64,000 nt of DNA, taken from assembly GCF_025642745.1 (NCBI RefSeq), contig NZ_JANZKP010000016.1:1-64000 (forward strand), in the 5' to 3' direction. This DNA is from Cellulomonas sp. RIT-PI-Y. GTDB taxonomy: Bacteria > Actinomycetota > Actinomycetes > Actinomycetales > Cellulomonadaceae. The notes beneath the pieces are model-generated. The model saw nothing but the letters and a program-made list of their open reading frames with translations. It was not told where the DNA came from and searched no databases. The translations under genes were made by a program, and so were the position numbers. Shown here in pieces: positions 1 through 64,000 of the stretch (its first letter is position 1; every line of letters begins with the position of its first letter).

Positions 1-70
1 CGGTCGTCCCCCTGGCGACCGCGGCCCGTGGGCTCGTCCGGCGGTGTACGACCGCCGACACACCGGGCTG
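1..70. other. intergenic edge downstream of livF
   Basis: These bases lie 3' of the livF stop codon and I see no gene in them. A short inverted repeat (GGCGG/CCGCC around 40-57, loop about 7 bases) could be part of a terminator for the liv operon, but there is no T-tract and the left edge cuts the context. Confidence 0.3.
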
Positions 71-982
71 CTAGTCGGGCTGCTGCTCGTGCGCTCCGCG
101 CTGCCCGGTCAGCCCGGTCGGCCCTGCTGCACCCGGCTGTCCCGGCGACGGGTCGACCGCGGCGGTGTGAGCGCCCGTGCCGCGGGAGGCGGCCGCCGAC
201 TCCACGTCCGTCGCCAGCGTGCCGAGGTACAGCTCGATCACCTTCGGGTCGTTCATCAGCTGCCGCCCGGGACCGGAGTACGCGTTCGACCCCTGGTCCA
301 GCACGTAGGCCCGATCGCAGATCTGCAGGCAGCGGCGCGCGTTCTGCTCGACGATCACCACGGACACCCCGGCCTTGTTGATCTTGCGGGTCCGGATGAA
401 CGTCTCGTCCTGGCGCACCGGCGACAGCCCGGCGGAGGGCTCGTCGAGCAGCAGCACCTTGGGGTCCATCATCAGCGCCCGGGCCATCGCGACCATCTGC
501 CGTTCGCCGCCGGACAGCGATCCCGCGCGCTGGCGTCGCCGCTCCCCGAGCACCGGGAACAGGTCCACGATGAACTCGAAGCGCTCGGCGAACCGCTTGG
601 GCGCCTGGAACAGTCCCATCTCCAGGTTCTCCTGGATCGACAACGACGGGAAGACGTTGTTGGTCTGCGGCACGAAGCCGACCCCGCGCCGGACCAGGGA
701 GTCGGCGCGGTGGTTGGTGATGTCCTCACCGGAGAGCACGACCGTGCCCGACCGGACCGTGACCAGGCCGAACAGCGCCTTGAGCAGGGTGGACTTGCCC
801 GCGCCGTTCGGTCCGATGATCCCGACCAGCTCCCCGGGGTGCACGACCAGGTTGCAGTCGTTGAGGATGTTCACGCCGGGCACGTAGCCGGCGATCAGGT
901 CGGTCGCCGCCAGCAGGGGCTCGCCGGCCGGTGCGCCCCGGTGGACGGTGTCCGCGGTGACCGCGGTGCTGCTCTCGCTCAT
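71..982 (-). CDS. livF: branched-chain amino acid-type ABC transporter, ATP-binding protein LivF
   Basis: Predicted 303-residue cytoplasmic ATPase of a high-affinity branched-chain amino acid (or related amide/urea) importer. Walker A GPNGAGKST lies at residues 57-65, the signature LSGGERQ near 156-162 and Walker B LLLDEP near 177-182; length and motif order fit LivF. I chose the ATG at 982 because AAGGAG lies 8 bases upstream and the start overlaps the livG stop (ATGA), which suggests translational coupling. An open frame continues further upstream but only antisense-like, low-complexity sequence is found there. It is the last gene of livHMGF. Substrate is inferred from family; amide or urea transport is possible. 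Confidence 0.9.
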   Translation of the reverse strand: MSESSTAVTADTVHRGAPAGEPLLAATDLIAGYVPGVNILNDCNLVVHPGELVGIIGPNGAGKSTLLKALFGLVTVRSGTVVLSGEDITNHRADSLVRRGVGFVPQTNNVFPSLSIQENLEMGLFQAPKRFAERFEFIVDLFPVLGERRRQRAGSLSGGERQMVAMARALMMDPKVLLLDEPSAGLSPVRQDETFIRTRKINKAGVSVVIVEQNARRCLQICDRAYVLDQGSNAYSGPGRQLMNDPKVIELYLGTLATDVESAAASRGTGAHTAAVDPSPGQPGAAGPTGLTGQRGAHEQQPD

Positions 983-1926
983 CGGTTCTGCTCCTTGGCC
1001 TCGAGCCGTTCGATCCCGTCCTCGAGCAGGGCGTCGTCGCCCAGATCGGTGTCGTGGTGCGCCCCCAGGTAGGCGTCGATCACCGCCTGGTCCGCCATCA
1101 CGTCCTCCGGCGGGCCCTCCGCGACGATCCGGCCCTCGGCCATCACGACCACCCAGTCCGAGATGTGCCGGACCATGTGCATGTCGTGCTCGACGAACAG
1201 CACCGTGGTGCCGTCCTCGCGCAGGGACTGGATGTGCCCGAGCAGCGACTGGGTCAGGGCCGGGTTCACCCCCGCCATCGGCTCGTCCAGCATCACCATC
1301 GTCGGGCGGCTCATCAGGGCCCGGGCCATCTCCAGCAGCTTGCGCTGACCGCCGCTGAGCGACCCGGCGTAGTCGTCGCGCTTCGCGTCCAGCTTGAACC
1401 GGGCCAGCAGTTCCTCGGCCTGTTCGGTGATCTCCTTCTCCCGGGCCCGCCACAGCGGCGGGACCAGTGCGGTGAACAGGTTCTCCCCGGGCTGGTGGGT
1501 CGCACCGAGCCGCATGTTCTCGATCACGGTCATCCGGCTGAGCGCCTTGGTCAGCTGGAAGGTCCGGACCATGCCGGAGCGCGCGACCCGGGCCGCGGAC
1601 ACCCCGGACAGCGAGCGGTTGTCGAAGGACCAGGTGCCGGTCGACGGCCGGTCGAATCCGGTCAGCAGGTTGAACAGCGTGGTCTTGCCGGCCCCGTTCG
1701 GGCCGATCAGCGCCGTGATCGCGCCGCGCTGGACCTCCAGATGGGCGACGTCGACGGCGGTCATGCCGCCGAAGTGCCGGGTCACCTGGTCGGCCACCAC
1801 GATCGCGTCGGGCTTGATCACCCCGGGTGTGCGCGCCACGTGGGACAGGTCGGCGGTCACCCGGTCGCGTCCGGCGGTGGTGGTCGCGAACGGGACCGGC
1901 TCGGGGACGGTGTAGTCAGCGGACAT
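979..1926 (-). CDS. livG: branched-chain amino acid-type ABC transporter, ATP-binding protein LivG
   Basis: 315-residue ATPase that would pair with LivF to drive the LivHM permease. Walker A GPNGAGKTT is at about 75-83, the signature is LSGGQRK, and Walker B reads MVMLDEP. The LivG-type C-terminus ends with VVMAEGRIVAEGPPEDVM followed by a short tail. An N-terminal extension of about 40 residues precedes the usual LivG start; the first ATG is kept because AAGGAG lies upstream. It overlaps livM by 11 bases and livF by 4, so the operon is tightly coupled. Specificity beyond branched-chain amino acid-like substrates cannot be read from the ATPase. Confidence 0.9.
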   Translation of the reverse strand: MSADYTVPEPVPFATTTAGRDRVTADLSHVARTPGVIKPDAIVVADQVTRHFGGMTAVDVAHLEVQRGAITALIGPNGAGKTTLFNLLTGFDRPSTGTWSFDNRSLSGVSAARVARSGMVRTFQLTKALSRMTVIENMRLGATHQPGENLFTALVPPLWRAREKEITEQAEELLARFKLDAKRDDYAGSLSGGQRKLLEMARALMSRPTMVMLDEPMAGVNPALTQSLLGHIQSLREDGTTVLFVEHDMHMVRHISDWVVVMAEGRIVAEGPPEDVMADQAVIDAYLGAHHDTDLGDDALLEDGIERLEAKEQNR

Positions 1927-2902
1927 CGATCGCCAGCTCCTTCTTGTCGCCCAGGATGCCTTGAGGTCGGAAGATCACCAGCACCATCAAGGTCACGCCG
2001 ACGATCACCCACCCGAACTGCTCGATCTGCTCGGTCCGCATGATCGACTCCGGCACGCCCACCCGCATCACGGACTTGATGAACATCAGCGACACCCAGA
2101 AGATGATCGACCCGAGCAGCGGGCCGAAGACGGTGGCGGCGCCGCCCAGCAGCAGGATCGTCCAGACGAAGAACGTCATCGGGCGGCCCATCGAGTCCGG
2201 CTGGACCGCGCGGGGGAGCACGTAGACGATCCCGGCGAGCGCGCCGATCACCCCGCCGAGGACCAGCGCCTGCATCTTGTACGAGTAGACGTTCTTGCCC
2301 AGCGAGCGCACCGCGTCCTCGTCCTCCCGGATGCCCTTGAGCACCCGGCCCCAGGGCGAGCGGATCAGCAGCCAGATCAGCAGGCAGGTCAGCGCGACCA
2401 GCCCCCAGCCGACGATCCGGATCCACCACGAGTTCGACGCGTTCATCGAGTACTCGAAGGGTCCGAGCGCCACGGTGCCGTCCGCGAACGGCGAGGCGTC
2501 CTGGAAGGTGTGCTTGTAGCTGTTGCCGCGCAGTCCGGAGGAGGCCCCGGTCAGCTCGGTCAGCGCGGTCGAGCGCCCGACCAGCCGGACGATCTCGGCC
2601 GCGGCGATGGTGACGATCGCGAGGTAGTCGCCGCGCAGCTTCAGGGTCGGGATGCCCAGCAGCAGTCCGAACAGCGCCGCCGCGGCCAGGGCGACCAGCA
2701 CGGCGGCCCACAGCGGCCAGCCGGCGATGGTCGAGATCGCGAAGCCGTACGCGCCGATCAGCATGAACCCGGCCTGGCCCATGTTGAGCAGACCGGTGAG
2801 CCCGAAGTGCACGTTCAGCCCGATGGCGGCCAAGGCGTAGGCCGCGGTGGTGGGGGCGAAGATCTCGCCCGCCGTGTTGACCAGGATGCGTGTCCAGTCC
2901 AT
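1916..2902 (-). CDS. livM: branched-chain amino acid-type ABC transporter permease LivM
   Basis: 328-residue polytopic inner-membrane permease. It has the LivM N-terminal pattern AYALAAIGLNVHFGLTGLLN, then GDYLAIVTIAAAEIVRL in the middle and a GGAATVFGPLLGSIIFW cytoplasmic-loop region that contacts the ATPases. About eight to nine hydrophobic segments are visible, in line with the family. The ATG at 2902 has AGGAG about 9 bases upstream, 10 bases after the livH stop. It would form the heterodimeric channel with LivH. Confidence 0.9.
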   Translation of the reverse strand: MDWTRILVNTAGEIFAPTTAAYALAAIGLNVHFGLTGLLNMGQAGFMLIGAYGFAISTIAGWPLWAAVLVALAAAALFGLLLGIPTLKLRGDYLAIVTIAAAEIVRLVGRSTALTELTGASSGLRGNSYKHTFQDASPFADGTVALGPFEYSMNASNSWWIRIVGWGLVALTCLLIWLLIRSPWGRVLKGIREDEDAVRSLGKNVYSYKMQALVLGGVIGALAGIVYVLPRAVQPDSMGRPMTFFVWTILLLGGAATVFGPLLGSIIFWVSLMFIKSVMRVGVPESIMRTEQIEQFGWVIVGVTLMVLVIFRPQGILGDKKELAIDVR

Positions 2903-2912
2903 GGGGATGCTC

Positions 2913-4325
2913 CTAACCGATCCGCTCGGCGCGGCCGAGGATGCCCTGCGGACGCAGGAGCAGGACGAGGATGAGGATGAGCAGCGCGCCGGCGTAGCGC
3001 ATGTCGCTCGGGATGACCAGGTTCGACATCTCGACCACCAGGCCGATCACGATCGATCCGGCCAGCGCGCCGAACGCCTGTCCGAGCCCGCCCAGGGTCA
3101 CCGCCGCGAACATCAGCAGCAGCAGGGCGCCGCCCATGTTCCAGTTGGTGGCGTTCAAGTACAGGCCCATCAGCACGCCGCCCAGTGCGGCCAGCGACGA
3201 CCCGAGGACCCAGACCAGCCGGACGATCCGGTCCACGGTGATGCCCGAGGCCGACGCCAGCGCCGGGTTGTCCGACACCGCCCGGGTGGCCCGGCCGATC
3301 CGGGTGCCGAGCAGGAACCAGGCCACGGCGGCCAGCACCAGCGCGGACAGCACCAGCGAGACCACCGAGGTCATCGTGATCCGGACCGGCCCGAGGGTCA
3401 GCATGGTCGGGTTGGTGGTGACGATCCGCAGCTGCCCGCCGCCCAGGAAGAACTGGTACGTGTACTGCAGCGCCATCGACAGACCGATGGTCACGATCAT
3501 CTGTTGCGTGATCCCGACCCGGCGCCGGCGCAGCGGATGCCACAGCCCCGCGTCCTGCACCCAGCCGGAGGCTGCGCCGACCAGCACCGCGATCAGCCCG
3601 GACACCAGCAGCGGCAGGTGCAGGAGCTGGCAGCCGACGTAGGCCATGATCGCGCCGAGGGTGACCTGCTCGCCGTGCGCGAAGTTGCTCAGCCCGGTCG
3701 TGCCGTAGATCAGCGAGAGCCCCACCGACGCCAGAGCCAGCAGGACGCCGAACACGAGTCCGTTGGTCGCCTGCTGCGCCAACCGCGACCAGGAGAAGCT
3801 GCCGCTGGCACTGCTGCCCACCGGTGCCCCCACGTCGGAGCTGGCGTCGTCGGAGGGCTCCGAGGCGTCGTCGGTGGCCTGGTCGCCGGGTGCGGTGCCG
3901 GCCGGCTCGCCCAGCGGGAACAGCGCCCCGGCCGACGACCCGAGCTCGACGGTGACCGTGCGGGGGTTGCCGGACGGATCGCGCAGCTGCTCGCCGGGCG
4001 GCAGCGTGGTGGTGTCCAGAGTGACCGTGTACTGGCCCGCGGCGGTGACCGGAGCGGACCAGCGGCCGTCCGTTCCCGTGCTGGCCTGCACGGTGCCGCC
4101 GGGTCCGTCGACCTCGAGCACGACGCCCACGGCGGGCTGGCGGTCGGCGGTGGTGACGGTCCCGTTGATGCAGCCGGTGGCGGCGTCCGCCACGCAGGGT
4201 CCGGCGGCGGCCGCCCCGGCCGACGGGGCGGGGACGAGCGTGAACAGTGTGGTGAGGACGAGCACACCGAGGGCGAGCAGCACCCCTGCGGCGGTGGAAC
4301 GGTCCCTGGTCGCGGCTGAGCGCAC
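2913..4325 (-). CDS. livH: LivH-type ABC permease with secreted N-terminal domain
   Basis: The C-terminal part (about residues 176-470) is a typical LivH permease: NGLVFGVLLALASVGLSLIY, then GLSNFAHGEQVTLGA and a GGLGQAFGALAGSIVIGL loop. Unusually, about 175 residues precede it: a signal-peptide-like hydrophobic stretch (12-40), two cysteines (44 and 52), a beta-rich domain at about 52-128 resembling carboxypeptidase-regulatory/CnaB folds (GVVLEVDG, GTDGRWSAP, GQYTVTLD), and an acidic Ser/Asp/Gly-rich linker. I chose GTG at 4325 because GGAGG lies 5 bases upstream; longer readings add low-complexity sequence. First gene of the operon. The extension would lie outside the cell, possibly near the binding protein; that role is inference. 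Confidence 0.85.
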   Translation of the reverse strand: MRSAATRDRSTAAGVLLALGVLVLTTLFTLVPAPSAGAAAAGPCVADAATGCINGTVTTADRQPAVGVVLEVDGPGGTVQASTGTDGRWSAPVTAAGQYTVTLDTTTLPPGEQLRDPSGNPRTVTVELGSSAGALFPLGEPAGTAPGDQATDDASEPSDDASSDVGAPVGSSASGSFSWSRLAQQATNGLVFGVLLALASVGLSLIYGTTGLSNFAHGEQVTLGAIMAYVGCQLLHLPLLVSGLIAVLVGAASGWVQDAGLWHPLRRRRVGITQQMIVTIGLSMALQYTYQFFLGGGQLRIVTTNPTMLTLGPVRITMTSVVSLVLSALVLAAVAWFLLGTRIGRATRAVSDNPALASASGITVDRIVRLVWVLGSSLAALGGVLMGLYLNATNWNMGGALLLLMFAAVTLGGLGQAFGALAGSIVIGLVVEMSNLVIPSDMRYAGALLILILVLLLRPQGILGRAERIG

Positions 4326-4665
4326 CTGGTCCTCCGTCCGGTCGTGGTCGGCAGAATGTCGCGCACGTCCGCCGAGATCGGACGATCGGTTCGGCCGTCC
4401 GGGCCTGCGAACCCGGCAGACGCTAGGGACGGCGTGTGTCGAACGCGTTTCGGTCGTGTTGTGCCCGATGAGTTTCTGGTCACGATTCGGATGACCGGAT
4501 GTGACATCGAGGTTTCCGGCCGGCGGACTAGGCACGGACCCCCGATGTTTGCCATGATGCCGGGGCACCACGCGGGGGGAACCGTTCGGGGCGCGAGGCC
4601 ACCCCAGCCCCTCGTCGTCCGCGCAGCGCTCTACCCACTCATCGCATCGAGGAGGTCGTGGAACC
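4326..4665. promoter_or_regulatory. divergent intergenic region between livH and GNAT gene
   Basis: This 340-base gap should hold the promoters of livHMGF (leftward) and the acetyltransferase gene (rightward). On the minus strand a -10-like TAGCGT (4425 to 4420) would give a leader of roughly 90 bases before livH. On the plus strand only the Shine-Dalgarno GAGGAGG (4649-4655) is clear. I see no convincing operator or small gene. Confidence 0.35.
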
Positions 4666-5370
4666 GTGCGTTCAGCCGCCGTCGTACGTCCCGCCCGTCC
4701 GGATGACGTGGAGCGGGTCATCGACCTGTGCCTCGCCGCCCGCGCCGAGTCGCTGCTCGGCTCCCAGCTCTGCACCGACGACCCCGACCGCCTGCGCCAC
4801 CAGGTCGGCGCGCTGGCCGTCGAGCCGGGCGCCGTCGCCCTGGTCGGCGAGCTGGACGATCAGGTCCAGGGTCTGGTCCTCGCCCGCGTGGTCGGCCCCA
4901 GTCTGTTCACCGACGAGGTGTCCGTCGCGATCGAGGCGGTGTACGTCGGCGAGTCCGCCCGTCGTCGCGGCATCGGGCACGCGCTGCTCACCGGGGTGGC
5001 CGAGGAGGCCGAACGGGTCGGCGCGGTCGAGGTCTACGCGGTGCCGCTGCCCGGCGCCCGTGGGGTGCTGCGCTTCCTGTCCCGCCTCGGGTTCGCCCCC
5101 GCCGCCGCGCACCGCGTGGTGAGCGTGGAGACCCTGCAGCGCAAGCTCTCCGGCGAGCAGTCCGGTCCCCGCGCCCGGGGGATCGACGACCTGGTCGCCC
5201 GGCGTCGCGCCGCCCGCGCCGGCCGGGCCGACTCGCGGACCCGTGCCGGACGGGCGGTGGACCCGTCCCGTGCGGCGGGTCAGCCCAGCGGCTTGGTCTC
5301 GATCAGCATGCAGGTCAGCCGGGCCGTGCAGAGCCGGCGCCCGCGCGGGTCCTCGACCACCACCTCGTAG
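4666..5370 (+). CDS. GNAT family N-acetyltransferase
   Basis: 234-residue protein with a GNAT domain over about residues 5-160. The acetyl-CoA binding motif is VYVGESARRRGIGHALL (the R/Q-x-x-G-x-G/A type), preceded by the beta-4 segment. The C-terminal 70 residues are Arg/Ala-rich and probably disordered. The GTG at 4666 has GGAGG 10 bases upstream. Its substrate is unknown. The gene is convergent with the thioesterase gene and their 3' ends overlap by 91 bases (5280-5370), so the last 30 codons are also coding on the other strand. Confidence 0.75.
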   Translation: MRSAAVVRPARPDDVERVIDLCLAARAESLLGSQLCTDDPDRLRHQVGALAVEPGAVALVGELDDQVQGLVLARVVGPSLFTDEVSVAIEAVYVGESARRRGIGHALLTGVAEEAERVGAVEVYAVPLPGARGVLRFLSRLGFAPAAAHRVVSVETLQRKLSGEQSGPRARGIDDLVARRRAARAGRADSRTRAGRAVDPSRAAGQPSGLVSISMQVSRAVQSRRPRGSSTTTS

Positions 5371-5699
5371 GTCGCCAGGGTCCGGCCGCGGTGCAGTGCG
5401 GTCGCGGTCCCGACCACCTCGCCGTCGGTCGCCGACCGGTGGTGGGTCACGCCGAGCTCGATGCCGACCGCCTGCCGGCCGAACTCGGCGGCGTGCACGT
5501 TCGCGGCGTAGGACCCGAGCGTCTCGGCCAGGGCCGCGGTGGCGCCGCCGTGCAGCAGGCCGAAGGGCTGGGTGTTCCCGGCCACCGGCATCCGGCCCAC
5601 CGTGCGGTCGGCCCCGACCTCGTCCAACGTCATGCCCATCCGGGTCATCAGAGTGCCCTCGGGGAAGGCGGTCGGGGCGGTGGGCGCGGTGTCAGCCAT
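5280..5699 (-). CDS. PaaI-type hotdog-fold thioesterase
   Basis: 139-residue hotdog-fold protein, probably an acyl-CoA thioesterase of the PaaI/YbdB type. The characteristic loop and helix are seen as QPFGLLHGGATAALAETLGS (about 44-63), where the HGG motif and following Glu/Asp-type position form the active site, followed by the strand VGIELGVTHHRSATDGEV. Length matches the single-domain family. The physiological substrate (phenylacetyl-CoA, aryl-CoA or menaquinone intermediates) cannot be told from sequence. It is divergent from polA; the two start regions overlap. Confidence 0.85.
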   Translation of the reverse strand: MADTAPTAPTAFPEGTLMTRMGMTLDEVGADRTVGRMPVAGNTQPFGLLHGGATAALAETLGSYAANVHAAEFGRQAVGIELGVTHHRSATDGEVVGTATALHRGRTLATYEVVVEDPRGRRLCTARLTCMLIETKPLG

Positions 5700-5705
5700 G
5701 ACGGA

Positions 5706-5711
5706 TAGGTT
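5706..5711 (+). promoter_or_regulatory. -10 hexamer TAGGTT for leaderless polA
   Basis: TAGGTT matches the actinobacterial TANNNT consensus and ends exactly 7 bases before the GTG chosen for polA, so transcription should begin at or next to the start codon. No Shine-Dalgarno sequence is present. Confidence 0.5.
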
Positions 5712-5718
5712 GTCACCC

Positions 5719-8421
5719 GTGACTGCTGCGACGCGACCGCGACTCCTGCTGGTGGACGGCCACTCGATGGCCTACCGCGCCTACTTCGCCCTTCCGGTGG
5801 AGAACTTCGCCACGGTGGGCGGGCAGCCGACCAACGCGGTGTTCGGCTTCGCGTCCATGCTGGCCAACCTGCTCCGGGACGAGCAGCCCACCCACGTCGC
5901 GGTGGCCTTCGACCTCGGGCGCGTGACCTTCCGCACCGAGCGCTACCCCGAGTACAAGGCCACCCGCGACGCCTCGCCCGAGCCGTTCCGCGGCCAGGTC
6001 GACGTGATCCGCCGGCTGCTGGACAGCATGAACATCCCGGTGCTGACCAAGGCCGACTACGAGGCCGACGACATCCTGGCCACGCTGTCCCGGCAGGGTG
6101 CGGCCGCGGGCATGGACGTGCTGGTCTGCACCGGCGACCGGGACGCCCTGCAGGTGGTCACCGACGACGTCACCGTGCTCTACCCGGTCCGCGGCGTCTC
6201 CGAGCTGGCCCGGATGACCCCGGCAGCCGTCGAGGAGAAGTACGGCGTCCCGCCGGAGCGCTACCCGGACATCGCCGCTCTGGTCGGCGAGACCTCGGAC
6301 AACCTGCCCGGCGTCCCCGGCGTCGGCCCGAAGACCGCCGCCAAGTGGATCACGACCTACGACGGGCTCGAGGGCGTGATCGCGCAGGCCGGCGACATCA
6401 AGGGCAAGGCCGGCGAGTCGCTGCGCGCCCACCTGGACCAGGTCGTGCTGAACCGCGAGCTGAACCGTCTGGTCGACGGCCTGGAGCTCCCGCTGGGCCC
6501 GGAGGACCTCGCTCGGCGGCCGTGGGACCGCCCCGCGGTGCTGGAGCTGCTCGAGGAGTTGGAGTTCCGCGGTCAGCTGCGCGAGCGCCTGCTCGCGGTC
6601 GCCCCCGGTGACGACGACGACCCGCAGGGCGCGGTGGACGAGCCGCTGGGCGTCGACGGCCCCGAGCTGGTCACCCCGGCCGCCGGTGGGCTGTCCGGCT
6701 GGCTCGGCGCGCACGCCGGGCAGCGGATCGGCCTGGACGTCCAGGGCTCGCACGCTCCCTCCGGCGGCGACGCGTGGGGGGTGGCGCTGTCCGCCGGCGG
6801 CGAGGCGGTGGCCTACGACCTGCTCCGGATCGACCCCGCCGACGAGTCCGCGCTGGCCGGGTGGCTGGCCGACGCCGCCGCGCCCAAGCTCGTGCACGCC
6901 GCGAAGGAGGCCTGGCACGCGCTGGCCGGCCGTGGCCTGGCCCTGGACGGCGTGGTCTTCGACACCGAGCTCGGCGCCTACCTCTGCCAGCCCGAGCGCC
7001 GGGGCTACGACCTGGCCGACCTCGCGATGGCCTACCTGCACCGGGAGCTCACCCCCGCGGAGAAGAACGACGACGCCCAGGGTGCGCTCGACCTGGGTCT
7101 GGACGGCACCGAGGAGCACGAGCGGGGCGCGGTCCGGGCCGCCGCCGTGCTCGACCTGGCCGACGTGCTGACCGGCGAGCTGGACGACCGCGGTGCCGCC
7201 CACCTGCTGGCCGACGTCGAGCTCCCGCTGGAGCAGGTGCTGGCCGGAATGGAGCACCTCGGCATCGCCGTCGACACCGACTACCTGGGCGAGCTGGAGC
7301 GGCAGTACGACGCCACTGTCCAGCAGGCCGCCACGGAGGCGTACGCGGCGATCGACCGGGAGGTGAACCTCGGCTCGCCCAAGCAGCTGCAGGAGGTCCT
7401 CTTCGACCAGCTCGACATGCCGAAGACCAAGAAGACCAAGACCGGCTACACCACGGACGCCGCGGCCCTGGCCGACCTGTTCGCCAAGACCCAGCACCCG
7501 TTCCTGGCCGCCCTGCTCGCGCACCGGGACGCGATCAAGCTCCGGCAGACGGTGGAGGGCCTGCTGCGGTCGGTCGCCCCGGACGGGCGGATCCACACCA
7601 CCTTCCAGCAGACCATCGCGGCCACCGGTCGGCTGTCCTCCACCGACCCGAATCTGCAGAACATCCCGATCCGCACCGAGGCCGGCCGGCAGATCCGCCG
7701 CGCGTTCGTGGTCGGCGCCGGGTACGAGACGCTGCTCACCGCCGACTACTCGCAGATCGAGATGCGGATCATGGCGCACCTGTCCGGCGACGAGGGCCTG
7801 ATCGAGGCGTTCCGCGGCGGCGAGGACCTGCACAGCTACGTCGGCTCCCGGGTGTTCAACGTCCCGACCGACCAGGTGTCCGGCGCCCAGCGCTCCAAGA
7901 TCAAGGCGATGAGCTACGGCCTGGCGTACGGGCTGTCCTCCTTCGGCCTGTCCCAGCAGCTCAACATCGCGGTCGGCGAGGCCGCAGCCCTGATGGAGGA
8001 CTACTTCCACCGGTTCGGCGGGGTGCGCGACTACCTCGGCACCGTCGCCCAGGAGGCCCGCGGGGTCGGCTACACCGCCACCATCCTCGGCCGCCGTCGT
8101 TATCTGCCGGACCTGACCAGCGACAACCGGATCCGTCGCGAGTCCGCGGAACGGATGGCCCTGAACGCCCCGATCCAGGGCTCGGCGGCGGACATCATCA
8201 AGCTGGCCATGCTCGGCGTGCAGCGCGAGCTCACCGCCCAGGGCCTGAAGAGCCGGATGCTGCTCCAGGTGCACGACGAGCTCGTGCTGGAGGTCGCCGC
8301 GGGGGAGCGGGACGCGGTCGAGGCCCTGGTCCGGGAGCAGATGGGTGCGGCGTACACGCTGGACGTCCCGCTGGACGTCTCGGTCGGGGTCGGGACGTCC
8401 TGGCACGAGGCCGGCCACTGA
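5719..8421 (+). CDS. polA: DNA polymerase I
   Basis: 900-residue family A polymerase used in Okazaki fragment processing and repair. The N-terminal 5'-3' exonuclease/FEN domain starts LLLVDGHSMAYRAYF and keeps the acidic metal ligands (ADDILATL, CTGDRDALQ, GETSDNLPGVPGVG). The middle domain looks like a degenerate 3'-5' exonuclease: where DxE is expected it reads GLDVQGSHA. The polymerase domain has motif A DYSQIEMR, motif B RSKIKAMSYGLAYG and motif C VHDELVLE. I prefer GTG at 5719 (leaderless promoter) over the in-frame ATG at 5698, which overlaps the start of the divergent thioesterase. A longer in-frame reading to 5539 is antisense to that gene. Confidence 0.95.
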   Translation: MTAATRPRLLLVDGHSMAYRAYFALPVENFATVGGQPTNAVFGFASMLANLLRDEQPTHVAVAFDLGRVTFRTERYPEYKATRDASPEPFRGQVDVIRRLLDSMNIPVLTKADYEADDILATLSRQGAAAGMDVLVCTGDRDALQVVTDDVTVLYPVRGVSELARMTPAAVEEKYGVPPERYPDIAALVGETSDNLPGVPGVGPKTAAKWITTYDGLEGVIAQAGDIKGKAGESLRAHLDQVVLNRELNRLVDGLELPLGPEDLARRPWDRPAVLELLEELEFRGQLRERLLAVAPGDDDDPQGAVDEPLGVDGPELVTPAAGGLSGWLGAHAGQRIGLDVQGSHAPSGGDAWGVALSAGGEAVAYDLLRIDPADESALAGWLADAAAPKLVHAAKEAWHALAGRGLALDGVVFDTELGAYLCQPERRGYDLADLAMAYLHRELTPAEKNDDAQGALDLGLDGTEEHERGAVRAAAVLDLADVLTGELDDRGAAHLLADVELPLEQVLAGMEHLGIAVDTDYLGELERQYDATVQQAATEAYAAIDREVNLGSPKQLQEVLFDQLDMPKTKKTKTGYTTDAAALADLFAKTQHPFLAALLAHRDAIKLRQTVEGLLRSVAPDGRIHTTFQQTIAATGRLSSTDPNLQNIPIRTEAGRQIRRAFVVGAGYETLLTADYSQIEMRIMAHLSGDEGLIEAFRGGEDLHSYVGSRVFNVPTDQVSGAQRSKIKAMSYGLAYGLSSFGLSQQLNIAVGEAAALMEDYFHRFGGVRDYLGTVAQEARGVGYTATILGRRRYLPDLTSDNRIRRESAERMALNAPIQGSAADIIKLAMLGVQRELTAQGLKSRMLLQVHDELVLEVAAGERDAVEALVREQMGAAYTLDVPLDVSVGVGTSWHEAGH

Positions 8422-8457
8422 TCCGCCACTGATCGCCCGCGCCGGGCCGCTGCCGGT

Positions 8458-8514
8458 CGAGGGTGCACGAAGGACGGCCCGTAGGCCCGCGAGCCCCGCG
8501 TCCGTGCACGCTCG
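8458..8514. terminator. hairpin between convergent polA and methyltransferase genes
   Basis: Twelve-base arms (8458-8469 and 8503-8514) pair with one mismatch around a GC-rich loop that can itself pair further (GGACG/CGTCC). The position between two convergent genes suggests a bidirectional terminator. No T-tract is present, as is usual in such GC-rich genomes. Confidence 0.5.
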
Positions 8515-8520
8515 CCCGGG

Positions 8521-9327
8521 TCAGTCCGGCCGGTGCGCAACCAGGATCGCGGTGCCGGGGATCCGCTCCCCGCGCACCCGGCTCCAGCCGCCCCAGGTGC
8601 GGTCGTGCCCGGCGGGCCACTCCGGCTCGACCAGCCGGTCCAGCACGAAGCCTGCTCCGACCAGGTCCGCGAGGTGGTCGCCCAGCGTGCGGTGGTACTC
8701 CGCGTAGAGCACCCGGCCCGCCGCGTCGAGCTCCACGTAGGGCCGGCGGTCGAAGTACGACCGGTCGGCGGTCAGCCCGCGCTCGGAGGGATCGTCGGGG
8801 AACGCCCACCGGATCGGATGCGTCACCGAGCACACCCAGCGCCCGCCCGGTCGCAGCACCCGGAACGCCTCGGCGTGCACCCGCGCGGCGTCCGGCACGA
8901 ACGGGATCGCCCCGTAGGCGGTGAACACCACGTCGAAGCTCGCGTCCGGGAACGGCAGCGCCCGCGCGTCGGCCTGCACCAGCGGGAAGTCGCCGCCGAT
9001 CCGCGCCGCGGCCGCCAGCATCGCTCCGGAGACGTCCGTCGCGACCACGGACGCCCCCTGCCCGGCCAGCCAGCGGGAGCACTGCGCCGCCCCGGACCCG
9101 ACCTCCAGCACCCGTCGTCCGCGCACGTCGCCCAGCAGGCGGGCGTCGGCCTCGCGCAGCCCTTCGGGACACCAGCAGAAGTCGTCGTCGCCGAGGAACG
9201 CGCCGTGCTCGTCGAGGTACTCCGCGGCGTTCGCGTCCCACCAGAGCCGACCCGCCCCGGTGGCGGCGGAGTCGGCGACATCGCGGTATCCGGCGTCGGC
9301 CATCGGGCCCGGCTGTTCAGGGTTCAC
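8521..9327 (-). CDS. class I SAM-dependent methyltransferase
   Basis: 268-residue Rossmann methyltransferase. Motif I is VLEVGSGAAQCSRWL (about 92-106); the acidic SAM-ribose contact lies in VVATDVSGAMLAAA; motif II/III is ASFDVVFTAYGAIPFVPD, then VLRPGGRWV. The N-terminal segment WWDANAAEYLDEHGAFLG is shared by actinobacterial proteins found beside polA. Its methyl acceptor is unknown. I chose GTG at 9327 because a TACCGT hexamer sits 7 bases upstream; the ATG at 9303 lacks a ribosome site. It is convergent with polA and divergent from pfkA. Confidence 0.8.
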   Translation of the reverse strand: MNPEQPGPMADAGYRDVADSAATGAGRLWWDANAAEYLDEHGAFLGDDDFCWCPEGLREADARLLGDVRGRRVLEVGSGAAQCSRWLAGQGASVVATDVSGAMLAAAARIGGDFPLVQADARALPFPDASFDVVFTAYGAIPFVPDAARVHAEAFRVLRPGGRWVCSVTHPIRWAFPDDPSERGLTADRSYFDRRPYVELDAAGRVLYAEYHRTLGDHLADLVGAGFVLDRLVEPEWPAGHDRTWGGWSRVRGERIPGTAILVAHRPD

Positions 9328-9334
9328 CCGGGTG

Positions 9335-9340
9335 ACGGTA
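9335..9340 (-). promoter_or_regulatory. -10 hexamer TACCGT for leaderless methyltransferase gene
   Basis: On the minus strand TACCGT is followed by 7 bases and then the GTG at 9327. This is the same spacing seen at polA and pyk and predicts a leaderless transcript. Confidence 0.4.
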
Positions 9341-9461
9341 GATCACGGCGCGCCGCGCGACCTTCGACCCACCGTGCGTTCACCGGAGCCGGATAGCCTG
9401 GTCACGCCCGCGCGCCGCTGCGTCGGGCAATCCTCCCCAAGTTGATGAAGGAGACTTCAGC

Positions 9462-10487
9462 GTGCGAGTCGGACTGCTCACCGGTGGCGGCGACGTCCCG
9501 GGCCTGAACGCCGCGATCCGGGCCGTGGTCAAGCGTGGGGAGGGCGAGTACGGCCACTCCATCATCGGATTCCGGAACGGCTGGCGTGGCGTCGTCGACG
9601 GCGACATCATCCCGCTCACCCGCAACCACATCCGCAACGTGCTGCCGGTCGGCGGCACGTTGCTGGGCACGGCGCGCTTCCACCCGCATTCCTCGGACGG
9701 CGGCGTCGACGCGGTGCTGTCCACCCTGGAGGCGGAGCGGATCGAGGCCCTGATCTGCATCGGCGGCGACGGCACCCTGCACGCGGCCTCCAAGGTCGCC
9801 GAGGCGGGCGTCAAGATCGTGGCCATCCCCAAGACCATCGACAACGACGTCTGGGGCACCGACCGCTCGATCGGCTTCGACACCGCGGTGGAGATCGCGA
9901 CCGAGGCGATCGACCGGGTGCACACCACGGCCGAGTCGCACAACCGCGTGATGATCGTGGAGGTGATGGGCCGTTCCGCGGGCTGGATCGCCGTGACCGC
10001 GGGGATCGCCGGCGGCGCCGAGCTGGTCCTGGCGCCGGAGGAGCCCTTCGACATCGACAAGGTGGTCAAGTTCCTCAAGCACCGCCACCGGGCGCACGCC
10101 AACTTCTCGATCGTGGTGGTCGCCGAGGGCGCGATCCCGGCCGAGGGCACCTCGATGTCCTACGAGGCGCCGGTCGGCAAGTTCGGCGAGATCGTGGCCG
10201 GCGCGATCGGCGAGCGGGTCAAGCACGAGATCGCCGAGCGCACCGGCTTCGACACCCGGGTCACGGTGCTGGGCCACGTGCAGCGCGGCGGTTCCCCGGT
10301 CCCGGCGGACCGGATCCTGGGCAGCCGGTTCGGCGTGGCCGCGATCGACGCGATCAGCCGGGGCGAGACGAACGTGATGACCGCGCTGCGGGGCGAGGAC
10401 GTCGTGCTGGTCCCGTTGTCGGAGATCGCGGGCAAGGTCAAGCACGTCCCGGCCGATCTGCTGGACGTCGCGCGGGCCCTGGCCTGA
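9462..10487 (+). CDS. pfkA: 6-phosphofructokinase, predicted ATP-dependent
   Basis: 341-residue glycolytic kinase that converts fructose 6-phosphate to fructose 1,6-bisphosphate. Nucleotide site: LLTGGGDVPGLN at the N-terminus and CIGGDGTL at 99-106; the catalytic base lies in PKTIDND (123-129); the substrate loop is MGRSAGWIA. Residue 104 is Gly and residue 124 is Lys. In this family Gly104 goes with ATP use and Asp104 with pyrophosphate use, while Lys124 is shared with PPi-type and actinobacterial ATP enzymes, so ATP is the better prediction. GAAGGAG (9446-9452) precedes the GTG. Single-gene unit between the methyltransferase gene and rpsA. Confidence 0.92.
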   Translation: MRVGLLTGGGDVPGLNAAIRAVVKRGEGEYGHSIIGFRNGWRGVVDGDIIPLTRNHIRNVLPVGGTLLGTARFHPHSSDGGVDAVLSTLEAERIEALICIGGDGTLHAASKVAEAGVKIVAIPKTIDNDVWGTDRSIGFDTAVEIATEAIDRVHTTAESHNRVMIVEVMGRSAGWIAVTAGIAGGAELVLAPEEPFDIDKVVKFLKHRHRAHANFSIVVVAEGAIPAEGTSMSYEAPVGKFGEIVAGAIGERVKHEIAERTGFDTRVTVLGHVQRGGSPVPADRILGSRFGVAAIDAISRGETNVMTALRGEDVVLVPLSEIAGKVKHVPADLLDVARALA

Positions 10488-10497
10488 GTTTTCCGCT

Positions 10498-10527
10498 TTG
10501 ACCCGTTGTCAAATCCGTCGGTAGGAT
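10498..10527 (+). promoter_or_regulatory. sigma-70-type promoter of rpsA
   Basis: TTGACC (10498-10503), an 18-base spacer and TAGGAT (10522-10527) make the best housekeeping promoter in the window. It begins only 10 bases after the pfkA stop. The start site would be near 10534, giving rpsA a 5' leader of about 130 bases, long enough for autoregulation by S1, although I see no clear fold. Confidence 0.75.
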
Positions 10528-10666
10528 GGTCGACGGTGTCGCGTGCCCGCGCGGTTCGATCCGTGCGCCGCCGACCACCGCATCATCCCCGGACCACCGC
10601 CGCCTGGCGGATCGGCCCGATTCCTGTCCGCACAACGTATCTGTCCGCATCGGAGCCCACCCCTAC

Positions 10667-12169
10667 ATGAGCATCTCCACCCCCGCCAAGTCCGGCACCC
10701 CCCAGGTCGCGATCAACGACATCGGCTCCGCCGAGGACTTCCTCGCCGCTGTCGACGCGACCATCAAGTACTTCAACGATGGCGACATCGTCGAGGGCAC
10801 GATCGTCAAGGTCGACCGCGACGAGGTCCTGCTGGACATCGGCTACAAGACCGAGGGCGTCATCCCGTCCCGGGAGCTGTCGATCAAGCACGACGTCGAC
10901 CCCGGTGAGGTCGTCCAGGTCGGCGACGCGGTCGAGGCCCTGGTCCTCCAGAAGGAGGACAAGGAGGGTCGCCTGATCCTGTCCAAGAAGCGCGCCCAGT
11001 ACGAGCGCGCCTGGGGCACGATCGAGAAGATCAAGGAGGAGGACGGCGTCGTCACCGGCACCGTCATCGAGGTCGTCAAGGGCGGCCTCATCCTCGACAT
11101 CGGCCTGCGCGGCTTCCTGCCCGCCTCGCTGGTGGAGATGCGTCGTGTCCGCGACCTCGCGCCCTACGTGGGCAAGGAGATCGAGGCGAAGATCATCGAG
11201 CTGGACAAGAACCGCAACAACGTGGTCCTGTCCCGCCGCGCCTGGCTCGAGCAGACCCAGTCCGAGGTCCGCTCCACCTTCCTGCAGACCCTGCAGAAGG
11301 GCCAGGTCCGCCCCGGTGTCGTGTCCTCCATCGTCAACTTCGGTGCCTTCGTGGACCTGGGTGGCGTCGACGGTCTGGTGCACGTCTCCGAGCTGTCCTG
11401 GAAGCACATCGACCACCCGTCCGAGGTCGTCGAGGTCGGCCAGGAGGTCACGGTCGAGGTCCTGGACGTCGACTTCGACCGCGAGCGGGTCTCGCTGTCG
11501 CTGAAGGCGACCCAGGAGGACCCGTGGCAGGCCTTCGCCCGGACCCACGCCATCGGCCAGGTCGTCCCGGGCAAGGTCACCAAGCTCGTTCCGTTCGGTG
11601 CGTTCGTGCGCGTCGAGGACGGCATCGAGGGCCTGGTGCACATCTCCGAGCTGGCCGTCCGCCACGTGGAGGTCCCGGAGCAGGTCGTGCAGGTCGGCGA
11701 CGACGTCTTCGTCAAGGTCATCGACATCGACCTGGACCGCCGCCGGATCTCGCTGTCGCTGAAGCAGGCGAACGAGGGCTTCGACCCGACCTCCGAGGAC
11801 TTCGACCCGGCCCTGTACGGCATGGCCGCGGAGTACGACGAGGAGGGGAACTACAAGTACCCCGAGGGCTTCGACCCGACCACCAACGAGTGGCTCGAGG
11901 GCTTCGACACGCAGCGTGAGGCCTGGGAGGGCCAGTACGCGGAGGCGCACTCCCGCTGGGAGGCCCACCGCAAGCAGGTCCTGGACGCGACCAAGGCTGA
12001 CGCCGAGGCCGCCGCGGGTGAGGTGGCCGGCTCCTCGTCGAGCTCGTCCTCTTCCTCCTCCGCCTCGTCCGCCAGCTCGTACTCCTCGGCTCCGGCCCAG
12101 GAGGCCACCGGCACCCTCGCCTCCGACGAGGCGCTGGCTGCTCTGCGGGAGAAGCTGACCGGCAACTGA
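10667..12169 (+). CDS. rpsA: 30S ribosomal protein S1
   Basis: 500-residue RNA-binding ribosomal protein that helps mRNA load on the 30S subunit. Four S1 (OB-fold) domains are visible: about 35-105 (EGTIVKVDRDEVLLDIGY), 120-190 (VTGTVIEVVKGGLILDIG), 205-275 (RPGVVSSIVNFGAFVDLG) and 290-360 (VPGKVTKLVPFGAFVRVE), the last two being the best conserved. A segment rich in acidic and aromatic residues follows, then a tail with an uninterrupted serine run, ending in DEALAALREKLTGN. Four domains, rather than six as in E. coli, is normal for Actinobacteria. The ATG at 10667 starts the conserved protein; the longer reading from 10526 covers the leader. Confidence 0.97.
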   Translation: MSISTPAKSGTPQVAINDIGSAEDFLAAVDATIKYFNDGDIVEGTIVKVDRDEVLLDIGYKTEGVIPSRELSIKHDVDPGEVVQVGDAVEALVLQKEDKEGRLILSKKRAQYERAWGTIEKIKEEDGVVTGTVIEVVKGGLILDIGLRGFLPASLVEMRRVRDLAPYVGKEIEAKIIELDKNRNNVVLSRRAWLEQTQSEVRSTFLQTLQKGQVRPGVVSSIVNFGAFVDLGGVDGLVHVSELSWKHIDHPSEVVEVGQEVTVEVLDVDFDRERVSLSLKATQEDPWQAFARTHAIGQVVPGKVTKLVPFGAFVRVEDGIEGLVHISELAVRHVEVPEQVVQVGDDVFVKVIDIDLDRRRISLSLKQANEGFDPTSEDFDPALYGMAAEYDEEGNYKYPEGFDPTTNEWLEGFDTQREAWEGQYAEAHSRWEAHRKQVLDATKADAEAAAGEVAGSSSSSSSSSSASSASSYSSAPAQEATGTLASDEALAALREKLTGN

Positions 12170-12188
12170 CCGGTTCACGCATCACGGT

Positions 12189-12226
12189 CCGAGGGGCCGG
12201 TCACCTGCGGGTGGCCGGCCCCTCGG
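12189..12226 (+). terminator. rpsA terminator hairpin
   Basis: A perfect 12-bp stem (12189-12200 with 12215-12226) encloses a 14-base loop that itself contains CACC/GGTG. It begins 19 bases after the rpsA stop codon. There is no T-tract, but the stem is very stable. Confidence 0.8.
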
Positions 12227-12289
12227 CCTGTCTGAGGTGCATGAGAAGATCCTGAACAGTCCCCGAGATCGGCTTCGAGAGGTCCTGTC

Positions 12290-14173
12290 GTGCCACCCCG
12301 CTCCACCCCACGCCGTCCCGCCACGCTGACCGGATCGGTGACCCGGAGGTCCGCCCTCCTGCTCGGCCGGGGGATCTCCTCCCAGCCGGGCACCTATGTC
12401 CTGGCGATCGGCACCTCGGCGGCCTTCGGCGCGTTCACCGTGGCGGTCAGCCGGGTGCTGGGCTGGGCGACCGACACCGTGGTGGTCCCCGCCCTGAACG
12501 GCGACGCCGACGCCCGCGGACGAATCTGGCTGGCCGGGGGAGCGCTCGCCCTGGTCGCGTTGTCCCTGGCGCTGTCGGTGGCCGGGCGCCGGGTGTTCGC
12601 CGGGATCGGCGTCTCCGACCAGCAGGCGATGTGGCGTCGCGGGGTCACCCGGCAGTACCTCAAGCTGCCGATGTCCTGGCACCGCCGTCACCCCACCGGG
12701 CAGCTGCTGTCCAACGCGTCCTCCGACGTCGAGGCCGCCACCAACGTGTTCAACCCGCTGCCGTTCGCGCTCGGTGTGGTCGTGATGATCGCGGTCGCCG
12801 CGGTCGCCCTGTTCACCACCGACCCGTACCTGGCGGTGGCCGCGCTGATCGTGCTGCCGTTGGCCGTCCTGGCGAACGTGGTCTTCCAGCGCAAGATGTC
12901 GCCCGCGGTCACCCGGGCGCAGGAACTCCGCGCGGACGTCGCCGACAACGCCCACGAGTCCTTCGAGGCCGCACTGCTGGTCAAGTCGCTGGGCACCGAG
13001 GACCGCGAGGAGCGCCGGTTCGCCGACCGGACCGACCAGCTGCGGGCGGCGAACGTCCGGGTGGGCGTGGTCCGGGCGTACTTCGACCCGGTGATCGACA
13101 TGCTGCCCAGCCTGGGCTCCGTGCTGGTGCTGATGGTCGGCGTCTGGCGGGCCAGCACCGGCGCGGTCGACACCGGCGACGTGGTCTCCGCCGCGTACCT
13201 GCTGACCCTGATGGCGGTGCCCGTGCGGGCGTTCGGCTGGGTGCTCGGCGACCTGCCGCGCGCCCTGGTCGGCCAGGAGCGGCTGGCGCGGGTGGTCGAC
13301 GCCGAGGGCGAGCTGGCCCTCGGCTTCACGCCGCTGACCCGGACCGCACAGGGCGCCGCCCTGCGGATGACCGGCGTCGGCGTCGAGGTGCCCGGCCCGG
13401 CCGGACCGGTGCCGATCCTGCGCGGGGTGGACGTCGACATCGCCCCCGGGCGGGTGGTGGCGCTGGTCGGCTCGACCGGTGCGGGCAAGACCACCCTGGT
13501 GTCCCTGGTGCCGCGGCTCTCCGACCCGACCACCGGCCGGATCGAGGTCGACGGGACGGACGTGCGGGACCTGGCCGCGGACGACCTGACCGCCCAGGTG
13601 GTGCTGGTCGGGCAGCAGACCTTCATTTTCGAGGACACCGTGCGGGGCAACGTCTCGCTGGCCGATCCCGGCGAGTCCGGCGCGCCCACCGACGACCAGG
13701 TGTGGGACGCGCTGCGCCTGGCGCGGGTCGACGGCGTGGTCTGCGACCTGCCCGGCGGCCTGGACGCACCGCTGGGCGAACGCGGATCGAACCTGTCCGG
13801 GGGGCAGCGCCAGCGGCTGGCGATCGCCCGGGCGCTGGTCCGGCGGCCGCGACTGCTGATCCTGGACGACGCGACGAGCGCGGTGGACCCGCGGGTGGAG
13901 CGGGACATCCTCTCCGGGCTGCGCTCGCACACCGACGGCGCGGGCCCCACCGTGCTCCTGGTCGCCTACCGGATGAGCTCGGTCGCGCTGGCGGACGAGG
14001 TGCTGCACCTGGAGGGCGGCCGGGTGGTCGACCACGGCACCCACGGCGAGCTGCTGGCACGCGACCCCGGCTACCGGGCGCTGGCGACCGCGTACGAGCA
14101 GGAATCCGAGCGCCGGGCCGAGGCCCGCGCCGACGCACTGGACGACGAGGCGATGGCGGGGGACGAGCGATGA
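12290..14173 (+). CDS. heterodimeric ABC exporter subunit with degenerate ATP site
   Basis: 627-residue half-transporter: a membrane domain with about six helices (35-330) and an ATPase domain with Walker A GSTGAGKT (394-401), Q-loop VLVGQQTF and a full signature NLSGGQRQR (501-509). Two catalytic positions are changed: Walker B is LLILDD, with Asp527 replacing the catalytic Glu, and the H-loop is VAYR, with Tyr560 replacing His. In heterodimeric exporters of the LmrCD/TM287-288 type this marks the subunit whose Walker motifs form the non-hydrolysing site. The ATGA overlap with the next gene supports pairing. Substrate unknown; multidrug or lipid export is possible. Confidence 0.88.
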   Translation: MPPRSTPRRPATLTGSVTRRSALLLGRGISSQPGTYVLAIGTSAAFGAFTVAVSRVLGWATDTVVVPALNGDADARGRIWLAGGALALVALSLALSVAGRRVFAGIGVSDQQAMWRRGVTRQYLKLPMSWHRRHPTGQLLSNASSDVEAATNVFNPLPFALGVVVMIAVAAVALFTTDPYLAVAALIVLPLAVLANVVFQRKMSPAVTRAQELRADVADNAHESFEAALLVKSLGTEDREERRFADRTDQLRAANVRVGVVRAYFDPVIDMLPSLGSVLVLMVGVWRASTGAVDTGDVVSAAYLLTLMAVPVRAFGWVLGDLPRALVGQERLARVVDAEGELALGFTPLTRTAQGAALRMTGVGVEVPGPAGPVPILRGVDVDIAPGRVVALVGSTGAGKTTLVSLVPRLSDPTTGRIEVDGTDVRDLAADDLTAQVVLVGQQTFIFEDTVRGNVSLADPGESGAPTDDQVWDALRLARVDGVVCDLPGGLDAPLGERGSNLSGGQRQRLAIARALVRRPRLLILDDATSAVDPRVERDILSGLRSHTDGAGPTVLLVAYRMSSVALADEVLHLEGGRVVDHGTHGELLARDPGYRALATAYEQESERRAEARADALDDEAMAGDER

Positions 14174-15972
14174 GCGCCCAGGAGCGCGGCCACACGCTGG
14201 GCGACACCGAGCAGCTCGGCGTGCTCGGCACCCTGCGACGGGGTGTCCAGGTGTCCCCGCAGCTGGTGCGCGGCATCGGGATCACCCTGCTGCTCGCGGT
14301 GCTGGCCGCCGGCGGCAAGGTGGTGGTGCCGATCGCGGTGCAGCAGACGATCGACTCCGGGATCCTCGCCGACGGCGGCCCGGACGTGCACCGGGTGCTG
14401 TGGCTCGCGGCGGGCGCCGTGCTGGCCCTGGTGCTCGGCGGCCTGTGCTCCGCGGCGGTCAACATCCGGCTGTTCCGGGCCTCCGAGGCCGGGCTCGCCG
14501 AGCTGCGGGTCCGGGCGTTCCGGCACGTGCACGACCTGTCGGTGCTGACCCAGAACACCGAGCGCCGGGGGTCCCTGGTCTCCCGGGTGACCAGCGACGT
14601 CGACACCATCTCCCTGTTCGTGCAGTGGGGCGGCATCATGCTGGTGGTCTCGGTGCTGCAGGTCGGCGTGGCGACGGTGCTGATGCTGGTCTACTCCTGG
14701 CAGCTCGCCGTGCTGGTCTGGGTCTGCTTCCTGCCGCTGGCCGTCGCCCTGCACCCGCTGCAGAAGAAGGTCAACCGGGCGTACACCCGGGTCCGGGAGC
14801 GGGTCGGCGCGATGCTCGGCGCGGTCTCCGAGTCCGTGGTCGGCGCCGAGACCATCCGGGCGTACGGGGTGCAGGCCCGCACCCAGCGCACGATCGACGC
14901 CCGGGTCGGCGACACCCGGAACGCCCAGGTCCGGGCCCAGAACACCGTGTCCGTGGTGTTCTCCTCCGGCGTGCTGGTCGCGAACCTGGTGCTGGCCGTC
15001 GTCGTGGTGGTCGGCACCCATCTGGGCATCGGCGGCGCGCTGACCGCGGGCAAGCTGCTGGCCTTCCTGTTCCTGGTGCAGTTGTTCACCGGACCGGTGC
15101 AGCAGGCCACCGAGGTGCTGAACGAGCTGCAGAACGCGGTGGCGGGCTGGCGCCGGGTGCTCGGCATCATCGACACGCCGGTGCAGGTCGCCGACCCGGG
15201 CCCGGCCGGCGTGCCCTCGCCCCGCGGTCCCGCCGAGGTGCGGCTGGACGGCGTGCGGTTCGCCTACCCCAGCGGTCCGACCGTGCTGCACGACGTCGAC
15301 CTGGAGCTGCCCGCGGGGCGCTCGGTGGCCGTGGTCGGTGCGACCGGCTCCGGCAAGACCACCATCGCCAAGCTGGTCACCCGGCTGATGGACCCGGTGG
15401 ACGGCGCGGTGCGCCTGGACGGCGTGGACCTGCGGCAGATCCGGACCGAGGACCTGCGCCGACGGGTCGTCATGGTCCCGCAAGAGGGCTTCCTCTTCGA
15501 CGCGACCCTGGCGGAGAACCTGGCCTACGGGCTGCGCGACGGGGCCGCCCCCGACCGGGGTGCCCTGCTGTCGGCGCTGGACGAGCTGGGGCTGACCGGC
15601 TGGGTGAACGAACTGCCCGCCGGGCTGGACACGCCGGTCGGGCAGCGCGGCGAGTCGTTGTCGGCGGGGGAGCGGCAGCTGGTGGCCCTGGCCCGTGCCT
15701 ACCTCGCGGACGCCGACCTGCTGGTGCTGGACGAGGCCACCTCCGCGGTGGATCCCGCCACCGAGGTCCGGATCGCCCGCGCGCTCGACTCCCTGACCAC
15801 CGGGCGCTCCACCCTGACCATCGCGCACCGGTTGTCCACCGCCGAGGCCGCCGATCTGGTGGTGGTGGTCGACGCCGGACAGGTGGTCGAGTTCGGCCCG
15901 CACGAGGAGCTGGTGGCGGACGACGGGGTGTACGCCTCGATGCACGCCGCCTGGGTCGCGCAGACCCGCTGA
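14170..15972 (+). CDS. heterodimeric ABC exporter subunit with catalytic Walker B
   Basis: 600-residue partner of the preceding half-transporter. Membrane domain at about 30-330, then ATPase with Walker A GATGSGKTT (about 389-397), Q-loop VPQEGF, Walker B LLVLDEATS with the catalytic Glu, and H-loop IAHR. Its signature is LSAGERQ rather than LSGGQ. This is the mirror image of its partner: an intact Walker B/H-loop pairs with the partner's intact signature, while its altered signature faces the partner's altered Walker B. The ATG overlaps the upstream stop by 4 bases, so both are probably made in equal amounts. Confidence 0.9.
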   Translation: MSAQERGHTLGDTEQLGVLGTLRRGVQVSPQLVRGIGITLLLAVLAAGGKVVVPIAVQQTIDSGILADGGPDVHRVLWLAAGAVLALVLGGLCSAAVNIRLFRASEAGLAELRVRAFRHVHDLSVLTQNTERRGSLVSRVTSDVDTISLFVQWGGIMLVVSVLQVGVATVLMLVYSWQLAVLVWVCFLPLAVALHPLQKKVNRAYTRVRERVGAMLGAVSESVVGAETIRAYGVQARTQRTIDARVGDTRNAQVRAQNTVSVVFSSGVLVANLVLAVVVVVGTHLGIGGALTAGKLLAFLFLVQLFTGPVQQATEVLNELQNAVAGWRRVLGIIDTPVQVADPGPAGVPSPRGPAEVRLDGVRFAYPSGPTVLHDVDLELPAGRSVAVVGATGSGKTTIAKLVTRLMDPVDGAVRLDGVDLRQIRTEDLRRRVVMVPQEGFLFDATLAENLAYGLRDGAAPDRGALLSALDELGLTGWVNELPAGLDTPVGQRGESLSAGERQLVALARAYLADADLLVLDEATSAVDPATEVRIARALDSLTTGRSTLTIAHRLSTAEAADLVVVVDAGQVVEFGPHEELVADDGVYASMHAAWVAQTR

Positions 15973-15996
15973 TCGGCCCATGAAAGGATCACCCGT

Positions 15997-16371
15997 GTGA
16001 ACGACAGCACCGCGACTCTCGACCCGACCATCGCCGCGCGTCTCAAGCGCGACGACGCCGGACTGGTCGCCGCCGTGATCCAGCAGCACGACACCGGTGA
16101 GGTGCTCATGCTCGGCTGGATGGACGACGAGGCCCTGCACCGCACGCTGACCGGCGGTCGCGTGGTGTTCTGGAGCCGGTCCCGCGGGGAGTACTGGCGC
16201 AAGGGCGACACCTCCGGGCACGCCCAGTACGTGAAGTCGGTCGAGCTGGACTGCGACGGCGACGCCCTGCTGGTCCGGGTCGACCAGATCGGCGCGGCCT
16301 GCCACACCGGCAGCCGGACGTGCTTCGAGGCCGGGGGCGACCTGGGCGCGATCGTGGGGGAGCGGGCATGA
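15997..16371 (+). CDS. hisI: phosphoribosyl-AMP cyclohydrolase
   Basis: 124-residue enzyme for the third step of histidine synthesis, opening the adenine ring of phosphoribosyl-AMP. The family's signature is present: [12 protein letters not shown], then [20 protein letters not shown], and the metal-binding Cys residues in [15 protein letters not shown]. It lacks a HisE (pyrophosphohydrolase) domain, as in most Actinobacteria. GAAAGGA (15982-15988) gives good spacing to the GTG at 15997. It overlaps trpE by 4 bases (ATGA), so histidine and tryptophan genes are coupled here; the other his genes are not in this window. Confidence 0.93.
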
Positions 16372-17912
16372 CCGCCGTCGAGGTGCCCTGGGGCCGGACC
16401 TGGCCGACGCTGGCCGACTTCCGCGAGCTGGCCGCCGAACGCCGGGTGATCCCGGTGGTCCGCCGGCTGCTCGCCGACGACACGACCCCGGTCGGGCTGT
16501 ACCGCACCCTGGCGCAGGGCCGTCCGGGCACCTTCATCCTGGAGTCCGCGGAACAGGACGGCACCTGGTCGCACTGGTCGTTCGTCGGAGTCCGTTCCCG
16601 TGCCACCCTGACCGTCCGCGACGGCCGCGCGACCTGGCTCGGCGACGTGCCCGCCGGGGTGCCCACCGAGGGCGATGTCCTGGACGTCCTCGGCCGCACC
16701 CTGGACGTGCTGCGCACCCCCGAGGTCCCCGGGCTGCCGCCGCTGACCGGAGGACTGGTCGGCGCGCTCGGCTGGGACATCGTCCGGCACTGGGAGCCCA
16801 CCCTGCCCGCTGCCGCCCCCGACGAGCTGGACGTGCCGGAGCTGTCGCTCTGCCTGGCCAGCGACCTCGCGGTCACCGACCACCGCGACGGCTCGGTCTG
16901 GCTGGTGGCGAACGCGATCAACTTCGACGGCACCGACGAGCGGGTGGACGAGGCGCACGCCGACGCCGTGGCCCGGTTGGACGCGATGGAGCGGCAGCTG
17001 CTGTCCGGTACCGCACCGGCCGTCGCCCAGCTCGCCGAGGACGCCCCGACCCCGGAGCTGGAGTTCCGCACCACGCGGTCCGACTTCGAGGACGCGGTGC
17101 GTGCCGGTCAGGTCGCGATCCGGGACGGCGACGTGTTCCAGGTCGTGATCTCCCAGCGCCTGGACCTGGACTGCCCGGCCGACCCGCTGGACGTCTATCG
17201 CGTGCTGCGCACCATCAACCCGAGCCCGTACATGTACTACCTGCAGCTGCAGGACGCGTCCGGCCGGGACTTCGCGGTGGTCGGCTCCAGCCCGGAGACC
17301 CTGGTCAAGGTGGCCGACGGGCACGTCACGACGTTCCCGATCGCCGGTTCGCGCCCGCGCGGCGCCACCCCCGAAGAGGACCGGCGGCTGCACGACGAGC
17401 TGATGGCCGATCCCAAGGAGCGCGCCGAGCACCTGATGCTGGTCGACCTGTCCCGCAACGACATGGTCAAGGTCTGCGTGCCGGCCACCGTCGAGGTCGC
17501 CGAGTTCATGCAGGTGCACCGGTACAGCCACATCATGCACATCTGCTCCACCGTGACCGGCGAGCTCCGGGAGGGGGCGACGGCGCTCGGCACGCTCACC
17601 GCGACCTTCCCGGCGGGCACGCTCTCCGGTGCGCCCAAGCCCCGCGCGATCGCGCTGATCGACGAGATCGAACCGGCCCGGCGCGGCATCTACGGCGGCA
17701 CGGTCGGCTACTTCGACTTCGCCGGGAACATGGACATGGCGATCGCGATCCGGACCGCGCTGATCCGGGACGGCCGGGCCAGCGTCCAGGCCGGCGGCGG
17801 GATCGTCGCCGACTCGGTGCCGGCCCTGGAGTACGAGGAGTCCCGCAACAAGGCGGCCGCCGCCGTCCGGGCGGTGCAGATCGCCGCCCGGCTGCGGCCG
17901 GTGACGCCGTGA
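16368..17912 (+). CDS. trpE: anthranilate synthase component I
   Basis: 514-residue chorismate-binding enzyme that, with a glutamine amidotransferase (TrpG, not in this window), makes anthranilate from chorismate. The C-terminal catalytic domain contains [10 protein letters not shown] (the PIAGS form typical of TrpE rather than the PIKGT form of PabB), [40 protein letters not shown] and [15 protein letters not shown]. The N-terminal region [17 protein letters not shown] and [10 protein letters not shown] forms the usual feedback (tryptophan) site. ATG 16368 overlaps the hisI stop. No leader peptide or attenuator is visible upstream. Confidence 0.95.
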
Positions 17913-18490
17913 ACCCCACCCGTCGCGGCCCCTGGGTGCTGCTGCTGCTCGTCCTGGCCGGACTCTGTGGCGCGGTCACCCTGCCGGCCTGGCTCACGGC
18001 CACCGCCACCGGCCCGGTGATCGGCACCGTCGCGGTCCGGGTCACCGGCGCAGCGGCGGCGCCGGGCGTGATCGGCGCGTCGCTGGTCCTGGCCGCCGCC
18101 GCGATCGCCCTCGGGCTGGTCGGCAGGATCGGTCGTTGGGTGGTCTCCGTGGTGGTCGCCGCGGGCGGTGTGCTGGTGGTGGTCGGCGCCCTGGGCGCCC
18201 GTTCCGGTGCGGTGGACCGGGCACGTCAGGCCGCGGCGGACCTCACCGGGGTCGGCGTGCTGGACGGCGACGTCACGGTGACCGCCTGGCCGTGGGCCGC
18301 GGTCGGGCTCGGGGTCCTGGTGCTCGTCGCCGCGGTGCTGCTGGTGCGCGCCTCCGCGCACTGGGCCGCGCCTTCCTCCCGGCACGAGCGGGCCGGAGCG
18401 GAGTCGACGACCCCGGAGCGGGCCGAACCCGCCGAGGACGACGAGCGGGCCACCTGGGACGCCCTCGGCCGGGGTGACGATCCCACCTGA
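17909..18490 (+). CDS. trp-operon-associated membrane protein (TIGR02234/Trp_oprn_chp-like)
   Basis: 193-residue membrane protein coupled to trpE by a GTGA overlap. About four hydrophobic segments (10-30, 50-75, 78-100, 130-155) are followed by a charged C-terminal tail rich in Glu, Asp and Arg. The position just after trpE and the topology match the actinobacterial family named for its place in trp operons. Its function is not established; a link to tryptophan or precursor transport has been assumed from position only. Confidence 0.75.
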   Translation: MNPTRRGPWVLLLLVLAGLCGAVTLPAWLTATATGPVIGTVAVRVTGAAAAPGVIGASLVLAAAAIALGLVGRIGRWVVSVVVAAGGVLVVVGALGARSGAVDRARQAAADLTGVGVLDGDVTVTAWPWAAVGLGVLVLVAAVLLVRASAHWAAPSSRHERAGAESTTPERAEPAEDDERATWDALGRGDDPT

Positions 18491-18586
18491 TCGACTGAGC
18501 GTTCACTGTGCACGAGATGCCAACACCGGTAGCCTTTCGGGCGATTGTGGTGCTTTGACCACGCACATCAGCCGCGAGGAGACGTG

Positions 18587-19075
18587 ATGTCCACCCCGAA
18601 CCAGCCGCAGGACCCGTACCAGCCCGGTGACGGCAGCACCGGAGACTCCGGCGCGCCGCAGTACGGCCAGACCCCGTCCTACGGGGAGACCCCCTCCTAC
18701 GGGCAGGCCCCGGACGCCGGCCAGACGCCGCAGTACGGCCAGTACGGTGCGCCGCAGGACCCGGCGGCGGGTGGCTACCCGCAGTACCCGGCCGGTCAGC
18801 CGTACGCGCAGACCCCGATGTACGGCTACCCGAAGAACACCCTCGGCGTCTGGGCCCTGGTGCTCGGCATCGTGAGCCTGGTGATCTGCGCTCCCGCCGG
18901 TATCGCCGCGATCATCGTCGGCGGGAACGCCAAGAAGGCGGTCGCGCGCGGCGAGGCGAACAACGGCGGTCTGGCGACCGCGGGTGTCGTGATGGGCTGG
19001 ATCGGGATCGGCCTGCTGATCCTCGGCATCATCCTCGGCATCACCGGAGCCCTCGGCGACGCCCTCAGCTCCTGA
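18587..19075 (+). CDS. DUF4190 membrane protein with Gly/Gln/Tyr/Pro-rich tail
   Basis: 162-residue protein. Residues 1-82 are low complexity with repeated Tyr-Gly-Gln and Pro-Ser-Tyr-Gly units, probably a disordered cytoplasmic region. Residues 83-160 form the DUF4190 domain with two hydrophobic segments (GVWALVLGIVSLVICAPAGI and a second near the C-terminus) separated by GEANNGGLATAGVVMGWI. CGAGGAG (18574-18580) sets the ATG at 18587, and a -10-like TAGCCT lies near 18531. No function is known; such proteins are common in Actinobacteria. Confidence 0.75.
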   Translation: MSTPNQPQDPYQPGDGSTGDSGAPQYGQTPSYGETPSYGQAPDAGQTPQYGQYGAPQDPAAGGYPQYPAGQPYAQTPMYGYPKNTLGVWALVLGIVSLVICAPAGIAAIIVGGNAKKAVARGEANNGGLATAGVVMGWIGIGLLILGIILGITGALGDALSS

Positions 19076-19080
19076 CGCCG

Positions 19081-19533
19081 ATGACGGTCGAGCAGCACAC
19101 GCGGGCGACGGCTCCCTCGGGGGCCGTCGCCCGCCTGCGCTCGGCCCGGGTCCCGCTGCTGTCCGGCGCGGCGGTCGGTGCGGCCGGGCTCGCCCTGGTG
19201 CTGCGCGACCCGAACCGGTCCGGGTCGTGGGGCGCCTGCCCGCTGTACGCGCTCACCGGGTGGTACTGCCCGGCGTGCGGCGGACTACGGGCGACGCACG
19301 ACCTGCTGACCGGGGACCTCGCGGGTGCCTGGGCGATGAACCCGGTCTGGGTCCTGCTCGTCCCGGTCGTCGTCGGCCTCTGGGCGCGCTGGGCCTGGCT
19401 GCGGAGCCGGGGTCGGCGGGCAGATCTCGGGATCCAGGACCGGTGGTACGTCGTCGCCCTGGTCCTGTTGCTGGTCTACGGCGTGGCTCGCAACGTGCCC
19501 GCCTGGTCAGGGGTCCTGGCGCCACCCGGGTGA
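19081..19533 (+). CDS. DUF2752 membrane protein
   Basis: 150-residue membrane protein starting 5 bases after the preceding stop, so probably co-transcribed. It has the DUF2752 hallmark: CPLYALTGWYCPACGGLRAT (about 57-76), in which the CPxCGG cysteines may bind metal or form a disulfide, followed by HDLLTGDLAGAWAMNP. Hydrophobic segments lie at about 25-42, 88-106 and 122-140. Function unknown. The pairing with DUF4190 proteins recurs in Actinobacteria. Confidence 0.75.
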   Translation: MTVEQHTRATAPSGAVARLRSARVPLLSGAAVGAAGLALVLRDPNRSGSWGACPLYALTGWYCPACGGLRATHDLLTGDLAGAWAMNPVWVLLVPVVVGLWARWAWLRSRGRRADLGIQDRWYVVALVLLLVYGVARNVPAWSGVLAPPG

Positions 19534-19602
19534 TCGTCCCCCGGTGGCCCGCGAGCGCGCGTTACGGTGACCTCCGACCCACATCCCGGCGCGAGGAGCA
19601 GC

Positions 19603-20454
19603 ATGTCCACCCCGTACGACCCGCAGGACGCGAACCGCCCGGCCGATCCGGACGCGGCGGACCGGTCCGAGACGTCCGCGCAGTCGGCGGACGGCGTCCC
19701 CGGGCTGTCTCCGGACGTGCCCGCCGTCGACCCGTACGGACAGCAGCCCTCGGCGTCCGCCCCCGACCGGTTCGCCCCGCCGCGGGCCGACGCCGCCGCG
19801 CCCGACCGGTTCGCCCCGCCGCAGGCCGACGCCGCGCTCGACCCCTACGGCCGGGCGCAGCCGTCCGGCCAGCCGCAGCAACCCTACGGCGCGGCGCCGG
19901 ATCGCTACGGTCAGTCCCCGTCCTACGGTGCGGCCCCCGACCCCTACGGCCAGTCCCCGTCCTACGGCGCGGCCCCCGACCCCTACGGCCAGCAGTCCCC
20001 GTACGGCGGCTACGGCCAGCAGCCCACCGGCTCGGTCCCGCCCGCGAGTGCCTACGGCCAGCAGCCGTACGGCCAGCCGGCCTACGGTCAGCCCACCTAC
20101 GGTCAGACCGCGCCGTACGGTCAACCGACGCCCTACGGTCAACCCACCGGCTACGTGGCCCCGGGCTCCTACGCCCCGGTCGTCACCTACCCCAAGAACT
20201 CGCTCGCGATCTGGTCGCTGCTGCTCGGCATCATCGGCGTGGTCGCGTTCTGGGCCCTGTGCCCGTTCCTGGCGTCGGCCGGCGCGGTCGTGACCGGGCA
20301 CCTGAGCCTGAAGGCGGCCGAGCGCGGCGAGTCGAACAATCGTGGAATGGCCGTCTGGGGCCTGGTGCTCGGCTATGTCGGCGCGGCCCTGAGCGTGCTG
20401 GTCTTCATCCTGAGCTTCACGCGCGGCTTCCTGGACGCCTGGAACACGTACTGA
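19603..20454 (+). CDS. DUF4190 membrane protein with long Gln/Tyr/Gly/Pro repeat region
   Basis: 283-residue relative of the protein at 18587. The first 195 residues are disordered and repetitive: two copies of a PDRFAPP unit, then many Tyr-Gly-Gln-Ser/Gln-Pro-type units. Two hydrophobic segments follow (SLAIWSLLLGIIGVVAFWAL and MAVWGLVLGYVGAALSVLV) around GHLSLKAAERGESNN, which is the DUF4190 pattern. GAGGAG (19593-19598) sets the ATG at 19603; a start at 19567 has no such site. The tail length is likely to vary between strains because of the repeats. Function unknown. Confidence 0.75.
   Translation: MSTPYDPQDANRPADPDAADRSETSAQSADGVPGLSPDVPAVDPYGQQPSASAPDRFAPPRADAAAPDRFAPPQADAALDPYGRAQPSGQPQQPYGAAPDRYGQSPSYGAAPDPYGQSPSYGAAPDPYGQQSPYGGYGQQPTGSVPPASAYGQQPYGQPAYGQPTYGQTAPYGQPTPYGQPTGYVAPGSYAPVVTYPKNSLAIWSLLLGIIGVVAFWALCPFLASAGAVVTGHLSLKAAERGESNNRGMAVWGLVLGYVGAALSVLVFILSFTRGFLDAWNTY
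19735..20160 (+). repeat. in-frame Tyr-Gly-Gln-Pro coding repeats
   Basis: Tandem, imperfect 9-30 base units encoding Tyr-Gly-Gln-Pro and Tyr-Gly-Ala-Ala-Pro-Asp patterns, including a near-exact duplication around 19921-19990. They lie inside the gene at 19603 and are expected to be unstable in length by slippage. Confidence 0.6.
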
Positions 20455-20507
20455 GCCGACCGTCCGTTAGGGTTGGCGACATTCCGTCAGAAAGGTGCTG
20501 GGACACG

Positions 20508-20825
20508 ATGGCCGGTCAGCCGCAGCGAACTGAAAGCCCCCGGGGTGGCGTCGCCGTCACCGCACAGGGTCCGCGGATGGAGGCGCTGCGTCTCCCGCCG
20601 GTGGCTCCGCCGACCAACCACGGGCGCACCGTCGCCGCCTGGACGGTCACCTACACGGTGGTCGCCGGGTTCACGGTGGCCGCTCTGGCGATGATCTTCT
20701 CCTTGGTCTGGCTGGTCTGGGCCGGTTTGGCCGTGGCGGTGGCCGGCGTGGTCGTGGGCATCGTGCTGCGCGCGGCGGGCTTCGGCCAGGGCGGCAAGCA
20801 CACGCCGACGCACGGCCACCACTAG
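20508..20825 (+). CDS. HGxxPAAW-like small membrane protein
   Basis: 105-residue protein with two adjacent hydrophobic segments (about 44-60 and 64-86) and a His-rich C-terminus. The segment before the first helix, [14 protein letters not shown], matches the HGxxPAAW pattern that names a small actinobacterial family found just upstream of trpC. I chose ATG at 20508, which starts MAGQPQRTE; a TAGGGT hexamer at 20468-20473 may be its promoter. The longer frame that runs in from the left overlaps the DUF4190 gene and is not real. Function unknown. Confidence 0.7.
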
Positions 20826-20917
20826 TCGCCGCCCGCTCACCAGGTGGGCGGGTGGTCAGCGCATCCGCTCGGCGGCTCTACGATGACGGAGCCGCCGCCG
20901 AAGTGGGGAGACGTCCG

Positions 20918-21733
20918 ATGGCAACTGTTCTCGACGACATCGTGGCCGGGGTCCGTGAGGACCTGGCCGTGCGCCAGTCCGCGACGTCCCTGGACGAGCT
21001 GAAGGAACGGGCGTCGCACGTCCGCGGTGCGGTGGAGTGCGTCTCCCGGCTCCGGCTGGCCGACGCGGTGACCGTGATCGCGGAGGTCAAGCGATCCAGC
21101 CCGAGCAAGGGCGCGCTGGCCACCATCACCGACCCCGCCGCGCTGGCCGCCGAGTACGAGAAGGGCGGCGCGTCCGTCATCTCGGTGCTCACCGAGCAGC
21201 GCCGTTTCAAGGGCAGTCTCGCCGACCTGGACAGCGTGCGCGCCGCGGTGGACATCCCGGTGCTGCGCAAGGACTTCGTCGTCACGCCCTACCAGGTGTG
21301 GGAGGCGCGGGCGCACGGCGCGGACCTGGTCCTGCTCATCGTGGCCGCGCTGGAGCAGACCGTGCTGACCTCCCTGGTGGAGCGGGTGCACTCGTTGGGC
21401 ATGACCGCCCTGGTCGAGGTGCACGACTCCGAGGAGGTGCTGCGCGCGGTGGACGCCGGTGCCCGCGTGGTCGGCGTGAACGCCCGCGACCTCAAGACCC
21501 TGGAGGTCGACCGCGGCACCTTCGCCAAGGTCGCGCCCTCCATCCCGAGCGACGTGGTCCGGATCGCCGAGTCCGGGGTCCGCGGGCCGCACGACGTCAT
21601 GGACTACGCCCGGGCCGGTGCCGACGCGGTGCTGGTCGGCGAGGCCCTGGTCACCGACGACGCCCCCCGGCAGTCGGTGGCGGATCTGGTCGCCGCGGGG
21701 GCGCACCCGTCGCTCCGCGCCGTCCGCCAGTAA
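20918..21733 (+). CDS. trpC: indole-3-glycerol phosphate synthase
   Basis: 271-residue TIM barrel enzyme that closes the indole ring in tryptophan synthesis. Recognised by [13 protein letters not shown] (substrate phosphate and catalytic Lys), [20 protein letters not shown] (catalytic Lys), [23 protein letters not shown] and IAESGV. Single-domain length, without a fused TrpF. GTGGGGAG precedes ATG 20918, and TACGAT at 20879-20884 is a plausible -10, so trpCBA may have its own promoter apart from hisI-trpE. I found no tryptophan-rich leader peptide. Confidence 0.95.
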
Positions 21734-21754
21734 GCACTTCCCGAGAGGATCACC

Positions 21755-23059
21755 GTGCCCGACGCAGCACCCGGCCGCCCCGAGACCGACCGGACCGCGG
21801 CCACCGGTCCGCTCGCCCAGCACGAGGGCCCGTACTTCGGTGAGTTCGGCGGGCGCTTCGTGCCCGAGGCCCTGGTCGCCGCGCTGGACCAGCTGGAGGA
21901 CGCCTTCGCCAAGGCCAAGGCGGACCCGGATTTCGGCGCCGAGCTGAGCCGACTGCACCGCACCTACACCGGCCGGCCGAGCCCGCTGACCGAGGTGCCG
22001 CGGTTCGCCGCGCAGTGTGGTCCGGGTCTCCGGGTCTTTCTGAAGCGCGAGGACCTGAACCACACCGGTTCCCACAAGATCAACAACGTGCTCGGCCAGG
22101 CCCTGCTGGTGAAGCGGATGGGCAAGACCCGGGTGATCGCGGAGACCGGCGCCGGTCAGCACGGTGTCGCCACCGCGACGGCCGCCGCGCTCCTCGGCCT
22201 GGAGTGCACGGTGTACATGGGGGCGGTCGACGCGGAGCGCCAGTCGCTGAACGTGGCCCGGATGCGGTTGCTCGGCGCCGAGGTGATCCCGGTCGAGATC
22301 GGGACCCGCACCCTCAAGGACGCGATCAACGAGGCGCTGCGCGACTGGGTCGCCCACGTGGACAGCACGCACTACCTGCTGGGCACCGCCACCGGCCCGC
22401 ACCCGTTCCCGAGCATGGTCCGCGACCTGCACTCGATCATCGGTGAGGAGGCCCGCGCGCAGCTCGCCGCCGAGATCGGCCGGTTGCCGGACGCCGCGGT
22501 CGCCTGCGTCGGCGGCGGGTCGAACGCGATCGGCCTGTTCAACGCGTTCCTGGACGAGCCGTCGGTCCGGCTGTACGGATTCGAGGCCGGTGGCGCGGGC
22601 ATCTCCTCCGGCAAGCACGCGGCCCGGTTCAGCGGCGGGTTCCCCGGGGTGCTGCAGGGCACCAAGTCGTACCTGCTGCAGGACGAGGACGGGCAGACCC
22701 TGCCCAGCCACTCGGTCTCGGCCGGTCTGGACTACCCGAGCGTCGGCCCCGAGCACGCCTGGCTGCACGACACCGGTCGCGCCGAGTACCTGCCGGTCAC
22801 CGACGACGAGGCGATGGAGGCGTTCCGGATCCTCTGCCACACCGAGGGGATCATCCCGGCGATCGAGTCCTCGCACGCCCTGGCCGGAGCGATCAAGCTC
22901 GGCGAGCAGGCCGCGAGCTGGCGCGACGACGGGCAGGCGCCGGTCATCCTGGTGAACCTGTCCGGCCGGGGGGACAAGGACGTGGCAACCGCCGCCGCGT
23001 GGTTCGGCCTGGTCGAGGACAAGCCGGTGGTCGACGCCGACGAGGGAGAGCAGCTGTGA
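21755..23059 (+). CDS. trpB: tryptophan synthase beta subunit
   Basis: 434-residue PLP enzyme joining indole and serine. The PLP lysine is in HTGSHKINN; the cofactor phosphate loop is [23 protein letters not shown]-type sequence ([14 protein letters not shown]) and [15 protein letters not shown] at the N-terminus are diagnostic of TrpB1. GAGAGGA precedes the GTG at 21755. It overlaps trpA by 4 bases (GTGA), which fits the alpha-beta complex and indole channelling. Confidence 0.96.
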
Positions 23060-23883
23060 CGACATCCCAGGACGCGGCGCCGGCCACGGCAGCCACCGCG
23101 ACCACCCGGAACCGCACGGCCGCCACCCTGGACCGGCTTCGCGACGAGGGACGTGCCGCGCTGGTCGGGTACCTGCCGCTCGGCTACCCCGACGTCGCGG
23201 GATCGGTCGCCGCCGCGCGCACCCTGGTCGAGAACGGCGTCGACGTGATCGAGCTCGGCCTGCCGTACTCCGACCCGGTGATGGACGGCCCGACCATCCA
23301 GCACGCGGTCGACCGGGCGCTCGCCCAGGGCACCCGGGTCCGGGACGTGTTCGCCGCGGTGGAGCAGATCGCCGCCACCGGCGCGCCCACACTGGTGATG
23401 ACCTACTGGAACCCGGTGCTGCGCTACGGCGTGGACGTCTTCGCCCGTGACCTGGCCCAGGCCGGTGGCGCGGGCCTGATCACGCCGGACCTGATCCCGG
23501 ACGAGGGCGCGGACTGGATCGCCGCCTCGACCGCGCACGACCTGGACCGGGTGTTCCTGGTCGCCCCGTCGTCCACCCCCGAGCGGCTGGCCATGACCGC
23601 CGCCGCCTGCGAGGGCTTCGTCTACGCCGCCTCCACCATGGGCGTGACGGGAGAGCGCACCAGCGTCGGTGCGCAGGCCGAGCACCTGGTCTCGTCGACC
23701 CGTGCCGCCGGGGCCGAGCGGGTCTGCGTCGGCCTCGGAGTGTCCCGTCCGGAGCAGGCCGCGGACATCGCGCGCTACGCGGACGGCGTGATCGTCGGCT
23801 CGGCGTTCGTGCGCGCCCTGGACGGCGGACTGAGCGAGCTCGCCGGGGTCGCCGCCGGCCTGGCCGAGGGCGTGCGCCGGTGA
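23056..23883 (+). CDS. trpA: tryptophan synthase alpha subunit
   Basis: 275-residue TIM barrel that cleaves indole-3-glycerol phosphate. The catalytic Glu and Asp are in [16 protein letters not shown], followed by [19 protein letters not shown] and [12 protein letters not shown]. An N-terminal Ala/Thr-rich stretch of about 20 residues precedes the conserved domain. GTG 23056 overlaps the trpB stop, and the gene itself overlaps lgt by 4 bases, so trpB-trpA-lgt is one coupled unit. Confidence 0.96.
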
Positions 23884-24803
23884 TCCTCTCGATCCCCAGC
23901 CCGTCGCAGTCGGTCTGGTACCTCGGGCCGCTCCCGCTGCGCGCCTACGCCCTGGCCATCCTCGCCGGGATCGTGGTCGCGGTGCTGCTCACCCAGCGGC
24001 GGTGGAAGGAGCGCGGCGGGGACCCGGACGAGGTGCTGGAGATCGTGTTCTGGGCGGTGCCGTTCGGCATCGTCGGCGGGCGGCTGTACCACGTGATCAC
24101 CAGCCCGGACGCGTACTTCGGGGCCGGGGGAGACCCGTGGAAGGCGTTCGCGATCTGGGAGGGCGGGCTCGGCATCTGGGGTGCGGTCGCCCTCGGCGCG
24201 GTCGGCGCGTACATCGGCTGCCGCCGGATGAAGGTCAGCTTCCCGGTGTTCGCCGACGCGCTGGCACCCGGTCTGCTGATCGCCCAGGCGATCGGGCGAC
24301 TGGGCAACTGGTTCAACCAGGAGCTGTTCGGCGGCCCGACCACCCTGCCCTGGGGGCTGGAGATCGACGCGGCACACCTGCCCGCCGGTTACGCCGAGGG
24401 CACCCTGTTCCACCCGACCTTCCTGTACGAGCTGCTGTGGAACCTGGCCGGTGCGGCGCTGATCATCTGGCTGGACCGTCGGCTGCGGCTCGGCCACGGG
24501 CGGGCGTTCTGGCTGTACGTGGTCGTCTACACCACCGGACGGCTCTGGATCGAGCTGGTCCGGATCGACCCGGCGCACACCATCGCGGGCCTGCGGGTCA
24601 ACGTGTGGATGTCGATCCTGCTCGGCCTCGGCGCGCTGGTAGCGTTCATGGTGGTCGGACGCCGTCACCCCGGACGCGAGACCAGCACCCGCCTGCCGGG
24701 CTCGGAGATCGAGGACCCCGTGCAGGACGAGGACACCGAATCGCCGGTGGACGCCTCCGAACAGGACGCACCGGCCTCCGGCACCCCCGCTGCGGAGCAG
24801 TAG
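23880..24803 (+). CDS. lgt: prolipoprotein diacylglyceryl transferase
   Basis: 307-residue polytopic membrane enzyme that adds diacylglycerol to the lipobox Cys of prelipoproteins. The Lgt signature is seen as GRLGNWFNQELFG, with the conserved HPTFLYELLWNL and YTTGRLWIELVRIDPAH segments near the C-terminus. The last 50 residues are an acidic cytoplasmic tail. Its location directly after trpA (GTGA overlap) is standard in Actinobacteria. It would act on the siderophore-binding lipoprotein encoded at 37070-38086, among others. Confidence 0.95.
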   Translation: MILSIPSPSQSVWYLGPLPLRAYALAILAGIVVAVLLTQRRWKERGGDPDEVLEIVFWAVPFGIVGGRLYHVITSPDAYFGAGGDPWKAFAIWEGGLGIWGAVALGAVGAYIGCRRMKVSFPVFADALAPGLLIAQAIGRLGNWFNQELFGGPTTLPWGLEIDAAHLPAGYAEGTLFHPTFLYELLWNLAGAALIIWLDRRLRLGHGRAFWLYVVVYTTGRLWIELVRIDPAHTIAGLRVNVWMSILLGLGALVAFMVVGRRHPGRETSTRLPGSEIEDPVQDEDTESPVDASEQDAPASGTPAAEQ

Positions 24804-24815
24804 CCGTACGCATTT

Positions 24816-24857
24816 GAGACGATGTGATTCCTGCCCGTTACGGGCATGTATCGTCTC
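24816..24857. promoter_or_regulatory. nested inverted repeat between lgt and gltB
   Basis: A perfect 8-base inverted repeat (GAGACGAT 24816-24823, ATCGTCTC 24850-24857) encloses a second perfect one (TGCCCG 24832-24837, CGGGCA 24841-24846). It starts 13 bases after the lgt stop. It may be the lgt terminator, an operator for nitrogen control of gltBD, or both; a -10-like TATCGT (24849-24854) lies inside the right arm, which favours a regulatory role. Confidence 0.5.
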
Positions 24858-24932
24858 CCCACCCCGGGCCGACGACGTCCCACCCCCACAGGTATCGACG
24901 TGGCCCGCCCCCGGGCCGTGAGGACGGTGCAG

Positions 24933-27900
24933 ATGCCCGCGTCACCGATCAACGCCCCGACGGCAACCGGTCTGTACGACCCGGCTGCCGAGCACGACGC
25001 GTGCGGATTCGCCTTCGTGGCGACCCTGCGCGGCACGCCCGGGCGCGACATCGTGGACGCCGGACTGACGGCGTTGCTCAACCTGGACCACCGCGGTGCG
25101 GTCGGTGCGGAGGAGAACAGCGGCGACGGCGCCGGCATCCTGACCCAGATCCCGGACGCGTTCCTGCGTGACGTGGTCGACGCCGAGCTGCCGCCCGCCG
25201 GCCGGTACGCGATCGGCATGGCCTACCTCCCGACGGACGCCACCGAGCGCGCCGCCACCGAGCGCGCGGTCGAGGCGATCGCCGCGGAGGAGAAGCTCGA
25301 CGTGCTGGCCTGGCGCGACGTGCAGGTCACCGCCGACCTGGTCGGCCCCAGCGCCCGGGCGTCGATGCCGTTCTTCCGCCAGCTGGTGGTCGCCGACCCC
25401 TCGCGCGAGCTGGCCGGTGTGGACCTGGACCGGCGGGCGTTCCGGCTGCGCAAGCGGGCCGAGCGCGAGCTGGACCTCTACTTCTCCTCGCTGTCCGCGC
25501 GCACGCTCGCCTACAAGGGGATGCTCACCACCGGTCAGCTGGAGCCGTTCTTCACCGATCTCTCGGACCCGCGGTACGCCAGCGAGATCGCCCTGGTGCA
25601 CTCCCGCTTCTCCACCAACACCTTCCCGTCCTGGCCCCTGGCCCAGCCGCTGCGCCTGATCGCGCACAACGGCGAGATCAACACGGTCAAGGGCAACCGG
25701 AACTGGGTCGCCGCGCGCGAGGGCACGCTGCGCAGCGAGGCCCTGGGCGACCTCAGCCCGCTGCTGCCGGTGTGTACCCCCGGCGGGTCGGACTCCGCGT
25801 CCTTCGACGAGGTGCTGGAGCTGCTGCACCTGTCCGGCCGCAGCCTGCCGCACGCGGTGATGATGATGATCCCGGAGGCGTGGGAGAACCACGCCCAGAT
25901 GGACCCCGCCCGCCGCGCGTTCTACGAGTACCACGCCACCCTGATGGAGCCCTGGGACGGCCCGGCGGCGATCACCTTCACCGACGGCACCCTGATCGGC
26001 TCGGTGCAGGACCGCAACGGCCTGCGTCCCGGGCGGTTCTGGGTGACCGAGGACGGCCTGGTCGTGATGGCCTCCGAGGCGGGGGTGCTCGACCTGGACC
26101 CGGCGACCGTCGTCCGCAAGGGTCGGCTCGAGCCCGGCAAGATGTTCCTGGTCGACACCGGCAAGGGCCGGATCGTCGAGGATGACGAGGTCAAGGCCCA
26201 GCTCGCCGCGCAGAAGCCCTACGCGCGCTGGGTGGCCGAGAACTCGGTCTACCTGGATCAGCTGCCCGAGCGCGAGCACATCGCGCACTCCGCGGCGAGC
26301 GTCCGGCGCCGGCAGCGCGCCTTCGGGTACACCGAGGAAGAGCTCAAGATCCTGCTGTCCCCGATGGGGGCCACTGGTGCGGAGCCGCTCGGCGCGATGG
26401 GATCGGACACCCCGATGGCCGTGCTCTCCGCCCGGCCGCGGCTGCTGTTCGACTACTTCACCCAGATGTTCGCCCAGGTGACCAATCCGCCGCTGGACGC
26501 GATCCGCGAGGAGCTGGTCACCAGCATCGGCGGCGCGATCGGCCCGGAGCCCAACCTCCTGGAGGACGGCCCGCAGCACGCCCGCAAGCTGGTGCTGCCG
26601 TTCCCGGTGCTGGACAACGACGGCCTGGCCAAGATCGTCAAGGTGCACAAGGACCCGGCGATGGCCGGCATCTTCCGCAGCACGATCGTCCGTGGCCTGT
26701 ACCCGGTCTCGGGTGGCGGCGAGGCGCTGGAACTGCGGCTGAGCGAGATCTTCGCCGAGGTGGACCGCGCGGTCGAGGACGGCGTGAGCTTCATCGTGCT
26801 GTCCGACCGGGACGGTGACGCCGACCGCGCGCCGATCCCGTCCCTGCTGCTGCTGTCCGCGGTGCACCACCACCTGCTGCGCCGGCACACCCGTACCCAG
26901 GTGTCGCTGGTCGTCGAGGCCGGGGACGTCCGCGAGGTGCACCACGTCGCGCTCCTGATCGGCTACGGCGCGGCGGCGGTGAACCCGTACCTGGCGATGG
27001 AGACCGTCGAGGATCTGGCCCGATCCGGCTTCCTGCCCGGTGTCGCGCCGGAGAAGGCGGTCGCCAACCTGATCAAGGGCCTCGGCAAGGGTGTGCTGAA
27101 GGTGATGTCCAAGATGGGCATCTCGACCATCGCCTCCTACCGCGGCGCCCAGGTGTTCGAGGCGATCGGCCTGTCGCACGCGCTGGTCGACCGGTACTTC
27201 ACCGGCACCACCAGCCGTCTGGGCGGGATCGGCCTGGACGTGATCGCCGCCGAGGTCGCCGCCCGGCACGCCGACGCCTACCCGGCCTCCGGCAACCGGC
27301 AGCCGCACCGCCGCCTGGCCACCGGTGGCGAGTACCAGTGGCGCCGCGACGGCGAGGACCACCTGTTCGACCCGGAGACCGTGTTCCGGCTCCAGCACTC
27401 CACCCGGACCCGGCAGATGGACGTCTTCCGGCAGTACACCCACCGGGTCAACGAGCAGTCCGAGCGGTTGATGACCCTGCGCGGGCTGCTGAGGTTCCGC
27501 GACGGCGAGCGTGCCCCGGTCCCGGTGGACGAGGTCGAGTCGATCGCGGACATCGTCAAGCGGTTCTCCACCGGAGCGATGTCCTACGGGTCGATCAGCC
27601 AGGAGGCGCACGAGACGCTGGCGGTCGCGATGAACCAGCTCGGCGCCAAGTCGAACACCGGCGAGGGCGGTGAGGACCCGGAGCGTCTGCACGACCCGGT
27701 CCGCCGTTCGGCGATCAAGCAGATCGCCTCCGGCCGGTTCGGCGTGACCAGCGAGTACCTGACCTTCGCCGACGACATCCAGATCAAGCTCGCCCAGGGC
27801 GCCAAGCCCGGTGAGGGCGGTCAGCTGCCCGGTCCCAAGGTCTACCCGTGGGTGGCCAAGACCCGGCACTCGACCCCCGGCGTCGGCCTGATCTCCCCGC

Positions 27901-29501
27901 CGCCGCACCACGACATCTACTCGATCGAGGATCTGGCCCAGCTGATCCACGACGCGAAGAACGCGAACCCGTCGGCCCGGATCCACACCAAGCTGGTCTC
28001 CGAGTTCGGGGTCGGCACCATCGCGGCCGGTGTGGCCAAGGCGCACTCCGACGTGGTGCTGATCTCCGGTCACGACGGAGGGACCGGCGCCAGCCCGCTC
28101 ACCTCGCTCAAGCACGCGGGCACCCCGTGGGAGATCGGCCTGGCCGAGACCCAGCAGACCCTGGTGCTCAACGACCTGCGTGACCGGGTGGTCGTCCAGG
28201 TGGACGGGCAGCTCAAGACCGGTCGCGACGTGGTGATCGGCGCGCTGCTGGGCGCCGAGGAGTTCGGCTTCGCCACCGCGCCGCTGGTGGTATCCGGCTG
28301 CATCATGATGCGGGTGTGCCACCAGGACACCTGTCCGGTCGGCGTGGCCACCCAGAACCCGGAGCTGCGTGCGCGGTTCACCGGCAAGGCCGAGTTCGTG
28401 GTGACCTTCTTCGAGTTCATCGCGCAGGAGGTCCGGGAGATCCTGGCCGAGCTGGGCTTCCGCAGCATCGAGGAGGCCGTCGGCCACGTCGAGCTGCTGG
28501 ACACCCGCGCGGCCGTGAACCACTGGAAGGCACAGGGCCTGGACCTGTCCCCGGTGCTGGCCGTCCCGGAGCCGCTGCCCGGATCGGCCCTGCACCACGT
28601 GCAGGACCAGGACCACGGTCTGGACCGCGCGCTGGACAACCAGTTCATCGCGCTGGCCACCCCGGCCCTGGAGGACGCCCGCCCGGTCGTCATCGAGCTG
28701 CCGGTCCGCAACGTCAACCGCACGGTCGGCACCATGCTCGGCCACGAGGTCACCAAGCGGTACGGCGGCGTGGGCCTGCCGGACGGCACGATCGACGTCC
28801 GCCTGACCGGCTCCGGCGGCCAGTCCTTCGGGGCGTTCCTGCCGAAGGGCATCACCCTGCGGCTGGAGGGCGACGCCAACGACTACGTCGGCAAGGGCCT
28901 GTCCGGTGGCCGGATCGTGGTCCGCCCGCACCGGTCGGCCGCGCTGGCCGGTGCGCACAACGTGATCGCGGGCAACGTGATCGGCTACGGCGCCACCTCC
29001 GGCGAGCTGTTCGCCTCGGGCCTGACCGGTGAGCGGTTCGCGGTCCGGAACTCCGGCGCGACCCTGGTCACCGAGGGCGTGGGCGACCACGGCTGCGAGT
29101 ACATGACCGGCGGCACCGTGCTGGTGCTCGGCCGGACCGGGCGGAACTTCGCCGCGGGCATGTCCGGCGGGTCGGCCTACGTGCTCGACCTCAAGCCGGA
29201 GCGGGTCAACGTCCAGGCGATGGCCGCGGGCGAGCTCGCCCTCACGGCGCTGGACGACGAGGACGCGGCCCTGGTGGCCGACCTGATCCGCCGCCACCGG
29301 GAGCTGACCGGATCGCAGATCGCCGGTGAGCTGCTCGCCGGCGGCGACACCCTGACCGACGAGGTCCGCGCCCGGTTCACCCGGGTGCAGCCGGTCGAGT
29401 ACGCCCGGGTCCGGGCCGCGCTCGCCCAGGCGGAGGCCGATGGACTCGACCCCAGCGCCCCGGGCGTGTGGGAGGGCATCTTGGAGGTGGCACGTGGCTG
29501 A
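24933..29501 (+). CDS. gltB: glutamate synthase (NADPH) large subunit
   Basis: 1,522-residue GOGAT large chain: transfers the amide of glutamine to 2-oxoglutarate. An N-terminal propeptide of about 25 residues ends before the amidotransferase nucleophile in [10 protein letters not shown]. The central domain follows, then the FMN/2-oxoglutarate barrel ([19 protein letters not shown]) with the 3Fe-4S cysteines in [15 protein letters not shown], and the C-terminal beta-helix with GGQSFGAF and related Gly repeats. GAGGAC precedes ATG 24933; longer readings add leader sequence. The gltD start lies inside its last codons. The propeptide must be removed for glutaminase activity, as known in this family. 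Confidence 0.97.
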
Positions 29502-30972
29502 CCCCCGTGGGTTCCTGAAGGTCCGGGAGCGCGAACTGCCCCCGAACCGCCCGGTCGAACTGCGCCTGATGGACTGGCGCGAGGTGCACGACCACCTGTC
29601 CGTGGCCGAGGACAAGCAGTCCGCGACGCTGATCCACCAGCAGGCCGGTCGGTGCATGGACTGCGGCGTCCCGTTCTGCCACAACGGCTGCCCGCTGGGG
29701 AACCTGATCCCGGAGTGGAACGACCTGGTCTGGCGCGGGCAGTGGGCCGAGGCGATCGAGCGGCTGCACGCCACGAACAACTTCCCGGAGTTCACCGGCC
29801 GGATCTGCCCGGCGCCCTGCGAGTCGGCGTGCGTGCTGGGGATCAACCAGCCCGCGGTGACGATCAAGAACGTCGAGGTCACCATCGTCGACGAGGCCTT
29901 CGACCGCGGCCTGGTCACCCCCCAGGTGCCGCAGCGCCTGACCGGGCACACGGTCGCGGTGGTCGGCTCCGGCCCCGCCGGTCTGGCCGCCGCCCAGCAG
30001 CTGACCCGGGCCGGGCACACCGTCGCGGTCTACGAGCGCGACGACGAGATCGGTGGACTGCTCCGCTACGGCGTGCCGGACTTCAAGCTGGAGAAGCGGC
30101 ACATCGACCGGCGGCTGGAGCAGATGACCGCCGAGGGCACCCGGTTCCGGCCGGGTGTCGCGATCGGCACCGACATCACCTGGGCCCAGCTGCGGGCGCG
30201 GTACGACGCCGTGGTCATCGCCACCGGGTCCACCGTGCCGCGGGAGCTGCCGCTGCCCGGTCGCGAGCTGGACGGCATCCACCCGGCGATGGACTACCTG
30301 CACCAGTCGAACGCGCTGGTCGCGGGCAAGGTCGTCGCCGACCCGATCGACGCCGCGGGCAAGCACGTCATCGTGATCGGCGGCGGGGACACCGGCTCGG
30401 ACTGCCTGGGGACCGCCCTGCGGCAGGGTGCCGCGTCGGTCACCACGCTGGCGATCGGCAAGCAGCCGGCCACCGAACGCCCGGCGAACCAGCCCTGGCC
30501 GACCGATCCGGTCGTGTTCGAGGTCTCCTCCTCGCACGAAGAGGGCGGAGAGCGCGTGTTCCTGGCCTCCACCGTGGCCTTCGAGGGCACCGACGGGCAG
30601 GTCACGTCGCTGCGGCTGGCCACCACGGAGTACCTGCCGGACGGCCGCCGGGTGCCGACCCCGGGCACCGAGCGGGAGATCCCGGCCGACCTGGTGCTGA
30701 TCGCGATGGGCTTCACCGGTCCGGAGACCGAGCACCTGGTCGCGCAGACCGGGGTCGACCTCACCGGCCGCGGCACCGTGAAGCGCGCCGACGACTTCTC
30801 GACCGGCGAGCCGGGCGTGTTCGTCGCCGGGGACGCGGGCCGTGGGCAGTCGCTGATCGTGTGGGCGATCGCCGAGGGCCGGGCCGCCGCCGCCGCGGTC
30901 GACCGCTACCTCACCGGCGCCACCGAGCTGCCCGCCCCGGTCACCGCGGGCACCACCGCGCTGCGCGCCTGA
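29494..30972 (+). CDS. gltD: glutamate synthase small subunit
   Basis: 492-residue flavoprotein that passes electrons from NADPH to GltB. Cys clusters for the 4Fe-4S centres are [17 protein letters not shown] and [12 protein letters not shown]; the FAD site is [12 protein letters not shown] and the NADPH site [11 protein letters not shown]; the C-terminus has [23 protein letters not shown] 29494 overlaps the gltB stop by 8 bases and has GGAGG upstream inside gltB. Full family length, all clusters intact. Confidence 0.96.
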
Positions 30973-30986
30973 ACCCGATCACGACA

Positions 30987-31014
30987 CCGCCCGTCCGGAC
31001 GTCCGGACGGGCGG
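30987..31014. terminator. perfect palindrome after gltD
   Basis: A 28-base perfect palindrome centred on ACGT begins 14 bases after the gltD stop. As RNA it folds into a 12-bp stem with a 4-base loop and is the likely gltBD terminator. Confidence 0.75.
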
Positions 31015-31021
31015 GGTCGCC

Positions 31022-31039
31022 TCTCTCGACGTCGAGAGA
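31022..31039. promoter_or_regulatory. second perfect palindrome (possible operator or terminator)
   Basis: An 18-base perfect palindrome with the same GACGTC centre as the one 8 bases upstream. It may strengthen termination, or be a binding site for a dimeric regulator of the downstream pyk gene. No T-tract follows. Confidence 0.4.
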
Positions 31040-31252
31040 CTGAGCCCTAGGTCCCTGTCCGCGGGTGCCGGGACGGGTTCGGTGCCCCGGATCGGGTGGG
31101 ATCGGTCTCACGACGGCGGTGCGGGGGAGGGCAAAGGCCCCCGGGGCACGTAGACTGAGCTACGGCTTGGTGCGTCCCGGTCGCGGACCCAAGGACAGCC
31201 GGCCTGAACGGCGAGGACACCTTCGTCCCCGAACCGCCCACCACGAAAGGCC

Positions 31253-31258
31253 TAGGCT
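31253..31258 (+). promoter_or_regulatory. -10 hexamer TAGGCT for leaderless pyk
   Basis: TAGGCT is followed by 7 bases and the pyk ATG at 31266. A second hexamer, TAGACT (31151-31156), could give a longer transcript on which GAAAGG (31245-31250) would serve as a ribosome site, so two promoters are possible. Confidence 0.5.
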
Positions 31259-31265
31259 GTTACCC

Positions 31266-32696
31266 ATGCGTAGAGCGAAGATCGTCTGCACCATCGGCCC
31301 CGCGACGGAGTCCGCCGAGCAGATCCAGGCTCTGGTCGACGCCGGTATGGACGTCGCCCGAATCAACCGGAGCCACGGTGACGCCGAGGCCCACGCCAAG
31401 GTGTACGAGAACGTCCGCGCCGCCGCCCAGGCCTCGGGTCGCTCCGTCGCCGTGCTGGTCGACCTCCAGGGTCCGAAGATCCGGCTCGGCCGGTTCGTCG
31501 AGGGCAAGCACTACCTGGCCGAGGGTGACACCTTCACCATCACCACCGAGGACGTGCCCGGCACCAAGGAGCTGGTCTCCACCACGCACAAGGGCCTGCC
31601 GAACGACGCCCGCGTCGGCGACCCGCTGCTGATCGACGACGGCCGCGTGCTGGTCCGCGTCACCGCGGTCGAGGGCCCCCGGGTCGTCACCCGCGTCGAG
31701 GTGGCCGGTCCGGTCTCCAACAACAAGGGCATCAACCTGCCCGGTGTCGCGGTCTCCGTGCCCGCGATGTCCGAGAAGGACGAGACCGACCTGCGCTGGG
31801 CGCTGCAGATCGGCGCCGACATCATCGCGCTGTCCTTCGTCCGGAACGCCGCCGACTACGACGACGTCCGCCGGATCATGGAGGAGGAGGGCCGGGTCGT
31901 CCCGGTCATCGCCAAGGTCGAGAAGCCGCAGGCGGTCGAGAACCTGCCGGAGATCGTCGACGCCTTCGACGGCATCATGGTCGCCCGCGGTGACCTGGGC
32001 GTCGAGCTGCCGCTGGAGCAGGTCCCGCTGGTGCAGAAGCGCGCCGTGGAGCTGGCCCGCCGCAACGCCAAGCCGGTCATCGTCGCCACCCAGGTGCTCG
32101 AGTCCATGACCAACAACCCGCGCCCGACCCGCGCCGAGACCTCCGACTGCGCCAACGCGGTGCTCGACGGTGCCGACGCGGTCATGCTGTCCGGTGAGAC
32201 CTCGGTCGGCGAGTACCCGATCGAGACCGTGCGCACCATGGCGCGGATCATCGAGGCCACCGAGGAGCTGGGCCGCGAGCGGATCGCCCCGCTGGGCTCC
32301 ACCCCGCACACCCGCGGTGGCGCGATCACCCGGGCCGCCGCCGAGGTCGGTGAGGCGCTGGGCGTGAAGTACCTGGTGACCTTCACCCAGTCCGGCGACT
32401 CCGCCCGCCGGATGTCCCGGCTGCGCTCGGCTATCCCGCTGCTGGCCTTCACCCCGGACTCCGCGGTCCGCAACCGGCTGTCGCTGACCTGGGGCACCCA
32501 GACCTACGAGGTCCCCTCGGTCGAGCACACCGACGACATGGTCAAGCAGGTCGAGCAGACCCTGCGCGCCCAGGGACTGGCCGAGGCGGGCGACTACGTC
32601 GTCGTCGTGGCCGGCACCCCGGTCGGCGTGGTCGGCTCCACCAACACCGTGGTGGTGCACAAGATCGGTGACGAGGCCTCCGGCCGGGTCGCCTGA
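31266..32696 (+). CDS. pyk: pyruvate kinase
   Basis: 476-residue last enzyme of glycolysis (phosphoenolpyruvate + ADP to pyruvate + ATP). N-terminus RRAKIVCTIGPAT, then ARINRSHGD and VDLQGPKIRLG; catalytic barrel with MVARGDLGVELPLEQVP, ATQVLESMTNNPRPTRAE and DAVMLSGETSVGEYP. The C-terminal domain includes YLVTFTQSGDSARRMSRLR, where an allosteric sugar-phosphate may bind. ATG 31266 starts the conserved protein; the frame extends upstream only through the promoter region. Monocistronic, closed by a strong hairpin. Confidence 0.97.
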   Translation: MRRAKIVCTIGPATESAEQIQALVDAGMDVARINRSHGDAEAHAKVYENVRAAAQASGRSVAVLVDLQGPKIRLGRFVEGKHYLAEGDTFTITTEDVPGTKELVSTTHKGLPNDARVGDPLLIDDGRVLVRVTAVEGPRVVTRVEVAGPVSNNKGINLPGVAVSVPAMSEKDETDLRWALQIGADIIALSFVRNAADYDDVRRIMEEEGRVVPVIAKVEKPQAVENLPEIVDAFDGIMVARGDLGVELPLEQVPLVQKRAVELARRNAKPVIVATQVLESMTNNPRPTRAETSDCANAVLDGADAVMLSGETSVGEYPIETVRTMARIIEATEELGRERIAPLGSTPHTRGGAITRAAAEVGEALGVKYLVTFTQSGDSARRMSRLRSAIPLLAFTPDSAVRNRLSLTWGTQTYEVPSVEHTDDMVKQVEQTLRAQGLAEAGDYVVVVAGTPVGVVGSTNTVVVHKIGDEASGRVA

Positions 32697-32713
32697 TCTC
32701 GTCGTCGCACCGT

Positions 32714-32749
32714 CGAGGGGCCCCGTGGCAGTCGCCGCGGGGCCCCTCG
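32714..32749 (+). terminator. pyk terminator hairpin
   Basis: A perfect 12-bp GC-rich stem (32714-32725 with 32738-32749) and a 12-base loop begin 17 bases after the pyk stop codon. Confidence 0.8.
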
Positions 32750-32813
32750 CACGTCCGGGTGACGGGACGCAAGCCCCTGGCGCGGCACAGCCGGTGGTGA
32801 TTCAGTGGCGGGC

Positions 32814-33455
32814 ATGTCCTCCACCGCACGAGTCCTGCGTACCCTCACCGTCGGGGCGGCCCTGACCGCCGGCTACGTCCTCGCCCGGCAGCGCGCGCTC
32901 CGGCTCGGCGCGACCCAGGTCGAACGCTCGGTCGGCCTGCCCGGCGACGAGCTGCTGCCCGACGCGGACCTGGTCGCCACCCGCGCGATCACCGTCCGGG
33001 CCCCTGCCTCCGCGGTGTATCCGTGGCTGCTCCAGCTGGGTCAGGGCCGCGGCGGCTTCTACAGCTACGACGCGCTCGAGAACGCGTTCGGCCTCGACAT
33101 CCACTCCGTGGACCGGATCGACCCGGGGCTGCAGGAGCTGGCCGTCGGCGACCCGGTGCGACTGGCCGAGCCGGTGGAGCTCACCGTGGCCCGCCTCGAT
33201 CCCGACCACGCCGTCGTGCTGCACGGTGACGGTCCGTCGCTCCCGGACGAGGACGTGCCGCCCTTCGACTTCGTCTGGTCCTTCGTGCTGCGTCCCGGGC
33301 CGCTGCCCGACACCACGCGGCTGGTGGTGCGTGAGCGCTACGCCTATCTGGAGCCGTGGGCGCGCGTGGCGGTCGAGGGCGCGTCCTGGGTCAGCACCCT
33401 GATGACCGAGCGCATGCTGCGCGGCATCCGCGACCGCGCCGAGCTGCACGGCTGA
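32814..33455 (+). CDS. SRPBCC-like protein with N-terminal hydrophobic segment
   Basis: About 213 residues. A short hydrophobic N-terminus (STARVLRTLTVGAALTAGYV) is followed by a START/SRPBCC-like fold: ATRAITVRAPASAVYPWLLQ is the typical first strand and helix, then GQGRGGFYSYDALENAFGLD, a pattern common in actinobacterial proteins of this group. It probably binds a small hydrophobic ligand; the ligand is unknown. Start is uncertain: ATG 32814 or GTG 32805, which is in frame and 9 bases upstream; neither has a strong ribosome site. Confidence 0.65.
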   Translation: MSSTARVLRTLTVGAALTAGYVLARQRALRLGATQVERSVGLPGDELLPDADLVATRAITVRAPASAVYPWLLQLGQGRGGFYSYDALENAFGLDIHSVDRIDPGLQELAVGDPVRLAEPVELTVARLDPDHAVVLHGDGPSLPDEDVPPFDFVWSFVLRPGPLPDTTRLVVRERYAYLEPWARVAVEGASWVSTLMTERMLRGIRDRAELHG

Positions 33456-33657
33456 CCTCCCGTCAGCACCCGACCCGACCCGCACCGCGGATGCCACCGG
33501 CGCCGAGAAGCCACGTCCCGTCGGGCATATCGCCCGACCGCCGGCACGGCGCGGCTTCTCGGTGTCGGCGCGCAGGTTCGGGAACTCGGCGTTCGCGGGC
33601 GCGCGGCGGAGGCGGCGGCGGACCGGACGTCGAGCAGCGGACGTCGGTGCCGGGGGA
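33456..33657. other. intergenic region before dinB-like gene, holds hairpin element
   Basis: I find no gene here. The main content is the 64-base hairpin element at 33501-33564 and, at the right end, the -10 region of the following gene. Confidence 0.5.
33501..33564. repeat. dispersed hairpin element, copy C (divergent)
   Basis: Outer arms pair perfectly over 10 bases (33503-33512 with 33553-33562) and further with G-T pairs. Inside is a second stem, GTCGGGC/GCCCGAC (33519-33525, 33531-33537). It shares CGCCGAG at the left end and the core ATCGCCCGA with the elements at 39406 and 53361, but is less similar to them than they are to each other. Confidence 0.5.
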
Positions 33658-33663
33658 TAGCGT
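33658..33663 (+). promoter_or_regulatory. -10 hexamer TAGCGT for leaderless dinB-like gene
   Basis: TAGCGT plus 7 bases leads straight to the ATG at 33671. No Shine-Dalgarno sequence is present. Confidence 0.5.
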
Positions 33664-33670
33664 CGAGCGC

Positions 33671-34177
33671 ATGAACGGGATCGATGTGCTGACCGAGGGC
33701 TTCGGCCGACTGGACGACCTGGTGCGGACCGCGGTGTCCGGCCTCGACGAGCGACAGCTGGCCGAGCGGATCGGCCCGCAGGCGAACACCGTGGCCTGGC
33801 TGGTGTGGCATCTCGCGCGCGAGCAGGACGCGCAGATCGCCGCGCTGGACGACACCGCGGAGGTCTGGACCGCGGACGGATGGGCCGACCGGTTCGCGCT
33901 GCCGTTGGACCCGGCGGACAACGGGTACGGCAACACCCCGGCCCAGGTGGCCGAGGTGCGCGCGTCCGCCGAGCTGCTGATCGGCTACGCGGACGCGGCG
34001 ACGGCGGCCTCGGTGGCCTACGTGTCGGGACTGACCGACGACCGGCTGGACGAGGTGATCGACCCGGGCTGGGACCCGCCGGTCACCCGGGGCGTGCGGC
34101 TGGTCAGCGTGCTGGACGACGCGATCCAGCACGCCGGGCAGGCCGCCTTCGTGCGGGGGGTCCTGCTCAGCGCGTGA
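33671..34177 (+). CDS. DinB-like (DUF664-type) four-helix protein
   Basis: 168-residue predicted four-helix bundle. The DinB-type His ligands are visible in VAWLVWHLAREQDAQ and DDAIQHAGQAAFVRGVL, spaced as in metal-dependent members; the N-terminus GFGRLDDLVRTAV is typical of the first helix. Members include mycothiol-dependent enzymes, so a thiol-transfer role is possible but unproven. ATG 33671 is preferred because of its leaderless promoter. The last 11 bases overlap the convergent siderophore ATPase gene. Confidence 0.7.
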   Translation: MNGIDVLTEGFGRLDDLVRTAVSGLDERQLAERIGPQANTVAWLVWHLAREQDAQIAALDDTAEVWTADGWADRFALPLDPADNGYGNTPAQVAEVRASAELLIGYADAATAASVAYVSGLTDDRLDEVIDPGWDPPVTRGVRLVSVLDDAIQHAGQAAFVRGVLLSA

Positions 34178-34985
34178 GGTGATCCGGGCGAGCGGCGCGG
34201 CTCCGTCGGTCCAGCGGCACCACCAGCGGCGTCCCGGTGACCGGGTCCGGCACCACCCGGCACGGCAGGTCGAACACCCGCTCCACCAGCTCCTCGGTCA
34301 GCACCTCGGTCGGGGTGCCCTCGGCGACCACCGCCCCGTCCCGCATCGCGATCAGATGCGTGGCGTACCGGGCCGCGTGCTGCAGGTCGTGCAGCACGGC
34401 GACCAGCGTCCGGCCCTGCTCCTCGTGCAGGTCGCGACACAGGTCGAGCACCTCGATCTGGTGGGCGATGTCCAGGAAGGTGGTCGGCTCGTCGAGCAGC
34501 AGCAGCGGGGTGTCCTGGGCCAGCACCATGGCCAGCCACACCCGTTGCCGCTGCCCGCCGGAGAGCTCCCCGGCCGGCCGGTCGGCCAGGTCGGCGACGT
34601 GCGTGGCGGCCATCGCCCGGCGCACGGCGTCCTCGTCCTCCTGCGCCCACTGCCGCAGCAGGTGCTGGTGCGGGAACCGGCCGCGGGCGACCAGGTCGGC
34701 GACGGTGATGCCGTCGGGGGCGGTCGGGGACTGGGGGAGCAGGGCCAGACGACGCGAGGTCTCCTTGGCCGGTCGCGAGCGGATCGGGGCGTCGTCCAGG
34801 TAGACCTCGCCGGACCTCGGGCGCATCAGCCGGGCCAGCGACTTGAGCAGAGTGGACTTGCCGCAGGCGTTCGGGCCGACGATCACGGTGAACGAGTCGT
34901 CGGGGATGCTCACGCTCAGGGCAGTGGAGATGACCCGCTCGTCGTAGGCGAGGGTGAGGTCCTCGGCGCGGAGACGGTCGGTCAT
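34167..34985 (-). CDS. iron-siderophore ABC transporter ATP-binding protein
   Basis: 272-residue FecE/FepC-type ATPase. Walker A GPNACGKST (about 39-47), Q-loop LLPQSPTAPDGITV, signature LSGGQRQRVW, Walker B LLLLDEPTTFLD and H-loop VLHDLQHAARYA. The PNACGKST form of Walker A and DEPTTFLDIAHQ are typical of ferric-siderophore ATPases. ATG 34985 overlaps the upstream permease stop by 4 bases. It is the last gene of a four-gene uptake operon, predicted to be repressed with it when iron is plentiful. Confidence 0.92.
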   Translation of the reverse strand: MTDRLRAEDLTLAYDERVISTALSVSIPDDSFTVIVGPNACGKSTLLKSLARLMRPRSGEVYLDDAPIRSRPAKETSRRLALLPQSPTAPDGITVADLVARGRFPHQHLLRQWAQEDEDAVRRAMAATHVADLADRPAGELSGGQRQRVWLAMVLAQDTPLLLLDEPTTFLDIAHQIEVLDLCRDLHEEQGRTLVAVLHDLQHAARYATHLIAMRDGAVVAEGTPTEVLTEELVERVFDLPCRVVPDPVTGTPLVVPLDRRSRAARPDHLTR

Positions 34986-36019
34986 GTGCGGTCCTTCCGG
35001 GTGAGCAGCCAGAGCAGGTAGATCCCGCCCAGCAGCCCGGTGGCGATGCCGACCGGCACCGACCAGGCGAAGGGCAGGTTCTGGGAGAGCAGGTCGGCCG
35101 CCACCAGCAGGGCGGCGCCGAGGAAGGCGGACGGGATCAGGTGCGCCCCGGTGCCGCCGGTCAGCCGCCGGACCAGCTGTGGCGCGGCGAGGGCGACGAA
35201 GGCGATCGGCCCGGCCGCGGCGGTGGCGACCGCGGTCAGCGCGACCCCGAACGCCGTCGCGACGAGCCGGGTGCGCCCGGCCAGCACGCCGAGCTGCATG
35301 GCGGTGTCGTCGCCCATCTCCAGCACGTTGAGCCGCCGGGACAGCGCGGCGGTCAGCGGCAGCACGATCGCCAGCACCACCAGCACCGGCACCGCCTGCT
35401 CCCAGCGCCGGCCGTTCAGCGAGCCCTGCAACCAGATCTCGGCCTCCAGCGCCTGGTCCAGGTTGGCCCGGGTGAGCAGCAGGGAGTTGGCCGCCTTGAG
35501 CAGCGCACCGATCCCGATGCCGACCAGCACGAGCCGGTAGCCGCCGCCGGAGCGCCGGGACGCGGACAGCCCGAAGACGATCGCCGCGGTGACGGCGCCG
35601 CCGCCGACCGCCCACACGCCGACCTCCAGCGGGCCGCCGTCGAACCAGGCGATCTGCAGCACCGCGCCGGTCGCGGCACCGGCGGTGAACCCGATCAGGT
35701 CGGGGGAGCCGAGCACGTTGCGGGACACCGACTGGAAGATCGCTCCGGCGGTGCCCAGGGCCGCCCCGACCCCGAGTGCGGTGAGCAGCCGGGGCAGCCG
35801 GATGCCGAGCACGACCCGGCTGGTGCGGCTGTCGACGTCCCGGCCGAGCAGGGTGTCGAGGATCTCGCCCGCGGACAGCTGGATGGTGCCGCGGCCCATG
35901 GCGATCACCCCCAGGGCGAACGCGGCGACCAGCAGGACCAGGCAGACGGTCAGGGTGCGTGGCGACCAGCGCCAGGACAGCTCCCGGACCCGGGTGACCC
36001 GCCCGGGCAGCAGGCTCAC
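34982..36019 (-). CDS. iron-siderophore ABC transporter permease (FecCD family)
   Basis: 345-residue polytopic permease. FecCD hallmarks: GIRLPRLLTALGVGAALGTAGA, FQSVSRNVLGSPDLIGFTAG, and near the C-terminus GPIAFVALAAPQLVRRLTGG, the loop that contacts the ATPase. About nine or ten membrane segments. GTG 36019 overlaps the stop of the preceding permease gene by 4 bases. The longer open frame upstream lies antisense-like within the neighbour and was discarded. Confidence 0.9.
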   Translation of the reverse strand: MSLLPGRVTRVRELSWRWSPRTLTVCLVLLVAAFALGVIAMGRGTIQLSAGEILDTLLGRDVDSRTSRVVLGIRLPRLLTALGVGAALGTAGAIFQSVSRNVLGSPDLIGFTAGAATGAVLQIAWFDGGPLEVGVWAVGGGAVTAAIVFGLSASRRSGGGYRLVLVGIGIGALLKAANSLLLTRANLDQALEAEIWLQGSLNGRRWEQAVPVLVVLAIVLPLTAALSRRLNVLEMGDDTAMQLGVLAGRTRLVATAFGVALTAVATAAAGPIAFVALAAPQLVRRLTGGTGAHLIPSAFLGAALLVAADLLSQNLPFAWSVPVGIATGLLGGIYLLWLLTRKDRT

Positions 36020-37062
36020 AGCGCGACCATCCGACGCCGCCGGACCAGCCAGATGAACACCGGGGCGCCGACCACGGCGGCGACGATCCCGGCCTGCACC
36101 TCGGAGGGCCGGGCGACCAGGCGCCCGACGACGTCCGCGGCCAGCAGCAGGTTCGCGCCGAGCAGCGCGGACATCGGCACCAGACGCCGGTGGTCCGGAC
36201 CGGTGAGCAGCCGGGCGACGTGCGGGGCGGCGAGCCCGATGAAGGCCACCGGTCCGGCCCCGGCGGTCGCGCCGCCGGCGAGCAGCACGATGGCGATCCC
36301 GGACAGCGCCCAGGTCCGGCCGACCGACGCGCCCAGGGCGGCCCCGGTGTCGGCACCGAGCGCCAGGGCGTTCAGGGACCCGGACAGCGACCAGGCCAGG
36401 ACGAGTCCCGCGGCCACGATCGGGGTCACCGCGACCAGCACGGACATGCCGCGTCCCTGCAGCGCGCCGACCACCCAGAACCGGAACACGTCGAAGACCT
36501 CGGGGTAGTTGATGGTGATCGCGCTGGTGAACGAGCCGAGCACCACGGAGACCGCGGTCCCGGCCAGCACCAGGCGGACCGCCGACCCGCCGCGCAGCCC
36601 GCCACGGATCCCGCCGCCGAGGCCGAGCACCAGGGCGGCGGCGATCGCGGAGCCGAGCAGCGCGAAGCCCAGGTACGACCCGGGCGTGGTCAGGCCGAAC
36701 ACGGCGATCGCGGTGACCACCGCCGCGGCGGCACCGGCGTTCACGCCCAGCACGCCGGGGTCGGCCAGCGGGTTCCGGGTGATCGCCTGCATCAGGCAGC
36801 CCGCGGCGCCGAGGGCGGCGCCGACCACGACGGCCAGTCCGGTGCGCGGCAGTCGCAGGGTGTGGATGACCAGCTGGGCGTCGTCGGTGGCGTCGTACCG
36901 GGTGAGGGCGTGCCACGCGGTCGCGACCGGCAGGGTGCTGGACCCGACCATCAGGCTGAGCAGCGCGAGCACGGCCAGGACGGCGAGCGCGATCGCGAAG
37001 GCGGGACCCCACCGTCGCACGCGCGGGCGCGCGACGGTGGGGCGGGCGGCTGTCAGGGTCAC
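36016..37062 (-). CDS. iron-siderophore ABC transporter permease (FecCD family)
   Basis: 348-residue permease, first of the pair. Hallmarks: LRLPRTGLAVVVGAALGAAG, MQAITRNPLADPGVLGVNAG, and GPVAFIGLAAPHVARLLTG near the C-terminus. I chose GTG 37062, 7 bases after the stop of the binding-protein gene; earlier in-frame starts lie inside that gene. It would form the channel together with the permease encoded at 34982-36019. Confidence 0.88.
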   Translation of the reverse strand: MTLTAARPTVARPRVRRWGPAFAIALAVLAVLALLSLMVGSSTLPVATAWHALTRYDATDDAQLVIHTLRLPRTGLAVVVGAALGAAGCLMQAITRNPLADPGVLGVNAGAAAAVVTAIAVFGLTTPGSYLGFALLGSAIAAALVLGLGGGIRGGLRGGSAVRLVLAGTAVSVVLGSFTSAITINYPEVFDVFRFWVVGALQGRGMSVLVAVTPIVAAGLVLAWSLSGSLNALALGADTGAALGASVGRTWALSGIAIVLLAGGATAGAGPVAFIGLAAPHVARLLTGPDHRRLVPMSALLGANLLLAADVVGRLVARPSEVQAGIVAAVVGAPVFIWLVRRRRMVAL

Positions 37063-37069
37063 GCGGAGG

Positions 37070-38086
37070 TCAGCCGAACAGCTGCGCGATGGTGTCGGCG
37101 ATCTCGGTGCCGGAGTAGTAGTCGATCCGGAAGGAGTCCTCACCGAGCGCGTAGACCTGGCCGCTCTGGACCGCGGGCGCGTTCGCGAGCACCGGCTCGG
37201 CCTGCAGCGCCTCGGCCTTGTCGTCGCCGCCGGAGATGATCAGCACGGTGTCGGCGGTCAGCGCCTGAACGGTGTTCTCCAGCGAGACGAAGGCGAAGTC
37301 GTTGCGTGCCTGGTCGCTGGTGTCGAGCGAGTCGTCCGCACCGACCACGTCGAAGCCGAGGGCGGTCAGCAGCGTGCCGTGTGAGCCGTCGGGCTTCGCG
37401 AAGGCGGTGTCGCCGCTGGATCCGTTGAAGACCACCGCGTTGACCGTGCCCTCCGGCACGGTGATCGAGTCGGCGACCTCGGCGACGTGGGCGTCGAACG
37501 CGTCGATGGTCGCCTGCGCCTCGTCCTCCATGCCGATGGCCGCGCCCAGCTCGGTGGCGACGTCCTGCCAGTCGGAGGTGGAGTAGTCGATGCCGATGGT
37601 CGGCGCGATGTCGCTCAGTGCGTCGTACTGGTCGGCGGTGGAGTCGGCACCGGTGGTGGACACGACGATCAGGTCCGGGTCGGCCGCGATCACGGCCTCC
37701 TCGTCGAACTCCAGGTTCTGGTAGAGCACCTCGACGTCGCGGTCCACGGCGACATCGGCCCACCAGTCGAAGAAGCCGGTGTCCTGGTTGGCGGCCGCCG
37801 GGGTGGTGGCGGCGGAGGCGACCACGGGTGCGTCCATCGACAGCAGGATGCCGGTCAGCGTCACCGAGGTGGACACGATCCGCAGCGGCTCGGCGTCGAT
37901 CTCGGTGGAGCCCAGCTCGTGCTCGACGGTACGCGGCCAGGCGCCCTCGTCGGAGGAGGCGGCGGTGGAGTCGGTGCCCGTGGTGCTCGCGCTGTCGTCG
38001 GAAGCGGAGTCCGAGGAGCAGGCGGCGGCGGTCAGAGCGACCAGGGCGGCGACGGCGACGGCGCCCAGGCGGCGGGTGTGGAACAT
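37070..38086 (-). CDS. iron-siderophore substrate-binding lipoprotein
   Basis: 338-residue FecB/FepB-type periplasmic-binding-fold lipoprotein. A signal peptide ends in the lipobox LTAAAC followed by a Ser/Asp-rich linker; the binding domain has RIVSTSVTLTGILLSMDAPV, VAADPDLIVVSTTG-like and VLIISGGDDKAEAL segments typical of the family. I chose ATG 38086 because GAAGGA lies 5 bases upstream; ATG 38092 would leave no spacing. It heads the operon and lies divergent from the esterase gene across an iron box. The exact siderophore is unknown; the neighbouring esterase suggests an ester-linked (enterobactin-like) type. Confidence 0.9.
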   Translation of the reverse strand: MFHTRRLGAVAVAALVALTAAACSSDSASDDSASTTGTDSTAASSDEGAWPRTVEHELGSTEIDAEPLRIVSTSVTLTGILLSMDAPVVASAATTPAAANQDTGFFDWWADVAVDRDVEVLYQNLEFDEEAVIAADPDLIVVSTTGADSTADQYDALSDIAPTIGIDYSTSDWQDVATELGAAIGMEDEAQATIDAFDAHVAEVADSITVPEGTVNAVVFNGSSGDTAFAKPDGSHGTLLTALGFDVVGADDSLDTSDQARNDFAFVSLENTVQALTADTVLIISGGDDKAEALQAEPVLANAPAVQSGQVYALGEDSFRIDYYSGTEIADTIAQLFG

Positions 38087-38127
38087 GACCATCCTTCGTT
38101 CGACGAGGACCCTTGACGGGTCAGGTG

Positions 38128-38146
38128 GTAGGTAAGGCTAACCTAT
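38128..38146. promoter_or_regulatory. DtxR/IdeR-type iron box
   Basis: The 19-mer matches the known consensus TTAGGTTAGSCTAACCTAA at 16 of 19 positions, with the right half GGCTAACCTA intact. It lies between the divergent binding-protein and esterase genes and covers TAACCT (38139-38144), the apparent -10 of the esterase gene. Iron-loaded DtxR/IdeR should block both promoters. Confidence 0.85.
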
Positions 38147-38150
38147 GCTT

Positions 38151-39398
38151 GTGTGGCAGCCGACAACCCCGACCATCGGACGACGATCCGCCGCCGAGGA
38201 GCTCCGTGTGCTCCCTGACCTGGCCCCGGGCCTGAAACCGGGGTCCGACGCCTGGTGGGCGCGCGTGACCGAGGACGGCACCCCGTTGTCGTTCTCGGCG
38301 GGTCTGCGCCAGGAGGACGGCACGCGCACCGGCGTCCCGACCCTGCTGTTCCTGGCCCGGGAGTCCGAGCACCCGACGGTCTACCTGGACCTAAACGGCA
38401 TGACCGACCGCACCGATCCGAGCGTCGGCACCATGACGGCGGTCTCCGGGACGGACCTCCACCTGGCCGCGTTCGGCGTGCACCCGGACTACCTCGGGTC
38501 GTACACGCTGATCCCGGTGGCCGGTCCGCTGGTCTCGCCCGCTCCGCGCAACACCCCGGAGGCGCGGGCCTGGTGGCTCGGCGTGCTGTCCCGGTCCCGC
38601 ACCGACCCCCACGCCCGGGGCCGGCGCTTCACCGGGTCGCTCGGCGGGCACAGCGCGGTGGCCCGGCTCGGTGACGCACCCGCCCCGCCGCCGTCGACAC
38701 CCAACGTCCCGGAGGAGCTGACCTGGCACCGTCCGGACGGCGTCGACCAGCGGATCTGGCTGTGGACCCCCGCCGCGGAGCAGGTCGGTCTGGCCCTCCT
38801 CTTCGACGGCCACATGTGGTCCGACCGGCTGCCGGTCGCGCCCGTCCTCGCGGACCTGCACCGGCGGGACGCGATCCCGCCGACCGCCGCCGTCCTGATC
38901 GACCCGATCGACCCCGCGCACCGCTCGGCCGATCTGGCGGGGGAGGACGACTACCTGGACCACCTGGTCACCGACTTGTTGCCGATGGTCGAGGCCGAGC
39001 TGCTCGTCCGCGGCCACCGCCGCGTGGCCGAGCCGGAGCGGACGGTGGCCGCCGGACAGTCCTTCGGCGGGCTGGCGTCCTTCCGGCTGGCCGCCCGGCA
39101 TCCCGATGTGGTCGGCGCCGTGGTCAGCCAGTCCGGGTCGTTCTGGTGGCCGAGCACCGACGAGGACGCGCCCCGCGCCGTGCTGGACTGGTTGCGTGCG
39201 CAACCGGTCCGTGACACCCGCACCGTGATCCAGGTCGGCGCCTACGAGGGACTGCTCAGTGCGACCAACCACGACCTGGCCGCGTTGATCGCCGAGCGCG
39301 GCGAGCACCTGGCGTTCCGGGAGGTGCACGGCGGGCACGACTGGGCCTGGTGGTCCGAACACCTGGCCGACGCCCTCATCGCCGCACTCCGCCCCTGA
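38151..39398 (+). CDS. enterochelin (siderophore) esterase-like hydrolase
   Basis: About 415 residues. The N-terminal domain (DUF3327-like, residues 20-190) precedes an alpha/beta hydrolase with nucleophile GQSFGGLASF, WWPS motif after the following strand, and a catalytic His in GGHDWAWW, as in Fes/IroD. It would release iron inside the cell by cutting the ester backbone of an imported ferric catecholate siderophore. Start: GTG 38151 lies 6 bases after TAACCT, a leaderless arrangement; ATG 38145, in frame, lies inside the iron box. The divergent uptake operon supports the role. Confidence 0.85.
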   Translation: MWQPTTPTIGRRSAAEELRVLPDLAPGLKPGSDAWWARVTEDGTPLSFSAGLRQEDGTRTGVPTLLFLARESEHPTVYLDLNGMTDRTDPSVGTMTAVSGTDLHLAAFGVHPDYLGSYTLIPVAGPLVSPAPRNTPEARAWWLGVLSRSRTDPHARGRRFTGSLGGHSAVARLGDAPAPPPSTPNVPEELTWHRPDGVDQRIWLWTPAAEQVGLALLFDGHMWSDRLPVAPVLADLHRRDAIPPTAAVLIDPIDPAHRSADLAGEDDYLDHLVTDLLPMVEAELLVRGHRRVAEPERTVAAGQSFGGLASFRLAARHPDVVGAVVSQSGSFWWPSTDEDAPRAVLDWLRAQPVRDTRTVIQVGAYEGLLSATNHDLAALIAERGEHLAFREVHGGHDWAWWSEHLADALIAALRP

Positions 39399-39405
39399 GC
39401 CCCCT

Positions 39406-39473
39406 CCCGCCGAGTGCGAAGAAGTCGTCGCCCGAATCGCCCGAACCGCGTCAGGTTCTTCGCACTCGGCGGG
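39406..39473. repeat. dispersed hairpin element, copy A
   Basis: Perfect 18-base inverted repeat arms (39406-39423 and 39456-39473, CCCGCCGAGTGCGAAGAA on the left) enclose 32 bases with a direct pair of CGCCCGAA units. It starts 8 bases after the esterase stop and could terminate that gene, but a close copy at 53361 in an unrelated gap suggests a repeat family. Confidence 0.75.
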
Positions 39474-39492
39474 GGCGGGCAGACTGGCCGGT

Positions 39493-40113
39493 GTGCGAGT
39501 GGAGGCAGTGAGCCCGGAGCAGGTCCGGGCGCGGTTGGTGGCCCGGGTGGGGGAGCTGCCCGCGGTCCGGCCCCGGGTGCTGATCGACGGCTGGGGCGTC
39601 ACCGACCCGGCGGCCCTGGCGACCGATCTGATCTCACCGCTGCGCGCCGCCGGCCGGCCCGCCGTCCTGGTCCGGGCCGACGACTTCCTGCGACCAGCGT
39701 CGGTGCGGTGGGAGTTCGGCCGGGACGACCCGGATGCGCTGCTGGATCTCGCGTTGGACTCGGGCGCACTGATCCGCGAGGTCCTCGACCCCTGGGAGGC
39801 CGGCGCCGACTACCTGCCCGCCCTGTGGGACGCGGCACAGGACCGCTCGGCCCGCCGTCGTCGGGAACCGGTCCCCGACGACGGCGTCCTGCTGCTGGCC
39901 GGGGAGCTCCTGCTCGGTCGCTGGCTGCCCGTCGACCTGAGCGTGCACCTGGCGCTGCGCCCGGACATGCTCGCCCGTCGGCTGCCCGCCGGACAGCAGT
40001 GGCTGCTTCCCGCGGACGCGCGCTACCGCGAGGAGGCCGACCCGGAGTCGGCGGCGGACGTGGTGGTCCGGGTCGACCACGCGGAGCGGCCGGGCTGGGT
40101 CACCGAGCGCTGA
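39493..40113 (+). CDS. uridine kinase-like protein lacking a P-loop
   Basis: 206-residue member of an actinobacterial family often annotated as uridine kinase. Conserved pieces are VRADDFLRPASVRWEFGRDD (Asp pair and substrate region), EVLDPWEAGADYLPALWD and DGVLLLAGELLLGRWLPVDLS. Where a Walker A (GxxxxGKS/T) is required it reads VLIDGWGVTDPAALA, with no Gly-Lys-Ser/Thr. So the canonical kinase reaction is doubtful; it may use another nucleotide mode or be a pseudo-kinase. GTG 39493 follows CAGACT by 7 bases. Moderately sure of the fold, not of function. Confidence 0.65.
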   Translation: MRVEAVSPEQVRARLVARVGELPAVRPRVLIDGWGVTDPAALATDLISPLRAAGRPAVLVRADDFLRPASVRWEFGRDDPDALLDLALDSGALIREVLDPWEAGADYLPALWDAAQDRSARRRREPVPDDGVLLLAGELLLGRWLPVDLSVHLALRPDMLARRLPAGQQWLLPADARYREEADPESAADVVVRVDHAERPGWVTER

Positions 40114-40117
40114 GGTC

Positions 40118-40678
40118 TCAGTACAGCTCCACGATCGTCAGCACGTCGTCGTCCACCTCGAACTCGCCGGCCTCGATCAGCTCGTTCGCCCGCGCCAGGT
40201 AGCCGCCCAGGCTGGTGGCCAGCGGCTCGTCCAGCTCCGGGTCCTCCGGTCGCACGAACACCTGGCCCACGGTTCCCTTCTCGCCCGGGTCCAGGTCGAT
40301 CAGCAGCGCGTCGCCGTCCACGGACATCACCGGGATCCAGTCCCGCGACCAGCCGGACCACCGGTACCAGGACGGCTGCGGCTCCGGTGCCCCGGCCTCG
40401 CGATCGGAGAGCTCACGGTGGAAGCGCACCAGCTCGTCGATCGAGCAAAAGCTCAGGTGGTTGATCATCCCGTGCACGCCCGACGGGTCGTTCTGACCGT
40501 TGGCGACCGCCAGCAGCTCGAGCAGCTCCGACGGGGTGCGACCGTCCAGCACCTCGTCCAGGTGCTCCAGCTCCTCGGCGGTGGCGGGCGGGTTGAAGGT
40601 GGCGGCGGACTCCGGGGCCAGGCGCTCCAGGTGGGCGCGCAGGCGGCGGAACTCGGTGCTGACGTCAGGGGTGCTCAC
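40118..40678 (-). CDS. SMI1/KNR4-like protein
   Basis: 186-residue SMI1/KNR4 (SUKH-like) domain protein. Typical parts: FNPPATAEELEHLDEVLDG at the N-terminus, then LLAVANGQNDPSG, DWIPVMSVDGDALLIDLDPG and a C-terminal helix YLARANELIEAGEFEVDDD. In bacteria the fold occurs in immunity proteins and regulators, but no toxin gene is beside it here, so immunity is not supported. GTG 40678 is preceded by CATACT and 6 bases, possibly leaderless. Confidence 0.7.
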   Translation of the reverse strand: MSTPDVSTEFRRLRAHLERLAPESAATFNPPATAEELEHLDEVLDGRTPSELLELLAVANGQNDPSGVHGMINHLSFCSIDELVRFHRELSDREAGAPEPQPSWYRWSGWSRDWIPVMSVDGDALLIDLDPGEKGTVGQVFVRPEDPELDEPLATSLGGYLARANELIEAGEFEVDDDVLTIVELY

Positions 40679-40707
40679 CCGAGGAGTATGCCCGGCCCGG
40701 CAACGAC

Positions 40708-40742
40708 GCAGGCGCCCGACCCACGGTGGGTCGGGCGCCTGC
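40708..40742 (-). terminator. terminator of tRNA-Gly(GCC) copy 2
   Basis: A perfect 16-bp stem (40708-40723 with 40727-40742) and 3-base loop lie 2 bases beyond the CCA end of the minus-strand tRNA-Gly. It may also terminate toward the SMI1-like gene. Confidence 0.75.
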
Positions 40743-40744
40743 GA

Positions 40745-40819
40745 TGGAGCGGATGACGGGATTCGAACCCGCGACCCTCACCTTGGCAAGGTGATGCTCT
40801 ACCACTGAGCCACATCCGC
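40745..40819 (-). tRNA. tRNA-Gly(GCC), copy 2
   Basis: Full cloverleaf on the minus strand: 7-bp acceptor GCGGATG/CATCCGC, D-arm GCTC/GAGC, anticodon loop TTGCCAA (anticodon GCC), T-arm with TTCGAAT. CCA is encoded at 40745-40747. The body is identical to the copy at 41183. Confidence 0.95.
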
Positions 40820-40928
40820 ATGTGCACCCCGTGAGGTGCGGGGACAACTCTAGCCGATGGGGCGGGGTGGTCGGTGCACCGGGCCGGGGACGGGGTTCGG
40901 GCGGTTGTCGGCACCCAGGCGCACGACA

Positions 40929-40957
40929 AAGGCCCCAGCTCATCGAGCCGGGGCCTT
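40929..40957 (-). terminator. hairpin between tRNA-Val and tRNA-Gly
   Basis: Stem of 13 bases with one mismatch (40929-40941 with 40945-40957) and a 3-base loop, placed 2 bases past the CCA end of tRNA-Val. It is followed on the minus strand by TTTG. It looks like a terminator or processing site inside the tRNA cluster. Confidence 0.6.
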
Positions 40958-40959
40958 GT

Positions 40960-41034
40960 TGGTGGGCGATACTGGGATCGAACCAGTGACCTCTTCCGTG
41001 TCAGGGAAGCGCGCTACCGCTGCGCCAATCGCCC
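40960..41034 (-). tRNA. tRNA-Val(GAC)
   Basis: Cloverleaf on the minus strand: acceptor GGGCGAT/ATCGCCC, anticodon stem CTTCC/GGAAG, loop CTGACAC with anticodon GAC, and TTCGATC T-loop. CCA is encoded at 40960-40962. Apart from the anticodon arm it differs at only two positions or so from the tRNA-Val(CAC) at 44352. Confidence 0.95.
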
Positions 41035-41056
41035 AGTGCAAACCACTGGAAATACG

Positions 41057-41127
41057 AGGTGGAGACGGGATTCGAACCCGTGTATACGGCTTTGCAGGCC
41101 GCTGCCTCGCCTCTCGGCCACTCCACC
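41057..41127 (-). tRNA. tRNA-Cys(GCA)
   Basis: Cloverleaf on the minus strand: acceptor GGTGGAG/CTCCACC, discriminator U as expected for Cys, anticodon loop CTGCAAA (GCA) and T-loop TTCGAAT. CCA is not encoded. Confidence 0.95.
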
Positions 41128-41182
41128 CTGAGACCTCAGTCCTCAGCAGCTGTCGCCAGCTGGCCAGGAGTGTCTGCCTCCG

Positions 41183-41254
41183 AGCGGATGACGGGATTCG
41201 AACCCGCGACCCTCACCTTGGCAAGGTGATGCTCTACCACTGAGCCACATCCGC
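41183..41254 (-). tRNA. tRNA-Gly(GCC), copy 1
   Basis: The same 72-base body as the copy at 40748-40819, on the minus strand and first in the cluster. Unlike copy 2, CCA is not encoded. A -10-like TACAGT (41311 to 41306) with a -35-like TTGGAC about 19 bases further upstream is the probable promoter of the cluster. Confidence 0.95.
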
Positions 41255-41305
41255 ATTGCGCCTGCTGTCCCGACCGCTTTCGCCGGGCTGGCTGGTGCGT
41301 CCTGA

Positions 41306-41311
41306 ACTGTA
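41306..41311 (-). promoter_or_regulatory. predicted -10 of the tRNA cluster
   Basis: TACAGT on the minus strand, with TTGGAC about 19 bases upstream of it, would start transcription some 45 bases before the first tRNA-Gly. Confidence 0.4.
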
Positions 41312-41434
41312 CGCGAACTTTCGACTGGGAGTCCAATCCGTGTCCGCCGACCGCGGTGTTCCCCGTGATCACGGCGTTGTCCGGGGTCGGCAGGGTCTTG
41401 CGGGCGGGTTCGTGGTCGGGGCGATCCGTCCCGC

Positions 41435-41440
41435 TACCGT
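41435..41440 (+). promoter_or_regulatory. -10 hexamer TACCGT for leaderless pabB
   Basis: TACCGT is followed by 6 bases and the GTG at 41447. It supports that start over the GTG 6 bases earlier. Confidence 0.5.
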
Positions 41441-41446
41441 GTGCGG

Positions 41447-42460
41447 GTGCGGACGGACGGCTGGGCGCGGATGGGCGGGCGCGAGCTCCGGGGTGTCCTG
41501 GAGTCGGTGCCGGATGTCGTCGCGGAGCCCGAGCGTCTGCGCGTCCCTGGTCACTGGGCGCTGGTGGGGGAGTTCGACGGGCCGGTGCGGGCCTGGCGGT
41601 TCGCCGACGTAGCGCCGGTCGCGCCGAGTGCCGGCGTCTGGCGGGCACCCGGGCCGTGGACCGGCTCGCTGGACCGCGCGGGCTACGTCGACGGGGTGCG
41701 CCGGGTCCGGGACGCGATCCGCGAGGGCGAGGTCTACCAGGCGAATCTCTGCCGCGTGCTGTCGGCGCCGCTGCCCGGGGAGCCGGATGCGGCCGCTCTG
41801 GCCGACCGGCTTGCGGCGGGCAATCCCGCGCCCTACGCCGGGGCGATCCAGGTCCCCGGGCAGTGGGTGGTCAGCGCCTCGCCGGAGCTGTTCCTGCGGA
41901 TCGAGGGCGACCGGGTGCGGTCGGCGCCGATCAAGGGCACCGCGCGCACCGCCGACGGCCTGACCGCCAAGGACCGGGCCGAGAACGTGATGATCACCGA
42001 CCTGGTGCGCAACGACCTGCAGCGGGTGTGCCTGCCGGGCACGGTCCGCGTGGAGGAGCTGCTCGCGGTCGAGGAGCACCCGGGTCTGGTGCACCTGGTG
42101 TCGACGGTGGCGGGGGAACTGCGCACCGACGACTGGGCCGAGCTGCTCACCGCCACGTTCCCGCCCGGCTCGGTGTCCGGCGCGCCCAAGTCGTCGGCGT
42201 TGCGGGTGATCGCCGAGCTGGAGACCGCCCCGCGTGGGCCGTACTGCGGGCTGATCGGCTGGGCCGAGGTCGGTGCTGACGGGTCGCTGCGTGCGGAGCT
42301 GGCGGTGGGCATCCGCACGTTCTGGTGGGCGGACGACGTCCTGCGGTTCGGCACCGGCGCCGGGATCACCTGGGGCAGCGACCCCGAGGGCGAGTGGGAC
42401 GAGACCGAGCTCAAGGCCGCCCGGCTGATCGGGCTGGCCTCGACCGAGGGGCAGCGATGA
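41447..42460 (+). CDS. pabB: aminodeoxychorismate synthase component I
   Basis: 337-residue chorismate-binding enzyme of folate synthesis. Only the catalytic domain and a short N-terminus are present. Diagnostic is APIKGTARTADG: PIKGT with the Lys nucleophile marks PabB, against PIAGS in the TrpE of this window. Other motifs: GEVYQANLCRVLSAPL, ITDLVRNDLQRVC, VHLVSTVAGEL and FPPGSVSGAPKSSA. It overlaps pabC by 4 bases. The glutaminase (PabA/TrpG) is not in the window. Confidence 0.9.
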   Translation: MRTDGWARMGGRELRGVLESVPDVVAEPERLRVPGHWALVGEFDGPVRAWRFADVAPVAPSAGVWRAPGPWTGSLDRAGYVDGVRRVRDAIREGEVYQANLCRVLSAPLPGEPDAAALADRLAAGNPAPYAGAIQVPGQWVVSASPELFLRIEGDRVRSAPIKGTARTADGLTAKDRAENVMITDLVRNDLQRVCLPGTVRVEELLAVEEHPGLVHLVSTVAGELRTDDWAELLTATFPPGSVSGAPKSSALRVIAELETAPRGPYCGLIGWAEVGADGSLRAELAVGIRTFWWADDVLRFGTGAGITWGSDPEGEWDETELKAARLIGLASTEGQR

Positions 42461-43260
42461 TCGTCTGGGCGCACGGCAGACTGATCGATCCGGCGGACCC
42501 GGTGTACCCGGTGGCCGATCCGGTGCCGGCCCTCGGGCTCGGGCTGTTCGAGACCTGCGCGGTGCGGGACGGGGTGGTGCTCGCCCTGGACCGGCATCTG
42601 GCGCGGCTGGCGCGGTCCTCGGCGGCACTGGGGCTGCCGCTCGACCTGCCGGCGGTCCAGGACGCCGTGGCGGCGGTGCTCGCGGCATCCGGTGACGCCG
42701 GAGCGGGGTCCGGCTCCGGTCGGCTGCGGATCACCTGCGGATCGCCCGGCGGACCGGTCGTGGTCGCACAGCCAGCGCCTGACCGTCCGGCGCCGTCCGT
42801 CCGGCGCAGCCCGTGGGTCCGCAACGAGCGTTCCCCGCTGGCCGGGCACAAGTCCACCTCCTACGCCGCCGACGCCCTGGCGCTGGCGGAGGCTGCCCGG
42901 CACGGTGCGGACGAGGCGCTGCTGGCGGACACCCGGGGCCGGCTGAGCGAGGGCACCACCACGAACGTCTGGGTGGAGATCGACGGCACCCTTCTCACGC
43001 CGACACTGGACTGCGGCTGCCTGCCGGGGATCATGCGCGAACGGGTGCTGGAGTGGTCGGCGGCCGCGGGGTTGCCGGTGCGGGAAGCCGAGCTGCCGTG
43101 GTCCGTGCTCGACCGGGTCGTCGACGGCGAAGCCGGCCTGGCGGTCAGCAGTTCGCTGCGCGGCCTCGTGCCGGCGGTCGCCGTGGACGGCCGGCCGGTG
43201 GTGCGGACCCCGGTGATCGGCGCCGTCCAGGAGTTGGTGCGGCGACGACTCGCGCAGTAG
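42457..43260 (+). CDS. pabC: 4-amino-4-deoxychorismate lyase (class IV aminotransferase fold)
   Basis: 267-residue PLP enzyme. N-terminal pattern VPALGLGLFETCAVRDGVVL and HLARLARSSAALG; the PLP lysine is in LAGHKSTSYAADAL; ADTRGRLSEGTTTNVWV and GCLPGIMRERVL follow, all class IV features. Coupling to pabB (ATGA) supports aminodeoxychorismate lyase, which releases 4-aminobenzoate and pyruvate, rather than a branched-chain or D-amino acid aminotransferase. Confidence 0.88.
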   Translation: MIVWAHGRLIDPADPVYPVADPVPALGLGLFETCAVRDGVVLALDRHLARLARSSAALGLPLDLPAVQDAVAAVLAASGDAGAGSGSGRLRITCGSPGGPVVVAQPAPDRPAPSVRRSPWVRNERSPLAGHKSTSYAADALALAEAARHGADEALLADTRGRLSEGTTTNVWVEIDGTLLTPTLDCGCLPGIMRERVLEWSAAAGLPVREAELPWSVLDRVVDGEAGLAVSSSLRGLVPAVAVDGRPVVRTPVIGAVQELVRRRLAQ

Positions 43261-43261
43261 G

Positions 43262-43642
43262 TCACCCGGCGGTCACCCGCACGCACAGGACGATGACCGA
43301 CAGCGCGGCGAGTGCGAAGTCGACCCGGGCGACCCGGGCGAGGGGAGCTCCGCCCGCTCTGCCCGTACTCCACCACAGCACGAAGTACCCGGCCGTCGAC
43401 ATCGCCGAGACCGAGAGGGCCGCGATCTGGAGCGCCGGGACGAAGACGGCCACCAGCGCCAATGCCCCGACGAGACCGAACAACACCGCGCGATGCCGCA
43501 TGAGCAGGAGCACACCGGGGTCATCGATCGTGACCCCGTAGAGTCGCGCCAGACCCGAGCGGCCGAGGACGCCGATCACTGGAAGGGCGTGGGCGACCGC
43601 ACTCGCGAGCAGGGCGAGGGTGGTGAGGACAGTGGCCAGCAT
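43262..43642 (-). CDS. small four-helix membrane protein of unknown function
   Basis: 126 residues with four hydrophobic segments (about 3-22, 50-68, 70-90 and 107-122). I recognise no family motif. It is convergent with pabC, with 1 base between the stops. The ATG at 43642 is preceded by TAGCGT and 6 bases, so a leaderless transcript is likely, which also supports this being a real gene. Confidence 0.6.
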   Translation of the reverse strand: MLATVLTTLALLASAVAHALPVIGVLGRSGLARLYGVTIDDPGVLLLMRHRAVLFGLVGALALVAVFVPALQIAALSVSAMSTAGYFVLWWSTGRAGGAPLARVARVDFALAALSVIVLCVRVTAG

Positions 43643-43648
43643 GTGGCG

Positions 43649-43654
43649 ACGCTA
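43649..43654 (-). promoter_or_regulatory. -10 hexamer TAGCGT for leaderless membrane protein gene
   Basis: On the minus strand TAGCGT is followed by 6 bases and the ATG at 43642. Confidence 0.45.
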
Positions 43655-43708
43655 AACCGCACCGGGCGCCGCCTGAGTGCAGTACCCAGTCGAAAGGTGT
43701 GCCGCCAC

Positions 43709-44137
43709 TCAGGCGGTGAGCAGCGCCGCGATCAACGCGGTCAGCTCGCCTTCCATCCGGTCGCTCTCGGCGCCGATCGCCACCAGGTCCTCGGTGCGCG
43801 TGATGAAGTGCTCCACCGCGTCCGCCGGGGCGGCCAGCAGCGCGGAGCCCTCGATGCCGGTGAGGGAGATCAGGACGAACAGCGGGTCCTCGTCGCGCCA
43901 GACCTGCACGTCGCCGTTCCCGGCCGGGTCGTCGGCGTCCGCGAGCATGCCCTGGACCAGCAGGTCCCGGCCGATCAGCCACACCGAAGTGGACTGCGGA
44001 CTGCTGAACACCGCCCGGACGGTGTAGGGGTCGCTGGCGCGGTAGGAGAGCTCGGCGGTCACCGGCAGCACGCTGGCGTCGGAGCTGATCAACTGCATCG
44101 CGACCGACTCGACCACGTCGTCACTGTGCTGGGCCAT
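43709..44137 (-). CDS. SsgA/SsgB-like cell-division regulator
   Basis: 142-residue member of the SsgA-like (SALP) family of Actinobacteria. Recognisable parts: VTAELSYRASDPYTVRAVF near the N-terminus, WLIGRDLLVQG, GDVQVWRDED, LTGIEGSALLAAPADAVEHF and ITRTEDLVAIGAES. In Streptomyces SsgB brings FtsZ to the septum site; non-sporulating relatives keep a single SsgB-like protein, probably for cell division. A very strong ribosome site (AAAGGGGGTG) precedes ATG 44137. Family call is firm; role here is inferred. Confidence 0.85.
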   Translation of the reverse strand: MAQHSDDVVESVAMQLISSDASVLPVTAELSYRASDPYTVRAVFSSPQSTSVWLIGRDLLVQGMLADADDPAGNGDVQVWRDEDPLFVLISLTGIEGSALLAAPADAVEHFITRTEDLVAIGAESDRMEGELTALIAALLTA

Positions 44138-44351
44138 GGCGTCACCCCCTTTCGATGTCGATCCATCATGGCAGCCCTGACGGTGCCAGGCCGAGCGCAG
44201 ACGCGCACTTTCACCCGGTGCGGCGAGTGCTTCACCCCGTCCGATTCCTCAACCGGCGACGAACTACGCAGAGGTGCGCGGCCGTGATCAGGCCGGACGC
44301 CGTGCCGGTTTTCGGTTTGGGTGCTTCGGACTGTATGGTCTTCCCAGCACC
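44138..44351. promoter_or_regulatory. intergenic region with tRNA-Val promoter
   Basis: No gene is seen. TATGGT (44334-44339), preceded by TG, is a likely -10 for the plus-strand tRNA-Val. The left end holds the ribosome site of the SsgA-like gene. Confidence 0.4.
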
Positions 44352-44423
44352 GGGCGATTGGCGCAGTGGTAGCGCGCTTCGTTCACACCGAAGAGGTCAC
44401 TGGTTCGAACCCAGTATCGCCCA
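44352..44423 (+). tRNA. tRNA-Val(CAC)
   Basis: Cloverleaf on the plus strand: acceptor GGGCGAT/ATCGCCC, anticodon stem CTTCG/CGAAG, loop TTCACAC (anticodon CAC), T-loop TTCGAAC. CCA is not encoded. Closely related to the tRNA-Val(GAC) at 40960. Confidence 0.95.
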
Positions 44424-44430
44424 CCCGTGC

Positions 44431-44467
44431 ACGAAGGCCCCGGATCCCGTGGATCCGGGGCCTTCGT
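44431..44467 (+). terminator. terminator of tRNA-Val(CAC)
   Basis: A perfect 17-bp stem (44431-44447 with 44451-44467) with a 3-base loop, 7 bases after the tRNA end. It separates the tRNA from the thrS promoter region; TAGCAT near 44499 may be the thrS -10. Confidence 0.85.
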
Positions 44468-44560
44468 CGTGTCAGCCGGGGAACGGGGTCCGGGTCGGTA
44501 GCATCGGGGGTGGCCAGGCGCGCGAGGCGTCCGGTGTTCCGAAGCCGAGGAGATCCATCC

Positions 44561-46576
44561 GTGTCCGAGCACCTCACCCTCACCGTCGACGGCAGCCCGA
44601 CCACCGCCGCGACCGGGACCACGGGGGCGGACCTGTTCTCCGACCGCAGGGACGTGGTCGTGGTCCGGGTGGACGGCGACCTGTGGGACCTGTCGCGTGC
44701 GCTGCCCGAGGGCGCGACCGTCGAGTCCGTGACCCTCGACTCCCCGGACGGCCTGAGCGTGCTCCGGCACTCCGCCGCCCACGTGCTGGCGCAGGCGGTG
44801 CAGGAGGTCAACCCGACCGCCAAGCTGGGCATCGGCCCGCCGGTGGTCGACGGCTTCTACTACGACTTCGACGTGGAGACCCCGTTCACCCCGGAGGACC
44901 TGCGCAAGCTGGAGAAGGTGATGGGCCGGATCGTCAAGGAGGGCCAGACCTTCCGCCGGGTCGAGGTCACCGACGACGAGGCGCGCGCCCTGGCCGCCGG
45001 CGAGCCGTACAAGCAGGAGCTGATCGGGCTGAAGTCCAGCGCCGACTCGGCGGCCGAGGGGGCCTCGGTCGAGGTCGGCGACGGCGGGTTGACCTACTAC
45101 CAGAACGTGCGCGGCGCGGGCCGGGAGACCGAGACCGTGGTCTGGCAGGACCTGTGCCGCGGCCCGCACCTGCCCAGCACCAAGCTGCTCGGCAACGGCT
45201 TCCAGCTCACCCGGTCGGCGGCCGCCTATTGGCGCGGGTCGGAGAAGAACCCGCAGCTGCAGCGGATCTACGGCACCGCGTGGCCGACCAAGGACGAGCT
45301 GAAGGCGTACCTGGACCGGATCGCCGAGGCCGAGCGCCGCGACCACCGTCGGCTGGGCAACGAGCTGGACCTGTTCTCCTTCCCGGACGCGATCGGCTCC
45401 GGGCTGGCGGTGTTCCACCCCAAGGGCGGCATCATCCGGATGGAGATGGAGGAGTACTCGCGGCGCAAGCACGTCGAGGCGGGCTACTCCTTCGTCAACT
45501 CCCCGCACATCACCAAGCAGCAGCTGTTCGAGATCTCCGGGCACCTGGACTGGTATGCGGACGGCATGTACCCCCCGATGCAGCTGGACGAGGAGCGGGA
45601 CGCCGACGGCAACGTCACCAAGCAGGGGCAGAACTACTACCTCAAGCCGATGAACTGCCCGATGCACAACCTGATCTTCGACTCCCGGGGCCGGTCGTAC
45701 CGGGAGCTGCCGCTGCGGCTGTTCGAGTTCGGCACCGTCTACCGCTACGAGAAGTCCGGTGTGGTGCACGGCATGACCCGCGCCCGCGGCTTCACCCAGG
45801 ACGACGCGCACATCTACTGCACCCGCGAGCAGATGAAGGAGGAGCTGACCAGCCTGCTCACCTTCGTGCTCGACCTGCTCAAGGACTACGGGCTCGACGA
45901 CTTCTATCTGGAGCTCTCCACCCGGAACCCGGAGAAGTCCGTCGGTGAGGACTCCGCGTGGGAGGAGGCCACCGAGACCCTGCGCCAGGTGGCGACCGAG
46001 TCCGGCCTGGAGCTGGTCCCGGACCCGGGCGGCGCGGCGTTCTACGGCCCGAAGATCTCGGTGCAGGCCAAGGACGCGATCGGTCGGACCTGGCAGATGT
46101 CGACCATCCAGCTGGACTTCAACCTGCCGGAGCGGTTCGAGCTGGAGTACACCGCGCCCGACGGCACCCGGCAGCGGCCGGTGATGATCCACCGCGCGCT
46201 GTTCGGGTCGATCGAGCGGTTCTTCGCGGTGCTGACCGAGCACTACGCCGGGGCGTTCCCGGCCTGGCTGGCGCCGGTCCAGGTGCTCGCGGTGCCGGTG
46301 GCCGACGCCTTCGACGAGTACCTGACCGAGGTGGTCGCCCAGCTGCGCGCCCAGGGCATCCGGGCCGAGGTCGACCGCTCGGACGACCGGTTCGGCAAGA
46401 AGATCCGCAACGCCGCCACCCAGAAGATCCCGTTTGTGCTGATCGCCGGCGGCGAGGACGCAGAGGCCGGGGCGGTGTCCTTCCGGTTCCGGGACGGCAG
46501 TCAGGAGAACGGCGTCCCCGTGGCCGACGCGGTGCAGCGGATCGTGACCGCGGTCCGCGAGCACGCCCAGGTCTGA
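44561..46576 (+). CDS. thrS: threonine-tRNA ligase
   Basis: 671-residue class II synthetase. An N-terminal TGS domain (to about 70) is followed by the editing domain with [13 protein letters not shown] and the Cys/His-type metal site, then the catalytic core: [13 protein letters not shown] (motif 1 region and zinc Cys), [20 protein letters not shown] (motif 2), [18 protein letters not shown] (motif 3) and a C-terminal anticodon domain. GAGGAGA precedes the GTG at 44561; longer readings run into the tRNA and terminator. I saw no T-box leader. First gene of the PIM operon. Confidence 0.97.
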
Positions 46577-46579
46577 GCC

Positions 46580-47113
46580 GTGGGAGTCGAGGACGCCGCC
46601 GATCTGGCGGGCACCCCGGACGGCTTCGGTCGTCTGTGGGTGCCGCACCGGATGGCGTACATCGGCGGCGAGAACAAGGACGGCTGCCCGTTCTGCCGCG
46701 CACCCGGGCTCTCCGACGCCGACGGCCTGATCGTCGCGCGGGGGACCACCGCCTTCGTGCTGCTGAACCTGTACCCGTACAACGGCGGCCACGTCCTGGT
46801 CTGCCCGTACCGGCACGTCGCCGACTACACCGAACTGACCACGGACGAGGTCGCCGAGATCGCTGAGCTGACCCGGACCGCGATGACCGTGCTGCGCGAG
46901 GTCTCCGGCCCGGCCGGTTTCAACCTGGGGATGAACCAGGGAGCGATCGCCGGGGCGGGGATCGCCGCGCACCTGCACCAGCACGTCGTCCCCCGCTGGG
47001 CCGGCGACGCGAACTTCCTGCCGATCGTCGGTCAGACCCGGGCGCTGCCCGAGCTGCTGGCGGACACCCGGGACCGGCTCGCCGCCGCGTGGCCGGGCCG
47101 AGAGGACGACTGA
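46580..47113 (+). CDS. HIT family nucleotide hydrolase/phosphorylase
   Basis: 177-residue HIT protein. The histidine triad is HLHQHVVPRW (about 136-145), and GGHVLVCPYRHVADYTEL is the matching strand and helix. An N-terminal GCPFCRA may bind zinc. It sits 3 bases after thrS and overlaps pgsA by 1 base. The mycobacterial gene in the same position (Rv2613c) is described as an Ap4A phosphorylase, so a role in clearing Ap4A made by synthetases is plausible. Confidence 0.88.
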   Translation: MGVEDAADLAGTPDGFGRLWVPHRMAYIGGENKDGCPFCRAPGLSDADGLIVARGTTAFVLLNLYPYNGGHVLVCPYRHVADYTELTTDEVAEIAELTRTAMTVLREVSGPAGFNLGMNQGAIAGAGIAAHLHQHVVPRWAGDANFLPIVGQTRALPELLADTRDRLAAAWPGREDD

Positions 47114-47727
47114 TGGACCGCCTACGGGGATTCGCCACCCGGTTCTTCACCCCGGTGGCCGACCGACTGCTGCGCTGGGGCGTGTCCCCGGACGCGGTGA
47201 CCATCACCGGCACCGTGGTCGTGGTGCTGGCCGCCCTCCTGCTGCTGCCCACCGGCCACCTGCTGGCGGGCAGCCTGGTGATCACCGTCTTCGTCCTCAC
47301 CGACTCGCTGGACGGCGTGATGGCCCGCCGGGCGGGGCGGTCGGGCACCTGGGGCGCGTTCCTGGACTCGACCCTGGACCGGTTCGCCGACGCCGCGATC
47401 TTCCTCGGTCTGACGCTGTGGTTCGCCGGCCGGGACGACGCGATCGGCGACTGGGGGCTCGGCCTCGCGCTGGCCTGCCTGGTGCTCGGGTCGATCGTGC
47501 CCTACGCCCGGGCCCGTGCCGAAGGGCTGGGCATGACCGCCAAGGTGGGGATCGCCGAGCGCGCCGACCGGCTGGTCGCGGTGCTGGTGGCAGTCTTCCT
47601 GGTCGGCGTGGGCCTGCCCGCCGTGGTGCTGATCGTCGTCCTCGGCCTGCTGGCCGTCGCGTCCCTGATCACCGTGGTGCAGCGGATGGCGACCGTCCGC
47701 GCCCAGTCGAGGGAGCAGGGGGCATGA
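47113..47727 (+). CDS. pgsA: phosphatidylinositol phosphate synthase (CDP-alcohol phosphatidyltransferase)
   Basis: 204-residue membrane enzyme. The CDP-alcohol motif D-x2-DG-x2-AR-x8-G-x3-D-x3-D is fully present in DSLDGVMARRAGRSGTWGAF and the following LDSTLDRF. Six hydrophobic segments. In Actinobacteria the gene at this place joins CDP-diacylglycerol to inositol 1-phosphate, the first step to phosphatidylinositol and PIMs. The neighbouring acyltransferase and PimA genes support this over phosphatidylglycerol phosphate synthesis. ATG 47113 overlaps the HIT gene stop. Confidence 0.9.
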   Translation: MDRLRGFATRFFTPVADRLLRWGVSPDAVTITGTVVVVLAALLLLPTGHLLAGSLVITVFVLTDSLDGVMARRAGRSGTWGAFLDSTLDRFADAAIFLGLTLWFAGRDDAIGDWGLGLALACLVLGSIVPYARARAEGLGMTAKVGIAERADRLVAVLVAVFLVGVGLPAVVLIVVLGLLAVASLITVVQRMATVRAQSREQGA

Positions 47728-48689
47728 GGCGTCCGGACGTCGCCCAGATCTACGCCACCGCCTGGCGGATCACCGGCAGGCTGCCCGACGGGCTGGTCCG
47801 CGGCACCTTTCGGCTGGTCGCGGACCTGACCTGGCTGCGCCGCGGGGAGGGCGTCCGCCGGCTGGAGTCGAACCTGCACCGGGTGCGCCCCGAGTTGGAC
47901 CCGCAGGCGCTGCGGCGGCTGTCCCTGGCCGGGATGCGGTCGTACATGCGGTACTTCGGCGAGGCGTTCGCGCTGGTCGGGGTCAGCCCGGAACGGATCG
48001 ACGCCCGGGTCCGGATGGACGGCGACCTGTCCGCCCTCGATCGGATGCGGGACGGCGAGATGGTCGTGATGGCGCTCGGCCACCTGGGCAACTGGGACCT
48101 CGCCGGCGCGTGGGCCACCCGCAATCTCGGTCGCACGCTGACCGTCGCCGAACGGTTGAAGCCCGAGGCGCTGTTCCAGGAGTTCCTGGCGTTCCGGGAG
48201 CGCCTGGGCCTGGAGATCATCGCGCTGTCCGGCGGCGGTGGCGGAGTGTTCCGGGAGCTGGTGCGCGGCATCCGCAAGGAGGGCGGCGGCCTGGTGCCGC
48301 TGCTGGCCGACCGCGACCTGACCTCGCGCGGGGTGGAGGTCGACCTGTTCGGCGAGCGCGCCCGGGTGGCCGCAGGTCCGGCGGCGTTGGCGATCTCGAC
48401 CGGTGCACCGTTGTGCGCCGCGGTGATCCGGTATGAGCGGCTGCACGGCGAACGGCGCCGGGCCGCGGGCACCCCCTGGGGCATCGTGGTGGAGTTCTCC
48501 CCGGTGCTCACCCCCGACCCCGATCTGCCGAAGAAGGAGCGCGTCCCCGCGCTCACCCAGCAGTGGGTCGATCAGCTGGCCCTCGGCATCCGGCGGTACC
48601 CGCAGGACTGGCACATGCTGCAGCGGGTGTTCGTGGCCGATCTCGACCCCGAGCGCTACGCCCGCACCCTCGCGGAGGCCGGGGAGTGA
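47724..48689 (+). CDS. phosphatidylinositol mannoside acyltransferase (HtrB/PatA family)
   Basis: 321-residue lysophospholipid acyltransferase of the HtrB/LpxL family. The catalytic motif is GHLGNWDLAG (His-x4-Asp), followed by VAERLKPEALFQEF, and VPLLADRDLTSRGVEVDLFG. In mycobacteria the gene between pgsA and pimA encodes PatA, which acylates the mannose of PIM. ATG 47724 overlaps the pgsA stop (ATGA). It acts at the cytoplasmic face of the membrane. Confidence 0.88.
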   Translation: MRRPDVAQIYATAWRITGRLPDGLVRGTFRLVADLTWLRRGEGVRRLESNLHRVRPELDPQALRRLSLAGMRSYMRYFGEAFALVGVSPERIDARVRMDGDLSALDRMRDGEMVVMALGHLGNWDLAGAWATRNLGRTLTVAERLKPEALFQEFLAFRERLGLEIIALSGGGGGVFRELVRGIRKEGGGLVPLLADRDLTSRGVEVDLFGERARVAAGPAALAISTGAPLCAAVIRYERLHGERRRAAGTPWGIVVEFSPVLTPDPDLPKKERVPALTQQWVDQLALGIRRYPQDWHMLQRVFVADLDPERYARTLAEAGE

Positions 48690-49912
48690 CCGCCGCCCTC
48701 GACGCGCTGCGTGCCCCCGACCGTCCGCTGCGGGTCGGTATCGTCTGCCCGTACTCCTTCGACGCGCCGGGCGGGGTCCAGTTCCACGTGCGCGACCTGG
48801 CCGAGGCGCTGATCGCCCGCGGGCACACCGTCGGCGTGCTCGCCCCGGCCGACGACGACACCCCGATCCCGGACTACATGACCTCCGCCGGACGGGCGGT
48901 GCCGGTGCGCTACAACGGATCGGTGGCTCGGCTGGCCTTCGGCCCGCTGACCGCCGCCCGGGTCCGGCGCTGGCTGGAGGCCGGGCAGTTCGACGTCCTG
49001 CACCTGCACGAGCCGATGAGCCCGTCGCTGTCCATGCTGGCGCTCTGGATCGCCGACGGGCCGGTGGTGGCGACCTTCCACTCCTCGCAGCAGCGGTCCC
49101 GGTCGTTGCAGGTCGCCTACCCGCTGGTCCGGCAGTCGCTGGAGAAGATCAGCGCCCGGATCGCGGTGTCCGAGGACGCGCGACGCACCCTGGTGGACCA
49201 TCTGGGCGGCGACGCGGTGGTGATCCCGAACGGCGTGTACGTCCAGCACTTCGCGGACGCGCCCACCGACCCGCGCTGGACCGGCACCCCGGAGCGCCCG
49301 ACGGTGGCGTTCCTCGGCCGGCTGGACGAGTCGCGCAAGGGATTGCCGGTGCTGCTGGCGGCGGTGCCCGCGGTGCGCAGGGCCTTCCCCGGCGTGCGGT
49401 TCCTGATCGCGGGCCGTGGCGACACGGGTCCGGACGAGGTGCGCGAGGTGATCGGGGACGACGCCGACGCGGTCGAGTTCCTCGGCGGGGTCAGTGACGA
49501 GGAGAAGGCCGCGCTGTTCCGCTCGGTCGATGTCTACGTCGCCCCGCAGACCGGCGGCGAGTCCTTCGGGATCGTGCTGGTCGAGGCGATGAGCGCGCAC
49601 ACCCCGGTGGTGGCGAGCGACCTCGGCGCGTTCCGGAGAGTGCTCGACGACGGCGCGGCGGGGGAGCTGTTCCGCACCGGGGACGGTGACGACCTGGCCC
49701 GGGCGCTGGTCGGTCTGCTCGGCGACCCGGCCCGGCGTGCCGAGCTGGCCGACCGCGGGTCCGCCGCGGTGACCCGGTACGACTGGTCGACCGTGACGCA
49801 CCAGATCCTCACCGTGTTCGAGATGGCCGTGGAGAGCGGCCACGCGCCGGTGGGCGAGGACCCGTCCTCGGTGCGCGGCCGCCTGCGGCGCTGGCGGGGT
49901 GACGACCAATGA
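48686..49912 (+). CDS. pimA: phosphatidylinositol mannosyltransferase
   Basis: 408-residue GT4 (GT-B fold) glycosyltransferase that moves mannose from GDP-mannose to phosphatidylinositol. N-terminal SFDAPGGVQFHVRDLAEALI, LHLHEPMSPSLSMLAL and ATFHSS are typical of PimA; the donor site is in GRLDESRKGLPVLLAA and ESFGIVLVEAMSA (E-x7-E). GTG 48686 overlaps the acyltransferase stop. It is followed by a coupled membrane protein gene. Confidence 0.92.
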   Translation: MTAALDALRAPDRPLRVGIVCPYSFDAPGGVQFHVRDLAEALIARGHTVGVLAPADDDTPIPDYMTSAGRAVPVRYNGSVARLAFGPLTAARVRRWLEAGQFDVLHLHEPMSPSLSMLALWIADGPVVATFHSSQQRSRSLQVAYPLVRQSLEKISARIAVSEDARRTLVDHLGGDAVVIPNGVYVQHFADAPTDPRWTGTPERPTVAFLGRLDESRKGLPVLLAAVPAVRRAFPGVRFLIAGRGDTGPDEVREVIGDDADAVEFLGGVSDEEKAALFRSVDVYVAPQTGGESFGIVLVEAMSAHTPVVASDLGAFRRVLDDGAAGELFRTGDGDDLARALVGLLGDPARRAELADRGSAAVTRYDWSTVTHQILTVFEMAVESGHAPVGEDPSSVRGRLRRWRGDDQ

Positions 49913-50535
49913 CGTGGAGCGAGATCGCGGTCGTGGTGGTGACGGTCGTCCTGCTGATCGTCTGGTGGCTGTGGGTCACCGCGAACCGGATCGACCGGCT
50001 GCACCGCAAGGTCGCCGCCTCGCGTGCGGTGGTCGACACCCAGCTGCTGCGCCGGGCGTCCGCCGCGTCCACCCTGTCCGCCTCCGGGCTGCTCGACCCG
50101 GTCAGCTCGGTGCTGATCGGCGAGGCGGCCTGGGCGTCGATCAGCGCCGGGCGGCCGGACACCGGGGGGATCGCACCGCTGCCCGCCGGGATCGCCGCCC
50201 CCGCACCGGAGGCGGATCGCGGCCGGCTGGAGAGCGAGCTGTCCGCCACGCTGCGTGAGGTCCTGGACGACCCCGCGGAGGTGGCCGAGGTCCGGGAGGA
50301 ACCCGGTGGCGCCGACCTGCTCGACGCGCTGGGCGACGCCTGGTACCGGGTGCAGCTGGCCCGGCGGTTCCACAACGAGGCCGTGGCCCAGGCGCAGCGG
50401 ATGCGCCGGGGCTGGGCGGTCCGCACCTTCCGGCTGGCCGGTCGCGCGCCGATGCCGCAGACCCTGGAGCTGGACGACGCCTGGCCCTCGGCGCTGGGGG
50501 CCGCCGGTACCCCGCCGGAGTCCGCCTCCGCCTGA
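49909..50535 (+). CDS. LemA-like membrane-anchored protein
   Basis: 208-residue protein with one N-terminal membrane helix ([20 protein letters not shown]) and a helical region [21 protein letters not shown] that resembles the start of LemA proteins, where it forms a coiled helix bundle. The C-terminal part [20 protein letters not shown] fits the LemA pattern of a conserved Tyr/Asn helix. ATG overlaps the pimA stop (ATGA). Such genes follow pimA in many Actinobacteria; function unknown. Confidence 0.65.
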
Positions 50536-50621
50536 GATGGACAGGGACCCGGGCCGTCGCCGCTCGGGATTACGATGGCCGGACGCAAGCCGCTGACACC
50601 CCGATGAACTGCGAGGGCACC

Positions 50622-51539
50622 GTGACCGACAGCACCACCACCCCCACCTCCAGCGATGCCGTGGTCGGCACCGCCCGGGTGAAGCGCGGCATGGCCGAGA
50701 TGCTCAAGGGCGGCGTGATCATGGACGTGGTCACGGCCGAGCAGGCCAAGATCGCCGAGGACGCCGGTGCGGTGGCCGTGATGGCACTGGAGCGGGTCCC
50801 CGCCGACATCCGCGCCCAGGGTGGCGTGGCCCGGATGAGCGACCCGGACCTGATCGACGGCATCGTCGAGGCGGTGTCCATCCCGGTGATGGCCAAGGCG
50901 CGGATCGGTCACTTCGTCGAGGCGCAGGTGCTGCAGGCGCTCGGGGTCGACTACATCGACGAGTCCGAGGTGCTCACCCCGGCCGACTACGCGCACCACA
51001 TCGACAAGTGGCAGTTCACGGTGCCCTTCGTCTGCGGTGCGACCAACCTGGGCGAGGCGCTGCGCCGGATCACCGAGGGCGCGGCCATGATCCGGTCCAA
51101 GGGCGAGGCCGGCACCGGTGACGTGTCGAACGCCACCACGCACATGCGCACCCTCCGGGACGAGATCCGTCGGCTGTCCTCGCTGCCGGAGGACGAGCTC
51201 TTCCTGGCCGCCAAGGAGCTGCAGGCGCCCTACGAGCTGGTCGCGGAGATCGCCAGGAACGGCAAGCTGCCCGTCGTGCTGTTCACCGCGGGCGGGATCG
51301 CCACCCCGGCGGACGCCGCGATGATGATGCAGCTCGGTGCCGAGGGCGTGTTCGTCGGCTCGGGCATCTTCAAGTCCGGCAACCCGGCCGAGCGGGCCGC
51401 CGCGATCGTCAAGGCCACCACCTTCTACGACGACCCGGACGTGATCGCGAACGTCTCCCGCGGCCTGGGTGAGGCGATGGTCGGGATCAACGTCGACGAC
51501 GTCCCGGTGCCGCACCGCCTGGCCGAGCGCGGCTGGTGA
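50622..51539 (+). CDS. pdxS: pyridoxal 5'-phosphate synthase, lyase subunit
   Basis: 305-residue TIM barrel that builds PLP from ribose 5-phosphate, glyceraldehyde 3-phosphate and ammonia. Hallmarks: [46 protein letters not shown] (catalytic Lys), [15 protein letters not shown] (second Lys) and [21 protein letters not shown] (50571-50576) looks like its -10. GTG 50622 has GAGGG 4 bases upstream; ATG 50604 is in frame but has no ribosome site. Coupled to the Nudix gene; pdxT lies two genes on. Confidence 0.95.
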
Positions 51540-52123
51540 GCTCACCGGACCCCGGCGTCGGCCCGTCGATCCCCGTGGGGAGCGGCGGGCCGGTCCCGTC
51601 CCTGGGCCCGGACTGGCAGCCCGGACCCGACGGGCTGCCCTACCGTCGCGCGGCCCGGGTGCTGCTGCTGGACGAGGACGACCGGCTGCTGCTGGTCCGC
51701 GGACACGACGTCGACCAGCCGGAGCGCAGCTGGTGGTTCACGGTCGGCGGCGGCCTGGAGCCGGGGGAGTCGCCCCGGGAGGGTGCGGTGCGGGAGGTCT
51801 TCGAGGAGACCGGGCTGCGGCTCGATCCCGCGACCCTGCACGGCCCGGTGCTGACCCGGTCGGCGATCTTCGACTTCGTGGCGCAGCGCTGCCGCCAGGA
51901 CGAGGAGATCTTCCTGGCCCGGATCCCCGGCGACGCAGTGCTGGGCACCGACGGGTGGACCGAGCTGGAGGTCGCCGTGCTGGACGAGATGCGCTGGTGG
52001 ACGCTCGACGACCTGGCCGATGTCCGGATCGAGGTCTTCCCGGAGGGGCTCGCGGACCTGGTGCGTCCGCTGGTGCCCGGGTGGGACGGGATCACCCGGC
52101 ACCTCGGTCTGCAGTACGACTGA
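51536..52123 (+). CDS. Nudix hydrolase
   Basis: 195-residue protein with a complete Nudix box: [18 protein letters not shown] then FEETGL (G-x5-E-x7-R-E-x-x-E-E-x-G). The first strands [19 protein letters not shown] precede it. Substrate unknown; the GTGA overlap with pdxS and nearness of pdxT suggest, without proof, clearing a damaged cofactor or nucleotide. The mycobacterial PIM locus also has a Nudix-like gene nearby. Confidence 0.85.
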
Positions 52124-52150
52124 ACCGTACTGGTCGGTAACAAGTCGGGG

Positions 52151-52156
52151 TATCGT
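52151..52156 (+). promoter_or_regulatory. -10 hexamer TATCGT for leaderless aminotransferase gene
   Basis: TATCGT plus 6 bases leads to the GTG at 52163, with no ribosome site in between. Confidence 0.5.
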
Positions 52157-52162
52157 CGCCGG

Positions 52163-53353
52163 GTGCCGATCTCGACCTCTCCCGCGACCCGTATCCACCG
52201 CTCCGGCATCCGGACCCTGATGGAGCTCGCCATGCGCGACCCGGAGGCGATCCGGCTGGAGATCGGCGAGCCGGACGCCACCACCCCGGCGCACGTGATC
52301 GCGGCCGCGCACCGGGACGCGGCGGCCGGGCACACCGCCTACACCTCCAGCACCGGGGAGCCCGAGCTCCGAGCCGCCCTGGCCGAGAAGGTCCGCCGGG
52401 TGAACGGCCTGGACGTCGGTGCCGACGACGTCGTGGTGTCGCACGGCGCCATGCACGGCCTCGCGATGGCGATCAACGCGCTGGCCGGTCCGGGCGAGCA
52501 GATCCTGCTGCCGGATCCGGAGTTCCCGAACTGGCGGATGGCCGCGGTGGCCGCGAACGTCGAGGTCGGTACGTATCCGGCGCGGGCCGAGAACGGCTTC
52601 GTGCCGACCCTGGCCGACATCGAGGCCGCGATCACCCCGGCGACCAGGATCCTGGTGGTCTGCTCGCCGAACAACCCGACCGGGGCGATGTACCCCGCGG
52701 AGCTGCTGGCCGGTGTGGTCGAGCTGGCTCGGCGGTACGACCTGTGGGTGTTCTCGGACGAGTGCTACGAGGCGATCACCTTCGGCGCTCCGCACGTCAG
52801 CCCGGCGAGCTTCGACACCGACGACCGGGTGATCACCTTCTTCAGCTTCTCCAAGACCTACGCCATGACCGGCTGGCGGATCGGCTACGCCGTCTCGCGC
52901 AACGCGCACGTGATCGACCTGCTGGGCCAGGTCGCCGAGGCCACCGTCGCCTGCCCGTCCTCGGTGGGACAGCGGGCCGCCCTCGCCGCCGTCACCGGGC
53001 CGCAGGACGAGGTCGCCGTCGCCGTCGACTCCTACCGGGCCCGCCGGGACGCCGCGGTGGCGCTGCTGACCGAGCGTGGGATCGGCTGCGTCCGGCCGGA
53101 GGGCGCGTTCTACCTGATGGTCGACGTCTCGGGGGCGACCGGCGATTCCGAGGCCTTCGCGCTGCGGCTGCTGGACGAGCGGCACGTGTCGGTGTCGCCC
53201 GGCAGCGCCTTCGGTCCCGGCGGCGAGGGCATGGTCCGGGTCTCGCTGGCCGCCGAGCGCACCGGCCTGCTCGAGGGTCTCGACCGGCTCGCCGACCAGA
53301 TCGACTCCTGGTCCGCCCTCGAGGTCCCGGACGCGGAGCCCGCCCAGGCCTGA
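52163..53353 (+). CDS. class I/II PLP-dependent aminotransferase
   Basis: 396-residue fold type I aminotransferase. The PLP lysine is in SFSKTYAMTGWRIGY; the Asn and Asp contacts lie in VVCSPNNPTGAMYP and VFSDECYEAITFG; the substrate Arg lies in GMVRVSLAAE near the C-terminus. It resembles aspartate/alanine-type enzymes of subgroup I-gamma. Substrate cannot be assigned. Its place between pdxS and pdxT could reflect shared use of PLP. Start set by a leaderless promoter. Confidence 0.88.
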   Translation: MPISTSPATRIHRSGIRTLMELAMRDPEAIRLEIGEPDATTPAHVIAAAHRDAAAGHTAYTSSTGEPELRAALAEKVRRVNGLDVGADDVVVSHGAMHGLAMAINALAGPGEQILLPDPEFPNWRMAAVAANVEVGTYPARAENGFVPTLADIEAAITPATRILVVCSPNNPTGAMYPAELLAGVVELARRYDLWVFSDECYEAITFGAPHVSPASFDTDDRVITFFSFSKTYAMTGWRIGYAVSRNAHVIDLLGQVAEATVACPSSVGQRAALAAVTGPQDEVAVAVDSYRARRDAAVALLTERGIGCVRPEGAFYLMVDVSGATGDSEAFALRLLDERHVSVSPGSAFGPGGEGMVRVSLAAERTGLLEGLDRLADQIDSWSALEVPDAEPAQA

Positions 53354-53360
53354 CCCGCCC

Positions 53361-53422
53361 GCGCCGAGTGCGCAGAAGTTGTCGCTCGAATCGCCCGAAC
53401 CGGCTCGGTTTCTCCGTACTCG
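53361..53422. repeat. dispersed hairpin element, copy B
   Basis: A close relative of the element at 39406: left arm CGCCGAGTGCGCAGAA (53362-53377), core GTCGCTCGAATCGCCCGAAC, right arm around 53409-53422. The arms pair with two mismatches. It lies 8 bases after the aminotransferase stop and upstream of pdxT. Confidence 0.7.
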
Positions 53423-53453
53423 GCCGCTCGACCGGCGGGTTTGCGGGGATTCG

Positions 53454-53459
53454 TAGGAT
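53454..53459 (+). promoter_or_regulatory. -10 hexamer TAGGAT for leaderless pdxT
   Basis: TAGGAT plus 6 bases leads to the GTG at 53466. Confidence 0.5.
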
Positions 53460-53465
53460 GTTCGG

Positions 53466-54092
53466 GTGACTGTGACGATCGGTGTGCTCGCTCTGCAGGG
53501 CGACGTGCGCGAACACCTGGCCGCTGTGACCGCCTCCGGTGCGACGGCGGTGCCGGTGCGCCGCGCCGCCGAGCTGGACGCGGTGGACGGGCTGGTGCTG
53601 CCGGGTGGGGAGTCGACCACGATCGACAAGCTGCTGCGTGCCTTCGACCTGGACGGTCCGATCCGGGACCGGCTGGCCGCGGGGATGCCCGCCTACGGCT
53701 CCTGCGCCGGGATGATCCTGCTCGCGGACCGGATCGAGGGCGGGATCGACGGGCAGCGCACCCTGGGCGGACTGGACGTGACCGTGCGCCGGAACGCCTT
53801 CGGGCGGCAGGTCGACTCCTTCGAGACCGACCTGCGGATCGAGGGCATCCCGGAGTCCGGGACCGACCCGGTGCACGCCGTGTTCATCCGCGCGCCGTGG
53901 GTCCAGGAGATCGGTCCGGCGGCCACGGCACTCGCACGCGTCGAATCCGGGCCCGCCGCCGGTAGGATCGTCGCGGTGCGCCAGGGCTCGTTGCTCGCCA
54001 CGTCCTTCCATCCGGAGGTGACCGGCGACACGCGGGTGCACCGCTTGTTCGTGGAGATGGTCCGCGAAGAGAGACTGGGATCGAAGGGATAG
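53466..54092 (+). CDS. pdxT: pyridoxal 5'-phosphate synthase, glutaminase subunit
   Basis: 208-residue class I amidotransferase that feeds ammonia to PdxS. N-terminus [17 protein letters not shown], oxyanion region [11 protein letters not shown], catalytic Cys in [12 protein letters not shown], and catalytic His/Glu in [14 protein letters not shown]. All residues needed for glutaminase activity are present. It is separated from yebC by 7 bases. Confidence 0.95.
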
Positions 54093-54099
54093 GTCACCG

Positions 54100-54855
54100 A
54101 TGTCGGGGCACTCCAAGTGGGCCACCACCAAGCACAAGAAGGCGGCGATCGACGCCAAGCGCGGCAAGCTCTTCGCCAAGCTGATCAAGAACATCGAGGT
54201 CGCGGCGCGCGTCGGTGGTGGCGACCCCGCGGGCAACCCGACCCTGGTCGACGCCATCCAGAAGGCGAAGAAGTCCTCGGTCCCGAACGACAACATCGAC
54301 CGTGCGGTCAAGCGCGGCTCCGGCCTGGAGGCCGGCGGCGCCGACTACCAGACGATCATGTACGAGGGCTACGGCCCCGGCGGCGTCGCGGTGCTGGTCG
54401 AGTGCCTCACCGACAACCGGAACCGGGCCGCCTCCGACGTGCGGGTGGCCTTCACCCGTAACGGCGGGCAGATGGCCGACCCCGGTTCGGTGGCCTACGT
54501 CTTCTCCCGCAAGGGCGTCGTCATGGTCCCGACCGAGGGCACCGACGAGGACACCGTCACGATGGCGGTGCTCGACGCCGGTGCCGAGGACGTCACCCCG
54601 ATGGGCGACTTCTTCGAGGTGCTGAGCGAGGCGACCGACCTGGTGGCGGTGCGCACGGCGCTGCAGGAGGCCGGGATCGACTACGACTCCGCCGACTCGG
54701 TGTTCTACCCGTCCACCCAGGTCGAGGTGGACGTCGAGGGCGCGCGCAAGATCCTGCGCCTGATCGACGCGCTGGAGGACTCGGACGACGTGCAGAACGT
54801 CTTCACCAACTTCGACGCCTCGGACGAGGTGATGGCCGCCCTCGACGAGGAGTGA
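54100..54855 (+). CDS. YebC/PmpR family protein
   Basis: 251-residue TACO1/YebC protein. The family start [20 protein letters not shown] and [16 protein letters not shown] are clear, followed by [19 protein letters not shown] and [14 protein letters not shown]. Members act as transcription regulators or, as found more recently, help ribosomes through proline-rich stretches. Position before ruvC is conserved in many bacteria. Confidence 0.93.
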
Positions 54856-54865
54856 GCCGATCGTC

Positions 54866-54901
54866 GACGCCCCGCTGCACCGTGCGGTGCGGCGGGGCGT
54901 C
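54866..54901 (+). terminator. hairpin after yebC
   Basis: Perfect 10-bp arms (54866-54875 with 54892-54901) plus an inner GCACCG/CGGTGC stem, starting 11 bases after the yebC stop. It probably ends the pdxT-yebC transcript. Confidence 0.7.
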
Positions 54902-54937
54902 GCCATGTCCGGGCCCGTGGCTGAGAGACTGCGTGCC

Positions 54938-55507
54938 ATGCGCGTCCTCGGCATCGATCCCGGTCTGACCCGCTGCGGCCTCGGCGTCGTGGACGGGCTG
55001 TCCGGTCGACGGGTCCGGATGGTGGCGGTGGGGGTGGCCCGCTCCGGCCCGGAGGAGGACATCGACCAGCGGCTGCTGCGGATCGGCGACCAGATCGACG
55101 TCTGGCTGGAGGAGCACGCCCCGGACACGGTGGCGATCGAGCGGATCTTCGCCCACGACAACCTGGACTCGGTGATCGGCGTCGCCCAGGTCACCGGCAT
55201 CGCCATGCTGTCCGCGGCGCGGCGCCGGATCCCGGTCGCGCTGCACTCACCGAGCGAGGTGAAGGCGGCTGTCACCGGCAACGGCCGCGCCGACAAGCCG
55301 CAGGTGCAGCACATGGTCACCCGGCTGCTCCAGCTGACCGAGGTCCCCAAGCCTGCGGACGCTGCCGACGCACTGGCGATCGCGATCACCCATCTGTGGC
55401 GGCCCGGGGGAGCGGTGGGCGGACCGCAGCGCGCCCCCGGATCGATGACCGCGGCCCAGCGGGCCTGGGCGGAGGCGGAGCAGAAGGCCCGCCGGGTCCG
55501 CGCCTGA
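54938..55507 (+). CDS. ruvC: Holliday junction endonuclease RuvC
   Basis: 189-residue RNase H-fold resolvase that cuts four-way junctions. Catalytic acids are visible in [12 protein letters not shown] (Asp), [11 protein letters not shown] (Glu) and [13 protein letters not shown] (two Asp). ATG 54938 begins the conserved protein; it is preceded by GAGACT and 7 bases, a weak match to the leaderless pattern. C-terminal 30 residues are a basic tail. First gene of ruvCAB. Confidence 0.95.
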
Positions 55508-55591
55508 GCGCTGCGTGTCGTTCGTACACCTGTTCGCACCCGTGGCAGACTGCCCGGCAGTGGACCTGTTCGTGGACGGAAGGAACCCGGT

Positions 55592-56209
55592 GTGATCGCC
55601 TCGGTGCGCGGGACGGTGCTGACGGTGCGGCTGGACGCCGCGGTGGTCGAGGTCGGTGGGGTCGGGATGCTGGTCCAGGCCACGCCGACCACGCTGGCCG
55701 GGCTGCGGGTGGGGCACGAGGCGCGGCTCGCGACCTCGATGGTGGTCCGGGAGGACTCGCTCACCCTGTTCGGATTCGGCGACGACGACGAGCGCGACGT
55801 GTTCGAGGTGCTGCAGTCGGTGTCCGGCGTCGGTCCCCGGCTGGCGCTGGCCATGCTCGCGGTGCACACCCCGGACGGTCTGCGGCGCGCGGTCGCGACC
55901 GAGGACCTGGCCGCGCTGAAGCGGGTGCCGGGCATCGGCCAGAAGGGTGCCCAGCGGATCGTGCTGGAGCTCGGCGACCGACTCGGCGTCCCGACCGGCG
56001 ACGGACTCGGCGGCGCCCACGCCCCGGCGAGGCCCACGGACCGGCGGGACGAGGTGGTCGAGGCGCTGGTCGGTCTGGGCTGGAACCTGAAGATCGCCCA
56101 GGACGCGGTGGACGCGGTGCTCGCCGACGGTGACGGCACCGTCGGGGCCGCCGACACCGCCGGAGTGCTGCGGGCCGCGCTGCGCGGCCTGGGGGCGCAC
56201 CGTGGCTGA
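55592..56209 (+). CDS. ruvA: Holliday junction DNA helicase subunit RuvA
   Basis: 205-residue junction-binding protein. Domain I OB fold begins [20 protein letters not shown]; domain II has two helix-hairpin-helix motifs, [13 protein letters not shown] and [16 protein letters not shown]; a flexible linker leads to domain III ([20 protein letters not shown]), which contacts RuvB. GGAAGGA precedes GTG 55592. Overlaps ruvB by 8 bases. Confidence 0.94.
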
Positions 56210-57254
56210 GGACGAGCTGGTGCCCGAGGACGACGGCGGTCAGTCGCTGGTCCGCTCGGGCGCCGACGACGTGGAGCGTGCGGCGGAGGCGGCGCTGCGG
56301 CCCCGGCATCTGGACGAGTTCGTCGGCCAGCCGGTGGTGCGCGAGCAGCTGTCGCTGGTGCTGCAGTCCGCGCTGTCCCGCGGCCGGACCCCGGACCACG
56401 TGCTGCTGTCCGGCCCGCCCGGGCTGGGCAAGACCACGCTGGCCATGATCATCGCGGCGGAGCTCGGCGCCTCGCTGCGGGTGTCCAGCGGCCCCGCGAT
56501 CCAGCACGCCGGGGACCTGGCGGCGATCCTGTCCTCCCTGGAGGAGGGCGAGGTGCTGTTCCTGGACGAGATCCACCGCCTCGCCCGCCCCGCGGAGGAG
56601 CTGCTCTACGTCGCGATGGAGGACTTCCGGGTCGACGTGGTGGTGGGCAAGGGCGCCGGTGCCAGCGCGATCCCGCTGGCGCTGCCCCCGTTCACCGTGG
56701 TCGGCGCGACCACCCGGGCCGGTCTGCTGCCGGCCCCGTTGCGCGACCGGTTCGGCTTCACCGGGCACCTGGACTTCTACGCCGACGGCGAGCTGCAGCG
56801 GGTGCTGATGCGCTCCGCCGGCCTGCTGGGCGTCCCGCTTGACGTCGAGGCCGCCGCGGAGATCGCCTCGCGGTCCCGCGGGACCCCCCGGATCGCGAAC
56901 CGGCTGCTGCGCCGGGTGCGCGACTGGGCGGAGGTGCGCGGCGACGGCCGGTTGAGCCTGGCCGCGGCCCGGGCGGCGCTGGAGGTCTACGAGGTCGACC
57001 ACCGCGGCCTGGACCGTCTGGACCGGTCGGTGCTCACCGCGCTGTGCAGCCGGTTCGGCGGCGGACCGGTGGGACTGACCACCCTGGCGGTCGCGGTGGG
57101 CGAGGAACCGGAGACCGTGGAGACCGTCGCCGAGCCGTTCCTGTTCCGCGAGGGCCTGATCGCACGCACCCCGCGTGGCCGGGTCGCGACCGCGGACGGT
57201 TGGGCGCACCTGGGCCTGACCGCGCCGGTGCCGACCGGGACGCTGTTCGGCTGA
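56202..57254 (+). CDS. ruvB: Holliday junction DNA helicase subunit RuvB
   Basis: 350-residue AAA+ motor for branch migration. [19 protein letters not shown], Walker [12 protein letters not shown], Walker [10 protein letters not shown], sensor 1 [19 protein letters not shown] with the Arg finger, and sensor 2 [17 protein letters not shown] are all intact, followed by the winged-helix domain ([18 protein letters not shown]). GTG 56202 lies within the last codons of ruvA, so the two are coupled. Confidence 0.96.
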
Positions 57255-57347
57255 CCTGCGGTTCTCGGGCCCTCCGGGCGCTCCGGGCGTGCGCGCCGGG
57301 AACCCTCGCTGTCGTGCGGTCGTTAGGAGCCCCGGAGCCGTGGCGCC

Positions 57348-57353
57348 TAGACT
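57348..57353 (+). promoter_or_regulatory. predicted -10 of the yajC-secDF unit
   Basis: TAGACT lies about 30 bases before yajC, whose GTG has its own ribosome site (GAGGGAG, 57371-57377). No good -35 is seen. Confidence 0.4.
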
Positions 57354-57382
57354 GCGGCGGACGTCCTTCGTGAGGGAGCATT

Positions 57383-57754
57383 GTGGAACTGATCATCATC
57401 CTCGTCATCGGTGTCGCAGCCATGTGGTTCATGTCGAGCCGCACGCGCAAGCAGCAGCGTGAGGCGATGAGCTTCCGGGACAACCTGCAGCCCGGACAGG
57501 AAGTGATGACCGGTTCCGGTCTGTTCGGCACCGTGGTCTCCGTCGAGGGCGACGTCGTGACCCTGGAGTCCACCCCCGGCAACGAGAGCCGGTGGCTGAA
57601 GGCCGCGATCGCCAAGCTGGTGGACCCGCCGGTCGAGGACGAGGACGAGATCGAGGAGGACGCCGTCCCGGTCGACGGGGACGAGTTCTCCGCCACCGAG
57701 CCGGCCGCGACCATCGAGCCCTTCGGCGACGAGGACCGCAAGAACAAGAACTGA
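57383..57754 (+). CDS. yajC: preprotein translocase accessory subunit YajC
   Basis: 123-residue single-span membrane protein. The helix LIIILVIGVAAMWFMSSRTR is followed by the conserved QQREAMSFRDNLQPGQEVMT and SGLFGTVVSVEGDVVTLES, a small beta-rich region. A long acidic tail (EDEDEIEED) ends in DRKNKN. It associates with SecDF to help SecYEG-driven export; its gene order before secD is conserved. Confidence 0.92.
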   Translation: MELIIILVIGVAAMWFMSSRTRKQQREAMSFRDNLQPGQEVMTGSGLFGTVVSVEGDVVTLESTPGNESRWLKAAIAKLVDPPVEDEDEIEEDAVPVDGDEFSATEPAATIEPFGDEDRKNKN

Positions 57755-57798
57755 TCACCTCCGGGTCCCCACACCGAACAGTCCGGGGCTCTACCATC

Positions 57799-57827
57799 CG
57801 TACCGCCCGCACTTCGCGGGCGGTACG
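57799..57827 (+). promoter_or_regulatory. hairpin in the secD leader
   Basis: A perfect 12-bp stem (57799-57810 with 57816-57827) and 5-base loop end 20 bases before the secD start codon. TACCAT (57792-57797) just before it could be a -10 hexamer. It may terminate part of the yajC message, set the SecD level, or protect a processed 5' end. Confidence 0.5.
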
Positions 57828-57847
57828 CGCACGAGAGAAGAAGATCG

Positions 57848-59830
57848 TTGGCCCCTCCCACACGCCGCCGGCATCGCCCGGTGCGCACGCTGATCACGCT
57901 GGTGGTCCTGATCGTCGCCGTCTTCGCCGCGGTGTTCGCGGGCACGAAGTGGTCGGACGCGACCTGGACCCCCAAGCTCGCCCTCGACCTCGAGGGTGGC
58001 ACCCAGCTGATCCTGGCGCCGAAGACCGAGGACAACTCCAGCGTCAGCTCGGAGACGATCCAGCAGGCGATCGAGGTCATCCGGCAGCGTGTGGACTCCT
58101 CCGGCGTCGCCGAGGCGGAGATCACCAGCCAGGGTGGGTCCAACATCGTCGTGGCGCTGCCCGGCAAGCCCAGTGAGGCCACGCTCGACCTGGTGCGGAC
58201 CTCCGCCCAGATGGAGTTCCGCCCGGTGCTGACCTACGCGGACCCGACGCCGACCGCCACCGACGACGCGACCGCCGACCCGTCGGCCACCGCGGACCCG
58301 TCGGCCGGGGCCACGGTCTCCCCGGACGACACCGCCACCGCGGAGCCCACCGACGGCGCCACCGCGGAGAACTCCTCGGCCTCCACCGAGGCGGTGTTCC
58401 AGAACGCGGTCGCCACCTCCGGCGACACGGTGGTCCGGAACGCGTCGGCCACCGACGACCCGAGCGCGGAGCCCAGCGCCGAGGCGACCACCGGGACCGA
58501 CACGACCGGTCCGGAGTCGCCCAGCGACATCGACTACTACGTCACCGAGGACGTGCTCGCCCGGTTCAACGCGCTGGACTGCACCGATCCGGACAACCTG
58601 ACCGGTGGCGAGACCTCCGACCCGGACGCGGCGCTGGTCACCTGCGACCCGACCGGGACGATCAAGTACATCCTCGGCCCGGTGGAGATCACCGGTGACC
58701 ACATCTCCAACGCCTCCTCCGGCATCGGCGTGAACTCGCAGGGCGTGTCCACCGGCCAGTGGGTGGTCAACCTGGAGTTCGACGGCACCGGCACCGACGA
58801 GTTCACGACCGTCACCACCCGGCTGCAGAGCCTGACCTCGCCGCAGAACCAGTTCGCGATCGTGCTCGACGGCCTGGTCATCTCGGCCCCGTCGCTGTCC
58901 AGCGGCACGATCATCTCGGACGGCAAGGCGGAGATCTCCGGCTCGTTCAACCGCGAGACCGCGACCACCCTGGCGAACCAGCTGAAGTTCGGCGCGCTGC
59001 CGATCTCCTTCGAGGTGCAGTCCCAGGAGCAGATCTCCGCGACCCTCGGTTCCGAGCAGCTGGAGAAGGGCCTGATCGCGGGCCTGATCGGTCTGCTGCT
59101 GGTGGTCATCTACTCGCTGTTCCAGTACCGCGCGCTGGGCTTCGTCACCGTGCTGTCGCTGGCGATCGCCGCCGTGCTCACCTACGGCGTGATCACGCTG
59201 CTGTCCTGGACCCAGGGCTACCGGCTCTCGTTGCCGGGTGTCGCCGGCCTGATCGTCGCGATCGGCATCACCGCGGACTCGTTCATCGTGTACTTCGAAC
59301 GGATCCGGGACGAGCTGCGCGAGGGCCGGACCCTGGTCGCGGCCGTGGACCGTGGCTGGGAGCGCGCGCGCCGGACGATCATCGCCTCCGACGCGGTGAA
59401 CTTCCTGGCCGCCGTCGTGCTGTACTTCCTGGCCGTCGGCTCGGTGCGTGGCTTCGCCTTCACCCTGGGCCTGACCACCCTGCTGGACCTGCTCATCGTG
59501 TTCGTGTTCACGCACCCGGTGATGCTGCTGATCGCCAAGACGAAGTTCTTCGGCAGCGGCCACCGTCTGTCCGGTCTGGACCCGCGCCGCCTGGGTGCCA
59601 CCGGCGGCACCCGCTACGTCGGCCGCGGCCGGGTGGCCACCGGCCGTCGGGACGAGCCCGACGGCGACTCCGGTCTGACCACCGAGAACCCGCTGCTCGC
59701 CACCACGGTCGCCGGGGGCACCATCGCCGAGCGCCGGGCCGCGGCCAGGGCCGCCGCGGCGTCGACACCACCGGATGACCAGCCGCAGGACGGCAGCACC
59801 CCGGCCGAGCGCACCGAGGGGAACGACTGA
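57848..59830 (+). CDS. secD: protein translocase subunit SecD
   Basis: 660-residue RND-type membrane protein that uses the proton gradient to pull exported proteins. First helix at about 13-32; P1 domain with LALDLEGGTQLIL; C-terminal helices with GLIGLLLVVIYSLFQYRALG, VAGLIVAIGITADSFIVYFE (D/R motif region) and the ERARRTIIASDAVN loop. A low-complexity Ala/Thr/Ser/Asp/Pro insert spans about 131-227, and two Cys follow at about 245 and 267. The C-terminal 90 residues are a charged cytoplasmic tail. Start appears to be TTG at 57848, after GAGAGAAGAAG. secF begins on its last base. Confidence 0.94.
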   Translation: MAPPTRRRHRPVRTLITLVVLIVAVFAAVFAGTKWSDATWTPKLALDLEGGTQLILAPKTEDNSSVSSETIQQAIEVIRQRVDSSGVAEAEITSQGGSNIVVALPGKPSEATLDLVRTSAQMEFRPVLTYADPTPTATDDATADPSATADPSAGATVSPDDTATAEPTDGATAENSSASTEAVFQNAVATSGDTVVRNASATDDPSAEPSAEATTGTDTTGPESPSDIDYYVTEDVLARFNALDCTDPDNLTGGETSDPDAALVTCDPTGTIKYILGPVEITGDHISNASSGIGVNSQGVSTGQWVVNLEFDGTGTDEFTTVTTRLQSLTSPQNQFAIVLDGLVISAPSLSSGTIISDGKAEISGSFNRETATTLANQLKFGALPISFEVQSQEQISATLGSEQLEKGLIAGLIGLLLVVIYSLFQYRALGFVTVLSLAIAAVLTYGVITLLSWTQGYRLSLPGVAGLIVAIGITADSFIVYFERIRDELREGRTLVAAVDRGWERARRTIIASDAVNFLAAVVLYFLAVGSVRGFAFTLGLTTLLDLLIVFVFTHPVMLLIAKTKFFGSGHRLSGLDPRRLGATGGTRYVGRGRVATGRRDEPDGDSGLTTENPLLATTVAGGTIAERRAAARAAAASTPPDDQPQDGSTPAERTEGND

Positions 59831-60930
59831 TGGCCGTCAACTTCGCCCAGTGGGGCAACGACCTCTACACCGGGCGCCGGTCGTACGACATCGTGGGTCG
59901 CCGGAAGTGGTGGTTCCTGGCTGCCGGGATCCTGGTGCTGCTCGCCGCGATCCTCCTGGTCAAGCCCGGTCTCCAGCTCGGCATCGAGTTCCGGGGCGGG
60001 TCCGAGTTCACCGTCTCCAACGTGAGCACCTCCGACCAGCAGCTCGCGACGGACGCCGTCGCCGAGGTCGCTCCGGACGAGGTGCCGCGGGTGACCAGCG
60101 TCGGCTCCAGCTCGATCCGGGTGCAGACCTCCGAGCTGACCAACGACCAGGTGGAGCAGGTGCGCACCGCCCTGGAGGACGCCTACGGGGTGTCCGAGGA
60201 CGACGTGGCCTCCTCGTACATCGGACCGACCTGGGGCCAGGACGTGTCCAAGAAGGCCGGGACCAGCCTGGTCGTCTTCCTGGTGCTGCTCGCCATCGTG
60301 ATGACGATCTACTTCCGCAACTGGCGGATGGCGGCGGCGGCGATCATCGCGCTGTTCCACGACATCGCGGTCACGGTCGGCGTCTACGCGCTGATCGGGT
60401 GGGAGGTCACCCCGGCGACGGTGATCGGCTTCCTCACCATCCTCGGCTACTCGGTCTACGACACCGTCGTGGTCTTCGACAAGGTCCGTGAGAACACCGT
60501 CGCGGTCACCGAGCAGAGCCGGTCCACCTACGAGGAGCGCGCGAACCTGGCGGTCAACCAGACCCTGGTCCGCTCGATCAACACCTCCGTGGTCGCCCTG
60601 CTCCCGGTCGCCGCGATCCTCTTCATCGGCGCGTTCGTGCTCGGGGCCGGGACGTTGCGCGACATCGCGCTCGCCCTGTTCGTCGGCATGTTCGTCGGCG
60701 CGTTCTCCTCGGTGTTCCTGGCCACCCCGCTGGAGGTGGCGTTCCGCCTTCGGGAGAAGGGGATCAAGGCGCACACCGCCAAGGTGCTCGCGGCGCGCAC
60801 GTCCGCGGTCACCGAGCTCGCCGCCGACGGCACGACCGTCGTGGCCGCCGACGCCGTCCGTATGACCGGTCAGACCCGTCCGGGTTCCCATCAGGGCACC
60901 TCTGCCCAGCCGCGCCGGAAGGGCCGCTGA
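59830..60930 (+). CDS. secF: protein translocase subunit SecF
   Basis: 366-residue partner of SecD. The first helix is followed by LQLGIEFRGGSEFTV, then a P4 domain and five helices with ALFHDIAVTVGVYALIG, GYSVYDTVVVFDKVRENT and RSINTSVVALLPVAAILFIG, all SecF hallmarks. A basic/polar tail of about 50 residues follows. ATG 59830 shares its A with the secD stop codon (TGATG), giving close coupling. Confidence 0.95.
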   Translation: MAVNFAQWGNDLYTGRRSYDIVGRRKWWFLAAGILVLLAAILLVKPGLQLGIEFRGGSEFTVSNVSTSDQQLATDAVAEVAPDEVPRVTSVGSSSIRVQTSELTNDQVEQVRTALEDAYGVSEDDVASSYIGPTWGQDVSKKAGTSLVVFLVLLAIVMTIYFRNWRMAAAAIIALFHDIAVTVGVYALIGWEVTPATVIGFLTILGYSVYDTVVVFDKVRENTVAVTEQSRSTYEERANLAVNQTLVRSINTSVVALLPVAAILFIGAFVLGAGTLRDIALALFVGMFVGAFSSVFLATPLEVAFRLREKGIKAHTAKVLAARTSAVTELAADGTTVVAADAVRMTGQTRPGSHQGTSAQPRRKGR

Positions 60931-60937
60931 ACACCTC

Positions 60938-61486
60938 ATGAGCACGCAGAACCAGAACGACCAGCAGCTCGCCGACCGGATCGAGGCGTTGGTCCGGGAC
61001 GTCCCGGACTACCCGACCCCCGGTGTGGTGTTCAAGGACATCACCCCGCTCCTGGCCGACGCCGCCGCCTTCGACGCGACGATCAAGGCCATGGCCCACG
61101 CCATCCCGGGTCCGATCGACCTGGTCGCCGGGATGGAGGCCCGTGGCTTCATCGTCGCGGCCCCGGTGGCGCAGGAGCTCGGCGCGGGCTTCATCCCGAT
61201 CCGCAAGGCCGGGAAGCTGCCCGGCCCGGTCGCCCGCCGCGAGTACGAGCTGGAGTACGGCGCCGCTGCGGTGGAGGTCCACCCGTTCACCGTCCCCGCC
61301 GGCTCCCGGGTGCTGGTGGTCGACGACGTGCTCGCCACCGGCGGCACCGCCCTGGCGACCATCGAGCTGCTGCAGGAATGCGGGGCCGAGGTCGTGGGGT
61401 TGAGCTTCCTGATGGACCTGACGTTCCTGCCCGGTCGTGAGCGGCTGGCGGGGTATCCGGTGAACGCCCTGCTGAACGTGGGCTGA
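60938..61486 (+). CDS. apt: adenine phosphoribosyltransferase
   Basis: 182-residue type I phosphoribosyltransferase that salvages adenine to AMP. N-terminal hood VPDYPTPGVVFKDITPLLAD; adenine/flexible loop region GMEARGFIVAAPVAQELGAG and FIPIRKAGKLPGPV; PRPP loop VLVVDDVLATGGTALA. It lies between secF (7 bases) and rel (about 75 bases), a place conserved in Actinobacteria, linking purine salvage with (p)ppGpp control. Confidence 0.95.
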   Translation: MSTQNQNDQQLADRIEALVRDVPDYPTPGVVFKDITPLLADAAAFDATIKAMAHAIPGPIDLVAGMEARGFIVAAPVAQELGAGFIPIRKAGKLPGPVARREYELEYGAAAVEVHPFTVPAGSRVLVVDDVLATGGTALATIELLQECGAEVVGLSFLMDLTFLPGRERLAGYPVNALLNVG

Positions 61487-61560
61487 GCTCGCCGTAGAAT
61501 CGTGCGATCGTCCATCCGGGACGGTGGCGCCCGGTCACGGGCCGACGGGAGGAGGGTGTG

Positions 61561-63879
61561 ATGGCGGATTCCTTGCAGACCCCTGACGCCCGCGAGACCC
61601 CCGCGGTCACCGGCGCCACCGCGCGGGTGCGGCAGCGACTCGCACGGTTCGGTCAGGGCCGGGTCCCCGCGCAGACCGCGGCGATCGAGCCGCTGCTGCA
61701 GGCGGTCCGCACGAACCACCCGCGGGCCGAGCTCGGTCTGATCGAGCGCGCCTACGTCACCGCCGAGAAGGCGCACCGCGGGCAGCTGCGCAAGAGCGGC
61801 GACCCGTACATCACGCACCCGGTGGCGGTCGCGACCATCCTGGCCGAGCTCGGGATGACGCCGCCGACCCTCGCCGCGGCCCTGCTGCACGACACGGTCG
61901 AGGACACCGACTACTCGCTGGACCAGCTGCGCGCCGAGTACGGCCCGGAGATCGCCATGCTGGTCGACGGCGTGACCAAGCTGGACAAGGTCACCTACGG
62001 CGACGCCGCGCAGGCCGAGACCGTCCGCAAGATGGTGATCGCCATGTCCCGGGACATCCGGGTGCTGGTGATCAAGCTGGCCGACCGGCTGCACAACGCC
62101 CGCACCTGGAAGTTCGTGCCGGCGCACAAGGCCGAGGGCAAGGCGCGCGAGACCCTGGAGATCTACGCCCCGCTGGCGCACCGGCTGGGCATGAACACGA
62201 TCAAGTGGGAGCTGGAGGACCTGTCCTTCGCCACGCTCTACCCGAAGGTCTACGACGAGATCGTGCACCTGGTGGCCGAGCGTGCCCCGGCCCGCGAGGA
62301 GTACCTCGCGATCGTCCGCGACCAGGTCGGCGGCGACCTGCGCACCGCGAAGATCAAGGCCACGGTCAGCGGTCGGCCGAAGCACTACTACTCGATCTAC
62401 CAGAAGATGATCGTCCGCGGTCGCGACTTCGCGGACATCTACGACCTGGTCGGCGTGCGGGTCCTGGTGGACACCGTGCGGGACTGCTACGCGGCGCTCG
62501 GCACGCTGCACGCGCGATGGAACCCGGTCCCCGGCCGGTTCAAGGACTACATCGCGATGCCGAAGTTCAACCTGTACCAGTCGCTGCACACCACGGTGAT
62601 CGGCCCCGGCGGCAAGCCGGTGGAGATCCAGATCCGCACCCACGACATGCACCGTCGTGCCGAGTACGGCGTGGCCGCGCACTGGAAGTACAAGGAGAAC
62701 GCCAAGAACCAGGCCGGTGGCGACGACCCCGCCAACGCGGACATGACCTGGCTGCGACAGCTGGTCGACTGGCAGAAGGAGACCGCGGACCCCTCCGAGT
62801 TCCTCGACTCGCTGCGGTTCGAGATCGCGGACGGGGAGGTCTACGTCTTCACGCCCAAGGGCGACGTGATGGCGCTGGCCGCCGACGCGACCCCGGTGGA
62901 CTTCGCGTACGCCGTGCACACCGAGGTCGGGCACCGGACGATGGGCGCCCGGGTCAACGGCCGGCTCGTCCCGCTGGACACCAAGCTGGAGAACGGCGAC
63001 GTCGTGGAGGTCTTCACCTCCAAGTCGGAGACCGCCGGTCCGTCCCGGGACTGGCTCGGGTTCGTCACCAGCCCGCGTGCCCGGAACAAGATCCGGCAGT
63101 GGTTCACCAAGGAGCGCCGCGAGGAGGCCGTCGAGCACGGCAAGGACTCGATCGCCAAGGCGATGCGCAAGCAGAACCTGCCGATCCAGCGCCTGCTGTC
63201 GCACGAGGCCCTGGTCGGGCTCGCGAACGAGATGCGCTATGCCGACGTCTCCGCGCTGTACGCGGCGGTCGGCGAGGGGCAGGTCTCGGCCGCCTCGGTG
63301 GTGCAGAAGCTGGTGCAGGCGATGGGCGGGGAGCCCGGCACCGAGGAGGACATCGCCGAGACCGCGCGCCCGGGTCAGACCACCCGGCGGGTGCGCACCG
63401 GTGATCCCGGTGTCGTGGTCAAGGGCGTGGACGACATCTGGGTCAAGCTCGCGAAGTGCTGTACCCCGGTGCCCGGTGACGAGATCGTCGGGTTCATCAC
63501 CCGGGGTGACGGCGTCAGCGTGCACCGCACCGACTGCATCAACGTGACCCAGCTGCGCGAACAGCCGGAGCGGATCGTCGACGTCGAGTGGACCACCGGC
63601 ACCGGCAGCCTGTTCCTGGTGCAGATCCAGGTCGAGGCCCTGGACCGGTCCCGGCTGCTGTCCGACGTCACCCGCGTGCTGTCGGACAGCCACGTGAACA
63701 TCCTGTCCGCCTCGGTCTCCACCTCCCGGGACCGGGTCGCGATGTCTCGGTTCGTGTTCGAGATGGCCGAGCCGTCGCACCTGGCGTCCGTGCTGTCCGC
63801 GGTGCGCAAGGTCGAGGGCGTGTTCGACGTCTACCGGATCACCGGCGCGAAGGCCGATCACCAGCCGATCAGCGGCTGA
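61561..63879 (+). CDS. rel: bifunctional (p)ppGpp synthetase/hydrolase
   Basis: 772-residue long RSH protein of the stringent response. HD hydrolase domain (about 60-210) keeps the catalytic [10 protein letters not shown]; the synthetase domain has [18 protein letters not shown] and [23 protein letters not shown] domain [20 protein letters not shown]; zinc-finger/helical region with [14 protein letters not shown]-terminal ACT domain. With both active sites intact it should be a Rel-type bifunctional enzyme. ATG 61561 follows GGAGGAGGG at good distance; the adjacent GTG 61558 is too close. Confidence 0.96.
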
Positions 63880-63891
63880 CACCCCGGCGCC

Positions 63892-64000
63892 TCAGCGCAG
63901 CCGGCTCAACGCCTCGCGCAGCGTCCGGTCGCCTCGGAGCACGCCGCGCTGGCGACCGAGGCCCGCCAGCCGGTTCAGCGCCGCCCGCAGGTCGACCCCC
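63892..64000 (-). CDS. C-terminal fragment of a gene cut by the right edge
   Basis: On the minus strand an open frame enters from the right edge and stops at 63892. The 36 visible residues, ending RGDRTLREALSRLR, are Leu- and Arg-rich and look helical. I do not recognise the family. The gene is convergent with rel, with 12 bases between the stop codons. Confidence 0.5.
   Translation of the reverse strand, partial: GVDLRAALNRLAGLGRQRGVLRGDRTLREALSRLR

What the first reader, a model, noticed from the sequence alone, without database searches (positions are those of the whole stretch)
18587..20825. Four small membrane proteins embedded between trpE and trpC
Two DUF4190 proteins with Tyr/Gly/Gln/Pro-rich disordered tails flank a DUF2752 protein with a CPxCGG motif, followed by an HGxxPAAW protein, all on the same strand inside the tryptophan gene cluster. 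With the trp-associated membrane protein this makes five uncharacterised membrane proteins in a row. The repeated tails look like scaffolds or condensate formers; the constant company suggests a membrane complex of unknown role.
Basis: partly seen in the sequence, partly recalled or inferred. Interest (0 to 1): 0.5.

Follow-up and report, generated by a model that had tools for sequence, protein, structure and literature searches.

The report
Paired small membrane proteins inside trp
Two of the small membrane genes in this tryptophan cluster look like a local form of a widespread bacterial gene pair, in which a two-helix membrane protein (in many bacteria a relative of the human antiviral IFITM proteins) sits beside one and the same uncharacterised partner, which offers a first handle on what these proteins do in bacteria.

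Summary
trpE–TAMP is followed by DUF4190-A, DUF2752, DUF4190-B, HGxxPAAW and trpC, all on one strand.

TAMP and HGxxPAAW are regular tenants of this locus in relatives. The other part is a separable module: a two-helix hairpin protein next to DUF2752. It occurs far beyond trp. In 149 phylum genomes, 10 of 12 above-cut-off CD225 (IFITM/dispanin) matches have DUF2752 as the next gene. In 80 loci chosen by CD225 similarity, from eight named phyla, 71 do. Bacteroidota DUF2752 sits beside CD225, TM2, CCC/DUF4190 or DUF4234 proteins in 25 of 30 loci.

In some close relatives the window's DUF4190 slot holds CD225, and there DUF2752 groups with its hairpin type, not with the flanking trp genes. G001 is a mosaic: its upstream DNA and N-terminal tail resemble its sisters, while its hairpin and DUF2752 resemble other CD225 pairs. 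No paper in the library holds the word DUF2752.

I read it as a two-protein membrane complex that is not specific to tryptophan. Its biochemical role is inferred only.

The parts
16368..17912 (+). trpE, anthranilate synthase component I (context)
   Evidence: NCBIfam PRK13571.1 766 bits
17909..18490 (+). TAMP, tryptophan-associated membrane protein; overlaps the end of trpE; conserved C-terminal WDaLsRGdDP
   Evidence: Pfam PF09534 125.6 bits; conservation
18587..19075 (+). DUF4190-A: low-complexity Y/G/Q/P-rich N-tail (1-82) plus two-helix hairpin with Cys-Ala-Pro break; hairpin subunit of the pair
   Evidence: (model pLDDT 68.8)
19081..19533 (+). DUF2752: three predicted long helices and a Cys-rich cap (C53, C63, C66, R70, N87, R137); constant partner of the pair; starts 5 bp after DUF4190-A
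19603..20454 (+). DUF4190-B: second hairpin, long N-tail (1-196); a DUF4190 also follows DUF2752 in 13 of the 35 relative loci
20508..20825 (+). HGxxPAAW protein (DUF6704); on the trpC side in this genome, unlike in the relatives
20918..21733 (+). trpC, indole-3-glycerol phosphate synthase (context)

Best explanation
Two of the four genes (DUF4190-A and DUF2752; probably also DUF4190-B) are a local form of a widespread two-protein integral-membrane module that is not specific to tryptophan. Shown here by genomics: a small hairpin protein (CD225/dispanin, DUF4190, CCC motif or TM2) and DUF2752 are often neighbouring genes, and in the Cellulomonas group DUF2752 is inherited with its hairpin type. 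Inferred: they form one complex. The hairpin lies in the membrane with its charged loop, and probably its low-complexity, zinc-ribbon or GYF tail, on the cytosolic side. DUF2752 is a three-helix partner whose invariant residues (C53, C63, C66, R70, N87, R137, nearly N138) sit at the outer face and form a thiol or metal site. My best guess at the work done is membrane organisation or envelope-stress sensing, with the Cys cap as a switch. In this lineage the module is lodged beside two separate trp-locus tenants, TAMP and HGxxPAAW.
For: 10 of 12 CD225 matches over the Pfam cut-off in 149 genomes of the window's phylum have DUF2752 next (checked in 34, 40, 84). In 198 Bacteroidota 3 of 4 do; the centre genome had itself been found through a CD225 pair, and without it the count is 2 of 2. 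71 of 80 scan loci. CD225 stop to DUF2752 domain start: median 5 bp, 68 of 71 at 60 bp or less. In 69 scan loci not linked to trp, the only families found in more than 8 of the 51 non-Mycobacterium loci are DUF2752 (43) and CD225 (36). CD225 fills the DUF4190 slot in some Cellulomonas-group trp clusters. DUF2752 clades match hairpin type there (96/86 CD225-paired; 83/96 DUF4190 side), while flanking trp genes put G001 among the window's sisters (100); holding it there in the DUF2752 tree gives p-AU 0.005. Identities agree. Model pLDDT 91.1; charge pattern.
Against: Many DUF2752 have no adjacent hairpin: 5 of 30 relative loci, the trp-linked DUF2752 of G060, G121, G143 and G164, about 19 of 48 phylum matches where I recognised no partner by eye, and 5 of 30 Bacteroidota loci. 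9 of 80 CD225 loci lack DUF2752 next to them, 7 of them mycobacterial. Over 137 DUF2752 sequences the partner label is clustered but not clean: 14 changes, shuffled mean 57; CD225 alone 10, TM2 6 for 10 rows. No natural fusion was found. The DUF4190-CD225 profile link is weak when direct (45.5%), and TM2 is unrelated by profile. DUF2752 matches no PDB fold, so the biochemical role is a guess. The Cellulomonas split could come from loss after one tandem duplication, which keeps pairs together without proving contact.
Confidence: 0.6

Rival explanations
1. The four proteins plus TAMP are one trp-dedicated membrane complex, for instance a scaffold, exporter or sensor for tryptophan, indole or anthranilate.
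For: 31 of 31 relative loci with both genes keep HGxxPAAW directly after TAMP at trp. HGxxPAAW is limited to the class in the phylum sample (8 of 149). The two relatives without a trpC match also lack both HGxxPAAW and DUF2752 (G027, G033).
Against: 60 of 71 CD225-DUF2752 loci show no trpC or trpE in the DNA held. In G001 hairpin and DUF2752 differ from those of its sisters while HGxxPAAW and trpC do not. G026 keeps trpC without HGxxPAAW or DUF2752.
Confidence: 0.15
2. Positional passengers: small membrane genes in a conserved, well expressed operon with independent housekeeping roles and no complex among them.
For: lgt and gltB, which are not trp genes, follow in the same run. Four class- or order-level relatives carry DUF2752 at trp without a hairpin.
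Against: The same two gene kinds stay adjacent at other loci in eight named phyla with no third constant neighbour, and in the Cellulomonas group DUF2752 follows its hairpin type.
Confidence: 0.18
3. A defence or phage-derived module, by analogy with antiviral IFITM.
For: CD225 relatives are antiviral in vertebrates, and two mycobacterial IFITMs restrict influenza virus in human cells (PMC4488726, abstract and passages seen).
Against: No PADLOC or PHROGs match for the five window proteins; no CD225 relative confirmed in viral contigs (29 pattern matches, none held up); stable place at trp in the relatives.
Confidence: 0.05

Closest known systems
CD225/Dispanin family (IFITM, PRRT; PF04505)
   Same: Two hydrophobic segments, Cys and Pro-Gly in the first, a basic loop, often a proline-rich N-tail. 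CD225 itself fills this slot in some close relatives. Bacterial CD225 matches human PRRT1 at E 2.5e-16; PRRT1 is a component of native AMPA-receptor complexes (PMC8365426, start of abstract in listing).
   Different: The window hairpins are DUF4190, not CD225 (no CD225 match in the genome). They are linked by profile only weakly when direct (45.5%) and through CCC (96.4% and 90.7%).
CCC motif membrane protein (NF040945) with DUF2752 in Bacteroidota
   Same: Hairpin next to DUF2752, profile-similar to DUF4190.
   Different: The CCC gene follows DUF2752 in 10 of 11 such loci, and most of the proteins lack a long N-tail.
TM2 domain proteins (PF05154)
   Same: Two-helix proteins next to DUF2752 in two class-level relatives (unnamed, family f18; I think mycobacteria) and in 8 of the 24 Bacteroidota partners scanned.
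   Different: No profile similarity to CD225 or DUF4190.
TrpX/TrpM of Streptomyces coelicolor (SCO2038)
   Same: Small uncharacterised ORF in an actinobacterial trp locus (PMC5036795, start of abstract).
   Different: It lies in trpCXBA, i.e. after trpC; the genes here precede trpC. A passage search found none of SCO2040-SCO2043 in that paper.

Membership tests
DUF4190 (PF13828) | match above Pfam cut-off (35 bits) | tested here: met
   47.4 and 48.3 bits
DUF2752 (PF10825) | match above cut-off and CPxCG..R..N signature | tested here: met
   70.2 bits; C53, C63, C66, G67, R70, N87, R137 invariant in 55 sequences
HGxxPAAW / DUF6704 | match above NCBIfam/Pfam cut-offs | tested here: met
   55.8 and 53.9 bits; motif reads HGRTVAAW
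Tryptophan-associated membrane protein | Pfam PF09534 and place after trpE | tested here: met
   125.6 bits, overlaps the trpE end
Tryptophan-associated membrane protein | TIGR02234 cut-off (71.15 bits) | tested here: not met
   33.8 bits
CD225/Dispanin (IFITM) | PF04505 match for the window hairpins | tested here: not met
   no CD225 match at E 0.001 in G000, none up to E 0.1
CD225/Dispanin (IFITM) | common ancestry of the hairpin domain | tested here: inconclusive
   hhalign 45.5% direct; DUF4190-CCC 96.4%, CD225-CCC 90.7%
CD225/Dispanin (IFITM) | membrane-fusion or curvature activity | not testable with these tools
   no experiment
TM2 domain family | profile similarity of the hairpin | tested here: not met
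   1.3% (DUF4190) and 0.4% (CD225) probability
Anti-phage defence system | match to a PADLOC model | tested here: not met
   0 families for 7 proteins, five of the window and two CD225
Tryptophan-pathway component | effect on tryptophan synthesis or need | not testable with these tools
   needs deletion mutants

The most novel reading that the evidence does not exclude
DUF2752 is the ancestral dedicated partner of the IFITM/dispanin superfamily. Dispanins began in bacteria as one half of a two-protein membrane machine with an outer-face cysteine/metal site. DUF4190 and CCC proteins are divergent dispanins that kept this partner, and animal IFITM/PRRT proteins lost DUF2752 and now dock on other membrane proteins such as AMPA receptors. 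The trp cluster of Cellulomonas relatives is a natural laboratory in which hairpin and DUF2752 swap together while the low-complexity tail stays behind.
Probability: 0.35. Interest if true: 0.85.

Novelty: new variant of a known kind. Interest (0 to 1): 0.6.

Why it matters
Bacterial IFITM/dispanin proteins were described in 2012 (PMC3282796, passages seen), and a 2015 paper states that their function in bacteria had not been studied (PMC4488726, passage). A frequent partner gene in eight named phyla gives that question a concrete test: which hairpin binds which DUF2752, and what is lost without it. It also offers a reason why such proteins sit in actinobacterial trp clusters without assuming a tryptophan role. 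No paper in the held library has the word 'DUF2752' or 'DUF4190', and the two papers found with 'bacterial IFITM' or 'bacterial dispanin' do not use the word operon. Subscription literature is not held.

Tried and rejected
RNA control: no Rfam match up to E 1 in 15000-25000. Defence or phage origin: no PADLOC or PHROGs match, and no confirmed CD225 relative in viral contigs. Natural fusion of hairpin and DUF2752: none in the loci held. Known fold for DUF2752: best Foldseek E 5.5, best VIA-align Z 2.0; an unlisted family is not excluded. Fold of the DUF4190 hairpin: low-confidence model (pLDDT 68.8), nothing under E 0.001. Matches of the CCC profile to chains named sc-CC (best E 1.8e-5, probably designed coiled coils) and of the DUF4190 profile to PsbY (E 0.5) were dismissed as helix composition. 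The salt-tolerance locus stlA (PMC3861447, passages seen) was dropped: its TM2 gene is another gene on the fosmid, not stlA. TM2 as a homologue of the other hairpins was rejected on profiles.

Rows dropped before counts: in the 137-row DUF2752 tree I left out 10 scan loci (9 Mycobacterium near-copies and L128, the same locus as L081), and most phylum or Bacteroidota loci without a recognised partner. The 50-row tree is a chosen subset of these. In one search I left out the 11 trp-linked loci and counted Mycobacterium loci apart; with them counted one unnamed family reaches 17 of 69 loci and three reach 10. An earlier spacing figure (median 9 bp) took the start codon nearest to the stop and so leans to short gaps; I use instead. 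The AU-test group was named after I had seen the trees. In one search, G018 also matches G001's first 25 residues (79% over 19 aligned), its tail was cut wrongly by my pattern, and the upstream 160 bp of G017 hardly aligned (18 bases).
Full report
WHAT IS THERE. The window carries hisI-trpE-TAMP-DUF4190A-DUF2752-DUF4190B-HGxxPAAW-trpC-trpB-trpA-lgt-gltB on the + strand (Pfam for the outer genes). All four named small genes and TAMP match their Pfam families above cut-off. DUF2752 starts 5 bp after DUF4190-A. The low-complexity parts are N-terminal: Y+G+Q+P are 66% of residues 1-82 in A and 53% of 1-196 in B, against 20% in eight neighbouring genes pooled.

LOCAL CONSERVATION. I fetched the locus from 35 of 38 relatives (24 of the same genus, 11 of the same order). 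The three not fetched (G026, G027, G033) had no match to HGxxPAAW or DUF2752; G027 and G033 also lack a trpC match, while G026 has one. In all 31 loci with both TAMP and HGxxPAAW, HGxxPAAW is the next gene after TAMP; the window is the exception, with HGxxPAAW on the trpC side. DUF2752 is present in 30 of the 35 loci. A same-strand hairpin gene lies directly upstream in 25 of these: DUF4190 in 20, CD225 in 4 (G001, G002, G023, G035), both kinds in G021. Cellulomonas persica (L156) also carries both pairs at trp.

BEYOND TRP. In 149 evenly drawn genomes of the phylum, DUF2752 is found in 40 (48 matches) and HGxxPAAW in 8. CD225 gives 12 matches over the cut-off; for 10 of these DUF2752 is the next gene (with Pfam check of neighbours and loci in 34, 84). 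The two exceptions are G132:C8 and a partial match in G144. By my reading, made by eye, the 48 DUF2752 matches divide into 10 with CD225, 2 with TM2 (Pfam), about 12 in a DUF4234 and/or DUF4190 arrangement, 1 in the window, 4 at trp with HGxxPAAW only, and about 19 with no partner I recognised, some of them at contig ends. Outside the class, none of the 31 genomes with DUF2752 has it within 10 kb of trpC on one contig.

BACTEROIDOTA. In 198 genomes there are 4 CD225 matches in 3 genomes, 3 of the 4 followed by DUF2752. The centre genome was found through such a pair; without it the count is 2 of 2. DUF2752 itself is in 104 of 198. In the 30 best-scoring loci, 24 gave a hairpin-like neighbour that I scanned: TM2 in 8, DUF4190 in 9, CD225 in 3, DUF4234 in 3 (Pfam), CCC motif in 11 (NCBIfam); the families overlap. 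L231 is a 25th by my own model only, and 5 of 30 show none.

NAMED LOCI. In 71 of 80 a CD225 gene has DUF2752 directly downstream; 8 of these loci hold more than one CD225 match, and in L192 it is not the matched gene. The 71 include Actinomycetota, Bacteroidota, Chlorobiota, Lentisphaerota, Planctomycetota, Chloroflexota, Hydrogenedentota and Pseudomonadota (record titles; lineages). The query was built from pairs, so this number is biased upwards; the Pfam-based samples above are not, apart from the Bacteroidota centre. Eleven of the 71 lie at the trp cluster (in L199 on the other strand). The 9 misses are 7 Mycobacterium loci, L161 (two CD225 genes in a row), and L188, where a 450-residue ORF (transposase by my recollection, not searched) lies between the two genes. 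From the CD225 stop to the DUF2752 domain the median is 5 bp, 68 of 71 at 60 bp or less. In the 69 loci not linked to trp (51 outside Mycobacterium), DUF2752 recurs in 43 and CD225 in 36 of the 51, the next family in 8; among Mycobacterium loci shared flanks raise one other family to 17 of 69.

THE PAIR TENDS TO BE INHERITED AS A UNIT. A 50-sequence IQ-TREE of DUF2752 puts the 9 CD225-paired Cellulomonas-group proteins together (96/86). The DUF4190-paired ones (21, with 3 unpaired) form the sister group (83/96), and the two DUF2752 of G021 fall one in each. Over 137 sequences the partner label needs 14 changes against 57 when shuffled, but CD225 is not one group (10 changes), TM2 is scattered (6 changes, 10 rows), and a few CD225-paired proteins fall on the DUF4190 side. 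A tree of the flanking TrpE+C+B+A puts CD225-bearing G001 inside the window's own subclade (support 100). Holding G001's DUF2752 there costs 55.5 log-likelihood units (p-AU 0.005; group named after seeing the trees). Identities agree: G001 against its sister G009 is 95% in TrpC and 78% in HGxxPAAW but 47% in DUF2752, while its DUF2752 is 66% identical to that of CD225-bearing G002. Within the G001 hairpin gene the upstream 160 bp (82% over 133 bases) and the N-tail (76%; first 25 residues 76%) match sister G009, but the hairpin matches G002 (66%) rather than G009 (32%). Tails are low-complexity, so their identity is inflated (59% against G002), and more distant G018 also matches the first 25 residues. 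Either transfer, or recombination between tails of a tandem pair as in C. persica, would explain this one case; in both, hairpin and DUF2752 stayed together.

RELATION OF THE HAIRPINS. Profile comparison links DUF4190 to CCC (96.4%) and CD225 to CCC (90.7%), DUF4190 to CD225 directly only 45.5%, and TM2 to neither. Many trp-slot CD225 and DUF4190 genes share the start MSTPN-E/Q/D-P (starts picked by a pattern). Human PRRT1 is the only strong PDB match of the bacterial CD225 profile (E 2.5e-16).

ANATOMY AND MECHANISM. DUF2752 models with pLDDT 91.1 as three long helices (14-41, 88-109, 120-137) and short helices between 54 and 86. The charge pattern (K+R 3.45 and D+E 0.16 in the 106-120 loop; balanced charge in 42-87) suggests N-terminus and loop inside, and the Cys region and the RN-x-P end outside. 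All seven residues invariant in 55 sequences (C53, C63, C66, G67, R70, N87, R137) then lie at the outer face; this is inference from charge and model, with no measured distances. In the hairpins the basic loop is predicted cytosolic. Zinc-ribbon and GYF_2 tails in some CD225 partners also suggest a cytosolic tail, although the dispanin paper placed both ends outside (PMC3282796, passage). The complex, the thiol/metal site and an envelope role are inferences.

LITERATURE. PMC library only: no paper holds DUF2752 or DUF4190. The two papers found with 'bacterial IFITM' or 'bacterial dispanin' were seen by passage search; neither uses 'operon'. A last search with family names and Pfam accessions listed 10 of 250 papers, none on this pairing by title. 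On checking I lowered confidence slightly (0.62 to 0.60), because more DUF2752 lack a partner than I had first counted.

Noticed in passing
20508-20825: HGxxPAAW lies directly before trpC in this genome instead of directly after TAMP (31 of 31 relative loci with both), and its motif reads HGRTVAAW.
   Followed up: partly
17909-18490: TAMP ends in a strongly conserved WDaLsRGdDP segment in relatives, a candidate docking motif.
   Followed up: no
L120, L126, L127, L255: A variant cassette DUF2752-DUF4234-DUF4190 follows a CorA gene (Pfam for L255; the others by eye); its DUF2752 is of a divergent kind.
   Followed up: partly
L188:85-2235: A 450-residue ORF, transposase-like by eye, sits between CD225 and DUF2752: a natural interruption of the pair.
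   Followed up: no
L168, L173, L174, L175, L179, L182, L184: Seven Mycobacterium loci hold a CD225 gene with no DUF2752 beside it.
   Followed up: no
L145:2155-6100: A Micrococcales MAG carries two DUF2752, one CD225 and three DUF4190 genes in one run.
   Followed up: no
L083:8975-9295, L087:8894-9193: In two relatives whose trp locus lacks DUF2752, a DUF4190 gene lies between HGxxPAAW and trpC on the opposite strand.
   Followed up: no
L219, L224, L161, L192: Hairpin proteins of this kind exchange N-terminal parts: zinc ribbon, GYF_2 or Pro/Gly/Tyr-rich tail.
   Followed up: partly
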